Below are positions 1 through 64,000 of a stretch of 64,000 nt of DNA, in pieces. Numbering within the stretch: position 1 is the first letter of the stretch; each line of letters opens with the position of its first letter. This DNA is from Aurantiochytrium sp. KH105 (lineage: Eukaryota > Sar > Bigyra > Thraustochytrida > Thraustochytriidae), in contig BGKB01000035.1 of NCBI GenBank assembly GCA_003116975.1, positions 434,001 to 498,000 on the forward strand, in the 5' to 3' direction. The position numbers were made by a program, and so were the translations under genes. A model generated the notes under the pieces. It did not search any database. It was not told the origin of the DNA and worked only from the letters and a program-made list of their open reading frames with translations.

Positions 1-175
1 CTGCCGCGACGCGCCCAATGGACGCCAGAACCCTTTGCGAGCGGGCGGGCGAGCGAGAGAGCGAGCAGGCGAACGAGAGCACAGCCCCGGAGAGCTCGTG
101 CGCGCGCGAGAAAGCAGACGACCTGCGGTGACTGCCGGGCCTGACGCGCGAATCGGGGAAGGGACGAAGAGCAAG
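1..175. promoter_or_regulatory. 5' flank of the NUBP1 gene (partial)
   Basis: GC-rich upstream sequence cut by the window edge. It contains GCGA/GAGC-type short repeats around 45-75. No TATA box is evident. The exact promoter cannot be placed. Confidence 0.3.
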
Positions 176-1294
176 ATGGCGAGTGGCGACGCGGCGCCGG
201 CCGACGCCAATGAGGGGTGCGTGGGCCCGACGTCCGAGGAAGCGGGCAAGGCGAGTGCGTGCGCAGGATGCCCGAACCAGAGCGCGTGCGCGTCGGGAGA
301 GATGCGCAAGCCGAATCCCGAGGCAGCCGCCATCAAGGAGAAGATGAAGAGTATCGGAAGGACCGTCCTGGTGCTCTCTGGCAAGGGCGGCGTGGGCAAG
401 TCGACGTTCTCGGCGCAACTGGCCTTTGGACTTGCACGCGCAGGCAAACGTGTCGGCTTACTGGACCTTGACATTTGCGGACCCTCGGTGCCGCTCATGC
501 TTGGACTTTCGGGCCGCGAAGTGCACCAGAGCGCCTCGGGGTGGTCCCCCGTCTACGTGGACGTTGACAGCGAGAACGACGAGGACTGCGAGCTTGGTGT
601 CATGTCGATTGGATTTCTCATGCCCGACCCGGACAGCGCCGTCATTTGGCGTGGTCCGCGCAAGAACGGTCTCATTCAGCAATTCTTCACCTCGGTCGAT
701 TGGGGCGAGCTCGACTATCTGGTGATTGACACGCCTCCTGGCACTTCGGACGAGCACATTTCCATTGTGCAGCTTCTCAAGGACAGTCTTGAAGAGGACG
801 ATGGTGCCGTCGTCGTCACGACTCCTCAAGAGGTGGCCATGATGGATGTGCGCAAAGAGTTGAACTTTTGCAAGCAGACCAACATTCCGGTTCTGGGTGT
901 TGTGGAGAACATGGCGCAGATGCGCTTGCCTGTCAACAGTCTTCGCTTTGTTTCGGCCAATGGTGATGACCAAACGGAGACTGCGCTCGCAGCTCTCCAG
1001 GAAAAGTATCCTGAACTGCTGAACATGGACATTGCGCTCGACGTGTTTCCCGCCGCGGGAGGCGGACCCAAAGGCATGGCTGCCAAGTTTGGCGTTCCGT
1101 ACCTCGGGAGTCTGCCCATGGATCCCAATCTTCAGTCTGCAGCAGAAACGGGCAAGCCTGTTTTGGAGGGTTCTGCCATGGCGCCTCTCAAGGCAATTGT
1201 GGACAAGATTGTCGCTTCAGCCAAACCGACAACCGCTTCGGGTGCGTCGCAAGAGGACGCAGCAGCAAATGGAACTGGTGTCATCTCAGCTTGA
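176..1294 (+). CDS. NUBP1: Cytosolic Fe-S cluster assembly ATPase, NUBP1/NBP35 type
   Basis: 372-aa Mrp/NBP35-family P-loop ATPase, the scaffold on which the cytosolic iron-sulfur assembly (CIA) machinery builds 4Fe-4S clusters for cytosolic and nuclear proteins. The N-terminal ferredoxin-like motif CX13CX2CX5C is complete (C15, C29, C32, C38) and separates NBP35 from CFD1. The deviant Walker A motif GKGGVGKST begins at residue 69, and a DTPPGT switch motif follows. The start is the ATG at 176, with a purine at -3 and G at +4; the frame stays open upstream but has no earlier ATG. Oddity: after VENM (residues 243-246) the CPxC pair that bridges the dimer cluster in yeast and human proteins is absent and replaced by AQMRLPV. 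I recall plant NBP35 also differing here. Identity is secure; NBP35 rather than CFD1 rests on the N-terminal cysteines. Confidence 0.93.
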   Translation: MASGDAAPADANEGCVGPTSEEAGKASACAGCPNQSACASGEMRKPNPEAAAIKEKMKSIGRTVLVLSGKGGVGKSTFSAQLAFGLARAGKRVGLLDLDICGPSVPLMLGLSGREVHQSASGWSPVYVDVDSENDEDCELGVMSIGFLMPDPDSAVIWRGPRKNGLIQQFFTSVDWGELDYLVIDTPPGTSDEHISIVQLLKDSLEEDDGAVVVTTPQEVAMMDVRKELNFCKQTNIPVLGVVENMAQMRLPVNSLRFVSANGDDQTETALAALQEKYPELLNMDIALDVFPAAGGGPKGMAAKFGVPYLGSLPMDPNLQSAAETGKPVLEGSAMAPLKAIVDKIVASAKPTTASGASQEDAAANGTGVISA

Positions 1295-1542
1295 TTCTTC
1301 TCTATGTTTTATTTTTTGCAAAAAGCTTGAAGACGCATGGAGTCTGACGCTGGGAGCACTTTCGTTTTCGAGGGCTTGGAAGACCTGTAAGACGAACAGG
1401 ACGAGACACTCAGATGAGGCATCTCTCGTTCTCTCACTTTTGAAAAGGGAAAAAATTATAAAATATTGGTCATTTTTGTATTGCCGAGGCGCAGAAAAAC
1501 ACAGTCGGTGGCCTGAGGCCATGCTGATCTATATTCAACCCT
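1295..1542. other. Convergent 3' intergenic region
   Basis: This 248-bp gap between two converging genes is AT-richer than its surroundings. A TTTTATTTTT stretch near 1307-1316 reads as AATAAA on the minus strand and could be the poly(A) signal of the VWA gene, placing the two 3' ends very close or overlapping. Inference only. Confidence 0.35.
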
Positions 1543-3963
1543 CTAGCGACGAAAGAAAAAAGCCATGAGTTGACGCACACCTGGCGTCGCATTGCCAGGT
1601 TGCGCGATATGTGAGGAGGCGTGGGCACCTATCTGTTGAGACTCGGAAGAGGCCTCATGTGAGCGAACGTCTGATGTGGCAACATCAGCTTGGCGGATGG
1701 CAGAGACCGTGCCCCTCTCCCGTGGGGGCTGCTGTCCCGGCTGCCGAAGTGACGCTCTGGACAAATTTGTAGGCGATGTGTGGCGTCGAGCGCTGCGTCG
1801 CCAACGCGAGGCCCGCGTGGAGCTGCTTACCGAAGAGGTTGTCGAGACCGTAGATACCTCGGAGTCCGCGCTCGCACTGGAAGCCGAGGTGCGGACACTT
1901 CCAACGCGATCGTCTCGGCCAGCTGTGCTTGTTGTGAATGCATCTGTTTCATCCCGTTGCACAGTGCGCGCCATCGGAAGCTCAATGCCGAGATCTGCCA
2001 TGAGGGGCAATGCCGTACGTGAGCTACGATCGAGCGAAAACGAAAGCTCGGAAGCTCGCGGTCCCAGATCCCCATGGGCTAACGTCCTCGAGGATGACGC
2101 ATATCCGGAGACAGCGTCAAGGGTAGCTGCCATCTCGCATGACGGAATCGCACTTGCCACGGGCAAGGTTTGGGCTTGTGGGCATCGATGTTGCGCCAAA
2201 TCCGCAGCAGCAGCAGCAGCAGTAGAAGCAGCAGTAGAAGCAGCAACAGCAGCAGGCCCCAAGGATGAAGCGTCTTCACAAGAATCGTCCTCCGGAAGTC
2301 GTCTCTGATTCCCAGGCGTCGCCCCTGCTCCGGCGGTAAATGAAGTGCTCAAGACACGTTGCGCTTCGTACTGGTTCGACAGCGACAGGAGCGCGTGGCG
2401 TCGTCCAGGATCATTCGCGTTTTCTTGCGAGAGCAAGGCTTCGAGGTGATCCACGAGACTCCCGCTCACTGGGTCGCCGGATGTAAAAGCAGTGGATGCG
2501 CGAATTGCGGCCAGAGAGGTATCGAGGACGGAAGGCGCTGGTTTCGCGTCGCGAGCGGAGACGCTTTGCATCATTGAGGGACCTGCTGCGACCGAGTTCA
2601 TGGCCTGCAGCGCCAGCGCGAGGTTGCAGATTGACGCAACTTGCATGACGGCCCTGTTTGCGTCGTTGTGTGTGGGAGGCGGGCGCGCACGCGTGCAGAC
2701 TGTTTGGGGGGCCATCGTTGCTACATCAAGATATTCAATGTAAACGTTTTCCGCCGGGTCGACACCGTCTGCGGTCGGACCTTCGGGCGACGAGGAAAGG
2801 GAGGAGGCGTGTTGTGAAGATGGCGGTGCATCCGCGCGGCGAACGAGAACGAGATGTTTTTCTTCTGACATGTACATGTCGCCCACGGAGAGCATGCCGG
2901 GCTGCTGCGCTCGCCAGGGCGCAAGGGGGGTCCAAAGGCGTGGGTTGAAGTGCAGGCGCACGTTTTGCGCCACGACCGAGACGAGTCCGCCGAGACACTT
3001 TTCGAGGGTGTGCGGAATCATTTCCGCTCCGGAAAGGTATGCGTAGACGCCTCCGGCGCTGGCGCGTGTCATTTCCACGAGACCATCGGCATCGTGCGTG
3101 CTCCCGATCCCGAAAGCGAACAGCGAGGTGGGTGTGTTGATACGCTGAAGCGCGGCTTTGACGCCAGCAGCTACGCGTGAGGCATCGAGGACGCCTCGGT
3201 TGGCGAGTCCGTCTGTGAGAACGAGCACGCTCGCGAGGCGTTGGTTGCCCCGCTTGCGGGACTCGATGAGGTCGAGTCCGCGAAAGACGCCGGCGCTGAG
3301 GTTGGTGCCGCCAAAGGCCCTTGTCTTGGCGATGGCGGCCTCTGCTTTTGCTTTCCCGCGGGCGTCCATGCGTGTGAGAGGCATCTGCACGCATGCATTG
3401 TCGCTAAAGCTGACGATGGCGAGTCTGTCGCCCTCGACGGCGCATTCATCATCGTCGGTGTTTTGGTCCTGTTCTGGTTTTTCTGGTTTGAGGTCCTGCG
3501 CGCAGAGCTGCTGCACGAGGAAGCGCAGGGAGTCTCTGAGGAGGATCTCGGCGTCCCCGGCCATGGACCCGCTCGTGTCGACAACGGCCACCAGGTCGAT
3601 GGGCTTACGTTTGCGCCGTTGGTCGCGGGCCTCGGCGACGGGGACCAGGGTCTTGACGGTGGCCAGCAGGCATTCCGAGGGGGGTCTCGCCGTCGTCGCG
3701 GTCGGCGTCGGCGGCAGCGGCAGCGCTGTGCCGGGCTGTTCCGCTGCGGCGGCGCGGTGCTGCAGCAGCGTGGCGGCGAGGCCGACCCTCGCGGCGTGCG
3801 CGGCGGCGTGCGGCGCGGCGGGGCGCGGTCTCCTGCGGTGCCGCTGGCGGCGGTCCTCGTCGTCGTCGCCGCGGTCCTCGTCTTCGTCGCCGCCGTCTTT
3901 GCGGCCGAGGTCGACGCGCAGGGCGCGCGCGCCGGCCGCCTGGGCCGCGCCGGAGGCCGCCAT
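1543..3963 (-). CDS. von Willebrand factor A (VWA) domain protein
   Basis: 806-aa single-exon protein. Residues 1-115 are basic/acidic low-complexity sequence. A VWA domain follows, with an intact MIDAS: DTSGSM at 129-134, the threonine in GGTNLSAG, and the aspartate in VLTDGLANRG, so metal-dependent ligand binding is likely. A VWA-interacting-type beta region follows (the VGDMY motif near residue 350). The C-terminal half is Ser/Ala-rich and looks disordered, with Ala runs encoded by a CAG/CTG repeat at about 2205-2260. No signal peptide or membrane segment is visible, so it is probably intracellular. The architecture recalls plant and protist VWA proteins related to WAV3-type ubiquitin ligases, but no RING finger is present. 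The start is the ATG at 3963 (A at -3 context GCC, G at +4); the longer frame upstream crosses a GGAT microsatellite and is treated as 5' UTR. Ligand and function are unknown. Confidence 0.8.
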   Translation of the reverse strand: MAASGAAQAAGARALRVDLGRKDGGDEDEDRGDDDEDRRQRHRRRPRPAAPHAAAHAARVGLAATLLQHRAAAAEQPGTALPLPPTPTATTARPPSECLLATVKTLVPVAEARDQRRKRKPIDLVAVVDTSGSMAGDAEILLRDSLRFLVQQLCAQDLKPEKPEQDQNTDDDECAVEGDRLAIVSFSDNACVQMPLTRMDARGKAKAEAAIAKTRAFGGTNLSAGVFRGLDLIESRKRGNQRLASVLVLTDGLANRGVLDASRVAAGVKAALQRINTPTSLFAFGIGSTHDADGLVEMTRASAGGVYAYLSGAEMIPHTLEKCLGGLVSVVAQNVRLHFNPRLWTPLAPWRAQQPGMLSVGDMYMSEEKHLVLVRRADAPPSSQHASSLSSSPEGPTADGVDPAENVYIEYLDVATMAPQTVCTRARPPPTHNDANRAVMQVASICNLALALQAMNSVAAGPSMMQSVSARDAKPAPSVLDTSLAAIRASTAFTSGDPVSGSLVDHLEALLSQENANDPGRRHALLSLSNQYEAQRVLSTSFTAGAGATPGNQRRLPEDDSCEDASSLGPAAVAASTAASTAAAAAADLAQHRCPQAQTLPVASAIPSCEMAATLDAVSGYASSSRTLAHGDLGPRASELSFSLDRSSRTALPLMADLGIELPMARTVQRDETDAFTTSTAGRDDRVGSVRTSASSASADSEVSTVSTTSSVSSSTRASRWRRSARRHTSPTNLSRASLRQPGQQPPRERGTVSAIRQADVATSDVRSHEASSESQQIGAHASSHIAQPGNATPGVRQLMAFFFRR

Positions 3964-4031
3964 GCGCGCGCGCTCGCCGCCCGCGCAGGGCGCGCGCGGA
4001 CCAGCCGCCGCGCGCCGGAGTTCAAACCGCT

Positions 4032-4034
4032 TGG

Positions 4035-4070
<36 letters not shown>

Positions 4071-4073
4071 ATG
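4032..4073. repeat. (GGAT)n microsatellite
   Basis: About ten near-perfect GGAT units with one substituted unit (GGAC), just upstream of the VWA gene start. Confidence 0.95.
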
Positions 4074-4210
4074 CGCGATGCGATTGCCCGCCCCGCGCCG
4101 GAGCCGAGGCCCCGCGCTCTGCACGCGCGCCCGCCCGCCCGCGCCCTCCCTCGCGCCCTCCCTCGCTCCGAGCTCGCACGCGCGGCGCGCGGCCGTCAGG
4201 TCAGGGGTCT

Positions 4211-4250
4211 GCCTGCCCGCCCGCCCGCCCGCCCGCCCGCCTGCCTGCCT
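4211..4250. repeat. (GCCC)n/(GCCT)n microsatellite
   Basis: Ten tetranucleotide units: GCCT at the edges and GCCC in the middle. Confidence 0.9.
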
Positions 4251-4440
4251 CCGCCCGCCGCCGCGCTCCTGCGCGCAGAGGCAGGCGCAAGGCGGCGCTC
4301 AGGCGGGCCAAGTTGGCGGCGATTGTGGAGCGGGTCGGGTCCCGCGGGTCGCCGATTCGAGGCGGAATTGAGGCGCGGTGGCAAACTTGGGCGGCGAGGG
4401 AGGGAGGGAGGGAGGAAGGGGAACAGGAGCGAGCGGAGCT

Positions 4441-4475
4441 AGCTGGCTGGCTAGCTAGCTAGCTGCCTGCCTGCC
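4441..4475. repeat. (AGCT/GGCT)n short tandem repeat
   Basis: 4-bp period tract drifting from CTGG through CTAG to CTGC units. Confidence 0.85.
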
Positions 4476-4543
4476 CATGCGAGGACGGCGACGGCGACGA
4501 CGCGCTGCAGCTGGTGAAGCGCGGGCCGCGCCAGGAGGGATTG

Positions 4544-4572
4544 CGAGCGAGCGAGCGAGCGAGCGAGCGAGC
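4544..4572. repeat. (GAGC)n microsatellite
   Basis: About seven perfect GAGC units. Confidence 0.9.
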
Positions 4573-4848
4573 AGCACGTTCGCGTCGCAGCACGCCGCGC
4601 GGCACGGGACAGGTTGAGAAAGAGCAGCAGGGCATGCATGCTACGTAAGGGGATAGAGAGCATACTAGCCAGATGGGATGGCCCCGCGGGAGGCGGGAAG
4701 TGGGCGTGTGCCATGCCATCTCAGTGGCTTTGCTTGCACTTGCACGCGCTGTTGCAGGCGTGCTCTTGCTCGCCTGCTCGTGCAGGCTTGCTCGTGCTGG
4801 CAGGGGAGCGGGCGAGCGAGTGGTGCGAGGCGGCGCATGGTCTCGGCT

Positions 4849-4920
4849 TGGTCTTGGTTTTTGGCTGGGCTTGGTTTGGCTTGACTTGGTTTGGCTTGGC
4901 TTGGCTTGGCTTGGCTTGGC
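4849..4920. repeat. (TTGGC)n pentanucleotide tract
   Basis: Imperfect 5-bp repeat that becomes perfect over 4891-4920. Confidence 0.9.
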
Positions 4921-5065
4921 GGTCTTGCTGAGTGAGGCTCAATCAAGGGAGGCAGGAAAGGGATCACGAGTCGGAGAAACCTCGCGCTTGCTTCCCTCCC
5001 TTCATCTGTTTGCTTGTGTGTGGCGACGAGGTGGCCTTTGTTCTTGGTTGCGGAAGCCGAGGAAG

Positions 5066-5131
5066 CGCTTGCTTGCTCGCTTGCTTGCTTGCTTGCTTGC
5101 TCGCTTGCTTACTTGCTTGCTTGCTTGCTTG
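5066..5131. repeat. (GCTT)n microsatellite
   Basis: About 16 units of GCTT with rare GCTC and ACTT variants. Confidence 0.92.
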
Positions 5132-5371
5132 ATGGCCACACAGTGAAAGAAAGCTCCTGGCGAGCGAGCAGCCGCAGCTGCAGCGGCGCCGGAGTTTGTT
5201 TGTGTCAAGATCGGTCAAGACAGCATTTTAGTCCCACCGTCGTGCCAAGTGGGCACCAAGCATTGGCCCTACGCGGCTGCTCCTTCTTACCCTACCGCGT
5301 GCCGCGATCAGGCTGCCGACATCTGGCGGGCGGATCATGAGCGCGCTTCGAGGTGCTTGGGCGCGCCCAGC

Positions 5372-5389
5372 CAGCTAGCTAGCTAGCTG
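5372..5389. repeat. (AGCT)n short tract
   Basis: Four consecutive AGCT units, a self-complementary sequence, about 140 bp upstream of the FAR-acyltransferase start. Confidence 0.8.
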
Positions 5390-5526
5390 CCAACGGCCGC
5401 GGCGGAGCGCGGGCCCGACCTCGCAACGCGCTTCGCGCGGTCGGTGGCAGCGGGCGCCGCGTGCTGGGGCCCAGCCAGCGCCAAGGCCAAGGCACGGCAC
5501 GCCGCGCGAGGCGGGAAAGGGCTGAC

Positions 5527-8500
5527 ATGGAGAAGAGCGCGCGGCGACTCGAAGGACACCATGACGACGACGAGGACGACCCCCGCCTCCCCGGCGCGGC
5601 AAGCGTCCGCGCCGCTCTGGGCGGACGCGCCGTGCTCGTGACCGGCGGGACGGGCTTCGTGGGCAAGACGCTCGTGGAAAAAATCGTGCGCTGCCTGCCG
5701 GAGACACGAACCATCTTCGTGCTCGTGCGCGAGAGCAAGGGCCGGAGCGCAGAGACACGACTCGAGCAAGAAATCGTTCGCTCGCCCATCTTTCACCTGC
5801 TACATCGCACCGTTGGACGCGAAGAGACCCGCGCGCGCTGCGCACGCATGCTCGTCGCCATCAATGGAGACATTACGCTCCCTCGACTCGGCATCAAGCC
5901 AGAAGATCTCGCTCGCATGCAACGCGAAGGCGTCGACATCCTCATGCACTGCGCAGCCTCGGTGAACTTTGACGATCCTCTCGAACAAGCCGTACAGCTC
6001 AACACGCGCGGCGCCATCGAAGCGCTCGAAGTTGCGCGCGCTCTCAGCGTGCGCGCCATGGTGCACGTTTCCACGGCCTACGTGGCCGCCAACATCAAGA
6101 CCGGACAGGTGATTCCCGAGCGCATCCACGAGCTTGATTTCGACCCCGAGGACGTCCTTCGCAACGCGGACCGGGATCAACGCACAGGGGACGCCCAAAT
6201 TGGTCTGTCGCGCTTGCAGCTTCGCATCCAGGGCGAGTACCCCAACACCTACACCCTCACCAAGGCCATGGGCGAGGCAATGCTCGCGCGCAGACAAGGC
6301 GACGTTCCTCTTGCCATTGTTCGACCCTCCATCATCGGCGCAGCATGGCGCGAACCTTGTCCGGGCTGGGTGGACGTCGTCAGCGCAGCGACCGCAGTCT
6401 TTGCGGCCACCGCGCGCGGCGTCGTAACGGTGCTCCCCGGAAACCCAAGGGGCGTTGCAGCCATTGTTCCCGTCGACTTTGTCGTCAACCACATGCTGCG
6501 CGCCTGCGCCGATATTTGGGATCGCTACGGCGAACTCCGCGTCTCGCACAGCTGCACATCCACGTCCAATCCGTGTCGCTGGCGCGTGGTCTCGCGCAGC
6601 TTTCTCGCTTCCTACCGTGCGAGAACCCCGCCTTCCAAGCTCACGCCCGGACCAGTCACCTTTCGGATGCTGCAAAGTCGCCAGCAATTTGCTCTCGAGT
6701 GGGCCTTGCGCTACTCTTTGCCCGCTTGGGCATACGGTCGCTTTGGCGCTGCCACAGGAAGCACTTCCGCTTCTCGCCTCGCGGTCAAACTCCAAATGCT
6801 GCAGGACCGCTCCGAGCAGGTTGTTGGTCTTTTTGAGCCCTTCACAACCGTGAACTATCGCTTCGACTGCGCCACAGCCGAACGCTGGGCCCGGGACAAG
6901 GGAGTCGATCGCGACGGCGATCTTGATCTTTGCGTCGACGCGCTGCAAATTGTCTGGGCACGCTACATTGAAAACTACACACATGGCATGGACCGCTTCA
7001 TTCTGCACGAGGACGTCGTGCCTGTGAGCCAAAGCGCCGTCTCACACAACGATGTCAGCCTCACGCTCGGCAGACTTCTCAAGTGGGACCCAGACCACCA
7101 CCGAATTAGTTTTCCCGGTATTATTTCCGATATCTCGTGGGCGTACACCTCGAGCCGTAAACCCGGATACACGCAGTCAGGCGTGCTCGGACGCCTTATG
7201 GGCCTCACAGGGTGGCGAGAAGGCCTCGCGCACGAAGCCAAACACGTCTCGCGGCACACCAAACGCAACATTGGGGAAATGCGGTCGCTGGTGCTCAAGT
7301 CAAAGGTTGTCAAGCGTGCCATCAAGCAGCAAATTCGCTCCACCATGGGTCGCATCCCCGCACCTCCTTCAAGGGCAGCGGTGCGCGCCAAAGTCGTGGC
7401 GCGAGCGCAAGCGCTATTCACAGAAATTGCAAGTACAATGAGCGATGGACCGCCTCGATGGCTTGGCTGGGCGCTGCGCAAGACCTGGCGCAACATGTAC
7501 GACGGCATCCGCGTGCACGAAGAGGGTCTTGAACAATTGCGAGCAGCAGCCTCCAAGGCTCAATACCCCATCGTCCTGGTTCCCACGCATCGCAGTTATG
7601 TGGACTTTCTCATGCTTTCCTTTCTCATGTTTGCATTCAACCTTCCTGTGCCTTATATTGCATCCACCACGGACTTTCTTGCCATGAAGGGTGTTTCGGG
7701 ACTCTTGCGAGCCTCGGGCGCTTTCTTCTTGCGACGCGAGGGGGCGCTCGAACAAGATGCACTCTACGCGGCCGTCTTTACGGCATACACGCAGCAGCTC
7801 TTGATCGACCGTCAAATCGTAGAGTATTACATCGAAGGCACGCGCAGCCGAAGCGGCAAGTGTCTCATGCCCAAACTGGGTCTCACGAGCATCTGCATCG
7901 AGCCCGTACGAGACGGACGACTGGAGGACCTCATTTTCGTCCCCATTTCCATCGACTATGAAAAGCCCGTCGAGGCCACGCTTTACTCGCACGAGATGCT
8001 CGGCTCGGCAAAGGTCCCAGAGACAACAGAAAACCTTCTCAAGGCCATGCTTCGTCTCGGTGACAAGTTTGGCTATGTGTCTGTACAGTTCGGGGAACAC
8101 ATCATGGCCCGCGAGGCCTTACAGCGCGCTGCGCCCCCTCCGCCATCGCCCGCGCGGGCGCTCGGGATGCGCATCATCGATGCCATGCAGCAAGCAGCCG
8201 TGTGCATGCCCATCCATCTCGTCGCGACGCTGCTTCTCCGCTATCGTCATGGGTTGACGCTCGACCAGCTCGTCCCCAGCGTTGAATGGCTGCGTTCAGA
8301 GGTCCTTCGTCGAGGCGGCCATGTGGCCTGCGCAGAGCGCGAACACCGCGTCGATCTTGTCAAGCGCGCCATCCAGCTGCTCGGCGGCGTCGTCCAGGAA
8401 CGCAACTCGCCGCGCGTCGTCGAGGTTGCCGTTGACAGCGCGACCAAGGACTTTCACCATATGGTGGTTCTCGGCTACTACCGCAACAAGATTATTCATC

Positions 8501-9195
8501 TATTTGCCGCTGAGGCCTTTTGGGCATGTGCGGTCTATGCGCGAGCAGACCCGGTCACGGGGCTCGCTGACCTCACCGCTGTGGAAGAGGATGCCTCTTT
8601 TCTTGCATCCATGCTTCGTCACGAGTTTGTGTGTACTTCGCAGTCGGGACGTGATAGTCTTCATGCTTTGCAGAATCAAGGCATCCTTGAAGTGGCCCAG
8701 GACGGCAAAGTCCGGCTGGCGCGCGAGCAAGATGGGACGGAGCGGGTCTACGGTCTCTTGTGCTCGATGATCTGGCCCTTCATTGACAGCTTTTTTGTCG
8801 CTCTGTCGGCGCTCCTGGCGCTACTTCCAGATGCCAAAGTCAAGCTCCCCATGCTGGTGCAGCGCATGCTCACCTTGGCCGAAAATCTCTATCAAGACCG
8901 GGTCATTCTGCATTACGAAAGTTGCGCATCGGGAACTTTGCAAAATGCGCTACGAACTCTTGGCGATTGGGGTGTCGTTTCCATCGCTCGTCAGGACTTG
9001 CCTCGGCGGCTGGGCCAGGTGAGGGAGACGGAGACCTTTGTCTCACTCTTGCCCCCATACACGGACCGTAAAGATGTCCAAGCGCTCATCACGCGCGTCA
9101 ACCAGCTACGTGGGCCCCAAATTCAGCCTCGTTCAGACTCAGAGTCCTCCTTCACTGCCTCTGTCGCGAATTTCCCAATGCTTGCTCGGATATGA
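5527..9195 (+). CDS. Bifunctional fatty acyl-CoA reductase / DHAP (glycerol-3-phosphate) acyltransferase
   Basis: 1222-aa fusion joining two entry activities of ether-lipid synthesis. The N-terminal reductase turns fatty acyl-CoA into fatty alcohol. It shows the NAD(P)-binding GGTGFVGK motif at about 40-47, the YXXXK catalytic pair Y242/K246, and a sterile-type C-terminal domain ending near residue 500. The C-terminal half is a PlsB/GNPAT-like acyltransferase with all four blocks: HRSYVD (H688, D693), FFLRR, EGTRSRSGK (E770) and VPISIDYE. Dictyostelium has a peroxisomal fusion of the same two activities (FARAT). The protein ends in Ala-Arg-Ile, at best a weak variant of a C-terminal peroxisomal targeting tripeptide. 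The start is the ATG at 5527, the first in frame; the frame is open to 5461 without an ATG. DHAP is the preferred acceptor by analogy; glycerol-3-phosphate is not excluded. Confidence 0.9.
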   Translation: MEKSARRLEGHHDDDEDDPRLPGAASVRAALGGRAVLVTGGTGFVGKTLVEKIVRCLPETRTIFVLVRESKGRSAETRLEQEIVRSPIFHLLHRTVGREETRARCARMLVAINGDITLPRLGIKPEDLARMQREGVDILMHCAASVNFDDPLEQAVQLNTRGAIEALEVARALSVRAMVHVSTAYVAANIKTGQVIPERIHELDFDPEDVLRNADRDQRTGDAQIGLSRLQLRIQGEYPNTYTLTKAMGEAMLARRQGDVPLAIVRPSIIGAAWREPCPGWVDVVSAATAVFAATARGVVTVLPGNPRGVAAIVPVDFVVNHMLRACADIWDRYGELRVSHSCTSTSNPCRWRVVSRSFLASYRARTPPSKLTPGPVTFRMLQSRQQFALEWALRYSLPAWAYGRFGAATGSTSASRLAVKLQMLQDRSEQVVGLFEPFTTVNYRFDCATAERWARDKGVDRDGDLDLCVDALQIVWARYIENYTHGMDRFILHEDVVPVSQSAVSHNDVSLTLGRLLKWDPDHHRISFPGIISDISWAYTSSRKPGYTQSGVLGRLMGLTGWREGLAHEAKHVSRHTKRNIGEMRSLVLKSKVVKRAIKQQIRSTMGRIPAPPSRAAVRAKVVARAQALFTEIASTMSDGPPRWLGWALRKTWRNMYDGIRVHEEGLEQLRAAASKAQYPIVLVPTHRSYVDFLMLSFLMFAFNLPVPYIASTTDFLAMKGVSGLLRASGAFFLRREGALEQDALYAAVFTAYTQQLLIDRQIVEYYIEGTRSRSGKCLMPKLGLTSICIEPVRDGRLEDLIFVPISIDYEKPVEATLYSHEMLGSAKVPETTENLLKAMLRLGDKFGYVSVQFGEHIMAREALQRAAPPPPSPARALGMRIIDAMQQAAVCMPIHLVATLLLRYRHGLTLDQLVPSVEWLRSEVLRRGGHVACAEREHRVDLVKRAIQLLGGVVQERNSPRVVEVAVDSATKDFHHMVVLGYYRNKIIHLFAAEAFWACAVYARADPVTGLADLTAVEEDASFLASMLRHEFVCTSQSGRDSLHALQNQGILEVAQDGKVRLAREQDGTERVYGLLCSMIWPFIDSFFVALSALLALLPDAKVKLPMLVQRMLTLAENLYQDRVILHYESCASGTLQNALRTLGDWGVVSIARQDLPRRLGQVRETETFVSLLPPYTDRKDVQALITRVNQLRGPQIQPRSDSESSFTASVANFPMLARI

Positions 9196-9718
9196 TGAGA
9201 TTTCGAGTCCGTGTTGGGAAGCCAGGGAACCTCGTATTCACAAAACCAAAAACAATTCACCTTGAGAACTAACTTTGATCACATTCGCATTCACAAAAGA
9301 AATGCTTTCGGGACCCTAGAAGGATCAAACCTTGGCAAGGCGCCAGTACACGACCGCGCTGCGAACTATCCGTTGACTGAGTTTTCCCACAGTTCAATTT
9401 GCTCGAAGTTCGACTTCTCGTTGAACGGCATCACTAAGAGTCCTAGGCACACTACCGGCACCTAACCATGCTAAAGACCAAAGTGCAGCAGAATCGCCAT
9501 GCATTTGCAAGCTTGGAGACAAAGGCCCTTCGTTTCTCCTCCGCTCTTGCTCTCGCGAGGCCGGCGGTACACGCTTGCCGCTGGCGCCGGCGCTGGCGCT
9601 GGCGTGGGCGCGGGCGTGGGCGTGGGCGTGGGCATGGGCGTGGGCGCTAGCGGGAGGCGGCAACCGACATCAAGCAGGAAAGACACTGCAAGGCGTCGGC
9701 GCAAGAAAAGAAAAGTAA
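9196..9718. other. Intergenic region between co-oriented genes
   Basis: This 523-bp gap should hold the 3' end of the FAR-acyltransferase gene and the promoter of the p25-alpha gene. The first half is AT-richer; the second half carries a GC-rich hexamer minisatellite. No coding sequence is supported. Confidence 0.5.
9581..9648. repeat. (GGCGTG/GGCGCT)n hexanucleotide tract
   Basis: Alternating GGCGCT and GGCGTG units over about 68 bp. They create spurious Ala/His/Pro-repeat reading frames on the opposite strand. Confidence 0.9.
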
Positions 9719-11197
9719 ATGGACCTCTCCAAACTGAGGATGGACCCGAGACGTCTCACGTCCTCGGTACAGAAGCGGGATGGCGTATCGGGGCACAGAC
9801 GAAAAGAAGGCTCGCGAGAAAAGCCAGCTCTAGCGCCAGGGGTTAACGAAGAGGAGAGCCAAAAAGCACAGGCGTGTTATCATCAGCATGAAAATTATGA
9901 GCAGCATTCGCGGCTACAAGCAAACAATGTCCTTGACCTGACTTTACCTCCTCCACCAGCAAATCACAATTGGGCAGGCCCGCGACCATCGTCGGGATCG
10001 TACAGTGGCCCGCCACCTAAAACAATTTCGACGCAGACCGCAGGTTTCCTCTTTGTTGCACAAACCATTCGTCTTGTTCTAAAATTGTCGCAAAAACGAG
10101 CGATTCACTCTGCATTTCAACAATGGAAAACTCTCGCCAAGAATGATCAGCTTGACGCTGAGCTAGCGAGGCATGAGAAAGCTCTCGTCGGCTTGCAGCA
10201 AAGATTCGCTGCCCTTTGTGGAAACGAGATAGAAGAGGAAAAGGCGTCACCATCGCCGTCCCTTCCAGAGCTGCTCTCGGTGGCACCGCCCCCCTGGCTC
10301 CCGAACCTTGAGGTTGACCTACCCTTTCGAGGGCATTCGAACGCATCTCCAGCGCTCACGATCGTTAATGGCTCCGAGGTCGACTCGGAAGATAGCTGGG
10401 GGGACTTTGTCTCCTCAAAGAATCGTCTTTCATTTGATGCCACTCCAGATAATGCGACCGAGCACAGCGCCTTTTCACATCGAACAATGCTGGAAACGAC
10501 TTTTCACCGGGTGGCAAATAATTCATTGCACTTTCTCGATCAGAATGGCTGGTTGCAAGTGGCATCTGAGCATGGTTGGGATCTTCGCGGTGCTTCGCAG
10601 GCCTTTCGGCATTTTGCAAGCATGAGACATGGGCATCTTGGTCTCGATTTCGAGGCATTTACTAATGCTATTGAAATGCTTGCCTCAGATGCGCAAAGAA
10701 GCCTTGAAGACTTTTTGCTCAATACAAATGGGGAGGACAAACCTGCGCTCGTGGACACAGAGCCCAAGGTTTCGCTGAGCAGCAGCGACAGTAAGAACAC
10801 TCCACAAAACAATGCAGAAAAAATGGTGAATCAAGTCATGACGGGGCGGCAGCAGCAGGCTGCGTTGCGGTCACTCTTTCGGACATACGCTACTGTCCGT
10901 GGTAATGCATCATGTCTCACAAATGCACGCTTTGCCAAAATGTGCCGGGACTGTGGTGTTGCCGATCTCGTGCGGAGCGGGCGCTTACGGCACGCTGACA
11001 TCGACCTAGCCTTTACCAAAGCAGTGAGCAAAGCACAGAATCATCAAGTAGCAGACTTTAACACAATCTGCAGGGCTATAGGCATGTTAGGCCATCGCGC
11101 ATTTGTTTGCGCCGAGTCCGACACGCTCTCTTATTCGGATACCGGTTTTTTCCGCTTGCGAGCGCACATTATCGCCACCTCTGTCGAAGGAATCTGA
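9719..11197 (+). CDS. p25-alpha (TPPP-like) domain protein, probable microtubule/ciliary factor
   Basis: 492-aa protein. The C-terminal region (about 380-460) matches the p25-alpha/TPPP fold: FRTYA, then FAKMCRDCGV, a DIDLAFTK segment and FNTICRAIGML, in the same order and spacing as the animal FAKLCKDCGV...VDIVFTK core. TPPP-family proteins bundle microtubules and bind tubulin, and in protists they are often ciliary. A segment at about 255-320 has a comparable helix-loop pattern and could be a degenerate second copy. The first 120 residues are basic and low-complexity. The start is the first ATG in the frame. It converges on the SPEF2 gene, another axonemal protein, which fits a flagellar role. 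Partner and localisation are inferred. Confidence 0.75.
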   Translation: MDLSKLRMDPRRLTSSVQKRDGVSGHRRKEGSREKPALAPGVNEEESQKAQACYHQHENYEQHSRLQANNVLDLTLPPPPANHNWAGPRPSSGSYSGPPPKTISTQTAGFLFVAQTIRLVLKLSQKRAIHSAFQQWKTLAKNDQLDAELARHEKALVGLQQRFAALCGNEIEEEKASPSPSLPELLSVAPPPWLPNLEVDLPFRGHSNASPALTIVNGSEVDSEDSWGDFVSSKNRLSFDATPDNATEHSAFSHRTMLETTFHRVANNSLHFLDQNGWLQVASEHGWDLRGASQAFRHFASMRHGHLGLDFEAFTNAIEMLASDAQRSLEDFLLNTNGEDKPALVDTEPKVSLSSSDSKNTPQNNAEKMVNQVMTGRQQQAALRSLFRTYATVRGNASCLTNARFAKMCRDCGVADLVRSGRLRHADIDLAFTKAVSKAQNHQVADFNTICRAIGMLGHRAFVCAESDTLSYSDTGFFRLRAHIIATSVEGI

Positions 11198-11462
11198 AAA
11201 CGAACGCTTTTACATATTTATCGCTCTAATGCTCTCTCTCTCTCTCTCTCTCTCTCTCTTGACGTGTTTGCACGTATGCCGGGCGTATGAATGACGACGG
11301 AATTCCCTTTCTTTTTCCATACGTACCCATTTTGAATGCAAGGATGATTTCTTCGAACTACTTTTTGTAAAATTCGAGTCGCAAAATAAAAAACATTCTG
11401 CTCCAGGTTGAATTTACAAAACTCGGCTTCAAGTGAGTCATTGCCACACGACATATTCTTTT
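11198..11462. other. Convergent 3' intergenic region with (CT)n tract
   Basis: This 265-bp gap separates the ends of the p25-alpha and SPEF2 genes. It holds a (CT)n run at about 11232-11259 and an AATAAA at 11385-11390, a possible plus-strand polyadenylation signal for the p25-alpha gene. Confidence 0.4.
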
Positions 11463-14400
11463 TTAGTGAGTATCATACGAGAAGCAAACCCCTACGAGTT
11501 CGGTATCAGCGGCAAGCGGCTTGCAAGCCTCAACTTGCGTTGCGGCATAGAACGCCAAGGCTTCTACAGCAATTTGCTCCGCTTGAAAACGCTCCACAAT
11601 GCGAGAACGATATAAGGCACGTTGCTCAAGTGCCATTTGTGCGAGCCGCTTCGTGTGTTCTTCGAGTTTCGCCTCGATTCGATCGAGGTTCTCGAGGAAA
11701 TGTGCCCGCAGCGCGCGCACGGCACGATCGACTGCGTCGGTCTCTGCCTCACGTGGGACAGGAACGGAGTCATCTTCTTCAGCGTCCGGAGAAGAGTTGG
11801 TAGCATCCGCCAAATGAGAAGGTGACACTGCGCGAGCAATGGCAAACGCCTTTTCCACACGAGGCACCTCAGGTGCAGCATTCTTGCCCGCTTTGGCGGG
11901 AGCATCCTCAACGCCGCTAAAGATGGATGAAATGCACCCAAGCTCGGGTCTATCTCCAGGCTCGTTGCCCTGCAGCGCACTGTCCAGACGCACAAGCACC
12001 CAATGCAGCACCTGGAAACGGCTGACTTCGAGCTGAACGAGCTGAAGATACGAATCTTCTGCAAGAGCAGTCAAGGTTGGCACTGCCAGACTTTCCTCGA
12101 GTTCCTGTACGAATGCAGACAGGGTGGCATCTCGTGTGGAGGACTGCGTCCAGAGCTTGGCGACCAGATCTTCAATGCGCGCATGAAGCTCTGCGCGAGT
12201 TCGAGGATCATATCGTGCGTCCTCTGCAATGCAGTTGACGCTCTCCCGAAAGCTCACGACTTCTTGAGCACGCTCTGCGTCGCTTGTGGGATCGATAAGC
12301 TTGGCATCAACCGTTGCCCGCTCTTTCAGGAAATGATCGACCCAGCGTGTACGCAAGCGCCGCATCTCAAGCAAGACATCTTCAACGCCAGAGATGTAAG
12401 CCTTGTCGCAGGTGTCGACCTCAGCAACGATTGCTCTTGCAAGTTCAGGGTCCAGCGTCTCAAGGGAAAGTGGCGGCGCTGAGTTGTCTTCCTCATGGGT
12501 TGCATCTTCCTCTTCTTCCTTGTCAGCTTTCGCAGCGCTCTTCCCCTTGCCTTTAGCAGCCTTCTTTTCTTGCTCCAGGACAGCCGCGCGATGCGCTGCA
12601 ATCTGCTCTTGGGCCACTGCGCGCACGTGGTCGAGCACAGTGGCCAGAGGGTCCGGCATGGCGAACTCTGGATCTGACGAGTTTTCGGGAGTCGCTTCAT
12701 CACCACCCTGCAACTCTTCCTTATTTTCTGTTTCGTCTTCTTTTACTCTTTCTTGTTGTTCTTCTTGCTGCTGCTGCTGCTGCTGCTTTAGGCTTTTCTG
12801 CCATGTATTGAATTTTTCGCATCGTTTCAGTATGTGTCGAACTGTCTTTTCTACGTGGCGTGAACGCCTGTTATTCTCTTCGAGGCGTAGAGTATCCGAA
12901 TCACTTTGACGTTCGTCCGAATTCTGATCCCCGTCCGCAGCTTCAGTGACTTCTTCCTTTGCAATGGGGACATTCTCCTCCTCTTCATCCTCCTCCGTCT
13001 CCTCTTCAGTTTCTTCTTGCTTGTCGACAGCCTCAGTGTCCCGCAACGCAGACGTGACGAGCTTACGAAGTTGTGAGAAGTCGACGTCGATGCCCTCGAC
13101 GTCAAAAAGTTGAGCAAAGCTCAGGACGACGCCTCGTGCTCGACCTTCGATACCTTCGCGGTATTGAGCTGCCATGTCGAGACAGGTGTCAACGTCGGCA
13201 AAGCTGAGTAGCTCGCAATAGGTGACGGGATTGTTCAAGTCCACCGCGGTCTCATCCGCATCTTGGCGGAGAACGCCTGCGGCCTTGAAAGCACGGACAC
13301 TCAGAGGAGGCACGTCAGCAATCGCAAGACTAGGCGAGGGATTGTCGTCATCGACCGCTTCTGCAGTTTCATCATTGCCGATAGCCTGTGGTGGCGTCTT
13401 AGGTCTAGCTCGAGCATCGAGGGCCTCGAGCCAATCGGTGGTAAGGCGGCGACACTTTTCTAAATGTGCTTGCCGCTCGGCGAAAGCCTTCTCGCTGGCC
13501 TCTCGATCAAGCTTTTGCTGTAACTTTCTCTCCACGCTGGTCTCGAGGAGCGCAAAAATGGAATCTGACAAGCATCCAGTCGTCTCGAAACTTTCAAAGA
13601 CTCCGAATGGGGTGTACCATGACGCGACCTCTGGCAAGTTCTCTTCGGTGATATAGACTTGCGGAGCTACGCGAAATCGCTCACTCGCATCAGCAAGAGT
13701 GTTCGCCGCTGCTTTTCGAAAGGTGGCGGCGCGTTCACACTTGAGATGAAGGACAATGTCAAGGCCTCCGGCATCAAGTCCTTGAAATTGACTCGGATCC
13801 ACAGGACGGGGCGCGTCACAGGGCAGCGACAGAGCAGGCTGGGGCTGGTACTCGCACGCCTCAACATCCTTTCCGCTGAGTCGCGCCTCAAGAAGGCGAG
13901 CTTGCGCGCGATTAAATGGAAAGCCATCCATGACCCAGCCTTGGCATGTGTGGACTTGGCCAGATGAGTGGTGCAAGAGGTTGATGACGACTTGCTCGGT
14001 GTGATCTCCAAAGACACACTCAAAGTAGCTTTGGAATTCTTCCCAGGTGATACGACCGTCCATGTTGAAGTCCATTTGCGCAAAAGCCTCAAGAGCTTCG
14101 GCTTCGATGTCACTCTGCGACTTGCCTTCGCAGTGCGCGCGCATGGTGGCCTTTAGGAGCTCTTGCGCATCGAGATCTCCAGAGCCATCGAGATCCCAAA
14201 AGTCAAAGAGCTGGCGCAGGCGATCAAGTGCCGTCACGAATGATACTCGAGGCTGAGATCCGACAGCAGCCCGGGCGTGTGAAGATCGTTGTACCGCAAT
14301 GTCCTGAGCCTCCGCGTCAAGCTCAAGACGCTGAATCGCTTGCACGCACGCTTCTACATAGTCCTCATCCGAGTAGCTTCCGTCTGCAAGCTTGTTCACC

Positions 14401-16154
14401 TTGCCTTTGGAGACAAAGGTTCGCATAAAGGCCTCGGGCTGCAAAATACGTAGACCAAAGCGTGCTGCAATACGAATCGCCATTGCAGTCTTGTGCGCGA
14501 ACGGAGGCCCGAGAAGAGCAAGCTGCAGCCGAAAGCGCCGACTTACTGCAGGAATGGGCGCGGGTGGAGCAGGCTGCGAGGTGATACGAAGAGGCACGAG
14601 AAGATTTCCCACCGCGCATCGATCGGATGTGCGATCCACTCCAGCCCAGAGTCGATTGTCTTCCAGGTAATCGTCTACTTCCGCGTCCAGCCTCGCAGGA
14701 TTTTGGACAAAGTCAACTTTTGTTTCCGTGATTGTCTCAGGCATGCCTGTGGAAGTGCCTTCACGGCGCCTTGCGTCAATTTGAGCCAAGGTAAGGTCGA
14801 CGAGATCGAGGGCAATTCGCTTGCAAGTTCTCTGTGCGTCTGCATGTGCAGCGCCTCTCACGGAATCCCGCAGCGCTGTGATTTGCGTTTCGAACCACAT
14901 TGCGTTTTTCTCGACGCGCAAATCACGATCGGCGAGCACCTCGAGGCGCCTTTGCTCGAATCTTTTGGCTTCCAGACGCTCTTGTTCATCATCCATTTGC
15001 TCTCGGTGCTTTCGATTGGCACGAATGACGCTTTCAAATTTGTCCTGTTCTGCAAGTGCGTCTGTCAGGGCCTGCTCGGCCCTGGATGAGCGTAACAGAG
15101 AAGATTGCAAATGCTCGATGCGCCGTTCGTGGAGAATGTTCTTGGTTTCGAGCCGCATCTGGTCCAAAAAGCGAACGCGACGACCTTCGCGCGCTTCCTG
15201 CTCTTCGCGGGACGATTGCCGACGAAGGCGATGCTCTCCAACGCTTTGGGCATTGTTGGACGTGTCTGGATGGCCAAGGCCACCATTCACAATGGCCATG
15301 TCGCGCCGGTGCGCTTCGACGCGCTGCTCCATCTGGGAAATTTCCTCAATGGTGAGCTGGCGGTCTGCTTCTTTAGCCATGACCTTTGCGTCAAGCTGCT
15401 TTTGAATCTTTCGCGACTCATGACGCGCGCGAACCTCGTCAATATACTTGCGCCTCCGCTGATTTTCGGTCCAAATGCCGATTCCCTTTTCATTCCAGTC
15501 ATTCAGGTATTCAAGTTCTGCCTTTTTATCCATCATTCGACGCCGTCGAATTTCGTTAAAGTACATGGCAAGCGTGTCGCGATCATTTTGCTTGCAAAAC
15601 TCAATGTAGGCGTCTTGCCGAGCACGCTCGTCGTAGAAGGGCTGAAGGTGTTTTTCCATATCGACCTGGTTCTGACTGGTGATCTGCTGTCGCAGCGTCT
15701 TGACGAAGACGTCGCTCTTGGCATTGTCGTAGCTCGGCTTTCTTGTGTGCGCGGGAAGATTGGTGAGCGCAATGAAATTGCCGGGCATGAAGCCTTCGTC
15801 CCGGTGCCGGCCCACCTCCACGGTGATCTGCTTGAGCGCCTTGCGAACTTTGTAAAGCACATCAAAGCAGGTCTTGTCATCGCCGTTGATCATGCGCAGC
15901 GCAACGCGTGCGTCAAAGTTTTTCACATTGAGTCGGGTGAGCGTGCGCTCGATGCGGATGAAGTTTGCAACCTTTTTTTGTACGCGTTGGCTGTCGTGAA
16001 ATTCATCAAAGTCGTCCTGCTGGTTGTGGCGATATAGCAGCTCGCCTAGGAGGTAGCCACTGGAAAAAGCGCTGCCGAGGCTCTCGCTGGCGCCGCCAAC
16101 GCGCTTCGTGAGCTGCACCTCATCATTGAGCCAGTCCTGCAAGAGGCGGCTCAT
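11463..16154 (-). CDS. SPEF2: Sperm flagellar protein 2 / central-pair protein CPC1
   Basis: 1563-aa single-exon axonemal protein, a component of the C1b projection of the central-pair apparatus that regulates flagellar beating. Residues 1-110 form the CH-like SPEF2/CPC1 N-terminal domain. A long charged coiled-coil region (about 150-480) follows, then an adenylate-kinase-like domain. Its P-loop reads GPPFAHKT (549-556), with His where the usual second Gly sits, and the usual DGFPR motif reads DGFPF (743-747). Two canonical EF-hand loops (653-664, and from 695) lie between these motifs, suggesting Ca2+ control. The C-terminal third is acidic and coiled-coil with a short poly-Gln near 1122-1129. 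Length is within the family range (about 1.8 kb-residue animal orthologs are longer). The altered nucleotide-binding residues suggest weak or absent kinase activity, which is an inference. Confidence 0.9.
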   Translation of the reverse strand: MSRLLQDWLNDEVQLTKRVGGASESLGSAFSSGYLLGELLYRHNQQDDFDEFHDSQRVQKKVANFIRIERTLTRLNVKNFDARVALRMINGDDKTCFDVLYKVRKALKQITVEVGRHRDEGFMPGNFIALTNLPAHTRKPSYDNAKSDVFVKTLRQQITSQNQVDMEKHLQPFYDERARQDAYIEFCKQNDRDTLAMYFNEIRRRRMMDKKAELEYLNDWNEKGIGIWTENQRRRKYIDEVRARHESRKIQKQLDAKVMAKEADRQLTIEEISQMEQRVEAHRRDMAIVNGGLGHPDTSNNAQSVGEHRLRRQSSREEQEAREGRRVRFLDQMRLETKNILHERRIEHLQSSLLRSSRAEQALTDALAEQDKFESVIRANRKHREQMDDEQERLEAKRFEQRRLEVLADRDLRVEKNAMWFETQITALRDSVRGAAHADAQRTCKRIALDLVDLTLAQIDARRREGTSTGMPETITETKVDFVQNPARLDAEVDDYLEDNRLWAGVDRTSDRCAVGNLLVPLRITSQPAPPAPIPAVSRRFRLQLALLGPPFAHKTAMAIRIAARFGLRILQPEAFMRTFVSKGKVNKLADGSYSDEDYVEACVQAIQRLELDAEAQDIAVQRSSHARAAVGSQPRVSFVTALDRLRQLFDFWDLDGSGDLDAQELLKATMRAHCEGKSQSDIEAEALEAFAQMDFNMDGRITWEEFQSYFECVFGDHTEQVVINLLHHSSGQVHTCQGWVMDGFPFNRAQARLLEARLSGKDVEACEYQPQPALSLPCDAPRPVDPSQFQGLDAGGLDIVLHLKCERAATFRKAAANTLADASERFRVAPQVYITEENLPEVASWYTPFGVFESFETTGCLSDSIFALLETSVERKLQQKLDREASEKAFAERQAHLEKCRRLTTDWLEALDARARPKTPPQAIGNDETAEAVDDDNPSPSLAIADVPPLSVRAFKAAGVLRQDADETAVDLNNPVTYCELLSFADVDTCLDMAAQYREGIEGRARGVVLSFAQLFDVEGIDVDFSQLRKLVTSALRDTEAVDKQEETEEETEEDEEEENVPIAKEEVTEAADGDQNSDERQSDSDTLRLEENNRRSRHVEKTVRHILKRCEKFNTWQKSLKQQQQQQQEEQQERVKEDETENKEELQGGDEATPENSSDPEFAMPDPLATVLDHVRAVAQEQIAAHRAAVLEQEKKAAKGKGKSAAKADKEEEEDATHEEDNSAPPLSLETLDPELARAIVAEVDTCDKAYISGVEDVLLEMRRLRTRWVDHFLKERATVDAKLIDPTSDAERAQEVVSFRESVNCIAEDARYDPRTRAELHARIEDLVAKLWTQSSTRDATLSAFVQELEESLAVPTLTALAEDSYLQLVQLEVSRFQVLHWVLVRLDSALQGNEPGDRPELGCISSIFSGVEDAPAKAGKNAAPEVPRVEKAFAIARAVSPSHLADATNSSPDAEEDDSVPVPREAETDAVDRAVRALRAHFLENLDRIEAKLEEHTKRLAQMALEQRALYRSRIVERFQAEQIAVEALAFYAATQVEACKPLAADTELVGVCFSYDTH

Positions 16155-17304
16155 GGTGGCGACCGCTCCCCGCGAAGAACCTTCGAGACGACGACGCGAC
16201 TCTGGCAGACGCGACTCTGTCAGACAGCCTTGCGATCGCTTTGCCTCTCAAGAGCGCTCTTGTCCTGACTGATCCGTGCCCATTAATCAATCAAGCGAAG
16301 AATCCAGCAATCGAGCAAGCAATCGAGCATTCAATCGTGCGATCAATCGTGCAATCAAGCAATTGATTAATCGGGCAATCAATCCGTCGGCGCAACCTTG
16401 TTTACTATCGTAAAGCGTGCTAGAAAAGTAAAGTAAATTAGGCAACCAAGCAAGCAAGAAGCGACCGCGAAGGCACGATAAGCGTCGCGTATAGATTGCG
16501 TAATACCAGAATAAAGCCATATAAAATATGATATAATTATAAAAATTACAAAGTCTGGTATTTTGTGTCTCAACGGATAGCTTGCTCTTGTGGCAAAGGT
16601 GAAGATGATAATGTTTTGGAGCGGTTGGGCGGCCGCACAGAAATTGTCAAGAATTGGTCGGCTCGTTGGACGACATGACGTATCAGCTGCAGCAGTGACT
16701 CCGCCAAGACTCGAGCACCCCCCACTCAAAACGAGGTGTCCTTTTGGTCGCTCGAAAAGGAGAAATGCGGTTACTTTTTGGATAACAAACACAGTATAGG
16801 TGGGAAGTGAGCCTGGGATTCCGTTGGCTGCGGCTACTGACTTTGATGGCCGTGGTGACTCCTCAGCAGCGAGTGTGAAGGTCATGGTTTAACCTTTACA
16901 CAGTCAGAGAGCATCCTGAGTTCTTTTCACTCTTGCCAATTGACCAACTGTGAAAACAAGGGGCGCCCAGGGCGAGTCCAACAAGCGTGTTTTGAAACGT
17001 ATGCGGGAGAAATGTGGAGTCTGGAAATCTCGAGCGTAGGGACGCAACCAAATCTGCAACGCGGAGCAAAGGCCATCCTTGGTATTAAAAAGGAAGACTC
17101 TCTCGAGTGAACACGAAAGCAAGAGAGCGAGCGAGAAGGTGACCTGGACCCTAACGAGGAGGATACCAACAAGCACTTTGTAGGTGGGTCTATCACTGCC
17201 ACGACCTCTTTCCTTTCTTCGGGACAGAAACTGCGCTTCCACGGGAAAGAATCGCCGGCGTGATTCGAAGGTGATCAAGTTCCTGAGAATCGCCTCGAAA
17301 CAAA
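16155..17304. promoter_or_regulatory. Divergent intergenic region
   Basis: 1.15 kb between the SPEF2 start (-) and the first 7TM-like gene (+). It contains an imperfect AATC-type repeat at 16282-16390 and AT-rich sequence to about 16560. ORFs in it (for example 168 codons at 16379-16885, minus) lack recognisable domains and are not annotated. Confidence 0.45.
16282..16390. repeat. Imperfect (AATC)n tract
   Basis: Degenerate 4-bp period sequence of AATC, AGCA and ATCG units just upstream of SPEF2. Its divergence suggests an older microsatellite. Confidence 0.75.
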
Positions 17305-18447
17305 ATGAACGCCTGGATGGAACTCTGCGCCGAAAAGGGCCACGGGACGTGGAACTCAACCTCGAATCGCTGCGAATGCGACGAGTGGTGGTCTGGGAAA
17401 ACCGACATGCTTAACTTCGACGGTTATGCATGCCTAACATACGAGCCTGTGAACGTGGCAATTTGGTGTCTCCCGTTGATCGCCATTACAATATTGCAGG
17501 TGCGCATTGTCAAGGCGTTTCGGACGCAGATCCCAGCATTTTGGAAAATGCGAGCTCGACAAGCCAAGCGAGGTATAAAGCTCAGGTGGTGGCAGCACAA
17601 GCCGCTGCGGCTCGTGCTTATCGCTCAGATTTCCCCCATTCTCATCTTCTTTGCGGTACCTTTCAAGGTAGCCTTGCACGAAAACCGGGTGGTGGGTTAT
17701 GACGTGCACATGTCCGTAGCATTTTTTCTTGCCGCTGGAATCCAATTTGTGGGCAATGTTATGGCAGAAGAAGTTGCACTCGGGGCTCTTTTACAGGGAT
17801 TTGCAGGGTCAAACGGAAAGGAGGTGGAGAGGATTCAGCGGCGCATGTTTCGCACTGCATACTTTGCCATTTTTATCTATTGTTGTCTTTCTCTTCCAAC
17901 CTATTTCACGGGCGCTATTGAAGGCAAGCCATACAGGTTTCCATACGATTCGGAGATGCGGTATATGCTCATTATTCGCAACTTTGGCATGGTCTCGTAT
18001 CTTTTGTGGATGGCACTTTTGGCGAAACAAACCACATCGCAGACCGCGCGCTTGCTCGCATTTCATACCTCAACTGCCACAAGCGAGAAGACGCGAGAAG
18101 TTAACGAGATTTTAAATCACCTTCGCGGGTCTGCAAAGGCCAAGATGAAGACTGCGGTGATGGCGGCTCTGATTTATGGCACCTTTTCGATCAAGCCGCT
18201 TTGGCCCTTTCAGGGCATACCGATGGCATTTTTGCTCTTTAAAGTTGCCTCTTCCCGCGCACATTACATTTGCGATTTTATGGGTTCGTCGAGACGAGGG
18301 GCTTATAGTAGTGCAGCGCAGTCGGTGGTTCCTGAAGGCGAACGTGCTTCGCAGACTGCCGTCACAGATGGATCGGTCATTGCTGCCCAGACAGACGGCT
18401 CGGTAACAACTGCTCCAGCACATGGATCCATCGTTGCTGAGCAATGA
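17305..18447 (+). CDS. EGF-like/7TM family protein, copy 1
   Basis: 380-aa membrane protein I do not recognise. The short N-terminus holds a Cys-rich, partly eroded EGF-like tail ending CECDEWWSGKTD, then about seven hydrophobic segments at about 45-65, 98-121, 130-155, 186-206, 217-240, 290-310 and 313-332. The loop between segments 5 and 6 is long and basic; the tail carries TDGS-type Ser/Thr repeats. No signal peptide precedes the Cys-rich tail. Shared with the two neighbouring copies: the (D/E)xWW(S/T)G(K/R)xD signature, GYDVxxSV-like and (N)xxAE segments between the middle helices, and (R/P)YMLIIRN before segment 5. A GPCR-like topology is an inference; a channel or transporter is possible. 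The start is the ATG at 17305. An upstream exon cannot be excluded. Confidence 0.7.
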   Translation: MNAWMELCAEKGHGTWNSTSNRCECDEWWSGKTDMLNFDGYACLTYEPVNVAIWCLPLIAITILQVRIVKAFRTQIPAFWKMRARQAKRGIKLRWWQHKPLRLVLIAQISPILIFFAVPFKVALHENRVVGYDVHMSVAFFLAAGIQFVGNVMAEEVALGALLQGFAGSNGKEVERIQRRMFRTAYFAIFIYCCLSLPTYFTGAIEGKPYRFPYDSEMRYMLIIRNFGMVSYLLWMALLAKQTTSQTARLLAFHTSTATSEKTREVNEILNHLRGSAKAKMKTAVMAALIYGTFSIKPLWPFQGIPMAFLLFKVASSRAHYICDFMGSSRRGAYSSAAQSVVPEGERASQTAVTDGSVIAAQTDGSVTTAPAHGSIVAEQ

Positions 18448-18940
18448 TTAATAACAAGATGCGTCTGTGTGGGCGTGTGTTCATTGTGTGTTTGTCTTTT
18501 CCCCATTCCTCTTCATTTTGGGATGACTCGTTCTCAAAGACTTTTTGCCGATTTGCCCAATGATTTGCCCGTTACATTTTTTTATCCGAGTACCTCAGGC
18601 TTTGAGGTATTAGTATTAGGCCTAATATTAAGTACTTCATAGAACCCGTGTCCTGACAGTGCGTCATTGCACTGGCAACTTCAAAAACGTAAATAGATGA
18701 CGAGCTTGAATCTGTGCGTAAAGAATAAAGGAAAGTCGATTTCTATTTTTTATTTTATAAAATGTCGAGCTATCAAAGCATTGGCGAGTCAAAATGCATC
18801 TGCCTGTGACTGTAACAGTGAATTGACCGCTCATAAAATTGGAAACTTTTTTTCTTTCGCTGTCAAAACAACGCATCCTCGATGGCTCATTGCGACAGCC
18901 GGACGGCAAGTCGTGCAGATCACGAGATCATCTACTGAGA
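18448..18940. other. Intergenic region between 7TM-like copies 1 and 2
   Basis: AT-rich 493-bp gap, well below the GC content of the genes. The frame of copy 2 is open upstream to 18839 but lacks an ATG before 18941. It probably holds a terminator and a promoter; no other element is seen. Confidence 0.4.
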
Positions 18941-20386
18941 ATGTGCGTGGACACTTGCGGCGCGCACGGGGAGTGCAACGCGGATGGGGTCTGCGAGTGT
19001 GACGCGTGGTGGTCGGGGCGTACGGACTTTGTCTTGTACCAGGGTTGGGCATGCAATACGCCCGAGCCATTTATTGTCGCAGTTTGGTCGGCCGTGCTTC
19101 TCGCGTGCGTGTATTTGCAAGTGCAAATCATCCGCGCGGGTTTAGTGCAATTGGCCAAGTTTTCGCAAAGGCGTCGTTTCCAAGCGAAGCGCGGTCAGAC
19201 TCTCAAATTGTATCGTCAACCTTTTGTGCTTCTCGGTATCATCGCCGAGCTCTCGCCGTTGTGCATGGGCATAGTGGCTTGGAAAAAGGTGACCCGAGCT
19301 GAGGATCGCACGATCGGCTACGATGTTCTCGTGTCGGTATTCTTTGCTATTGCCACCGTTTCTGGCTTTATTGGTAATTTTTTAGCCGAAATGGTTACGT
19401 TTGAAGCCCTTGCAAAGGGTATAAAGACCAACTCTGCTCATGAAATGAGCATTGTGCGACGTAAGCTGTCGCACGCTGCGTTTGCCGGCATTTTCGTATA
19501 CATTGCCACGCTAGCTGGCTCCATTGTGCCGGGATGTTTGATTGACGAAGGAGAGATCGGGGATCCTCGCGAGTCCGTGCAGCGTTGGCTCTTGATTGGC
19601 CGAAATATGGGCACAATCGCGTACATGCTGCTCACCATGCGGAGCGCGCAACAAGCTTATGCGCGCGCCCAAGAATTCAATGAGTCTTTGCTGATCACAA
19701 GTGTTCTTGCGCAAAATGAGTCCAATAAGGCTCTGCAAAGATTTGTGGAGAATTTGGAGGCGCTATCGCGAGAGAAAGTAAAGACTGGCAAGACTGCGTT
19801 GGTCGTGTACACTGTGTTTTCGCTACCCTGGATGTGGCCGTACCAGTCCGTCGCAGCAGGCTTAGTGACTGTAAAGGTCTTTACCTCACGATTGCATTTT
19901 GTTCATCAATATCTTGGTGCTGTGAAGGCTGCCAAGACGAAGGCCAAAAATGCAAATGAACCTCACGACCGCGATTTTAATCGTAGTACAGTGTGCTCAC
20001 AAAGCAAAGTGAGTCCATCTGAGGATCAGCTCAATGACTGCGTGCAGCGTGATGAAGGCGAACATCAAGGCCAAGTAGCTCACGAAAGGGAGTCGAAGCT
20101 TTCGAGCCCAGACGTGCTTTCAAGCGGAAAAGTGCTTCCATCGAGTATGTTGAACTCGCAGGGAACGTTGATTCGCGCACTTTTGAACGAAAATTGCGCT
20201 CAAAGCGATGCAGATCTCGTAAAAGATGGTGCAATGGATGTGTCTACGAAGGACTCGAAAGATAAGCTGTCCTCGGCCAGTGCGCGCTGCTCACTGGCAG
20301 GAATCGATTCTGCCGATTCGAACGGTAATGACGTTCAGGGCGAGGCAGACACTACGAAAAGCGTAGAACCAAAGCTGTCTCTCTAA
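18941..20386 (+). CDS. EGF-like/7TM family protein, copy 2
   Basis: 481-aa paralog of the preceding gene. The N-terminal tail has six cysteines in an EGF-like order (C2, C6, C12, C18, C20, C38) with the CDAWWSGRTD signature. About seven membrane segments follow, starting near residue 41. The ending GKTALVVYTVFSLPWMWPYQ before the last segment matches copy 3 closely. The C-terminal tail is long (about 135 residues), hydrophilic and rich in Ser, Asp and Lys, so it is probably cytoplasmic and phosphorylatable. The start ATG at 18941 leaves the first Cys at position 2, so a longer N-terminus or an upstream exon is plausible. Function unknown. Tandem with copy 1 in the same orientation. Confidence 0.7.
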   Translation: MCVDTCGAHGECNADGVCECDAWWSGRTDFVLYQGWACNTPEPFIVAVWSAVLLACVYLQVQIIRAGLVQLAKFSQRRRFQAKRGQTLKLYRQPFVLLGIIAELSPLCMGIVAWKKVTRAEDRTIGYDVLVSVFFAIATVSGFIGNFLAEMVTFEALAKGIKTNSAHEMSIVRRKLSHAAFAGIFVYIATLAGSIVPGCLIDEGEIGDPRESVQRWLLIGRNMGTIAYMLLTMRSAQQAYARAQEFNESLLITSVLAQNESNKALQRFVENLEALSREKVKTGKTALVVYTVFSLPWMWPYQSVAAGLVTVKVFTSRLHFVHQYLGAVKAAKTKAKNANEPHDRDFNRSTVCSQSKVSPSEDQLNDCVQRDEGEHQGQVAHERESKLSSPDVLSSGKVLPSSMLNSQGTLIRALLNENCAQSDADLVKDGAMDVSTKDSKDKLSSASARCSLAGIDSADSNGNDVQGEADTTKSVEPKLSL

Positions 20387-20846
20387 TGTGCTATGTGCGA
20401 GAGCGGCAAGCTGCTAGTGATGCACTCACAATACTGATGCGAGCGTACCAAGTACAACTGACGTAATGAATGGGAAAAGGGGCTGAAAGTCCAAAATTTG
20501 TAGAGCGTCAACGAGACGACATTTGGTAATGTCGAGTGACACTTGCAGCTCTTACTCTTCATACAGATGGCATGACCACATCGAGTTTGCTGTTCAAGGA
20601 AAAGAAAAGACTTTTTTGCAAGTCGTGTACACGCGCATCCAAAAGAGGGTGTCGAAGGTGCGTTCATATGCCTTGCTCTTTTGAAGAAAAGTGGCGATGC
20701 TTGTCAGTAGTTGCGCTCTCTGACAGTGTCACTTCACTTTTGGCTTTCGGTTGAGAGGGAGAGAGGAGATGCATTAAGCGAGAATGTCATCCGATTCGTT
20801 GTTCTGGTGAGAAATGAGCATTATACATGTTATTATTATTCTTTTT
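20387..20846. other. Convergent 3' intergenic region
   Basis: 460 bp between the ends of 7TM-like copies 2 and 3. Short ORFs only; nothing recognisable. Confidence 0.4.
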
Positions 20847-21974
20847 TCAATCTTTAACTGATTCGACGTTTGATGCTGGTGGACGTTGAGACGGGTTTTG
20901 ATGATTCGTTTGCTGATTTGCATGTGTTGTTGCAGCACTTGCAGCCGAAGAAGGGAGCACCGAGTTGACTTTGATTGATGCGTACTTTGATCGTTGAGGT
21001 AAGCTGAGAAAGTTGTGGACAAAGTGGGCCTTGCCTGTGATTTTAATAATAACAATGGCGATGGGATATGTTTGATAGGGCCAAAGCCACGGCAAAGAAA
21101 AGACGACATAGATGAGCGTGGACACCTTGGCAAGTTTGATCTTTTCGTGGCTCATGTCCTCGAGGTGTTTCAGGAAAGCCTCGACCTTGCGCGAGCTTTT
21201 GCTTTGCGTCTGCGCTGTTGCTGACATCGAATTGAGTAAATGCTGTCCCTGTTCTGCTGCTGTCCGCGCAATAAGCCCAAGCGCTTGCATAAAGACGATG
21301 AGACTGCAGTTGCGAATCACTAGCATGTATCGCATGGGCGAGTCTTGTGGAGGGGTGTCCTCTAAGTGGCATCCAAAAAGGACGGTGACAGCTGTAATGC
21401 CCGCATAGAGTGAGACCGCGGACCAGTTTCGAAAGCGAAGGTTGCGGCGCAGCTTGGCGATGTCCTCCGGACGAGTATTTGTCAGATTTTTGAGAAGGGT
21501 ATCAAGTGTGTTCATCTCGGCCAAGAAGTTTGTGATAAATCCATAGGGGACGGCGATCACGAACAGGACACTGACCGACCATGCGCGTCCGAGCTCTCGG
21601 TCCTCCAGCAAAAACGCCTTGGGTGCCGCGATGGCAATAAGTACAGGCGGCGCAAGGATGCCACTGAAGAGGATGCGAAAGGGAACAAACTTCCACGGTG
21701 GTAGCGTACTACCCTTTCTCACTGCGCGCGCTCTAAGCCCAGCGTAGCTCCTCGCCTGCAAGCGGAAGGCGCGAATAATGTTGAAAAATAGGCGTATGGA
21801 GCTGAGTAGCGCCACAGCCCAGATTGCCGCCTCTGCAATTTCAAAGTTTGTGCATCGATATCCATCGTAGCTGAGCATGTCGGCCTTGCCTGTCCACCAC
21901 GTGTCGCAGATGCATGTGCTTTGCTCGCAGATGCCATGGCGGCCGCAATCGGCGCTTGTTTCGCATGCACCCAT
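20847..21974 (-). CDS. EGF-like/7TM family protein, copy 3
   Basis: 375-aa paralog on the opposite strand. The N-terminal Cys pattern is the best preserved of the three: C4, C10, C16, C21, C23, C41, with CDTWWTGKAD. Seven hydrophobic segments begin near residue 47; the family motif SPMRYMLVIRN is at about 220, and a VVFSLPWLWPYQ segment near residue 310. The tail is short and Ser/Asn/Gln-rich. The ATG at 21974 is the only start in this frame nearby. A CAG-preceded upstream extension in frame is possible if a first exon exists. Same unknown role as its neighbours. Confidence 0.7.
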   Translation of the reverse strand: MGACETSADCGRHGICEQSTCICDTWWTGKADMLSYDGYRCTNFEIAEAAIWAVALLSSIRLFFNIIRAFRLQARSYAGLRARAVRKGSTLPPWKFVPFRILFSGILAPPVLIAIAAPKAFLLEDRELGRAWSVSVLFVIAVPYGFITNFLAEMNTLDTLLKNLTNTRPEDIAKLRRNLRFRNWSAVSLYAGITAVTVLFGCHLEDTPPQDSPMRYMLVIRNCSLIVFMQALGLIARTAAEQGQHLLNSMSATAQTQSKSSRKVEAFLKHLEDMSHEKIKLAKVSTLIYVVFSLPWLWPYQTYPIAIVIIKITGKAHFVHNFLSLPQRSKYASIKVNSVLPSSAASAATTHANQQTNHQNPSQRPPASNVESVKD

Positions 21975-24052
21975 GGTGTCGCCGGGCTGGATACCTGTCT
22001 GCGCGTCGCTTGCCTGCCCGCCGCGCAGGTCCCCTTCCGCCTGGAAGGCCAGTCACTAGGTAGCTGCTTGCACTTCGACACTAGGCCCCTCCTCCCACTG
22101 GGCTCCCGTACTACAAGTTATAAAGTCTATTATACCTCCCCTGACCTTTTGAGACCTTGATTTCTTGACTGTAGTCTGGCCGCACTGGAGAGGCATTCTA
22201 GAAAAGTTTGTATCAAGAGTTCCGTTGACTGCCGAGTCGCACATGGCAAAGGCAAGCATCGCGGCTTAGATCGCGAAGGATTCGTGTGATCGCAAAGAAA
22301 GGATCTGCTTTGTGCCACTCATGGCCGGATTTGCCCTATTTTTCGTCTGCATGGCTCCGCTCCCCTCCCCTGCCCTGCGGCTCAAATCAATGCCACCGCT
22401 CGGGTCTTGCCGGACCTCTCTCCTTACCGCTTCGTCGTCTCGCTGTCATTTGCCGACAGATTCGCACTCCCACGTCAAGGGAGCAGGAGCGAGCTCTCCT
22501 TCTGGCTGCGCTCGGGTCGACACTACGACGTCCCCACCAGCGGCCGGGCCGGGCCTTGCCCACCATCCGCGAAACCCGGGCCTCCAGAAGTCGCTCGCAT
22601 CCGTTGCGCTACTTTTTTCTTCCAAGCTGGAAGGCCGGTTCCATGGCTGCGGCCTTGCTCGCTTGCTCTCTCGCTTAGTCTGGCGTCCGCCACGTACGGA
22701 CTTGAACTACGGATCGAATCTTGTTCCCAAGTCTGCTCTGCTCTGCTCTGCTCTGTTTCGCGCCATCAGCGAGCGGTCTGCAGCGGCCACGGACTGCGGC
22801 CAAGGACAACGGCCACTGGCGGTGACCACTGCCGGGTGCCCGCGCCGTACCTCGCTCCGCTCCCTCCTCCGCACGCCGCCCTTGCCCTGCTCAGGCCGCG
22901 TCCCCTGGCTCGCCGCGGCTCTTTCTCCTCCTCGCCTCGCCCAAATCTCTCTCCTCGCCTTTCCGCGCTCCGAGCAGATCTCTCGCGGTCTCTTCGCTCC
23001 GCCATCTCCCTGGCCTCGCCTCGCCTCGCCTCGAGGCCCCGCCTGCCCGCGGAGGCGCGCCCGGAGCGGCCGCAAGCGCGGGCGGCGAGGCCGCGAGCTC
23101 GGGCTCGCGAGCCGCGGCGCGAGGGCTTCCCGGCATGGGGTTGAGAGATCCTGGCCTCGGCCACCGCGGGACTCGGATTCGATATGATACGATAGAGAGG
23201 CAGACGACGCAAAGGCAGACGTCCAGCTCACACGGACGAAGCAAGCGTCATGGCCATTCATCAGCCGCCATGCAGCTCCGACGTGCTCGCAAAGCAAAGC
23301 ATGCATGCATGCGTGCATGCGTGCAGGGATGAATTGCGTGCATCAAGATCTGGGATGGTTTTGCGCTAAGAACTGGAGCGAAGCGGTATTCACCAAAGTG
23401 ACTTCCTCCACAGCGTCGAGCGTGGCCACTGCGTCCAAGCGCCCTCATGCAACTGTCACCTGCTCTACTGCCGGCTACGCCCTCGTCTCTCCCCCACCCA
23501 AGGCCGCAAATAAAACCCATACATCCTCAACCCAAGCCCCACCAACCTCAGACATCACGACCAACATCCCGCCGCAGCTGTTGGTGTTCGCGCAGGCGCG
23601 TCCACTGGGAGCGGCCAGCGCCGCAGCAGGGCTAGCGCAGTCGTGGGAGGGGGAAGGGCTGGCAGTGGCGGCGGGGGTAGAGCAGCGCAGGCCAAAGGGA
23701 GGGGCAGGGCTCTCAATTTTCGTGACACAGGCCGCCGCGCGTGGCTCTCGAACATGCGGCGAGCGCGAGCGGCGCAGACGGTCAGCAAAAACGCAACCTT
23801 GCGAGGCGAGGCAGTCAAAGCGAGCGATACCACTCCGCGCGGCTCGGTTTTGCGCGGCGCGGCTCGGTTTTGCGCAGCACGAGGCGGCAGCGACGGAAGG
23901 GGTGAGAGCGCGCGCGAGAGCGCGAGAGCAGATCTTCAGGCGCCGAGAAAATTGCGCGCCAGCTTATTCCCGCCACGCCCGGCGTGCGCGGCGGGCGCAA
24001 GCGGCAGCGGGAGCAGGGCGCCTGCGATTCTCCTCGAGAAGGCAGAGAGGTC
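21975..24052. promoter_or_regulatory. Divergent intergenic region, GC-rich
   Basis: 2.1 kb between 7TM-like copy 3 (-) and an unrecognised gene (+). From 22300 onward it is very GC-rich with long overlapping ORFs on both strands (22312-23187 plus, 22707-23318 minus, 23305-24153 plus). Their translations are Arg/Ala/Pro-rich and domain-free, so I treat them as chance frames. A GCATGC-type repeat lies at 23299-23325. Confidence 0.45.
23299..23325. repeat. (GCAT/GCGT)n short tandem repeat
   Basis: Seven 4-bp units alternating GCAT and GCGT. Confidence 0.85.
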
Positions 24053-24763
24053 ATGTGCGCCATGCGTCTCGCCACAAGCGCCACGGCGCCAAGGGCGCAG
24101 CCCGCTGTAGAACGTCCCGTTTCGATCGAGGCCGACTGCGACGGCATCGATAAAGCCTCCGCTATAATCAATAGCTCAGGCCAACTCGTTGTCAGCGTGA
24201 TCATGGGAGGCAATCATGCCTTGAGCAGCGATGGCAGCGATCTTCGAATGGACGTTATTGTCGATGGTCTAGCCAAGGCGACAGTCGTGCACTGTGTTAA
24301 GATTAACATGAGCACACAGTGCGCAATAAGCGTGCCTACCGCTCGTTCGGTGCTTTTCGACCTGCACATTCAGCTGCAGGAAGGCTCCACGGCAATCTTT
24401 CGGGCATCAGTTGCTCTTGGCTTTTTAAGTACGCAATTTCATCTCCGCCTGGCGCCTGCGTCGAGCGTAGGGATCGTCGTCTCGAGCGACACTATGGAGT
24501 GTCTCCAAGCTTTGGGCGCCTTGCATCAAGATAAGTCGCCTCCAGATGGCTTCTCTTATTCGCACTCAAATGATCATCAAGAGGACTCGAATTCTGTTGC
24601 GCCGGAATTCGAGGCGCGGTCGTGCCTTTTGAGTGATGCTGCTTTTCATAGATTGGAAGAAGTCTTGATAACAGCGTCGAATGAACACGCACATACGGAC
24701 ACGGAATCGGACAGCTCTGCGTCACAAAATTCAATGCTCGAGGCCTCTTCCTTTTCTTTCTGA
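24053..24763 (+). CDS. Hypothetical protein
   Basis: 236-aa protein without a recognised domain. Residues about 20-150 alternate hydrophobic and polar residues as in a beta-rich fold (SIEADCDGID, then VVSVIMGG and VDGLAKATVVHCVKI stretches). The C-terminal 90 residues are acidic and Ser-rich. No signal peptide or convincing membrane helix. The start is the first ATG in the frame (24053); the open frame extends upstream to 23984 without ATG. Codon use is less GC-biased than in the chance ORFs nearby, which supports coding. Divergent from 7TM-like copy 3. Confidence 0.5.
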   Translation: MCAMRLATSATAPRAQPAVERPVSIEADCDGIDKASAIINSSGQLVVSVIMGGNHALSSDGSDLRMDVIVDGLAKATVVHCVKINMSTQCAISVPTARSVLFDLHIQLQEGSTAIFRASVALGFLSTQFHLRLAPASSVGIVVSSDTMECLQALGALHQDKSPPDGFSYSHSNDHQEDSNSVAPEFEARSCLLSDAAFHRLEEVLITASNEHAHTDTESDSSASQNSMLEASSFSF

Positions 24764-24798
24764 GCCCGAACCTTTTCGGTCCATTTCATTTTTCCAAT

Positions 24799-24996
24799 AT
24801 GTCATCTTATCTCGAATTCTGCAATCTAGAGTCAGGCTCAAAGTTTGCGATACCAGCAATGGCGGCAAGAATCGGGCTTAGCTCTGATGCCTGGCATTTT
24901 TTGATTTTAAAATTAAAAGCCAAGTTCAAATCGATCATTGTCCCCGAGCATCCAAACGTGATCAAGGTCTACCAAGCTCTAGAGAGGCGACGCTAA
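24799..24996 (+). CDS. Possible small protein (65 aa)
   Basis: Short ORF 35 bp after the preceding gene. It encodes a mixed sequence with a basic amphipathic middle (LKLKAKFKSI) and no low complexity. It could be a small gene, a 3' exon in another frame, or chance. No family recognised. Confidence 0.2.
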   Translation: MSSYLEFCNLESGSKFAIPAMAARIGLSSDAWHFLILKLKAKFKSIIVPEHPNVIKVYQALERRR

Positions 24997-25889
24997 GCTA
25001 TCCTAGTCGAGGTCGAGACTTATGCAGTTGTACGAACGAGCGGCAATCGCAAGCGAGCCTGACCGAAATCGTATAATATCTTGGGTATCACGTAGTGTGA
25101 TTATCCTAATGGCAATGGCAGTCAATTTTGCTGGCTATACGTAGTATCGATAATTCAAAATCAGTCAACGAGCGTCACGAACATGACTTATTACAGTTAC
25201 AAGCAACCAGCCATCATGGCCACGATTCGCTCTGAGAACTTAGCATGTTCTCCGCCACAGCCAAACTCAGGTCTTCGGGCGTTCGTTCTCCGTGCGTTCG
25301 TTCTCCACTGCTCCCCCTGATACCCACCCCCCTCTTGAGAATATCGGAACCCAAAACGAGCGGCGCTCTAGCACATGGTGGCTGCACTGCTGCCCGGGTC
25401 TCGGAGCCGCTATGCTGTCGGCCAGCGGGCAATTTGCGCAACGTCACGTCAGAAACTACCGACTTCAACGCCGTAAACTGGTCCCCGCCTCATTTTCCTA
25501 GTAAATTCCCGCCAGTTTTCCCTCACACTTTTTTCTTTTTCCCGGAGAACGAATGAAAAAGTTTACACCCACCCTGTGTGCGGAACTACCTCGGCCACAG
25601 CCATGTCCACGTGACATGGAATTTGGAGAACGACCAGCCAGGCGGCAGTAGTTGAAGTATCTTGCAAACCCGAATCCCAGCGCGCGAACAGAGACGTATA
25701 TCCACGTCGTCCCTGCACTTCAACGCAAGAGAATCGAGCATCGCCGTCTCCGCGCCGCTCCCGACGCGTCCACGCACGCCGCCGCCTCCGCCCGCCGCTG
25801 CAGCGCCAAGCCGCGCGTCGTTCGTCGCATCGCTCGTCGCGAACTCGTCAGTTTCCTTCTCATCTTAGGGGAATAAAGAAGCAAGCAGC
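24997..25889. other. Intergenic region upstream of the 293-aa gene
   Basis: About 0.9 kb, AT-rich to 25250, then mixed. It includes a short direct repeat of CGTTCGTTCTCC-like sequence near 25275-25305. No coding sequence supported. Confidence 0.4.
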
Positions 25890-26771
25890 ATGTTTTCCAC
25901 GGTAAACCACTTTCGAGAGAGCGACTGCTTATCACCGCGCAAGGCGATCGCAGGCTTGGAGAAGAAGCCCGCGCGGTCCCCGCTGCCCGCGCGCAGCCCG
26001 CGAGCCCCGGGCGCCCACCGCAAGCAGCCGCTGGGCCCGAGTCGATTCTACCCGGACGATCGCAAGCGCCGAGCCTTCAACATGATGACCGAGGAGCAGC
26101 AGCAACAGGCGTCGGCGGTGCTGGCAGCCGCGCGGCCGAAAGAGAGCACCGAGCAGCAGCCGCTGCCCGCGGGGAACAAGAAGGCAAGCGCCGACGCCGA
26201 TGCCGCCGCCGCGACGGTGGCCGCGCGACCCGCAGCGAAGGGCGCAACGAAAAGCCGCTACGTGCTCGTCCTGGAGTCAAGAGCAGGGCAAGACTTGGAG
26301 TCAGTCCTGATCTGCATAATGGACACCACCAATAAAGTCATCGTGCAGCAGTTCATGTGCACGCGCAATCCCGAAAAGGAAGGCATCCTCCTCCGCGAAT
26401 TGCCGGGCTTTGACCAAAAGAAGAAAATCTTCTCAAAGGTGTCGGTCATCCAGCATCATGCCAACAAGGGAAAGCTCGTCTTTCTCTTTATGAGCGAGTT
26501 CGAGCATCTCGAAAAGAATCACCAATTTCGTGCCGTTTGCAACGGATCCTTTGTCGACTCCGTGTTGGTCCCAAGCTCGATCCTCACAGGTTCGATTAAC
26601 GCTGCTGCTCCCGCTCCGCCGTCAGAGCCTGCGGACGCTGCTCGCGACAGAGACGCAACGGCCACTCTTGTGAGTCTTCAAGCAGGAGGAAATGGCGTCG
26701 GATCAAAGAGAGGGCCAGACAGCCTTGATGCTGGGCTCGGTTCTCCCAAACGATCACGTCAGTCACTGTGA
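25890..26771 (+). CDS. Hypothetical protein with basic N-terminus
   Basis: 293-aa protein I do not recognise. Residues 1-115 are basic, Pro/Ala-rich and low-complexity, with a Gln run near 69. Residues about 118-230 form a compact domain, starting KSRYVLVLESRAGQDLESV and including MCTRNPEKEGILLREL and a hydrophobic KLVFLFMSEFEHLE strand/helix; it looks globular and well conserved in codon use. The tail ends with a KRSR basic cluster that could be a nuclear-localisation signal. An internal ATG pair at the start of MMTEEQQQQ (about residue 65) is an alternative start. Function unknown. Confidence 0.6.
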   Translation: MFSTVNHFRESDCLSPRKAIAGLEKKPARSPLPARSPRAPGAHRKQPLGPSRFYPDDRKRRAFNMMTEEQQQQASAVLAAARPKESTEQQPLPAGNKKASADADAAAATVAARPAAKGATKSRYVLVLESRAGQDLESVLICIMDTTNKVIVQQFMCTRNPEKEGILLRELPGFDQKKKIFSKVSVIQHHANKGKLVFLFMSEFEHLEKNHQFRAVCNGSFVDSVLVPSSILTGSINAAAPAPPSEPADAARDRDATATLVSLQAGGNGVGSKRGPDSLDAGLGSPKRSRQSL

Positions 26772-28536
26772 TGCGCACATAATGGATCGACTTCCAACTC
26801 CTGGAGGAATCTCGTGAAAAATTGGCGAATGACGAGAACAGGAGTGATTAAGACCGTGATGGTAATATGAACCTGTCCACATCACCAGCGATCATACGAG
26901 CCTTGCTGGGCATAATTCCTGGTGTGGGAGTGAGGACTGTGCTTCATACTGTGGAGTATGTCCTTCACTGCATCAATCTTGGCAGAGAAAGCCAGGTTCT
27001 GTTTCTCCTAATGAGGAACGGCGGGTCATTAAAGGTCGTGAATCGGTACAAAGGAAATTCAGAAGATCGCCAGAGAGAGAGAGAGAGAGGAGGAAAACGG
27101 TCTTGCACTTTGGTGTGTCTGTGGATTGTCTTACCTCGCTGATCCGTGACGGATTGGTCTGTCTGGGTGAAGAAACAGTCTGTAGACACCCTGCATTAAT
27201 TACTCCATGACCGCGCTCATGAGAACACAAAGTACATCATTGCAGTGTACAAAGCGCGTGGCTCCATAATTCTGTACCACTTAAATAAGTCGGTTTACCA
27301 CGGTCGGCATTCAAAGGGATGGATGCCGACCCCGAGGAAAATGAAGATAGGACAACACCTGATGATGTGCCATGTGTTCGCCATCCTGAATGGCGAGCGG
27401 GCACTATCGCTTTCCCTTACAATTTTCTAGGCCTTGACGAGCGTTCCATGCGAGGCAATTGTCAAGGTCAACCCACTAAAACGGATTTTTCTATGACAAA
27501 AACGAGAAGAAAATGTACGCCGCCCGGTCGAAGAACGAGCGCGACCTGGTTATGTGTGACCTTATCAACTGCCTCTTTTTACATCCCTTGTTTGATCTTC
27601 AGATCCAAACCCACCAAAAAGTCCATCATGTAGAGCGACTTGCAAGATGTCGCAGAGTGTTGCACGGTGGCCACAGTGTCTCTGCGTCGATTTAAACTGA
27701 TCCGCCATGGCAGCAGTTCTGACCTGGACCCTGGATTGCAGATGAATGAAGAGAAAAAGTACCAAAGACTTGCAAGTATGTCTCACAAGGTCACACCTGC
27801 GGTCGCACGACGAGTCAGCAAGTTCGACCTGGCCTCAAGGTGAAAATTTGACGGACAAAGAAAGAAAGACCGCCTTGGGATGATCTCTCTCCCTCATGAC
27901 TCCTATTTATTTTATTTATTTGTTGTTTTTATTTATTGCTGAGCGACTTTTCCATGATCAGCCCGTGCGTCTCATGGCATGGTCAACGTCATAAATGTCA
28001 TTTAAATTCGCCAAGGCACTTGGGAAAAAGGAGAAGTTTTGTAGGTATAAGTTGACCCCGCATCAGCTGTGAGTTCACACTCACGGTAGGATGCAACAAC
28101 TCACCCCAAGCTTCTTCAATTGTACGAATGTCAAACTTCTTCAAAGAAATAAAGGCAAAAGGCGGAGTTTCTCCGTCCTGCCCTAAAAGCAGTAAACCGT
28201 CTAAAAGGGGACCACTTCGGAAGCAGGGTCCGGCTTGGAAAGTTACTTGCGGCCTGCGCGTCTGCATGCGACATTCCGCTTGCGAACATGAGCGAATAAA
28301 ATGTAAGGGGCATGGTCACGATGCAGAGAGGAAGAGTGAATCAGTGCTTGGCTTTGCGAGCCGCTACAGCCAGACCCTCGAGAGGTCTAGCTCGCTTTCA
28401 ACCCCCCCCCCCCCCCCCCCCCCCACACACACACACCTTTTTTGAAAGAAAGACACGCGGCCAGAACATCTGCGTAACGGAAAAACAACCAAAAAAAACT
28501 CTCTCTAGGCCTATACATATTTTCCATGGAGTCTTT
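26772..28536. other. Convergent intergenic region with broken short ORFs
   Basis: 1.77 kb between the 293-aa gene and the P4-ATPase 3' end. It is AT-richer than the genes, with TTTATT repeats at about 27905-27936. Several 60-105 codon ORFs (for example 27319-27633 plus, 27513-27695 plus, 27998-28267 minus) have protein-like composition but switch frame or end abruptly. They may be remnants of a decayed gene; none matches a family I know. Confidence 0.35.
28402..28436. repeat. Poly(C) run followed by (CA)n
   Basis: 23 consecutive C then about six CA units. Run length is the kind of feature sequencing often miscounts. Confidence 0.9.
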
Positions 28537-31500
28537 TTAGGTGAGCTCAATGTGAACATGGGGAGCCCGACGCGGCTGGAGGTCGTGATCCTCGAGTCGC
28601 TGCGAAGATGACATTCTCTGCAATTGTTCGAAGCGGCGTCCAGAGGCAGCGTTGCCGCGTGCTTGTCGCTGGGCATCGACTTTAGGGCCGAAAAGATCCT
28701 CTTTTCGCGGAAGGGGACGCCCATAGGCCAAACACTCTTGCAGAATGTGGTAGAGGCGCGGATGAAAAGCACGTCGCCAACCTTTAGCAGCAAAGTCGCG
28801 TAAGAGACAGGTCACGAGCACAAAGAGGACAGTGTACCAGGAAGAGTGATTGTGAATAACTGATGAAAAGACGCCGAGCCACACAAAACCCCACTCCGCA
28901 CCTACAAAGAGCCAAAAGGGCAACTCGAGCAGACTGGCAGCCAAGGGCCAGAGAAAAGCTGTGATCCACCACGCGGCATGGTCAACGAAGCGCCACTTGG
29001 ACAGCTCAAAAAAGATCTTGCAGTTTGCGACGAGAATCACCAATGACAGAATCATACAGCCGGCTTCCCAAAGATCGTGCTCCCGCGCCCGCCACAAACA
29101 CATGACCGCGGTGAATATAATAGCGGCGTGCCAGACGCCGTTGCAAAGCCACTGCCAAAAGACGCGGCTTGTAAAGAGCGCGTTGCGCACGCCTAACTCC
29201 CTGTACAGCGCCGGAAAGGAGAGCACGAGGCCATCGGGCAAATCTTGATCAAGCACGGCGAGCAGAAAGGAAGGCGCCATGGTGAAGATGAGATTGAAGC
29301 TCTGCAGTCCCAGCTCGAGGTAAAATTTCTGCCCTGACCAGCCGTTCACGAGCGAAAACAGAAACTGAGCGCTCGTGAGCATAATGTTCTTGTAAAACGT
29401 AAAGAGAATGAGCTTGCTCATGCGCCGATAATTTGCGCGACCGTGGACCAGAACTAATCGCGCCAAAAAGCGAAATTGGCCAATCGAATAATCGGCCGAG
29501 TTGGCCGCTTGCATGCCGTCTGCTGCCTGAATGCCGACGCCAATATGCGCAGCTTGGATCATTGGCACGTCGTTGGCACCATCGCCGATGGCCAGCGTCT
29601 GGCCGTCAAGACCAGCAGCACGTTTACTCTGCTTGACAAATTTCACGAGCGCGGCTTTTTGCAAGGGCGAGCTGCGACACGCCACCACGGCGCGGCAGCG
29701 CCGCAAAGCAAGGTCACGAAGCGCCTCTGGGGCATCACGCAAAGCGGCCTCGATGGCTCGACCCTCGAGCACGAGCGCAAGATCTTCCGTTCCCGAACCC
29801 GCGGCGAGCGCGCGAAGCTCCTGGCCTACTTCGTGAGCCATGCCGCTCGAAAAGCTCACCACGTCAATATCGTCGGGAAAAAGGTTGCATGCGTAGCCGA
29901 TATTAAGCGCCGTCTCAAGTTTGTCGCCTGTGAGCATCCAAATGCGCATTCCAGCCTCCCCCAGCTGCTGCAACGTCTCAGGAACGCCGTCTTGAAGACG
30001 ATCTTCGATGGCCACTGCGCCTAAAAGTCGCAAATCTGTCTCGAGCTCGTCCATGAGAGCATCAATGGCGTTGGGCTCCTTGCGCTTCCGCTTGCCTAGC
30101 TCGTGCACGTCCGATTTCACAGTAGCCAGACGGAACTGCCAACGCTCAAACTCTTCAAGCTCGAGTTCTCGTTGCGCCACCACAAGCGTGCGCAAGCCTT
30201 CTTCAGCAAAGCCATTGAGATCGGTCTCTGTCGCGGCGCGGTGATCGCAGGGAGCGCGAAGACGCTCAAACATGACGTCGTCGCCGCCCTTGCAAATGAG
30301 GAAGATCCGGCGGGTCTCGGCGTCACGAACCACGACGGACATGCGCCGCCGCGCCGAGGTGAATTCGAGAATGTCAAGTACTTCAAATGTTCGCACACGC
30401 GAGGTCGCTTCTCCACGGTACGAGAGAACCATGAGCTCCGACTCGCCGGATTGATTCCGCCCGCGAAACTCGACACCAAACTCTGAAGCAGCGCTCACAA
30501 GCGCCTGGTCCTCGGGCGAGGCCGCAGAGAGGCGGATCTCACCCGTGGACCGGCCGTACTCGTCATGGACACGCTCCAAGAGGACTTGATGGCAGAGCGC
30601 AAGCGCCGTGAAAAATTCATACAAAACACCTTCGCCGAATTCGTTCTCGCGGCGCATTGCGGTGACCAGCGAGCGCTCCGGATCGTCGACAAAGTGGAAA
30701 AAGTCCGCGCGCAGAGGTTGAAGCGTCTCCATTTGTCTTCGAACCGTGGCGGCCTCGTCGAGACGGCCGCTGCGCTCGAGAGACTTGAGCCCGATGGTCG
30801 TGCTTCCGAGGCCGTAAGCAGATCCTGCAATGCTGCATTTGCGGAACTCCATGAGATTTGTCGTGAGGGTTCCCGTCTTGTCCGTAAAGAGATGGTCCAC
30901 CTGGCCAAGTGCGTCGTTCAGGTCCATTGTTTTCACGCGCATGGGCACGACCATGGCTGGGTCATCATCCTTGACGAGCCACATGGTCTGGTCCATCATC
31001 ATGAACTGGGCTTGAAAGAAGCGCGCAAACTTCATGGCCACATAGAGTGCGATAGGGATCATGTTGGCGATGAGAAGGAAAAAGGTAAAGACGCGCTGCA
31101 CGAATTTGGACGTGGCAAAGCCACCTAGATGCAAGTAGTAAGCGTGTTTGCCCGAGACAACAAACCATTCGCGACTCAGGACTGTGCAGAGAACGCAGAG
31201 AAGAATCTCAAAGACGAGGAATCGACGCAAGTAGCGATTCACTTTGATATCGAGACTACTGAGCTTGGCGCGCGTGCCCGAGGAACTCATCATGATTTTC
31301 GTGTCATGGCCACAGTTGAGCACCATGCCACAGACGACGTTTGTGTTCCGGAGCACGCAGCCCCGCAAGAGAAGATGGTCGACAGTCACGGTTCGCTCCA
31401 CAGAGACGCCATCAACCGTTTGGACAGACACATAGCCGTCGAAGGCGTCAATTTGGGCATCTGGGTTCTGAAAGTCGACCGATCCACGCAGCGCGAGAAG

Positions 31501-32247
31501 CTCGAGGCCAGACATGCCAATGGCGCCTGCCGAGATTGCGTGGCGTAACTTGAGGTTGGTTTCGCCATCGAGAGACTTGGTCTCCACAAAGCATTGGCCG
31601 TCTTCGTTGGAAGACGCAAGGATCATCACGTCCGCGGGAATTGCCTCGCGATTCTTAAGGCACACGATGTCGCCTGCGCGTAAATCGGCCCATGCGCACT
31701 TGTTGAAGCCGCCGTTTGGCTCAAGACGCAACGTTTCGGACGTGTTTGCAACGCGATCGTCGCGATAACGCTGACGATCCTCGAGAATGAGGGCTACAGC
31801 TTCAACAAAAAGCACGGTGAAGAGTGGCAGCGCATTATAGGGAACGCCGTTGGTGATGGAGATGGACCTGATTCCCTGCAGAAAACAGACCACAAGAAAG
31901 TATGTGTTGGCAAATTTTGACAGCGCTTCGAGCGTGAATTTGGGCAGAAACGAGTACCACGTGTACTTTGCCGTGGTGACGAGGTTCGAGGCGTGCGCTT
32001 TGGATGCATGCGTGGCCTCGAGGTCGTTCACCTGGATCGACCGCGAGCCTCCGTCGTCCACGTCCCCGAGGTCTCTGCACCCACAGATCCCGCGGCACGC
32101 TCTGGCGCTGCGTTTTCGCGCCCACGCCCGCAGCCGCTTGAAGGCGCCGCCCTCCGCGCCGCGCGAGACGCCCACGAAGCCGTCCTCGCCGAGGCCGCGC
32201 TCGAGGCCATCCTCCCCGCGTCGGCCCGCGCCGCCAAAGTTCTCCAT
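28537..32247 (-). CDS. P4-type ATPase, phospholipid flippase
   Basis: 1236-aa P4-ATPase, which moves phospholipids from the exoplasmic to the cytosolic leaflet, normally with a CDC50/LEM3 partner. The phosphorylation motif DKTGT begins at D456. The P4-specific actuator motif DGETNLK, the IPIALYV membrane signature (PISL-like in TM4) and the hinge GDGANDVPMI are all present. The order is N-terminal tail (about 100 residues, Arg/Gly-rich), TM1-2, actuator domain, TM3-4, P and N domains, TM5-10, and a short C-tail. Length fits the family. The start ATG at 32247 is the first in a frame that stays open to 32481 through GC-rich sequence. Subclass and substrate lipid cannot be assigned by eye. Confidence 0.94.
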   Translation of the reverse strand: MENFGGAGRRGEDGLERGLGEDGFVGVSRGAEGGAFKRLRAWARKRSARACRGICGCRDLGDVDDGGSRSIQVNDLEATHASKAHASNLVTTAKYTWYSFLPKFTLEALSKFANTYFLVVCFLQGIRSISITNGVPYNALPLFTVLFVEAVALILEDRQRYRDDRVANTSETLRLEPNGGFNKCAWADLRAGDIVCLKNREAIPADVMILASSNEDGQCFVETKSLDGETNLKLRHAISAGAIGMSGLELLALRGSVDFQNPDAQIDAFDGYVSVQTVDGVSVERTVTVDHLLLRGCVLRNTNVVCGMVLNCGHDTKIMMSSSGTRAKLSSLDIKVNRYLRRFLVFEILLCVLCTVLSREWFVVSGKHAYYLHLGGFATSKFVQRVFTFFLLIANMIPIALYVAMKFARFFQAQFMMMDQTMWLVKDDDPAMVVPMRVKTMDLNDALGQVDHLFTDKTGTLTTNLMEFRKCSIAGSAYGLGSTTIGLKSLERSGRLDEAATVRRQMETLQPLRADFFHFVDDPERSLVTAMRRENEFGEGVLYEFFTALALCHQVLLERVHDEYGRSTGEIRLSAASPEDQALVSAASEFGVEFRGRNQSGESELMVLSYRGEATSRVRTFEVLDILEFTSARRRMSVVVRDAETRRIFLICKGGDDVMFERLRAPCDHRAATETDLNGFAEEGLRTLVVAQRELELEEFERWQFRLATVKSDVHELGKRKRKEPNAIDALMDELETDLRLLGAVAIEDRLQDGVPETLQQLGEAGMRIWMLTGDKLETALNIGYACNLFPDDIDVVSFSSGMAHEVGQELRALAAGSGTEDLALVLEGRAIEAALRDAPEALRDLALRRCRAVVACRSSPLQKAALVKFVKQSKRAAGLDGQTLAIGDGANDVPMIQAAHIGVGIQAADGMQAANSADYSIGQFRFLARLVLVHGRANYRRMSKLILFTFYKNIMLTSAQFLFSLVNGWSGQKFYLELGLQSFNLIFTMAPSFLLAVLDQDLPDGLVLSFPALYRELGVRNALFTSRVFWQWLCNGVWHAAIIFTAVMCLWRAREHDLWEAGCMILSLVILVANCKIFFELSKWRFVDHAAWWITAFLWPLAASLLELPFWLFVGAEWGFVWLGVFSSVIHNHSSWYTVLFVLVTCLLRDFAAKGWRRAFHPRLYHILQECLAYGRPLPRKEDLFGPKVDAQRQARGNAASGRRFEQLQRMSSSQRLEDHDLQPRRAPHVHIELT

Positions 32248-32518
32248 CGTGTCGCCGAGCGAGCGGGTGCGCGCCGGCGAGGCCGGGTCCTCCGCGCGCG
32301 GGCGGCCGGCGGCGGCGACGCGGCGAGCAGGCGGCCCACGCGCCCGCCCGAGCTCTTCTGCTGCCGGCCTCGGATTTGCTCTGCCGGGCTCGGTTCGGTG
32401 CGGCGCGGCGCGGCTCGGCTCGGCTCGGCTCGGCGCGCTGAGTCTTACGAGAGAATCGCGCACTGCGATCAACGTCGGCAAGGAGGACTCAAGCGAAAGG
32501 CCTCGTTCATCACTGTCG

Positions 32519-32672
32519 ATTCATTCATTCATTCATTCATTCATTCATTCATTCATTCATTCATTCATTCATTCATTCATTCATTCATTCATTCATTCAT
32601 TCACCAATGGTCATTCATTCATTCATTCATTCATTCACCAGGGTCATTCATTCATTCACTCATTCATCCATC
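32519..32672. repeat. (ATTC)n microsatellite
   Basis: More than 30 ATTC units in three blocks, interrupted at about 32604 and 32638 by the related spacers ACCAATGGTC and ACCAGGGTC. The interruptions themselves look duplicated. Confidence 0.95.
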
Positions 32673-33258
32673 CCATCCTTCATGCGTTCACAGGCGATCA
32701 GCAGCAGGTCGTCCTGTGCAGGCAGCGAGTGTGCAAATGCAGGAGCGGCAGCGGCCGCGTCGCTCTGGATAGAGACGGACATCGCGCGGAAAAAGGAGCG
32801 AGCTGCAGACGCAAGGTGCGGGGCGGGAGGGATTCTCTGGTTAGCCTCTCGTTTGCCTTATGCCAGCAACAGCAGGATACGAAGGGGCGGGCATCTCGAG
32901 CTCGACAAAGGTGCGAGATGAAGCAATGAATGAACGACGAGCGAATTGGTCTGCGAACAAAAGGAAAGAAAGGTCACATGGCAGTGGACTCGAAGTTTCT
33001 CGCTCTGTCATTTGCCCTTTTACGTCCGAGACTGGCTGACAACCAGCGTTGCAGGTGGTCTGGTCCTATTCCTCACGACTACAGTGCTTCTTCTCGTTTT
33101 CACCAAAGTCTCCACAAGATGCATCTTGGCGTTGGCCATGGTGGGTTGTGCGCTGCAACGCCAACCTTCATCCCAGTGCCCCGGCTTGGTTTTCTATCTT
33201 CGTTCCTTTCCAGAGGCCGTGCAAAACCAAAAGAACGAACGCCGCCACCCTCGACGAC

Positions 33259-33293
33259 CGTGACGGTGACCGTGACGGTGACGGTGACCGTCA
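33259..33293. repeat. (TGACGG/TGACCG)n hexanucleotide tract
   Basis: About six hexamer units roughly 95-125 bp upstream of the start codon at 33386. Confidence 0.85.
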
Positions 33294-33385
33294 CCTCGAA
33301 GAAGAAGAAGAAGGAAAAGCAGCGGCAGAAGAAGGGAGGGGCACATTCTGGACGGCAGGACGCGGCCGGATAAGGCCTGGGCAGC

Positions 33386-34498
33386 ATGGCAGAGTCGCGC
33401 GCAGGTGCCGTTGTAGGGCGCGTCTTTGTGTATGGAACGCTAAAGCGCGGATTCTACAATCACCAATTTCTGTCGTCGGCAAGCCTCGCGAGGCGTCTTG
33501 GCCAAGGCGAAACGTGCGAAAAGTACCACCTTGCAGTCGGTGGAGACTTTCTCGTCCCGTTTCTGCAGCAGCCCGGGGGCGCAAGCGACAAATGTGGAGA
33601 GAAAGGTGACGACGATGCGACTGCAATTGCCGTCAAGTCTGTGCAAGGCGAAATCTACGAGGTCGACGTGCCAACGCTCGCCATGTTGGATCGAATCGAA
33701 GGCGTCCCGCACTTTTACAAGCGCTGCGAGGCGAAAGTGCACTTGCGAACCGAGGCTGGCGCGAGCACGGACTCTTCCGAGACTCTGACTTGTTTCGTAT
33801 ACGTGAAGACCGAGCTCGCACGAGATCTACTCCAACACGAGCCGCTCGAGGCGTATACGCAGGCTCTACACCACACGTACGTGCCCCCGCCGCTTCGTCC
33901 AGATCATGAATTGCACGTGGATCTCGCCGAAGAGCGAGCAGAAGCTGTTGCATTCGATGCTGACGCGTGTTACGGAGCTGAAGCGAGTATCTGGCGCGCT
34001 TTCTTGGACGCCTTGCCCAAAGAAGGCGAGCAGGAGACTTGCGCGCTTACCGTTCTCGAAGTAGGGTGCGGAACGATGGCGCCTGCGATGCAAGCGCTGC
34101 GATCTACCCACAGCGACGCAAAGGTGACGTGTGTTGATGTCTCCGAAAGAAGACTCGAAGCTGCGCGGTCAAAGTTTGCATCGCAAACTGACGCGGTGTG
34201 CTTTGCACGTGCGAATCTAGCTCAGCTGTTCACGGAATATTCTTTCAAGAGCTTCGATGGCGCCGTTTGTCTTGGTGTCTTGCGTTCCGTCCCGGAGGCT
34301 CTACAATTCCACTGCCTGCGACTGCTCGTATCCTTGACGCGCGGACCCGTTCTCGTCGACTGGCCTGGAGACCTCGATGTTTTTGTGCGCCATTTGCAGG
34401 ATATTGATGTGCAATGCCTTGTGAGTCAGGATGTTGAGGAGACGCAAGATGGAGCGAAACGACAAACGCGAGTACATGTTTTGAGTCCTAGTCCATGA
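33386..34498 (+). CDS. Gamma-glutamylamine cyclotransferase-like (AIG2/GGACT) domain fused to a class I methyltransferase
   Basis: 370-aa two-domain protein. Residues 10-180 are an AIG2/GGCT-like fold with the substrate-loop motif YGTLKRG (15-21) and a candidate catalytic Glu at 105 in LDRIEG, matching the GGACT pattern; that family releases 5-oxoproline from gamma-glutamyl amines. Residues about 215-340 are an SAM-dependent methyltransferase core: motif I LEVGCG (VGCG 226-229), then CVDVSERRLEAAR for the SAM ribose site, and DGAVCLGVLRSV for the later strand. The linker has no stop or frameshift. I do not recall this pairing as standard. No targeting signal is visible. The ATG at 33386 has a good context (A at -3, G at +4). 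Substrates of both halves are unknown. Confidence 0.8.
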   Translation: MAESRAGAVVGRVFVYGTLKRGFYNHQFLSSASLARRLGQGETCEKYHLAVGGDFLVPFLQQPGGASDKCGEKGDDDATAIAVKSVQGEIYEVDVPTLAMLDRIEGVPHFYKRCEAKVHLRTEAGASTDSSETLTCFVYVKTELARDLLQHEPLEAYTQALHHTYVPPPLRPDHELHVDLAEERAEAVAFDADACYGAEASIWRAFLDALPKEGEQETCALTVLEVGCGTMAPAMQALRSTHSDAKVTCVDVSERRLEAARSKFASQTDAVCFARANLAQLFTEYSFKSFDGAVCLGVLRSVPEALQFHCLRLLVSLTRGPVLVDWPGDLDVFVRHLQDIDVQCLVSQDVEETQDGAKRQTRVHVLSPSP

Positions 34499-34923
34499 CC
34501 TTACTCTTCTATTTGGTGTAGGCCTGCTGCTGCCGGCTGCAGCTGACTAATTGTATGTTACGCAAGGTTGAGATTTGTGATTTCACATTCGAATTCAGTT
34601 TTTTGAGCCCGAAAGATGTGTAGATCTGGAGAATTCAGAGTGGAGACTGGCCTCATTCACTCCGAACACAAAAGGTTCTGAATGCTCGTGTGTGTATTGT
34701 GGGGGTAAAAAGACACAGTTCAGACACTTGTCAAGATGGAGGAAAAGAAAGAGAATGAGCGCAGCTTTCGCAGGTGTCATTTGTGAGAACAGTATGAATG
34801 GGTGTAATAATGTGAACAAATGAAAGAATGTTGGGTGAGATTGAGGAAACAGAAAGAAGATGTGGTCTCAGTTATATGGTTGTACATTTGACTCGACGTT
34901 CGAAGCGGGCGAGCTATATTTGT
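34499..34923. other. Convergent 3' intergenic region
   Basis: 425 bp of AT-richer sequence between converging gene ends. No feature recognised. Confidence 0.45.
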
Positions 34924-36594
34924 TTAGTGGATCACATCAAGCGTAGGATCGAATGCGCGACGGAACATGGGACCTTCCTTGCGGAAGCGCAAGACAAAGA
35001 ACCAGAGGCACATGAAGAAGACCATGACACCTCCCGAGATGCCAAAAACCACCCAGTTGCCAACCGACGCGATGAGCGGGAGAGCCAGCGAAGTCCAGAC
35101 ACCACCACCGAGGAAGGGCTCTGTGATGAGCTGTTTTGCGGCGAAAGCCTTGGCGGCGGGGGTCTCGTACTGCGGGTCAACAATACGCAAAAGCATGAGG
35201 CCAATCGAGGTGGTGGCGGTACTCGTACCAAACTCGGGAAGAGCGCGCTCGACCCAAAAGTCAGGGAGCATAAGCGGTGCGAGGAAGAAGAAGCAGACCA
35301 GCTGGTAGGCGAGAATGACAAAGAGCACAATCATGAGCGGGCCAATGTTGTCGGCAACAACCTGAAGGTTGGTAGTGGCGACGGCCGTAAGCACAAGGAC
35401 GTCAAGGGCAAAGCCAGAAATGCGCTCCATCATGCCGCGGTCGAGAGGAGAATCCTCGAGGTACTTGTCGAAGATGACCTGGAGCACGAGACCCCAGAGC
35501 AGGCACATGGGGAAGAGTGGGAAGCCAGAGAAGAACGAGTACTCGGTGAGCCAGTCGTTGAGAGTCTCAAAGGCAATGAGCATGCGCTTGGTCCAGTAGG
35601 CGAGCATGAGCACGACGCCAAGGTACGAGACATGGAGCGCAAGGGTTTCGATGGCGTCACCAGAGACGGTAAGGTAGGCACCGGGGATACGCTTCTCCGT
35701 GGGGATGAGAGCGCGGTCACGCCAGGAGCGGAGCTCTTCGCCGTGCTCGATGGGGGTCTCATTGCGCGGGTCAGAGGAGCCATTGTCGGAACTGGAGGCA
35801 ACGCCAACGTGGGCATCCTCGCCGTGGCGCTTGTCCTCAATAGCCTCCGGGTTGACGTGCGAGGGGTCCGCCTTGGTGACCTCGGCATTACCGCTGTTGT
35901 TGCTGCCAATGCCGGCGTAGGCCTCGGTGTCTTTGTCCTCCTTGCGGCGGGCCAGGTACGACATGCGGGACCATCCAAAGTAGTTGGCGATATTGCAGAG
36001 GATGGTGCCAACGATGACACCAAAGAGGATACCGATGGTGGCAGCGGTGATACCGAGATCGCCACCTTCGGGGAATCCGAGCGAGGTATACGAGGCGGTG
36101 ACGCCTGCCGCGGTACCGTGGCCACCCTGGGTGCCCACGGGTCCGAGGGATCCGAAGAGCGGGTTGGTGTCCCAGACGGGCATGAAGAGGATGGGGGTGA
36201 GGAGGCAGGCGAAGAACCAGTTGCCCCAGGCGATGACCCAGCCGTAGGCAATTTGCGGCGCGGCGGTCTCCCAGATCTCGCGCGCGCTCGGCACAGTCTT
36301 GCCCATGAAGAGCGTGGCGAAGATGATGTTGATGAGGAAGCCCGGCATGGAGCTCCATCCATCAATAAAGTCGCTCTCGACGACGGCGTAGACGGTGTCA
36401 TTTAGGGTACAAAGTTGGACGAACAAGAGAGCGAGGAGGCCGCCGATGAGTGATGCGGGCAGCATGAACTTGCGCGTGCAAGCGACGTACTCGCGTACGA
36501 TGTGTCCGATGTACATGAACACAAAGAGGGTTGAGAAGGACGACACGAGTGCCATGCTTCCGCCCAGGGCGAAGGGCGGGAGCTCCTCCGACAT
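34924..36594 (-). CDS. Sodium:glutamate symporter-like protein (ESS/GltS family), copy 1
   Basis: 556-aa multi-pass membrane protein of the GltS type, a family of Na+-coupled glutamate carriers best known from bacteria. It has two halves of about five helices each: the first holds the GGHGTAAG re-entrant motif (about 157-164), and the second its counterpart EFGTSTATTS followed by LLRIVDP (near 460). The hydrophilic loop between the halves is about 90 residues, longer than in copies 2 and 3, and contains an acidic, Ser/Asn-rich stretch. The most diverged member of the three-copy array. A start is at 36594; a second in-frame ATG lies 13 codons on. Substrate is inferred from family only. Confidence 0.88.
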   Translation of the reverse strand: MSEELPPFALGGSMALVSSFSTLFVFMYIGHIVREYVACTRKFMLPASLIGGLLALLFVQLCTLNDTVYAVVESDFIDGWSSMPGFLINIIFATLFMGKTVPSAREIWETAAPQIAYGWVIAWGNWFFACLLTPILFMPVWDTNPLFGSLGPVGTQGGHGTAAGVTASYTSLGFPEGGDLGITAATIGILFGVIVGTILCNIANYFGWSRMSYLARRKEDKDTEAYAGIGSNNSGNAEVTKADPSHVNPEAIEDKRHGEDAHVGVASSSDNGSSDPRNETPIEHGEELRSWRDRALIPTEKRIPGAYLTVSGDAIETLALHVSYLGVVLMLAYWTKRMLIAFETLNDWLTEYSFFSGFPLFPMCLLWGLVLQVIFDKYLEDSPLDRGMMERISGFALDVLVLTAVATTNLQVVADNIGPLMIVLFVILAYQLVCFFFLAPLMLPDFWVERALPEFGTSTATTSIGLMLLRIVDPQYETPAAKAFAAKQLITEPFLGGGVWTSLALPLIASVGNWVVFGISGGVMVFFMCLWFFVLRFRKEGPMFRRAFDPTLDVIH

Positions 36595-36837
36595 CTTGCT
36601 TGTCTTGCTTGCTTACTGTCTTGCTGCTTGGAGGCAAAGACTTGGCTGGGTGAATACAGGCTTGGCTTTGACCTCAGCGTCCGCGTTGGCCTCGCGGTTG
36701 TTGCAGGTTTGTTTGTTTGCAGGTTGGGGTTTTGCTCGCCAGCGACGCTTGCTGTTGCTCGTCCGGGCCCGTGCAGGTGCTGTGCTGCGCCGATCAGGTC
36801 TGGTCTTGACCGCTTTTCTTCCGCTAGAGGAGGCACA

Positions 36838-36965
36838 AGAAAAAAAAGAAAACAAAAGAAAAAGAAAAAGAAAAAGAAAAAGAAAAAGAAAAAGAAAAAG
36901 AAATAGAAATAGAAGGAAAGAAGGAAGGAAGAAAGGAAAGAATAGAAAAAAAATTCAAAAAAAGA
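36838..36965. repeat. (AAAAAG)n purine tract
   Basis: A-rich hexamer repeat grading into GAAAG and AAAGG units, followed by a poly(A)-like run. It lies in the 5' flank of GltS-like copy 1. Confidence 0.9.
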
Positions 36966-37563
36966 AGTGCGGGCGGCAGGGCGCGCGGGCAGGCGTTCGT
37001 TCGCCTCCGGGCGGCTCCCGAGGAGGCTGGCTGCTGCTGCTGGCCGCACCGCTGCCGGCGGGCGTTGCAGCTACGGCTACAGCAGCTTTCTCTCGCGTCT
37101 TGGCGGCCGCGGCAGCGGCTGGCGGCTTTTCCCTCCCTCCCTTCCTTCCTTCCTTCCTCCCTTGCTCCGGCTCCGGCGGCGTTTCCCTGCTTGGCGTCTC
37201 CTCCCTTCCCGGAGCCTGCCCATCCCGCAGCGGCCCAGCTGTGGCGGAACTAGCGCCCGCAGTGCAGAGAGAGCGTGCGGAGCCAGCACGCACGCGGCGC
37301 GGCCACTGGGAAACCTTAAACTGTTTCAACAAGCTCCCAGCCCATGCTTTATCATACAGGGCGGAGGCGCAGCCGCGTCGGTTCGGGCGGCGATAGATTG
37401 CAAGCATGAATAAACAATGAAGCGGCATCGAAGGAAAGAAGTGGAAAGAAAGGAGGCCGTTCGCGCGCGCGGTGGCGGCCGCCGCCAGGAACGAGAAGGC
37501 GGTCGCGCGGCGGTCGCGCGGCCGGTCGCCTTCCTTGCGCGCTCTCTTGGTTCCTCTCTTGGC

Positions 37564-37564
37564 T

Positions 37565-37616
<52 letters not shown>

Positions 37617-37620
37617 TTTC
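37564..37620. repeat. (TTTC)n microsatellite
   Basis: About 13 perfect TTTC units. Confidence 0.95.
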
Positions 37621-38552
37621 CTGCGCTTTGTTTCCTTCCGCCGTGCGTGCGGCCAGTGCGGAGCAGAGGAGGAGGCGGAGGCGGGCTTGGCGATGCCGCC
37701 TGCCGCGCCACGCCGAGCGCGCCGAGCTGCTGCTGCAGCGCGCGTTTCCGAGGGTGCGTGGGCCGGGCGCAGCAGCCAGAGGCGCTCGGCGCGGCGGCGA
37801 GCGGCTGCGGCGAGGAGAGCGAGGACGGCCCGGCGCAGGCGGCGGTTCAGGGGCCAGGGACCGCGGGGGGTGCTCCAGGGACCCCGCGCGGGCGCGTTCT
37901 CGGCGCGCGCGGCGACGAATTCCGTGCCGCGGATCAACCGCCGCAACCGAGCCGCGGGGCCGCGATGCGAGCTGCGGCTGCGGCCGGCAGAGCGCGCCGC
38001 GGAGAGCGCAGCGCAGCGCAGCGCAGCGAGCGGGAATGCACTCGCGCTGGCTGCGAAGGAGCAGGGGAGAGAGGGCGAGAGAGGCCTGGATGAGGCCCAG
38101 AGCGGCTGCCTGCGCAACGCCTCGCGCGGTAGCAGCCGCACAGTGGCGACGCAGGCGGCGCAGACACACGCGAGGGGCGTGCGGGCGATACCGGACCGCG
38201 CGCGAAAGTGCCCGGGGATCCGGGCAGGAATCGAGGGAAAGAAAACAGAAACAAGGAGAGAAAGGAGGAGAAGAAAGGTGGAGAAACGAGGCGGCCGCCG
38301 CCATCTTGATCATAGCCGCAGGGGGCAGGTACTTGGGCAGGTCGTCCGTGGTGGCTGGCTGGCTGCAGACGCTCGAGATGCGTGGCTGCGGCGCATCGCA
38401 GCGCGGTTGCAAGGGAGCCGGCCGGGCCGTTCGCGCGCCCGCCGTCCGCGGCGCTGAAGCCGCTCGGCGCTGGCCTGCGGAAGCGGCCTGCGAGAGAGAG
38501 AGAGAGGGGAGCGGAGAGACAACTAGACGCGCAAGTTAGGTTTGATGAAGGA

Positions 38553-38612
38553 GAAGAAGAAAAGGAAAAAGAAAAGAAAAGAAAAGGAAAGGAAAGGAAA
38601 GAAAGCCTTTTT
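38553..38612. repeat. (GAAAAG/GAAAG)n purine tract
   Basis: Degenerate 5-6 bp purine repeat, resembling the tract at 36.8 kb. Confidence 0.75.
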
Positions 38613-38979
38613 GTTCTTGTTGAGATCTCGAGTTGAGCTGGGCTGAGCGGCGAGCGTGGAATTCTACCTGTGTATAGCTGAGAAATGCGAGCTACGTGCA
38701 TGTCATCGCCAGCACCTGTCTGGCCACATACCGCATGGCGCCGATGCACCGACCAAACTTGAACTTGATGATGCAAGAAGCGATTTTTTTTTCTTTCAAA
38801 AATCTGGCCTCGTGCGAGAAATCCCGGATGGGACGAATTGACTCGCCAGCGCAGCAGGCGCGAGTTTCCAAAAAGGGAGGATCGATGTGATGTGGATAAA
38901 GAATCTGCACCTGCAGCAGCAGCTGGCAGCTGCTCCGATCGATCGATCGCGCGCTTGAGACGGGGAAGCTTCCTCCCCT

Positions 38980-39048
38980 CGTTCGTTCGTTCGTTCGTTC
39001 GTTCGTTCGTTCGTTCGTTCGTTCGTTCGTTCGTTCGTTCGTTCGTTC
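38980..39048. repeat. (GTTC)n microsatellite
   Basis: About 17 perfect GTTC units. They generate the Arg-Ser-Phe-Val and Asn-Glu-Arg-Thr repeats of false ORFs. Confidence 0.95.
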
Positions 39049-39883
39049 CTCCAGTCGCCCGTTCGATCATGCGGACAACCGTTCGCAGCCGCCAGCCTCC
39101 GGCAAGAGGTATCGCTGCTCTGCGCTGCGCCCGCTCTGGAGGAAAGGAGAGGCTGACGCCGCCAAGAGAAGCCTTTTCGCGCGGTCTGCTTTTTTGAGCA
39201 ACGGGCCCTAGCAACCACATATCCAAGTCTAAGCGTTCTCCCTCAGTAGGACCCTCACTACCCACAGTCTCCGAACGCTCTTGCCTTCGCGACTTCCTCA
39301 GAAGTCTGGTAAGAAATCGATAATTCATTTATATTACAAAATAGAAACAAGACCCGGCGCAGGGCTGAGCGTCAGGAGACCTCGGTGCGAATTTGCGGAG
39401 TAGACAGCAGCGCGCAGTCCCGGCGCTGCTGTTCCTTTCTTTTCTTTTCTTATCTCTTGTTTGCTGCTTTTTACTGGCTATTCGCACTGCGCGTATACTC
39501 GCTGCCGCCACCGCTCGACCAAGTTGCAGCACGCGCACGCGGACGGCGCCGCGAGGCCGCTTCATTTCTTCGGAAATTCGTGACGACGCGGCGAAGGAGG
39601 AGGAGCGCGAGCAGGGTTGGAGCGATCCTCCTTCCCCTTCGTCCAGTGCAGCAGCAGCTGGCAGCAGGAGAAAGGCCGGGCCGCGGCCCGCTGCCGTTGT
39701 CTGTGTGCTGCAGCGGCCGAACAGACGAGACGAGACGACGGAAACGAAAGAGCTCGAGTGGCTGCTGCGGTTTACAGCCAACTTGACCGTGCCAGCGACC
39801 AACTGACCGACCGACCGACCGACTGACCAACAGACAGTCCGCGCGGAAGCCGACCGAGGGCTTCTTCGTCGCGTCGCTTCGGT

Positions 39884-39906
39884 CGCATCGCATCGCATCG
39901 CATCGA
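39884..39906. repeat. (CGCAT)n pentanucleotide tract
   Basis: About four CGCAT units. The same motif recurs at 52786-52838. Confidence 0.85.
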
Positions 39907-40064
39907 CCGATCCGCTTCCGAAGCACAGTTCGTTAGTTAGCCTACAGGCTTATCTTTGCACGCTTTATTGGCACGAGCTTTTTACGGATCGACGCGGTGC
40001 GGCGGGACGGGATGCAGCGCGACTCGTCACTGTCCCCGTCGCCAAGCAGCCAGTTGACCGCTGC

Positions 40065-40136
40065 AGCTTGCTCGCTTGCTTGCTTACTTGCTTGCTTGTT
40101 TGCTTGCTTGCTTACTTGCTTGCTTGCTTGCTTGCT
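40065..40136. repeat. (GCTT)n microsatellite
   Basis: About 17 units of GCTT with ACTT and GTTT variants; same motif as at 5066-5131. Confidence 0.92.
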
Positions 40137-40288
40137 CGGGTGGGACGAGGCAGCAAAGGTTGCCGCGATTCCGACTCCCAAAAGGCCAAGGCGTGCGTAC
40201 GTGCAAGTGGGTCCGAATAAAGAGGCGAGAGGAAACCGAGACGAGCCTTACACGGCAGCCGGGTGCGGCGCCTTCGGCCAGTCAGGTC

Positions 40289-40328
40289 TCGTTTTGTCTC
40301 ATCTCGTCTCGTCTCATCTCGTCTCGTT
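40289..40328. repeat. (CATCTCGTCTCGTCT)n short tandem repeat
   Basis: Two to three copies of a 15-bp unit built from CTCGT pentamers. Confidence 0.8.
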
Positions 40329-42149
40329 GTCGTGGCTCCGGCGACTCATGGCCGGCCACCAACCGCGACTAGCAGTAGCTGCATCGCCTCGCCGCCGAGC
40401 GCCGCGCGTGTGCCGCTGAGCGCAGTTGCGGGCGTAAAGCGGGACCGATTGGCGGCGCCGAAGGAAGGCACGGGAGGCCAGTCGGGCGCCAGCCGTGTGG
40501 CCTCCAGAAGAACTTCGCACGGCAGAGCGGGCAGCAGAGCGGGCAGCAGAGCGGGCAGGGTTTCGCGCTTGGGGGTGCAGGCGCATGACTGATGCCCCGC
40601 TGGCTCCAAAGATTTAGGGCCATTCATGCGATGGGTTAGTTATCTTGATCGCCCCTTCCAGCCTGCCAGGACGGCTCAGTCCTCCTCCATCGACGCCGGC
40701 GCACGGCAGCCAATCAATCATCTGTCGCGCCGACGGGTGGACGCAGGCAGCCTGCTCGGCTGCTGACTATCGGCTGCTGCTGCAACTGCGATGCGACGCG
40801 GCGAGGTCCATGCGATGCGATAGGACCCGACATCTGCAGCGCCTTTGCAGCTCCTCTTGTCTCTTTCTCCCTCTGTGTATCTCGGGGGACGACTGCGAGT
40901 TGGGAGCGGAGCTGGCACGGCGCTCCCCGGCTCTGAACCGCAGACCCCGCAGCGGACCACCAGCCAGTCACTGTCAATCCGAGTTAGGGGCAGTGGGGCC
41001 ACAGTAGGGACTGCGAGCCGAGTCTTTCTTTCTTTTCCTTTTTTTTTTCATTTTTCATTTTTTTCTTTCTGGCTCTCTCTCTCTCTCTGTAGCAGTGGCA
41101 GCTGCCATGGCTGCAATACGCCTTTCGATCGTTCGTTCATTCATTCAATCTTGCCCTCTCGCTCTCGCTCCGACCCTGCCTCCCTTCGAGCGGCACCGTT
41201 CGCTGCCAGGGCTGCGCTCGCTGCCGCCACTACTGCGGTCGTCGCCAGGAAGCGAAGAAGTGGCAGTGGACGCGACGCGGGCGGCACGAGTATGATATAC
41301 CGCAGGTGGTAGTTAAAGGATAGAGGGCGTGAGAGGAATTCGAAAAGCGGACCTTGCGCAGGATGCCGCAGCGGCCACCGCTGCCCCGCCGAGCCATATC
41401 ATTTTATTCAATGCCAACCATTCCACTTAGCACGCCATGCCGTATACCACGCCTCGTGGCGCCACGACCTTGCGCGAACTCGCCTCCAGGCCTCGCTTCC
41501 TCGCGATTCCACGTGACGGCCGCTCCAGAGCGAGATCGAGGTTGTCGTCCCCCTCACTTCGCGCATGACTGTCAGATCACCTGCGATCGACGCGACGGCG
41601 AGACGAGTTCGCTGCTGCGCGCCATGACACGCATACGTGCGCGCGGCCAGCACCCATGCCACCGCCAGGGGCAGGATAAAGACCTGTGGACACCCCGCGC
41701 CTTGTACCGCGCGCAGCAGCAGAGGCTGCAGCGAAGCGGCGCGTCCTCTGAGGAGGATCCGAGGGAAGAAAATATAACAACAGCAACTTGAACTTGAAGG
41801 AAGGAGGGAGAAAAGAGCGGATGTCGCGTGCCGCGCCACGCGCGTCTCGACCAGAAAGAAAGAATGAAGAAAGAAAGGCGACAGACGCGGGGAGCGGGAC
41901 GCGCCGGTCTCCTTGTCGCGGACCGTGTCTTAAACAGCCCATACCGCCGCTGCAGCGGCCGGCCTCGTGACGTGCTGCGTCGCGGCTGGCGCGAGCATCC
42001 TGCGAGGAAGCGAGCGGCAGACAGTCGTGCGGCGGGCTACCCGATAGCGCGCGCACGTCGGTTGGTCAACCGGTATGCACCCTGCGATAATGCGGCCATG
42101 TTGGCCGCACATACCGCAACGAAAAACTGGGAATTCGACTGGGTGTAAG

Positions 42150-42283
42150 GCGAAGAAATTGGCTCGCGACGCGACGCGACGCGACGCAATTCGACTTGAG
42201 TTGCAACTGCAAAGGAGGAGCAAGCCGTGCCGCACTGCGGGTTTGGCGCGGCCGGGATGCCACTCGAAGACCGACCGTGTTGC
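42150..42283. repeat. Tandem duplication unit, copy a
   Basis: Begins GCGAAGAAATTGGCTCGCG and ends in a GACCGTGTTGC segment. It shares the order of several blocks with the unit at 42341-42483: the GGCTCGCG block, an ACGCAA-ACTCGA core, CTGCGGGTTTGGCG, and the final GACCG. Diverged by substitutions and small indels. Confidence 0.7.
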
Positions 42284-42340
42284 TTCCCTCTCGCGTGTTC
42301 TGCCCCCTGGCCGCTTTCGCGCGAGCTTGGAGGCAATAAG

Positions 42341-42483
42341 GCGAAAGAAAACATTGGCTCGCGGCGCGACGCGGCCCGACGAAACCCAACGCAACTCGAC
42401 TCGGAGCTGCAAATAAGAGAAAAGAGCGGACCGCGCTGCGGGTTTGGCGGGATCCGAACGCCGCTTGCGGACCGTTTTGGCTG
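42341..42483. repeat. Tandem duplication unit, copy b
   Basis: Second copy about 190 bp after the first. It keeps CTGCGGGTTTGGCGGGATCC and GCGGACCGTTTTGG. The duplication lies just downstream of GltS-like copy 2. Confidence 0.7.
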
Positions 42484-42698
42484 GCCTCGCTGGTGCACTC
42501 TTGCAGTGCTCGCTCGCGAACGATCTTGCGCTTAGTTCGCAATGAACTTGAGGTTGAAGACTCCATTTACGGACGGGGCTGAAAGATTCGAGAACATTGC
42601 ATTTTATGATGTTTAACTTTGAAGGTGATCTCGTTGGAGCACCAAGGACAGCAGCAGGCTAGATGAATACCTGACAAAAGTTTGGGACACACGACGCT

Positions 42699-44261
42699 TT
42701 AGTTGTCGATGACATCGTAAGCGGGGTTGAAGCCGCGACGGAACATCGGGCCCTCCTTGTTCTTGCGCAGAACGAGGAACCAGACGCCAAAGAAGAACGC
42801 CATCACACCAGCGGAGAGACCAACCACGGCCCAGTTACCGACAGAGGCAATGAGCGGGAGCGCGAGCGAGGTCCACACGCCACCACCAAGGAAGGGCTCA
42901 GTCACGAGCTGCTTGGCAGCAAAAGCCTCGGCAGCAGGCGTCTCGTACTCGGGGTCCACAATGCGCAAAAGCATGAGACCAATCGAGGTGGTCGCGGTGC
43001 TGGTGCCAAACTCCGGAAGAGCACGCTCAACCCAGAAGTCCGGAAGCATGAGCGGCGCGAGGAAGAAGAAGCAGATGAGCTGCCAGCCGAGAATGGCAAA
43101 GAGAACAATCATGAGGGGGCCAACGTTGTCAGCGACGACAGCAAGGTTGGTCGTGGCGACGGCGGTGAGCACGAGCACATCGAGCGAGAAGCCGGAGATG
43201 CGCTCCATCATGCCGCGGTCCAGAGGCGAGTCCGTGCAGTACTTGTCGACAAGGATCTGGACGACAAGACCCCAGAGAAGGCACATGGGGAAAAGCGGGA
43301 AGCCGGAAAAGAAGGCGTACTCAACGAGCCAGTCGTCGAGGGTCTCGAGGGCGATGAGAATGCGCTTGGTCCAGTACGATAGGAACAGCACGACGCCAAT
43401 GTAGGCCATGTGCAGGGCGAGGGTCTCGACGGCATCGTTGGAAACGGTAAGGTAGGCGCCAGGGACGCGCTTGGCCATGGGGATGATCGCCTTCTCGGTC
43501 CAGGGGCGCACCTCGAAGCCGTGCTGGGCGGGGACACCAGGGACGTTGTCAACATCAGACATCGGGTTGGCCTGCTCCTTGGAGTACGAGTCAACGGTGC
43601 CGTTCTCAGCATCCTCAGCCTCCTTGAGCAGAAGGGACATGCGGGTCCAGCCAAAGTAGTTGGCAACGTTGCACAGAATGGTACCGACAATGACACCAAA
43701 GAGGATACCGATGGTGGCGGCAGTGATACCGAGATCGCCACCCTCCGGGAAGCCGAGCGCAGCGTACGAGGCGGTCACGCCAGCAGCCGTACCGTGGCCA
43801 CCCTGGGTACCAACGGGGCCGAGAGAGCCAAAGAGAGGGTGAGTGCCAAAGGCAGGGATGAAGAGGATTCCGGTGAGCAAGCAAGCCCAGAACCAGTTGC
43901 CCCATGCGATCACCCAGCCGTAAGCGATCTGAGGGGCAGCGGTATCCCAAATATCGCGGGCGTTGGGCACGGTCTTGCCCATGAAGAGGGTGGCAAAGAC
44001 GATGTTGATGAGGAATCCAGGCATGTTGCCCCAGCCAGAGATAAAGTCGCTTTCAATCACAGTCGTGGCGTCGTCGTCGAGGGTACACATTTGCACAAAG
44101 AAGAGGGCGAGGAGACCGCCAATGAGAGAGGCCGGCAGCATAAGCTTGCGCGTGCAGGCGAGGTGCTCGCGGACGACATGGCCAATGTACATGAAGACAA
44201 AGAGGAGCGAGAAAGACGAGACTCGCGCCATGCTGCCTCCGAGGGCAAAGTCGGTCGCCAT
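42699..44261 (-). CDS. Sodium:glutamate symporter-like protein (ESS/GltS family), copy 2
   Basis: 520-aa GltS-type carrier, about 96% identical to copy 3 (some 18 substitutions counted by eye, no indel) and clearly more distant from copy 1. It has the same two-half topology with the GGHGTAAG and EFGTSTATTS re-entrant motifs. The central cytoplasmic loop is shorter (about 55 residues), and most of the copy 2/3 differences cluster there. Codons are strongly C/G-ending, as in highly expressed genes. The start CAT at 44259-44261 sits directly after a conserved GTCTTGAGAAGCTT 5' leader that copy 3 shares. Likely Na+-driven uptake of glutamate or a related acid. Confidence 0.9.
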   Translation of the reverse strand: MATDFALGGSMARVSSFSLLFVFMYIGHVVREHLACTRKLMLPASLIGGLLALFFVQMCTLDDDATTVIESDFISGWGNMPGFLINIVFATLFMGKTVPNARDIWDTAAPQIAYGWVIAWGNWFWACLLTGILFIPAFGTHPLFGSLGPVGTQGGHGTAAGVTASYAALGFPEGGDLGITAATIGILFGVIVGTILCNVANYFGWTRMSLLLKEAEDAENGTVDSYSKEQANPMSDVDNVPGVPAQHGFEVRPWTEKAIIPMAKRVPGAYLTVSNDAVETLALHMAYIGVVLFLSYWTKRILIALETLDDWLVEYAFFSGFPLFPMCLLWGLVVQILVDKYCTDSPLDRGMMERISGFSLDVLVLTAVATTNLAVVADNVGPLMIVLFAILGWQLICFFFLAPLMLPDFWVERALPEFGTSTATTSIGLMLLRIVDPEYETPAAEAFAAKQLVTEPFLGGGVWTSLALPLIASVGNWAVVGLSAGVMAFFFGVWFLVLRKNKEGPMFRRGFNPAYDVIDN

Positions 44262-44967
44262 GGTCTTGAGAAGCTTTAGAAGCTTTCCTTGAAGTTCTTA
44301 CTTGTTCTTCGTCGCTTGTTGCTTGTGTTGTTCTTTTGTTGCCAAGTTGAGGTCTCGGCGGAGTTGCGGATCTGCTGCCAGCCTGATCGCGCCGGACGAG
44401 GTCCGCCGTCCCCTAGTAAAGGAAGAGGCCCATGCTTCGTCCCTTATCTTTTCCAGGATAAAGATTTTTAGCCCGCAGAGGCGATGCTAGCGGTAGCTAC
44501 GGATTTGCTTAGGACTCTAATTTTTTCACTCTCTCCTTCGAGCAAGGCACAGAGACAGGCTGCGTCGTCACGATTTTCGATCCGCACCGCACAGAGTGTT
44601 CTCTCGCTCATTCACTAACTCGCTCACATGCCCACGCACAGGGATGCAACTGCGCTTTTGTCCCGTCCGTGCGGTCCTATCCTCAGTGCACCCAAGAAAG
44701 CGCCAAAGCGCTGGAAGCAACGAGCCCGCTTGCCCTCTTAGACATTCCATCTGGTGTTGTACGAAACACGGTCGAGCACACTGCGTCCCTTGCCCGTCTG
44801 CGCCGATTCTCCACACCTCGCACACTGAGCAGGCAGCGCTCCTTCTCTCACTAATGGCAAGCCGTGCACCGTGCACGGTTGGACGAATCCGTGCGCGCGC
44901 GCGCTCTAATTCTTGCGTGCGCGGTCCATTCTCCAGGTCGGGCTAGCAAGCTAGCTCGCTACATCTA

Positions 44968-44995
44968 GCGAGCGAGCGAGCGAGCAAGCGAGCGA
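44968..44995. repeat. (GCGA)n microsatellite
   Basis: Seven GCGA-type units next to an AGCTAGC motif. Confidence 0.88.
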
Positions 44996-46607
44996 AATGT
45001 CGACGCGGCAAGGCGTCGCGGCAAGGCGTCGTGGCAAGGCCGCCAGATCCCTTCGGCCACCGCGGGGCGCGCGCGGCTGCGGCTGCGTCGCGCGCTTGGA
45101 TTTTCCGCACGGGGAGGAAGGAAGAAGGCCTGAGTTGTCGCGCGCCCGAATTGCGTCTCCACTCGCAGCGAGGAGCACGCGAGCCTCCACGAATACGAGC
45201 ACGCGACAGGGAGTTGACCCGAGGATGTTTTGACGCACGGGGCGACCCTCTGCCTTCCTTCCTCCCCGTGCGAGCAGGCGAGCGAGCGCGAGCGAGGGCC
45301 GGCGAGGCACCCGAACACGTACGCACGCACGCATGTATGTTGCTCGCACGCGCGCACCCTCGCGCGGCCCCGGTCCTCGCGACGAGGCCGCACCCACCGA
45401 GCACCCGCCCCCCGGGGCCGGGCGCGCGCAGGCGGGCGCGAGCGAGCCTGGCAAGCGAGCACGCGAGCGGACGGGGCCGGGCGCGCGCCCTTTTTGCCCG
45501 TGCATGCACGCGCGCCCATATTCGCGCAGCCGGGGGGCAAACGATCCGTTGAACATGCACGCGCTGCGCTCTGCGCTGCATAGCACGCACGGTCTGCCAG
45601 GCAGAAGACGGACGAAGAAGAGAAGACGGAGAAGATAACGGAGAAGATGAAGGAGACGGCGACGGAGACGGACGAGCTCGAGGGGACGCAGTCGAGAGGG
45701 CGGGGAGAAGGAGGGGGCGCAGTCGCCAGAAAGTGGACCCGGTCGACGCGCAGGGTCGTGGCCCGGCCTCGTGCGCCGCGGGCCGCGCGGCGCGCGCGCA
45801 GCGGGCGGCCCGGGAGGAGGCCATCGCGCGGGCCGCGGGCCTGCCCTGCCCTGGCTTGCTTGGCTTGGCCTGGCCTGATCTGCGCTGCTCTCGGCCCAGA
45901 GGGCGCAGCAGCGCGGGCGCAGGCGGCAGGGCGGAAGAGGCTGCGCGCGTAGAATCCGGCAGCAGCAGCCAGCTGCGAGCAGCGGTGCGGCGCGCAAGGG
46001 CTCAGGGTCGCGGCGACGAGAAGCCTTCGTTGGAGCAAAGCTGGACCAGTTCTTGCGAGGCACACTCACCCACATAAGATACCCACTCCCACACCGGCTG
46101 TGGGCGCAAACCGCTGTGAGAGAGTGAGTAGGCTTGCTTTCTTGAATGAATGCTGGTCAGCTTGCCATCGCTCGTTGTTAGCTTGTCGTAGCTTGCCATG
46201 CGCATGCAGGCAAGCTCACCATACGGTGGCGGAGGCTGCGCTCGCGGTCGCCATCCATCGATCCATTGATACGCGTCGCGCCCTCCTCCTTCGCGCCCTC
46301 GTGTTGATACAATGCCCCGTGTCTTGATTCATATGATGATACCCTGTGCCTGGTTGCCGCGTGCTTGCTCACAGTCAATCAAGTAAACCTCCCGTCGCGC
46401 CGCGACGCAATGGGACGCGCGCCAGGAAATGGGCCTCGTACGCCAGCAAATGATGCAGCGCGCGTGTTTTCCTGAAAGCCCGAAGAAAAAGCCGCAGTGT
46501 CTCGCGAGGCGTGCGCCGCTCGATCCTGCTCGAGCGCTCGCGATCTCAGATCGTGCCGAGCAAACGCGACGAAGAGCAGCCAGGCTGCGGCTTCTGTTGC
46601 CGGTTGG

Positions 46608-46608
46608 C

Positions 46609-46644
<36 letters not shown>
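46608..46644. repeat. (GAGCAG)n tract
   Basis: Six perfect GAGCAG hexamers. Confidence 0.9.
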
Positions 46645-46885
46645 CGCACGACACGAGCAGACGCAGCGAGCGGGCGCCGGAAAGTTGAGTGGCTGGCCGC
46701 GCGCTCGCTTCTTCCCGCAGAGCAAGGAGCGCACGCTCAGATTTTCGCGGACCGGACCCACTTGCGTAGTACTAGCAGACGTGGGAAGGAGAAGGAAGAA
46801 GGAATTAGCTTAGGAGCAAGTGGCCGGTTCAGCCTCTTCGTAAATTAACTTGGACTCACAGTCAATGCGTGCACGACTGACAGAA

Positions 46886-46886
46886 C

Positions 46887-46930
<44 letters not shown>
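46886..46930. repeat. (GACA)n microsatellite
   Basis: About eleven perfect GACA units followed by degenerate ones to about 46945. Confidence 0.93.
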
Positions 46931-47630
46931 CAGGCAGATAGACAGGCAAGTGGGCCAGCGTGAAATGCACAAGTCTTCGAGGCGCCACGAAGGACGGCCG
47001 ATCCCTCTCTCGGGGTAGCTGCAAGATCATGCGCGCGCTCACTTAAGCCCTATACGAACGATCAATCGAGCCATCCTTTAGATGCGCAGAGTTCCCGCGC
47101 CGGCGACGGAGGCGAGGATGAGTGTTGGAGGCGGTCAATTGGGTCATTCTTGGACGCCATCAACACCAAGGGACGGAAACATTCATGCTCCCGGCTTTCT
47201 TCCCATTGGCAGGACAGCCGCCAAGAGCCGTGTGTTCACGGAAGTGCGCGCGCGAATTTCTGATCAAGGCGGCGACATCCGGCGGGACAAACCGCGCGTG
47301 CGCACGAAGTCCAGAGAGCACGAGTCCAGGCTATCGTCTCTCCGCAATCAAGGGAACAATTCAGAGCCTCGTCCTAGACAAGCACGCGGCAAACCGGCCG
47401 CGGGTCGATTTATCGTGACCTATTTCCCATCAAGCAACGGGGACGCAAGCGCACTTTGGCTCGCTGAGCGGTCAAGATCATCGTCACACGTACGCGTCGG
47501 TAATCGAGATCACATTCCTGACTACTCAATTTTGCACGTGCGCAGAAGCTGATTGCCAAATGCATCGCGCGCGCCAAGTGTGTTTTGGCCCACTCGGGCA
47601 GTCGGTGCTCGTTCACCTCTCCAGGACGGC

Positions 47631-47670
47631 ACGCCCACACAATGGCAAAAGATGGGCCGTGGCCCAAAAT
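47631..47670. promoter_or_regulatory. Conserved 40-bp motif with near-palindrome, copy A
   Basis: CCCACACAAT, then ten bases, then TGGGCCGTGGCCCA (47653-47666). The same arrangement occurs at 55286-55319, at a position colinear with the GltS duplication. A regulatory role is inferred from its survival amid diverged sequence. Confidence 0.35.
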
Positions 47671-48035
47671 TGGGGAGAAAGACGGCTGCAAGACCTGTCG
47701 CTTCAAAACCCGCCATCCTCCATGCTGCCACACAAAGTCATCGTGGTTGCCAAAAGCCCACGCGACGTAGGACAGGCCCACTACCTTGGTTGACGGGTAG
47801 CGCTGATCCATTTGTTCACGTCCAAGCCCTTCGCGTTGTCGCCTGAGCGATTTGATTGAAACAGTGGCTCTCCGCGCCGCCAGCGAATCAACAAGGTCTT
47901 GCGAGCTCTCGCGATTGATCGATTGTGCAGGCAGAAAAGGTAGCCTTCAGAAATTTTACGCTTTGATTGCTGTTCTCGATGGGCCAAGTTCTGCAAAGCA
48001 CCATGTCGTGAGAATTGACTCTTGCCGACTTGACT

Positions 48036-48730
48036 TTAAGTTGTATGGCACTTTGCGAAACCTGTTGAGTTAAATGTTGCTGTCCTTGGCACTTTGAATC
48101 CCGAACGGTACGCTGCACCTGCACAACTCCATGTTGCATTGAGAACGGCGCTCTGCGCTTCCTGAGTTACCGCGCTTGCACCTCGCAAGGATGTGTCGAT
48201 CGAGAGACCTTTTGAAAGCTCCGAAATCTGGATTGGCTGAAGCTTCGTCTCTTCTCCAGAGACATAGTTGTTGAAGGGCGCATGGCAGACGGTCATGCGA
48301 GAAGAGACTCCGCGTCCTCCACATTCATAGCTCGAGAATGAAAACAAGCACATCCGAGCCAGGACTTTTTGATTTTCGAGACACATTAGATACTCTAGGC
48401 AAGAATCATCGAAATCCAACATGCAAGTCATTTTTAGAGGGCGCACCTCATCAAGTGGAGCAATGTTGTTGACGGTCGACCGGAAACGAACGGGAAGAAG
48501 AATCAGACTTGACTGAACGTAAAGGAGACTCCGCTTCGCGGCTTACACGGAATCGGTAAAGATGTTTGCCAGGTTCTTTCGCTGCTACTCGGAGAGCTTG
48601 TTTGATTGTTGAGTATTCGGGTCCGCGGACCTAGGGCAGCAACTTTGGTCGCAGCCTGGCTTGCTCGGAACAGTGGTTCCACCACGGAGACCTGGTCCAG
48701 CTGATCTAGTTGGGTCCTGAACTCATTCAT
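48036..48730 (-). pseudogene. Decayed coding sequence, possibly of a cell-surface protein
   Basis: Two adjoining minus-strand reading-frame pieces, 48503-48730 and 48036-about 48540, lie in different frames and meet near 48.52 kb. Their residue mix is protein-like (spaced cysteines, ordinary hydrophobic content, no low complexity), unlike the Arg/Ala-rich chance ORFs around. Cysteine spacing and short strand-like stretches suggest an extracellular beta-rich domain, but no family is identified. The simplest reading is a host gene remnant. An unrecognised intron is an alternative. Confidence 0.3.
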
Positions 48731-49627
48731 TCATTTATCATAAAAGGAGTTCATGTGCATTGACAACGTCAGGATATATGCTGGCTTCGATGTGATTGCA
48801 CCGGGTGGGAGGCGATTGCATCAGCGGGCCTCGTTGATGCACTCGTGAATCAATTTATCCCCCCGGCATCAGATTCGTTGCTGCAATCAAAAGCGAGAAG
48901 CTCTTTCCATTTGCAGCTTCTTAGCCGCATCTAGTTCTGAAAGACGGAATGTGTTTCTCCATTGTTGTATACCGACATCGCTTGCGTTTTTAATGCGCGT
49001 GGTGCTTCGCTGAACCTTTCAGGGCCTGACGTGATCTAATGATGACAAGAACATGGCTGGCACCCCTTCTGCAATTAACTCTCGTATTCAATTGACCCTG
49101 GAGAAAAGGTTGCAGCACGCATTGCATATGCCCAGTGCACACCGTTTGAGAGCGTCTATGATTTTGCCAATCACATCAGTGCAAATCCTTCGGGATGTCA
49201 CTTGCACGAGCTTTGGAGCCGTCCAGCTCGAGCTTCTTCTCTTTTTACCAAGCTGAAAGATGAAGAACGGATGCTCTGCGCGGTACTTGAATATTCGAAA
49301 GAAAGACTTGGCCTTGTCCCTTGGCACTTATCAAAGACTTTATTGATCCACAATACAGTCATAGACCTACATAGCAGAAATGGACCAGGGTGACGACCCT
49401 GGGACCACCGAGCCGAATAGACCTGGCAGCGACCAAACCCGATGCCAGAAGCCGGCAGAACCGAAACCCACCAGAATATTGAACTACACCAAAGCTTTCT
49501 CCGAGCAGCAGCGTGAGAAGCAATCAAACTACTTTCCCGTTTCGTGCTAGCCACGATACGGATTTCTTTTACGTTTATTGAAATCAACTTCTTCTTTCTA
49601 TTCTTTCAGACCTCTGGGTAATCTCCG

Positions 49628-49894
49628 TCAACAAGACTTGTGGGAAGTGAAAATTACTCGAGCATACAGCAGCGGCACAGAAGTGGCAATATCAACCTGG
49701 CAACTATGGGAAGTCTCTTGTTTCTTGCCGTGCCCAATACCGTCAATCTTGGCAGCCACTAGCTCATGCAACATTAAGGTTCGTGTAACAGCGTTCGCAA
49801 CATAAACCAGCACGGTCGAGAGATATGTGATCACCCAAATCTTCCCTACAAACAAACCTCCAAGGTAGCAAGAACATCGAACACCATTAGCCAA
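49628..49894 (-). pseudogene. Possible membrane-protein remnant
   Basis: 88-codon minus-strand frame with a hydrophobic stretch (IWVITYLSTVLVYVANAV) followed by a polar segment and another hydrophobic one. It resembles part of a multi-pass channel or transporter but is isolated and short. It may belong to the same decayed locus as 48036-48730. Chance is not excluded. Confidence 0.15.
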
Positions 49895-50448
49895 TCATTT
49901 CGTCCTGCCAGATCGAAACGAGCTTGGCGATTCTATCATACGCGACCATACATGCAGTCCAGCTCCACTTGCAACTTCAACAAAGACCTTCCCGTTGCAC
50001 CGCGTGTCCAGCTTCTCGTAGGAATCATGACGCGACGCAGATCGCTGCTCTTGTTTCAATAGAGCGAGCCGGCCTTGCAGTCAAACGCTTCTACCTTCGT
50101 CCTTCCACGAGCACGCAACCCAGATTGTGCACTTTGACTTTGATCGACATGTATGTGACGGACTGAACGGCATGGCCGAAAACACAGCCATGCAACGTAA
50201 AGTCTAAGTGTGGGGTCGTCTGTGCCTTGTTTGTCTCGAGATTTTGCGGTTTCGCAATTAGTATGCAGGTCCGCAATGACAAGATCGACGCGACCAAAAG
50301 GAGAAGCGAGTGAGAATTCTATGATGACTTTCGACATGGACTCGGAAAGTTTGATTGTGAGAATTGATTGGTAACTTTACGACACTACGAAGGACAGCAG
50401 CAGGCTAGACGAATACCTGACAAAAGTTTGGGACACATACGACGCTGT

Positions 50449-52011
50449 TTAATTGTCAATGACATCGTAAGCGGGGTCGAAGCGGCGACGGAACATCGGG
50501 CCCTCCTTGTTCTTGCGCAGAACGAGGAACCAGACGCCAAAGAAGAACGCCATCACACCAGCGGAGATACCAACCACGGCCCAGTTACCGACAGAGGCAA
50601 TGAGCGGGAGTGCGAGAGAGGTCCACACGCCACCACCAAGGAAGGGCTCAGTCACGAGCTGCTTGGCAGCAAAAGCCTCGGCAGCAGGCGTCTCGTACTC
50701 GGGGTCCACAATGCGCAAAAGCATGAGACCAATCGAGGTGGTCGCGGTGCTGGTGCCAAACTCCGGAAGAGCACGCTCAACCCAGAAGTCCGGAAGCATG
50801 AGCGGCGCGAGGAAGAAGAAGCAGATGAGCTGCCAGCCGAGAATGGCAAAGAGAACAATCATGAGAGGACCAATGTTGTCAGCGACGACAGCAAGGTTGG
50901 TCGTGGCGACGGCGGTGAGCACGAGCACATCGAGCGAGAAGCCGGAGATGCGCTCCATCATGCCGCGGTCCAGAGGCGAGTCCGTGCAGTACTTGTCAAG
51001 AAGGATCTGAACGACAAGACCCCAGAGAAGGCACATGGGGAAAAGCGGGAAGCCGGAAAAGAAGGCGTACTCAACGAGCCAGTCGTCGAGGGTCTCGAGG
51101 GCGATGAGAATGCGCTTGGTCCAGTACGAGAGGAACAGCACGACGCCAATGTAGGCCATGTGCAGGGCGAGGGTCTCGACGGCATCGTTGGAAACGGTAA
51201 GGTAGGCACCAGGGACGCGCTTGGCCATGGGGATGATCGCCTTCTCGGTCCAGGGGCGCACCTCGAAGCCGTGCTGGCCAGGGACACCAGGGACGTTGTC
51301 AACATCGGCCATCGGGTTGGCCTGCTCCTTGGAGTACGAGTCAACGGCGCCGCTCTCAGCATCCTCGGCCTGCTTGAGCAGAAGGGACATGCGAGACCAG
51401 CCAAAGTAGTTGGCAATGTTGCACAGAATGGTACCGACAATGACACCAAAGAGGATACCAAAGGTGGCGGCAGTGATACCGAGATCGCCACCCTCCGGGA
51501 AGCCGAGCGCGGCGTACGAGGCAGTCACGCCAGCAGCTGTACCGTGGCCACCCTGGGTACCAACGGGGCCGAGGGTGCCAAAGAGAGGGTGAGTGCCAAA
51601 GGCAGGGATGAAGAGGATTCCGGTGAGCAAGCAAGCCCAGAACCAGTTGCCCCATGCGATCACCCAGCCGTAAGCGATCTGAGGGGCAGCGGTATCCCAC
51701 ACATCGCGGGCGTTGGGCACGGTCTTGCCCATGAAGAGGGTGGCAAAGACGATGTTGATGAGGAATCCAGGCATGTTGCTCCAGCCAGAGATAAAGTCGC
51801 TTTCAATCACAGTCGTGGCGTCGTCGTCGAGGGTGCACATTTGCACAAAGAAGAGGCCGAGGAGACCGCCAATGAGAGAGGCCGGCAGCATAAGCTTGCG
51901 CGTGCAGGCGAGGTGCTCGCGGATGACATGGCCAATGTACATGAAGACAAAGAGGAGCGAGAAAGACGAGACTCGCGCCATGCTGCCTCCGAGGGCAAAG
52001 TCGGTCGCCAT
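50449..52011 (-). CDS. Sodium:glutamate symporter-like protein (ESS/GltS family), copy 3
   Basis: 520-aa near-twin of copy 2, ending identically (DPAYDVIDN versus NPAYDVIDN). Re-entrant motifs GGHGTAAG and EFGTSTATTS and all membrane segments are intact. Both copies share about 65 bp of 3' flank (GACAGCAGCAGGCTAGA and on) and the 5' leader, so the duplication included both ends of the transcript. Substitutions are mostly conservative (Val/Ile, Ala/Gly, Ser/Thr), implying purifying selection. Same predicted Na+-coupled transport role. Confidence 0.9.
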   Translation of the reverse strand: MATDFALGGSMARVSSFSLLFVFMYIGHVIREHLACTRKLMLPASLIGGLLGLFFVQMCTLDDDATTVIESDFISGWSNMPGFLINIVFATLFMGKTVPNARDVWDTAAPQIAYGWVIAWGNWFWACLLTGILFIPAFGTHPLFGTLGPVGTQGGHGTAAGVTASYAALGFPEGGDLGITAATFGILFGVIVGTILCNIANYFGWSRMSLLLKQAEDAESGAVDSYSKEQANPMADVDNVPGVPGQHGFEVRPWTEKAIIPMAKRVPGAYLTVSNDAVETLALHMAYIGVVLFLSYWTKRILIALETLDDWLVEYAFFSGFPLFPMCLLWGLVVQILLDKYCTDSPLDRGMMERISGFSLDVLVLTAVATTNLAVVADNIGPLMIVLFAILGWQLICFFFLAPLMLPDFWVERALPEFGTSTATTSIGLMLLRIVDPEYETPAAEAFAAKQLVTEPFLGGGVWTSLALPLIASVGNWAVVGISAGVMAFFFGVWFLVLRKNKEGPMFRRRFDPAYDVIDN

Positions 52012-52785
52012 GGTCTTGAGAAGCTTAAAGCTCTTCTTGTTGGTTTTCCTTTTTTATTTTGGTTTGGAGGAGTTGCGGGTCTGCTGCCAGCTCGATCGCG
52101 CCGTGCGAGATCCGCCGTCCTCTATTGTCTTATTTTTTCAAAGTTTAAAAAAGAGAAGAGGTCCATCCTTTGTCCCTTATCATTTCCAAAATGAAGATTT
52201 TTAGCCCGCGCGTACGATGCTAACAATAACTAGCGTTTCGAGTAGGGCTCTTCCTTTTCTCTCGCTCAAGGTCCTGAGCAGTCTGTTTTGGAGGCTGCGT
52301 CGCCACAATATTCGATCCGCACCAGCTCAAGGCCGTCACCCACTCACGCATCCATCCACCACGACAGCCAGCCATTGCCAGCCTCTGGGAGCACCTGCGC
52401 CCCGTCTTGTCGAGGCGCCGGTCCTATCCCCAATGCATCAGTGAAAGCGTCAAAGCGCTGGAAGCAACGAACCCCTGCCGCTTGCTCCACTGGACATCCC
52501 ATCTGTCCTCAGCCTTGTAGTCCACACAAGATCGACACATTGTCGAATACGCTACCGCCACCCTGGCCGCCCCCCTTCAGATCGTCCCCAGCTGGCAAAT
52601 GTTACTAACGAAGCGAAATCTCGGCAAGCTGGAAGAGAGCTGCAAGCGGGCGGACGCGAGCCAGTCGCTGACGATCTCATCCGCGCTTCTGTTCACGGCT
52701 TTCTGCCTCTCCTTCTTCATCTTTTGCAAGACGGCCCATTTCCAAGCACGGCTGGCCAATCAATGTGCAGGCTGCTGCAGTCACG

Positions 52786-52838
52786 TCGCATCGCATCGCA
52801 TCGCATCGCATCGCATCGCATCGCACCGCTCCGCATCG
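52786..52838. repeat. (CGCAT)n pentanucleotide tract
   Basis: About nine CGCAT units, the last few degenerate (CGCAC, CGCTC). Confidence 0.92.
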
Positions 52839-53629
52839 CGTCACCAAGCGTCGCGACCTGCGCCCTCGCCGCTTTCCGGCACGCGAACAAGCACGCCTAG
52901 GGTGTTGTGCGCCATCTCTGTCGCGGTGCCTTCTGTATCGCGGTGCCTCTCCCTCGTCGACGCTCGCGAGACCAGAAAAGGCCGTCGGTCGACACGCCGG
53001 GGCGGGCGGGCGTGCGGCTGAGCTCGAGCGGGGGCGGTCTGTGCCGCGCGCTTGCCTCGCTGTATCAGCTGCAGCTCGCGCGCAGGCGCCACACAGGCAA
53101 AGGTGCCGCAGACATCAGGAGCGGCCGGGAATGTACCTTCAACCCGAGTCACTCCGCTCGCGAGACCTGCCCTGCCCCGCCTCACTTTGCCTCGCTTTGC
53201 CTCGTCGCGCCCGCGCAGTACGCGCGCCGGCCTGCGTGCGCCTGGGCGCGCGCCCGCTTTGCGCAGCGCGCGCTTGCACGCGCTCTTCGTCAGCGCGTGC
53301 AGCCGTACATTGTGGCTAGAGTCGCCTACACAGCCTCCATGTATCCGTTCAACATCTACCTGTTCAAGCCTTGCCTCGCTGAGCCTTGAGCCTAGTTCAA
53401 GTCGAGTTCAAGTCGGCCGAGGCCGGGATCGAGGGAAGGGAGAAGTCGAGCGAGGGCCGCGCGGCCCAAGCGCCTCCCCCGTGTCATGGCCGCGCGGTCC
53501 TGGGCGCGAAAGGCCGCGGCCCCGTGGGCGAGAGAAATCTGGATTGCCGAGAAGCTGGACCGGTTCCGTCTCGAGTGACACGCGAGTGTGGGTGCCATTG
53601 ACGGCTGCATGCACGGGAAGACCCGGGGA

Positions 53630-53644
53630 GGGGGGGGGGGGGGG
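53630..53644. repeat. Poly(G) run
   Basis: 15 consecutive G after GGGGA. Confidence 0.9.
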
Positions 53645-54243
53645 CGCACGCACGTTTTCCTGCTATCTTCGATGACGGGGACTGCGATACCATTCTCGAT
53701 TGCAATCGTGCGCGCATGCCTGGCTGCGTCGCCACCACCATCGGCGCGACCTCGGCGCGGGCCCAGACTGCAGAGCGACGCGACGCAAGATGACGCACGC
53801 CAGAAAACTAGAAAAAGAGGAGCCAGGGCCTCGTATGCGACGCGGCGCACGTGTGGTTCTCCTCGATAGTGAATAGCGCAGGCCCAGGTAGAGACACCCG
53901 CGCAAGTCTCTCGCCCGGCCTCTTGATCGCGCGGTCGATCGGTCGGTCGGTGGGCCGATCGGGCAGTGCGCGCTGCACGTTTGAGCTTGCCCAGCAGATC
54001 GCTCCAGGCTGCTCGCGCGCCGCTCGAATTGGAAACTTCAAGCACGCGAGCGGCCTCGGTACGACGAGAGAGGCCCCCGGGCTCCGGCTTCTGCAGCAGC
54101 CAGCAGGTCCAGCAGTCTTGCAGCCAACCAGCTCTATTTCCACAAATACGGACAGGCTGACGCGGAAGCGGCCTTTGGAAACTCACCCACCGCTAGTCCG
54201 GGCCAGCTTTTGAGTGAAGTTGCATCGCGCATTGTTTACGTAT

Positions 54244-54275
54244 TCGACTCGATTCAACTCGATTCGATTCGATTG
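54244..54275. repeat. (GATTC)n pentanucleotide tract
   Basis: Six GATTC/GACTC/CAACTC-type units. Confidence 0.8.
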
Positions 54276-55285
54276 CGCACGTGGGACCGGGCAGCACAGA
54301 TTCGAGCGCGCGCATAAATCTTGCCTCAATTGGAACGAGCGAGGGGCGGAGCGAGCGGAACGGACGATCGATCGTTCTCTCGGAAACCCCTGCACGTCAT
54401 GCTTGCGCGCGCTCGCTTCGGCGTGAAAAGATCAATCGATTGATCGGCCAGCAGAGGGACGCGCGTGAAAGCTGGCGAGGCGGCGGCGGATGCCCGAGTA
54501 GGTAGATGATCCATGCGTGATGAGCGTTGCGAAAGAAGAATTAACGTCTCAGTCCTAAAAGCCTGGCCGAGAGAGATTATCCTACTCTCTGGGCCAGTTA
54601 TGCGTGGACGTGCCTCGGAAACCGGCGCGAGGGTGGGCACTGGTAACGATTTCTTGCGCGCGGTCTCCGATCGTCGACGAGGCAATTCGCAAGAAAATGT
54701 TATCTCCAAATCCGTGGCGCGCGCGCTTCGTGCGCGCAAACGCTTCGTTCTAAGGCAAGCGCACACTCGCATTGTCTCCTGCGCAGCCCTTGTTCTTGTC
54801 GCCATCCTCCCGCGTGTACGCCAAGTTGTTGTTTTTTTATCCCAGTCCCAGTCATGCGTATGACGCAATCTTCTCCTTCGCGCCACCAATTGAAGACCTT
54901 GTGCATGAGGGAAAGAAGCTGGATGGGTGAACGAATGCGCGCGTGCGTCCTGTTGTTTCTGTGCCGCTTCTTTCGAGCGAGACGAAATGACTCTGTCCTT
55001 CTCACGAAGTCCAAGAGAGCACGGACCCAAGCAAGTCACCATGGTTCTGTGGCAGTCAAGGAGGGGCTGGCGACGATTGTGCGCTGAACAAGCACGAGGC
55101 AATCGTATCATCCTCGCTTAGCCCGGTCCGTGCATCAAGGGTCTTCCCCGCTGCGCAGTTTCTTCATATCTACCTTGTGCGCGCACAAAAGGTTTCGAGT
55201 TAGCCAAGTTTAGCAAGCTCGTGCACATTTGTTTCTTCTCGGACGGACTAAAAATGTCTGCGAGGAACTGCCAACTCGAGCTCGG

Positions 55286-55319
55286 CCCACACAATCATAA
55301 GAGTGGGCCATGGCCCAGA
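55286..55319. promoter_or_regulatory. Conserved motif with perfect palindrome, copy B
   Basis: CCCACACAAT, eight bases, then the perfect 14-bp palindrome TGGGCCATGGCCCA (55304-55317). Counterpart of 47631-47670. Confidence 0.35.
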
Positions 55320-56440
55320 ATTAGTTGCTGTGCGCGGCTCCAGGACCGCTCGGTTGGTATAACGTCTCGCCCACTTTTGCTTTCGGTAGTGGAAAAAGGT
55401 CAGCTCGTGAGAAAATTCACGGGTAAGATCATCTCCTTCGTGGGTTTGAGCTGCAAAGGGCAACTGTGCTTAGATTCTCAAGGGCGCCTGCTACTTCTTG
55501 GCTCATTTCGTTTGAGCGGGAAGATCACTACGAGCAGATGAGCGAGAAGGTTGAGCTTGCCGCTTTCAAGCACTTTTGTTCACCCCCACGAGCGCGTTTG
55601 CTTGAGTTTACCACACTCAAGCACTTTGATTGCCTGCTGCTTGCTTGTTTTCTTGTATCTACAAGACTGTCAGATCTTGTCGAGGTCCGTTCTTACTTTG
55701 GCTCAGCGGACAACTGAGCAATTCTGACTTGCTTTACCTCTTGTCGGATAACTCTTGTTCATATAAAGTCGAGCGACTCTGGCTTGATTGTCCTCAAATT
55801 GCACCTTCAAAAATGCACAGCAGCTTAGCTTTCGTTATTGACAATAACTAACTTGGACCGTGTGGAGCCAATTGTTCATCGTTTGAACGGCGCGCTTTCC
55901 AAGATCGAGCGAGCTAGACTCGATCTAGCTTTGCCTCGCTCATTTTCAATTTATTCCCGCTTCAAGCAAGAATTTCCACGTGAGCAAAACGTATCAGCTT
56001 CAGCCTGGGGACGCTGCATGCTCTTACGTCGTTTGGCGCGAGCCCGTTCGACTCTGACTTGAATGCGAGCACGAACCGTCAGGACTGCCAAGCAAATCAA
56101 TCTTCGCCATGACCTGGCAACGACAAGCAAATCTTGGGCCATCTCAAGCAGGAAAACAACTTTTGATTTTCATGGCCCTGTCTGGCGATGCCGAGCAACG
56201 ATGCTGTGCGTAGGATCGTTGATCATGCTGTGCCATATTTCCTTCAAGTTGATCGGTGCCTGCCATTGATGATTGATTGATCGATTCGTCGTGGCGGATC
56301 GATCGATTGATTGTGAAGAAATAAAAAGAAAAGAATTGAATGGCAAAGAGACTATTGTTATCGCAGCGCGGGGCTGCGCGGTGCGGCGTGGCGCGGCGTG
56401 GCGCGACGTGACGCGTTGATTGCGAGGGGGCGCCGAGACG

Positions 56441-57385
56441 ATGGCCACCATGTCTCTCGAAGCCAGCGAGGGCAACCCGATGTTGCGGGTTGCCGAGACG
56501 GACGCGCAGCGCGATTTAGCTGCCTGGTTGCTGGAGCTGCCCGAGGACCAGGAGATCTCGCTCAAGGACCTCAAGGACAAGTTCAACCCGGAACCGCTCC
56601 GCGAGCAGGCGCTCATCGAAGCATGCAACCACTTTCAAGCCTCCCACTTTCTTGTCATGCTCGCGCGGAACGGCGAGGTCTTTTGGGTCAAGCGCGATCT
56701 CGAGGAAGCCAAGATGCTCGAGGGCGCCAATCAGGAGAACATGCTCGTTTTCCAGGAGGTCCGCAAGGCTGGGAACAAGGGCATCTACAAAAAGGACCTC
56801 AAGCGGTCCACGGGACTTCCTCAGGGCGCCCTCACGCGCTCGCTCCGCTGGCTTGAGAACCGTAAACTCGTCAAGGCCGTGAAGACGATTGCGAGCAAGA
56901 CCATGAACCTCTATGTCACGCACGATATCACGCCCCTCCGCGAGCACACCGGAGGTCCTTGGTATGAAGATCAGGAGTTTGACTCCGACTTTGTAAATTT
57001 TGTGCAGCAAACCTTGATCATCCTTATCGAGCGCGGCGCATCAGGCGACGGCGAGACTCTCCGAAGCATGCACGAGACGATCCTCGCGTCTGGGGCTACA
57101 AAGCAAGAGCTCGAGCTGCCCGACCTTCGTAGCGTGTTGCAAACTCTCTTCTGGGACGGTCGAATTGAACTCCATCGCAAAGAGACGCGACCGCTCAATG
57201 AGTTCACGATTGATACAATTCGTTGGCAAATCCCCCCTCCTGTCCGAGCCAATCAGTTCACCACGGAATCGCCTTGTGGAGGCTGCCCGGTACGCGACAA
57301 GTGCACGCCCTATGGCGGCGTTGTGAGCCCTCTTTTGTGCAAGTACATGGATACCTGGAATGGGTCCGACGGCGTTCTCTTTTAG
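56441..57385 (+). CDS. DNA-directed RNA polymerase III subunit RPC6 (RPC34/POLR3F)
   Basis: 314-aa Pol III-specific subunit of the RPC3-RPC6-RPC7 trimer that helps recruit the polymerase via TFIIIB and open the promoter at tRNA and 5S genes. Tandem winged helices cover residues 1-150; the very conserved IYKKDLKRSTGLPQGALTRS and SLRWLENRKLVKAVK segments lie in the second. The GGPWYEDQEFD motif follows. At the C-terminus C279, C282, C288 and C300 match the cysteine set that binds a 4Fe-4S cluster in the human subunit. The start is the ATG at 56441; a second in-frame ATG is three codons later with a CCACC context and could be the true one. Single exon, convergent with IF-2. Confidence 0.95.
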   Translation: MATMSLEASEGNPMLRVAETDAQRDLAAWLLELPEDQEISLKDLKDKFNPEPLREQALIEACNHFQASHFLVMLARNGEVFWVKRDLEEAKMLEGANQENMLVFQEVRKAGNKGIYKKDLKRSTGLPQGALTRSLRWLENRKLVKAVKTIASKTMNLYVTHDITPLREHTGGPWYEDQEFDSDFVNFVQQTLIILIERGASGDGETLRSMHETILASGATKQELELPDLRSVLQTLFWDGRIELHRKETRPLNEFTIDTIRWQIPPPVRANQFTTESPCGGCPVRDKCTPYGGVVSPLLCKYMDTWNGSDGVLF

Positions 57386-57805
57386 CTTCAACATCTTTCA
57401 ATGATGATTTGCGTGTACACTGGCTTTGCAACTTGTTTTTCTCTCCTTTCATCCTACTATAAGACGACCGAACAACGAACGAATCGACTGACTCGATGAA
57501 CAACCCACAAGTTAATGACCCAAATACTCGATCGATCCTTTATGGAATCCTGCTCAGTCTGCGCACGACACAAGCAAAACTCCTGCTCTTTAGGAGACGG
57601 AAGCGCTCACTGGCCCGCCCGCTCTATCTGCGCGCACTTCACCTGCACGACGTCTCTTTCTTCACTTCATTCAGAGACCGTGGCAGTAGCACGCCCAAAA
57701 ATTGAAAGCAGCTGCGAGCGGGGAGCGGGAAAGAACATTAAAAAAAGGAAACAAAGGACATGCGCTTGCTTATGCGCTCGAGAATAAAAGAGGCCAAAAA
57801 AGACC
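57386..57805. other. Convergent 3' intergenic region
   Basis: 420 bp between the ends of RPC34 and IF-2. An AATAAA at 57783-57788 on the plus strand could serve RPC34, though it is far from its stop. Nothing else seen. Confidence 0.4.
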
Positions 57806-60409
57806 CTAGGTCTCAATATAAGCCTCGATAATGTCTCCTTCTTCGAACTCCTGGAATGCGGACAACGTGATGCCACACTCCTGGCCCTGCTTCACCTTGC
57901 CAACATCATCCTTGAAATGTCGAAGCGAATCCAGACCACCGCGGTGAATAATCTCGTCGCCGCGTCGCACGCGCATGCGGCTCGACTTGGCGACCTCGCC
58001 GCTCTCCACGCTGCAGCCAGCAACGATCCATTCACCCTCGCGCCTATTGCGCGGATTCATCTTGAAAATCTTCAGAACCTTGGCGCTTCCGAGGACTTGC
58101 ACATTATCCTTCTCCGTCAGCTCCTCACTCATTATCTTGCGCATGTCGTCGAGCAAATGGTAAATCACAGATTGCGTCACGATTTCAACGCCGCCCTGCT
58201 CAGCGACGCGAACCACTGAGTTGGGCGCACGCACGTTGAATGCAAAGATTCGCGCCCCAAACGTCTTGGCCAGCTCCACATCGGACGACGCAATCGGCCC
58301 GACACCACGCCGAATTACCTTCATGCCAAATTCGCTTGGATCCTCGATCTCTACACCGCTCGACTCTTCGTACTTTTGGAGAAACTCGAGAGAAAGACCC
58401 TCCACAGAGTATCGGAGCGCCTCCAGAGAACCATCTGTATCGGCCTTGAGCACGATCGGAACCACATCAGGGAGAGGCATCGGACGCTCATCCTCGTCCT
58501 CTTCCTCATCCGCAGGTTTGCCCTTCTTGCCCTTGGCTTTCTCGCCCGTTTCACTCGCCTGACGAGCTGCGGCGCGTTGTTCTGCCTCAAATCTGAGACG
58601 CTCCGCGGCCTCCGCCTCAATATCGCGACGGCGACGCGCGCGAAGGTCCGCGACTTCGCGCGCGCGCTTTGCGGATGAAACGGCAAGAATATCCGAGGCA
58701 GGTGCGGGCGGCTCCTTGAAGCCTACGAGGCGAACGGGTGTCGCAGGTCCAGCCTCCTTCAATGGTTTACCTGTGACAGTGTCGAGCAACTGGCGCACAC
58801 GGGCATGCTGCTCGCCACACACGACATTGTCACCAACCTTGAGCGTGCCCCATCGCGTCACGATATCCGCAACTCCGCCCATGCCCTGGTCCAGGCGCGA
58901 CTCGAGGACCACGGCCTCGCCGCGGCTCTTTGGATCGGCAACCAGGTTCATCTCGGCAGATTGCAGCAAGATGGCCTCTGAAAGATCGTCGAGCCCTCGT
59001 CGCGAAGGTGCAGCGATCGGAATTATCTGCACGGCACCCCCGTGCAAATCCGTCAATACGTCGTGTCCAGTGAGCTCGCTCGAAATGCGATACATGGCAT
59101 CATCCGCGTCGATACCCGGCATATCCACCTTGGAAACGGCCACGATGATGGGCACATTGGCTGCACGCGCCATTTCGATCGACTCGACTGTCTGCGGTCT
59201 CACGCCATCCGTCGCCGCAATGACCAGCACAACCACATCGGTGAGCAGCGTGCCGCAGCGCCTCATGCTTGTGAAAGCCTCGTGGCCGGGAGTGTCCAGG
59301 AAAACAATCGACTGCTCGTCCAGGGCAAACTTAAAGGCGCCCACGCTCTGGGTAATGCCGCCCGCCTCGCCGCCCGCAACGTCAGTGCTGCGCAGCGCGT
59401 CGAGCAGCGACGTTTTGCCATGATCAACGTGGCCCATCACCGTAACGATGGGACTCCGCGTCGGAAATTTGGCGACCGCGTCCGCGGACAACGTCTCCAG
59501 ATCCGTTCGAAATTCGTCCTTGACGCGATTCTTCTCGTGCTTGGTCTCAACACCGAACTCCATCATCAGGAGCTCGGCGACCTCTGTGTTGATTGTCAGC
59601 GCCTCGGCGACGGCCGAGACTTCCTGATTGGCAATCCGCGACTTGCGTCGACGTCCGCTCTTTTGCTCAAACTTGAGCTGACGCAAGAGGTAGCTCGAGA
59701 CGTTTGTCCGCACACGAACGCCCGACTCCTTCTCGGCTTCAGAATCCATCTGTGACGAATTCGAGTCCAGACCGCCCACCTCAACCAACTTCGTGATGAT
59801 GCGACGCGTAGGAATTCCGCTTCGCAGCGAGAGTTCGCGCACAGTCAGGCTCTCGGGAAGTGAGACGACAACGCGGACTGCCGGTGGCGCGGGCGTACTT
59901 TGCGCATTCTTTGCTTTTTTCTTTTTCGCCCCATCACCGCCGCCAAAGCGGTCCTTTTTGCCCCGGCCGGCGCTGTCCTCGTTGCCCTGCGTGTCGCTGT
60001 ACTTGCGTGAGTACTCGCGCTTCTTCTTCTTCGCAAATTTGTCCTTGGACGATCGACCATCCGAACTAGAGTTGTCATTCATCAGTAGATCGTCAGCATC
60101 ATCGTTGCTGGAGGGCATCTCATACGAGACGTTGTCCAGGGGAACCTCTTCCTCATTATCACCTGCGCGCAGCGCCTGCCCAGCCGCGCGGCCGTTTCCA
60201 GGGGTATTTCTCGCATTGAACTTCTTTTGATGACCCAATCGATTTCCCGACGGGGTTGGCGTCTGGCCGCCGCCGCCGCCTTTTCCGCGCTTGTTATTGT
60301 TGTTGTTGTTGTTGTTCCTGTTGCCTTGATTCGAGTTTTGGTTGCCCTGATTGTTGCGAGAAGATCCATTGGCTTGCTGGCCATTGTGTTGATGCTGCCT
60401 CCTGTTGTT

Positions 60410-60454
<45 letters not shown>

Positions 60455-60494
60455 ATTCCTGTTGTTGTTATTCCTGTTGTTCTTACTCCTATTT

Positions 60495-60525
<31 letters not shown>

Positions 60526-60943
60526 GGTTGTTGTTGTTGTTGTTATTGTTGTTGTTGTTGTTGTTATTGTTGTTGTTGTTGTTGTTATTGTTGTTATTTC
60601 TGTTGTTCCTGCTGACAGATTTGCCTTTGGGCCCATTGCTCTTGCCGTTGCCGCCTCCGCCGCGCCCACCGGCCCCGCCAGACCCTCCAGGCCCGCCGCC
60701 ACGCGAAGGCGTTGCCTCCGAAGCCAAAAGCCGCCTCTGCATCGTCACCAGGTCCTTCGGTGGCCAGGAATCCTTGGCTGTGCCAGCCAATGGCTGCCAG
60801 CGTCGACCCTCGGCAACCCGGGAGAGAAGCCGCGAGTGGGCCCACGCGGAGGCCCCCAGCGACGCCCGCGGCGCGCGGCCGGCGCCCGCCGGAACGGCCC
60901 GCGGCGCGCGGCGCGCGCCGCTCGCCACGACCCGCGCGAGCAT
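57806..60943 (-). CDS. Mitochondrial translation initiation factor IF-2
   Basis: 1045-aa GTPase that delivers initiator tRNA to the mitochondrial ribosome. The first 50 residues are Arg/Ala-rich without acidic residues until about position 45, a typical mitochondrial presequence. Residues 113 to about 215 are an Asn-rich tract (see repeat). The G domain has GHVDHGKT (504-511), GITQS, DTPGHEAF, and SKVD (604-607) in place of the usual NKxD. Domain II, a charged linker and the C-terminal domains follow, including ADTDGSLEAL. It is longer than bacterial or animal mitochondrial IF-2 because of the Asn tract and linker. No plastid copy is expected in a non-photosynthetic lineage. Start at 60943 (CAT 60941-60943). 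Confidence 0.95.
60297..60607 (-). repeat. In-frame (AAC/AAT)n tract encoding poly-Asn
   Basis: About 310 bp of GTT/ATT triplets on the plus strand, coding for Asn with scattered Arg, Lys, Ser, Gln and His. The longest pure run is 24 Asn. It stays in frame and sits between presequence and GTPase core of IF-2. Confidence 0.95.
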
Positions 60944-61378
60944 CCTTTCTCAGTTTGCATTCTTCAATCAATCCATCGCTCAATTCGGATCAATCAATCA
61001 ATCAATGGATCAAAATCGCACATCATGTGCCAATCATTGAGAGTGTGAGAGAGCGAGTGAGTGCCAATCTCGCGCATAAAATCTCCAACCATGATTTATA
61101 GGCCTATCAAGTTTAAGGTAAGGCGTTTGTAGATGACACCACGGGATCTCCACGCAGAACTCTGCTCAATCTCGTCGTTTCCCCCGATGGTCTTCGCCCG
61201 CCCGTCATGTATTCAGTTTGCCATTGCATGGCCCAGCAGCCTCCTCTCAGATCGAACCTTGTAGCTGGTGGGCTGAGTATCTTTTTCCCCGTTCTCTTTG
61301 CGCTCTTCGAGCAGAGCAATTTGCGAACTCGTGCCATCTTCATCAAAGAAAGAGGATGCCTACAACAACTAGGTGGTG
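60944..61378. other. Intergenic region upstream of IF-2
   Basis: 435 bp between two minus-strand genes. It has a short (AATC)n tract at 60989-61007 near the IF-2 start. Promoter presumed; no motif recognised. Confidence 0.4.
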
Positions 61379-62450
61379 TTAGCGGCCAATGTAAGAACGC
61401 TCAGGATAGTATTCCGAGGGTCCTGGAAGGTCGCGCGCGTTGTAGATGATGGTGTCGAGTTCGGACTTGGGGTTCTGGTTTCCAAAACGAACGCCGCCGC
61501 CTCGATGCTGGGCGTCGGCACTGTACTCGCCAGGACCAGGAAGGTCCCGAGCACGAATGACTTCCCAGTCAATGTACGTCTTGCCGCGCGACATGCTCAC
61601 CCGGCCCACGCCTGATTTCTCCAGCGTCGAGGGAATTTGACCCGTCGCAGATACCGGACCTGGCAAGTCGCGGGCGCGCGCAATTGCGAGATCTAACGCC
61701 GAGGGTGTGCGCGCAGCATTGAACTTTCCTCCCTGTGGGCACAAAATTGAACAATGCGTGAGGAAGATGTTGACAGAGCGCCGAATGTACAGAAAAGAGG
61801 TTCAAAATGCAAAATCACAAAACGTCAAGGTGTCGGTCAGCATTCATTCAACAGCAAGCACAAATTGAACTCAACCCTTTCCCTATCCAGACGCAAACTT
61901 CACTTACCTTGGGAAGATTTGGTGCAAGATGTGGAGCATACGCGGCAGGGCCAGGTTGACCCTTGGTGAGGTACACATTCCACTCAATCCAGGATTTGGG
62001 TCTGGATTCGTTGAACTTTCCGCCAGAAGGTTGGCTCCATGCGCTCCTATCTTGCAGGTACACGATCGGCTCGTAGTTGTCGCGATCGCGAGGTTTCTTT
62101 GGTTGCGCTCGGCGCTCGACCCAGGCCATGCTTGGTCCGCATTTCATTTTCACGGGCTTAATGTCCTGATTCACAAAACCGGCGCTCCCGGGACCCGTGC
62201 GCGGTCGGGCCAGCGTCTCAATGCGCTTCATGTCGGGTGGTCGAGCGCGACGCTTCGAATCTTGCGCAGTGCCTGGCCTAGCATTATTGAGATCGCCGTA
62301 CGAGAAAGATGTGTGCAACTCAGAACGTGCGCCATTTTTCTTGGTCTTTGCTTTTCGATCACCAAGTTTCTTGGCCACAAGCGCGTCGTCGCTCTCGAGC
62401 TCTGCCAAAAAGGCCCTTACGTCCTGCGCCACTTCAGTCGCAGGTCGCAT
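61379..62450 (-). CDS. Sperm-tail PG-rich repeat (STPGR/SHIPPO-like) protein, two exons
   Basis: 298-aa protein from two exons: 62450-61908 (181 codons) and 61732-61379 (117 codons plus stop), joined in phase 0. STPGR proteins are axonemal or microtubule-associated, many being inner-junction or tip proteins. Exon 2 carries three ARDLPGPxxY-type units (the first two with GPVS and GPGEY, the third GPSEYY); exon 1 ends with QPGPAAY and contains PGSAGF. A GGKFN motif appears on both sides of the intron, consistent with the junction. The N-terminus is a helical, charged region. The start is the first ATG in frame (62450). It is a third cilium-related gene in this window. Confidence 0.82.
61733..61907 (-). 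other. Spliceosomal intron of the STPGR-like gene
   Basis: 175-bp intron with donor GTAAGTG (from 61907) and acceptor CCCACAG (ending 61733). It restores an uninterrupted repeat protein; without it exon 1's frame runs on for only about 20 more codons. The only confident intron in the window. Confidence 0.8.
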
Positions 62451-63368
62451 GGTCTTGGCGTCGCTCGCTCGCTCGCTCGCTTCTTGCTGTCTCTGCGACG
62501 TCCCAGGGTACGCGCAGCTCTTCCCAGCTCCGCTCGGCTCCGCCAGGGGCCACTGGCGGACACCTCCCGCCTGGAGATGCCAGTTTGCCAGCGAGCCACT
62601 CGCCAGGTCGCTCTTGCGCGGCCGCAGCGCTCGCTCACTCACTCACTCACTCCCTGTGCAAGCAAAACGTGGACGCGCACGAAGCGATCCGGTGGGGCCG
62701 AGAGCGGGGGGTCCCCGGTTGCCGCGCGGAGTACACACGGGGGTCCTCGCGCGTCCATGAGCACTTGTGACGCGCCACAGTGCCGGCAGTAGCAGGCGAT
62801 GACTCGATTCGCTCCGCGGGCGATCGAGGTAACGGAACAAAGCTGCGCAGCAAGCTTCCGTCTGGTTCTGTCCTTGACGCGTGCGGCGCGAGATTTTTTT
62901 CTGAATCTTCCTCCTCGCTTCTTCCCAGCTATGCTGGGAGGGAGGAGAGACCGCGCAGAGAAAGTTGCGCTTTCGCGGACGCGCGCGTCACAAGCGTTGG
63001 ATTCTGCACACGGGACTTCATTGCGCGTCAAGTCGTCCTGATGCAGGCATAGGAGACAATCAAAGGCCAAAAATTACTCTTCTCAGTGAAAAGAAATAGC
63101 GAGCGGCACAGGTGTCTCTTATTTACTCGCTGTTTCTCGCAGAGCCGAGCCACTCAGACGCTGTCCAATTGGCCAGAATTTATCTGACTTGACAAAAAAG
63201 GCAGCCACATCTCCTTTCAGCAATTGATTTACTTAGAAAACAAATGTATGGAGCTGTGCTCGACGGTTGGTCGCTTGCATTTCGCTATCGACTCCGGACT
63301 CCATCCATTTTCGTGTCCGTCTAACATAAACATGTAAGGCCTCCCTTGCTTCTACCCGCCGTTTGCTG
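62451..63368. other. Intergenic region with (GCTC)n and (ACTC)n tracts
   Basis: 0.9 kb upstream of the STPGR-like gene and downstream of the partial membrane-protein gene. It contains GCTC units at 62459-62482 and ACTC units at 62630-62653. Overlapping ORFs here have no domains. Confidence 0.45.
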
Positions 63369-64000
63369 CTATCCCTTTTCCATCTTTAATATGGCAAACA
63401 TTGACGGAACATGCGTAAAGACATCAGAGGGAAGTCCCAAGACGAGGCTTTTGATGTTTGTGAGCTCCTCGTCCAGCTCCCGAAAGACGCGGCCCGCCAC
63501 AAGACGACCCGCGATCAAAAGGCTGGCCAAAACAAAAAGAGAAGAAAGCTTTTCCCAAAAGATCGACTCCACCTGCGTGTCGATTGAGTTTGTGTAGATA
63601 CGCATAGCCTGCTCAAGTTGCTGACCAAGAAGTATATTCCCTTGGAAGTCGCGCAATATTACCTGCGAGTCTTCAACGTCCGCCAGAGCACTCTCCATGC
63701 TCGCGCCCTCGGCCTGCAGAGCGAGAAAGACCTCTGTAGCACTTGACACCCGGCGTGCTCGATCCAAGAACTGCCTGAGTGCAAAGGAAAGCCCGAGGCG
63801 TAGATCGAAGGCCAAGCATTCCGACGTCGTGTTCGACGTCGACAATAAACTCTCGTGGGCAACGCAGTCTGTCCCGCAAGCGTCAACGAAATTGAGGTCG
63901 AAAAGATCACCATCCGCGTCTGCGAATGGTTTGACGCCCAATGAAGAGTTCCCAAAGTTGAGCGCACGATCGTAAACTTCCACCAGTGCAGTGTGCTCGT
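63369..64000 (-). CDS. Membrane protein, C-terminal part (5' end beyond the window)
   Basis: About 210 codons, open to the window edge, so the N-terminus is missing. It shows a polar, Cys-containing, presumably extracellular region with predicted helices, one membrane helix (SSLFVLASLLIAGRLVAG), and a short cytosolic tail with NIKSLVLGLPSDVF and a Pro-containing end. That layout fits a sensor or receptor-like protein; similar tails occur in large protist membrane proteins, but I cannot name the family. The stop at 63369-63371 may be the true end, or a 3' exon may be missed. Confidence 0.55.
   Translation of the reverse strand, partial: EHTALVEVYDRALNFGNSSLGVKPFADADGDLFDLNFVDACGTDCVAHESLLSTSNTTSECLAFDLRLGLSFALRQFLDRARRVSSATEVFLALQAEGASMESALADVEDSQVILRDFQGNILLGQQLEQAMRIYTNSIDTQVESIFWEKLSSLFVLASLLIAGRLVAGRVFRELDEELTNIKSLVLGLPSDVFTHVPSMFAILKMEKG

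Follow-up and report, generated by a model that had tools for sequence, protein, structure and literature searches.

In animals, adhesion GPCRs of the EGF-TM7 type consist of an EGF-like extracellular part followed by seven membrane passes, the EGF repeats being carried on a stalk. Among the literature found, the nearest documented design to that described below appears to be the CFEM subclass of the PTH11 receptors of filamentous ascomycetes, which are characterized by an extracellular Cys-rich EGF-like N-terminal domain, seven passes with the N-terminus outside, and a lineage-specific expansion (61 related proteins in a single fungus), with clustering in the genome (PMC1088943). An EGF-like segment also adjoins the bundle of mGlyR, a class C receptor of the Cache-EGF type (PMC12716839), and thraustochytrids are reported to be enriched in G proteins and in three GPCR domains (PMC6050695). 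No description of a family of EGF-like seven-pass proteins in these protists was found in the titles and abstract openings of the literature matches listed.

Three adjacent genes (g1, g2 and g3) encoding proteins with an EGF-like head and seven predicted passes are present in a window of 64,000 nucleotides of Aurantiochytrium sp. KH105, the whole stretch of DNA analysed (positions 434001-498000 of contig C35, in an assembly of 76 Mb and 367 contigs). Each reads as one uninterrupted open frame: g1 (17305..18447, plus strand) encodes 380 aa, g2 (18941..20386, plus strand, with its first in-frame ATG at 18941) encodes 481 aa, and g3 (20847..21974, minus strand) encodes 375 aa. The proteins are 31-34% identical in pairs when aligned across the head and membrane part, and match each other with E values of 3.5e-54 to 9.9e-57 in whole-genome protein searches; by these sequence measures they are true paralogs. 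Of the motifs that the original prediction assigned to them, (D/E)xWW(S/T)G(K/R)xD is present in the Cys-rich part of all three (DEWWSGKTD in g1, DAWWSGRTD in g2, DTWWTGKAD in g3), and SLPWxWPYQ is present, as predicted, in g2 and g3 (SLPWMWPYQ and SLPWLWPYQ; the g1 counterpart is SIKPLWPFQ), but YMLxIRN, expected in all three, is found in g1 and g3 only (YMLIIRN and YMLVIRN), the g2 counterpart being WLLIGRN. No Rfam family above its gathering score and no tRNA was found in the window. A scan with a DNA pattern gave 25 forward and 39 reverse matches versus 20 and 23 for the reversed pattern, and was uninformative.

The same prediction, of a cluster of three, was correct as to the adjacent genes and their positions and too narrow as to the family, which in this genome comprises at least 18 loci whose matches reach the membrane part, plus one partial locus, when g1, g2, g3 and two paralogs are used as queries. 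Loci were counted after the two assembled copies had been paired by position and score, and the number is a lower bound, only the best candidates having been scored in each search. The 16 loci beyond the trio are on C20 (three), C33 (two), C105/C37, C30/C87, C29/C39, C36/C17, C205/C109, C178/C74 (two), C2/C125 and C107/C292 (three, of which the partial locus is matched only over the EGF-like head and TM1); the outer loci on C2 and C107 are tied to the family mainly via C178. Local groups of two or three are formed by the trio itself and on C20 (573k, 576k), C33, C178 and C107, and there are no internal stops in any family match listed. Distant cases (C53/C180, C22/C105:193k and C21/C68), joined to the core mainly by the head or only via C53, were left uncounted, and three matches had been excluded before the count: C13:66885 (E 0.067, in a 75-aa frame), C227:33401 (E 0.17) and C181:68049 (E 0.43). 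Alignment A3 contains 14 of the 19 loci, omitting C178b, C2 and C107a-c. In a tree built from the membrane parts of these 14 members, g1 to g3 are grouped with support of 100/99, the sole inner branch of 11 to pass both thresholds, and a profile of the trio matches a profile of the 11 other members with a probability of 98.7% over 247 columns. By sequence, then, the trio is one branch of a larger family in this genome.

The Cys-rich part had been described as a tail; it is indeed present in all three proteins, as an N-terminal head (g1, 17326..17433, plus strand; g2, 18944..19054, plus strand; g3, 21852..21965, minus strand). Six cysteines are found in the heads of 12 of the 14 aligned members, including g2 and g3, with four in g1 (two of the six are missing) and seven in C33b, where the extra one is within an N-terminal hydrophobic segment; head length ranges from 38 to 88 residues. 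With E values of up to 10 allowed, Pfam EGF_2 was matched in 13 of the 14 (best E 5.1e-07), below its cut-off of 22.1 bits in g2 (E 0.0065, 17.2 bits) and g3 (E 0.0037, 18.0 bits); g3 also matches EGF_Teneurin below cut-off (E 0.00087), and g1 has no Pfam EGF match. Among PDB sequences the best match to the family profile is a reelin EGF domain (E 4.4e-07), and the heads share the core CxGHGxC...CxCDxGWxG with EGF_2-type domains (reelin, teneurin, tenascin). They differ from these in a fixed loop of 17 residues between the last two cysteines, usually about 8 residues in EGF domains: the last three cysteines are spaced CxCx17C in all 14 members, g1 included. Eleven residues past the last cysteine, at the start of TM1, there is a W (12 of 14) or a Y (2 of 14), and 74 successive alignment columns are free of gaps, a run that begins in the head, spans TM1 and reaches into inner loop 1; such a fixed geometry would hold the head as a rigid cap over TM1. 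Taken alone, CxCx17C is not rare, with 28 matches in the 271 open frames of at least 100 aa in the window, of which three are g1 to g3 and most others are in runs of cysteines, and the hallmark of the family is the sequence context around the pattern rather than the pattern itself.

The membrane part follows the head directly in g1 (17434..18306, plus strand) and g2 (19055..19939, plus strand), where its seven passes are predicted from the family average (alignment A3 and hydropathy), and in g3 (20982..21851, minus strand), where seven segments are visible in the sequence by itself. About seven hydrophobic segments had been claimed for each protein: hydropathy averaged over the 14 members has seven peaks, the seventh weak (0.97), but in single sequences, with the Kyte-Doolittle threshold set at 1.3, seven segments are seen in g3, five in g1 and four in g2, so the seven passes of g1 and g2 are deduced from the family average and the alignment. 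Most members have fewer than seven segments singly, and only g3 reaches seven when putative signal peptides are excluded from the count; N-terminal hydrophobic segments resembling signal peptides were seen by eye in C33a, C33b and C29. Lys and Arg average 8.6, 4.0 and 6.8 per sequence in the three inner loops and 1.9, 0.9 and 0.6 in the outer loops, with a higher density inside than outside in every one of the 14 members. From these basic inner loops and the EGF-like head, a topology of seven passes with the N-terminus outside and the C-terminus inside is predicted. Inner loops 1 and 3, both basic, are long (about 36 and 40 residues).

Most family loci are present twice in the assembly, as near-identical copies on separate contigs, and contig C9 carries the second copy of the trio region, with g1, g2 and g3 all present, in the same order and without stops. 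The encoded copies are 98% (g1), 99% (g2, residues 1-335) and 97% (g3) identical. Between C35 and C9 the DNA of g1, g2 (18941-19900) and g3 diverges by 2.28%, 2.71% and 2.13%, respectively, this range applying to coding sequence outside the g2 tail, whereas four neighbouring non-coding stretches differ by 5.25-7.98%. Across 13 family copy pairs dN/dS is 0.04-0.38 (the C20b pair was left out, and the fourteenth pair, C53/C180, is one of the distant cases), with values of 0.18, 0.18 and 0.21 for g1, g2 and g3. As far as sequence comparison can indicate, such values are those expected of functional genes kept by purifying selection. The alternative that the trio consists of chance open frames rather than genes was ruled out by pairwise E values of about 1e-54 to 1e-57, dN/dS of about 0.2, and low coding relative to non-coding divergence.

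The C-terminal tails (g1, 18307..18444, plus strand, and g3, 20850..20981, minus strand, both delimited by alignment A3; g2, 19940..20383, plus strand, long and fast changing) differ among the three proteins, as had been noted. The further suggestion that they therefore have different partners is unsupported: the stretch 19901-20383 of g2, nearly all of it tail, diverges by 6.42% between C35 and C9, about as much as non-coding DNA, so the g2 tail may be under weak constraint. Across the aligned members, Ser and Thr make up 19-32% of the tail in 13 and 8% in one.

The family was compared with known receptor families by profile searches of several libraries. Among Pfam 7TM models, the best match in the 14 members is 7tm_1, in g3 only (E 0.095, 12.6 bits, versus a cut-off of 30.5), and none of 7tm_3, 7tm_2, 7tm_7, GAIN/GPS, CFEM or the fungal 7TM models is among the best 25 of the 29 Pfam families matched, the remainder being weaker single matches. 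Ten NCBIfam families were each weakly matched in one member (best E 0.0099). Against PDB sequences the full-family profile has weak class A matches (5-HT2C, E 0.14; CCR3, E 3.3), and a class A identity was discounted, as profiles of the seven-pass part only, built from 13 and 8 members, have no such matches: they found no GPCR and nothing below E 1, and reaction-centre L chains (E 1.5) are the sole matches of the 13-member profile. For the trio profile A1, the sole matches are 3f9u (E 0.75) and 4z80 (E 2.7). The GPCR motifs DRY and NPxxY were not seen on inspection by eye. Sequence prediction and library searches thus bear out the receptor-like seven-pass layout, the EGF-like head and the lack of a known 7TM signature, and no strong match to a characterised receptor or channel family, which the original prediction gave as grounds for its refutation, was found in Pfam or among PDB sequences. 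The accompanying label of an undescribed system applies to the bundle, which matched no library searched, the Pfam release used included, and not to the combination of an EGF-like head with seven passes, a known architecture.

With EGF-TM7 adhesion GPCRs the family shares an EGF-like part and seven passes, but differs in having one short EGF-like domain set on TM1 and neither GAIN/GPS nor 7tm_2 among its best Pfam families. The GAIN/GPS domain is too large for such heads, which at 38-88 residues leave no room for it. The likeness to the PTH11 CFEM receptors lies in a small Cys-rich head, seven passes, an N-terminus outside, lineage expansion and members close together in the genome (PMC1088943), whereas CFEM has eight cysteines, according to a title in the reference list of that paper, versus six in most heads of the family, and the PTH11 receptors are fungal and the family here belongs to a different lineage. 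The family is thus built, as predicted from sequence, like the fungal CFEM-PTH11 and animal EGF-TM7 receptors, yet is recognised by the domain models of neither.

On balance the family is probably a lineage-expanded, GPCR-like group of cell-surface sensors, with signalling through G proteins; surface location, ligand sensing and G-protein coupling are what we infer for it, and it may sense signals from outside the cell. The EGF-like cap, with its linker of fixed length to TM1, and the short outer loops would receive an extracellular cue (a peptide, a protein or a surface glycan), the binding of which would change the shape of the bundle; the long basic inner loops 1 and 3 and the Ser/Thr-rich tail would then relay the signal into the cell, with a heterotrimeric G protein of this genome as its most likely recipient. 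More tentatively, these proteins could make up a new class of GPCRs confined to labyrinthulid-type protists: the EGF-like cap, firmly joined to TM1 by a linker whose length does not vary, would itself serve as the lid that reads the ligand, the class would have expanded alongside the many G-alpha proteins, and the design of the EGF-TM7 and CFEM-PTH11 receptors would have been invented independently.

The main rival to a GPCR-like sensor is a seven-pass protein of another kind, such as a ligand-gated channel, a transporter or a scaffold, in which the EGF cap would serve contacts outside the cell; it is rather unlikely, and would fit the absence of GPCR family matches in Pfam and PDB sequences and the length of inner loop 1, which is much shorter in classical GPCRs. 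A distant EGF-like seven-pass protein of this genome, L066 (C53/C180), also has a match to the insect chemosensory receptors of 7tm_7 (E 0.0045, 16.8 bits, below the cut-off of 26.6), but meets the core family over the head only in the genome search, and the seven-pass ion channels of the insect gustatory type have the N-terminus inside, opposite to the topology predicted here. Against other channels, transporters and scaffolds nothing strong was found.

Derivation from a class C GPCR, by loss of the ligand-binding module and retention of the membrane-proximal Cys-rich segment and bundle, is improbable. The family resembles mGlyR in having an EGF-like segment beside the bundle (PMC12716839). 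In favour of the derivation, of three class C proteins read from this genome, two have a six-Cys EGF-like segment before the bundle, as seen by eye (L067, where it comes after a Cache-like domain, and L069, but not L071), and the C29 member and a class C match are separated by about 1.4 kb. The 69 matches to 7tm_3 over cut-off in the genome (both copies counted; about 35 if halved) include no family locus, however, and nor do the two Dicty_CAR and four 7tm_2 matches; 7tm_3 is likewise missing from the best Pfam families given above, and L067 has no Pfam EGF match at E up to 0.1. The heads are too short for a Cache or ANF domain, and inner loop 1 is long. Comparison of the family profile with profiles of the class C and cAMP-receptor-like proteins of the genome gave no match, but neither did the positive control, in which class C was compared with cAMP-receptor-like proteins, so this comparison has no weight in either direction. 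An EGF-capped intramembrane enzyme, whether a hydrolase or a protease, is the least probable reading and is disfavoured, for although some seven-pass families are enzymes, the membrane columns with one residue in at least 10 of the 14 members hold L, W, G, P, F, Q, A and Y and no His, Asp, Glu or Ser, one conserved Q column having E in the remaining four members.

If the GPCR-like sensors are indeed coupled to G proteins, this protist lineage would have evolved its own class of EGF-capped receptors, as fungi have PTH11 and animals EGF-TM7. The family, marked by an EGF_2-like head that ends in CxCx17C and is followed by W or Y, also offers a defined, testable set of proteins for studying the sensing of surfaces or cues in such protists. 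It is detected by no Pfam 7TM model, so GPCR counts based on domains would probably miss such proteins. Prokaryote genome contigs scanned with g3 peptide patterns, which are sensitive to close relatives only, gave 10 matching stretches, and IMG/VR scanned with a single A3 pattern gave 21; none of these encodes a relative.

G-alpha proteins are represented in the genome by 27 matches over cut-off with both copies counted, or about 14 if halved. The three GPCR domains enriched in thraustochytrids are presumably those of class C. The G-alpha and class C numbers of this genome agree with the enrichment reported for thraustochytrids (PMC6050695).

Two class C G-protein-coupled receptor (GPCR) proteins of the same genome (L067 on G000:C66, about 190k, and L069 on G000:C42, about 52k) were found by eye to carry a six-cysteine EGF-like segment ahead of the 7tm_3 bundle. 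In L067, a Pfam scan found no EGF match at E values up to 0.1, and an sCache_2 match exceeded the cut-off (E 3.5e-06). A third class C protein, L071, has an ANF_receptor domain and lacks the six-cysteine EGF-like segment. The arrangement in L067 and L069, with the Cache match in L067, is similar to the Cache-EGF module of mGlyR, which an opisthokont survey (PMC12716839) detected in metazoans only.

On contig C29, an EGF-7TM gene (G000:C29:170166) and a partial class C 7tm_3 match (G000:C29:168167-168763) lie on opposite strands, separated by approximately 1.4 kb. Elsewhere in the genome, G-alpha matches are grouped locally in threes on G000:C314/C245 and C38/C160, with one TGA inside one of the C314 matches and likewise in its C245 counterpart.

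Four of the 14 aligned EGF-7TM paralogs (L016, L019, L022 and L026) end in an acidic stretch followed by YV (as a group, EEDDDYV, DDDDGYV, DDDDDYV and ENSDYV), and two others end in DSI or DWI; the acidic-YV end is absent from the three window genes, g1, g2 and g3. These paralog ends are possibly PDZ ligands or ER-export ends. Compared with L036, the C20 copy of the C20:576k family gene, the C254 copy (L054) contains a 16-residue in-frame tandem duplication, SKTGFYTAAYLFQPQL, in the TM3 region, which is a length difference between the copies or an assembly error.

Neighbouring the trio, a gene on the minus strand (window 11463-16247), with CH_2, SPEF2_D5 and EF-hand matches over the cut-off, encodes a predicted product that resembles the flagellar protein SPEF2/CPC1. 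Back-to-back palindromes occupy positions 18584-18641 of the window, between g1 and g2; their core, TATTAGGCCTAATA, is unchanged in the second assembled copy of the region on C9, whereas the flanks differ between the C35 and C9 copies.
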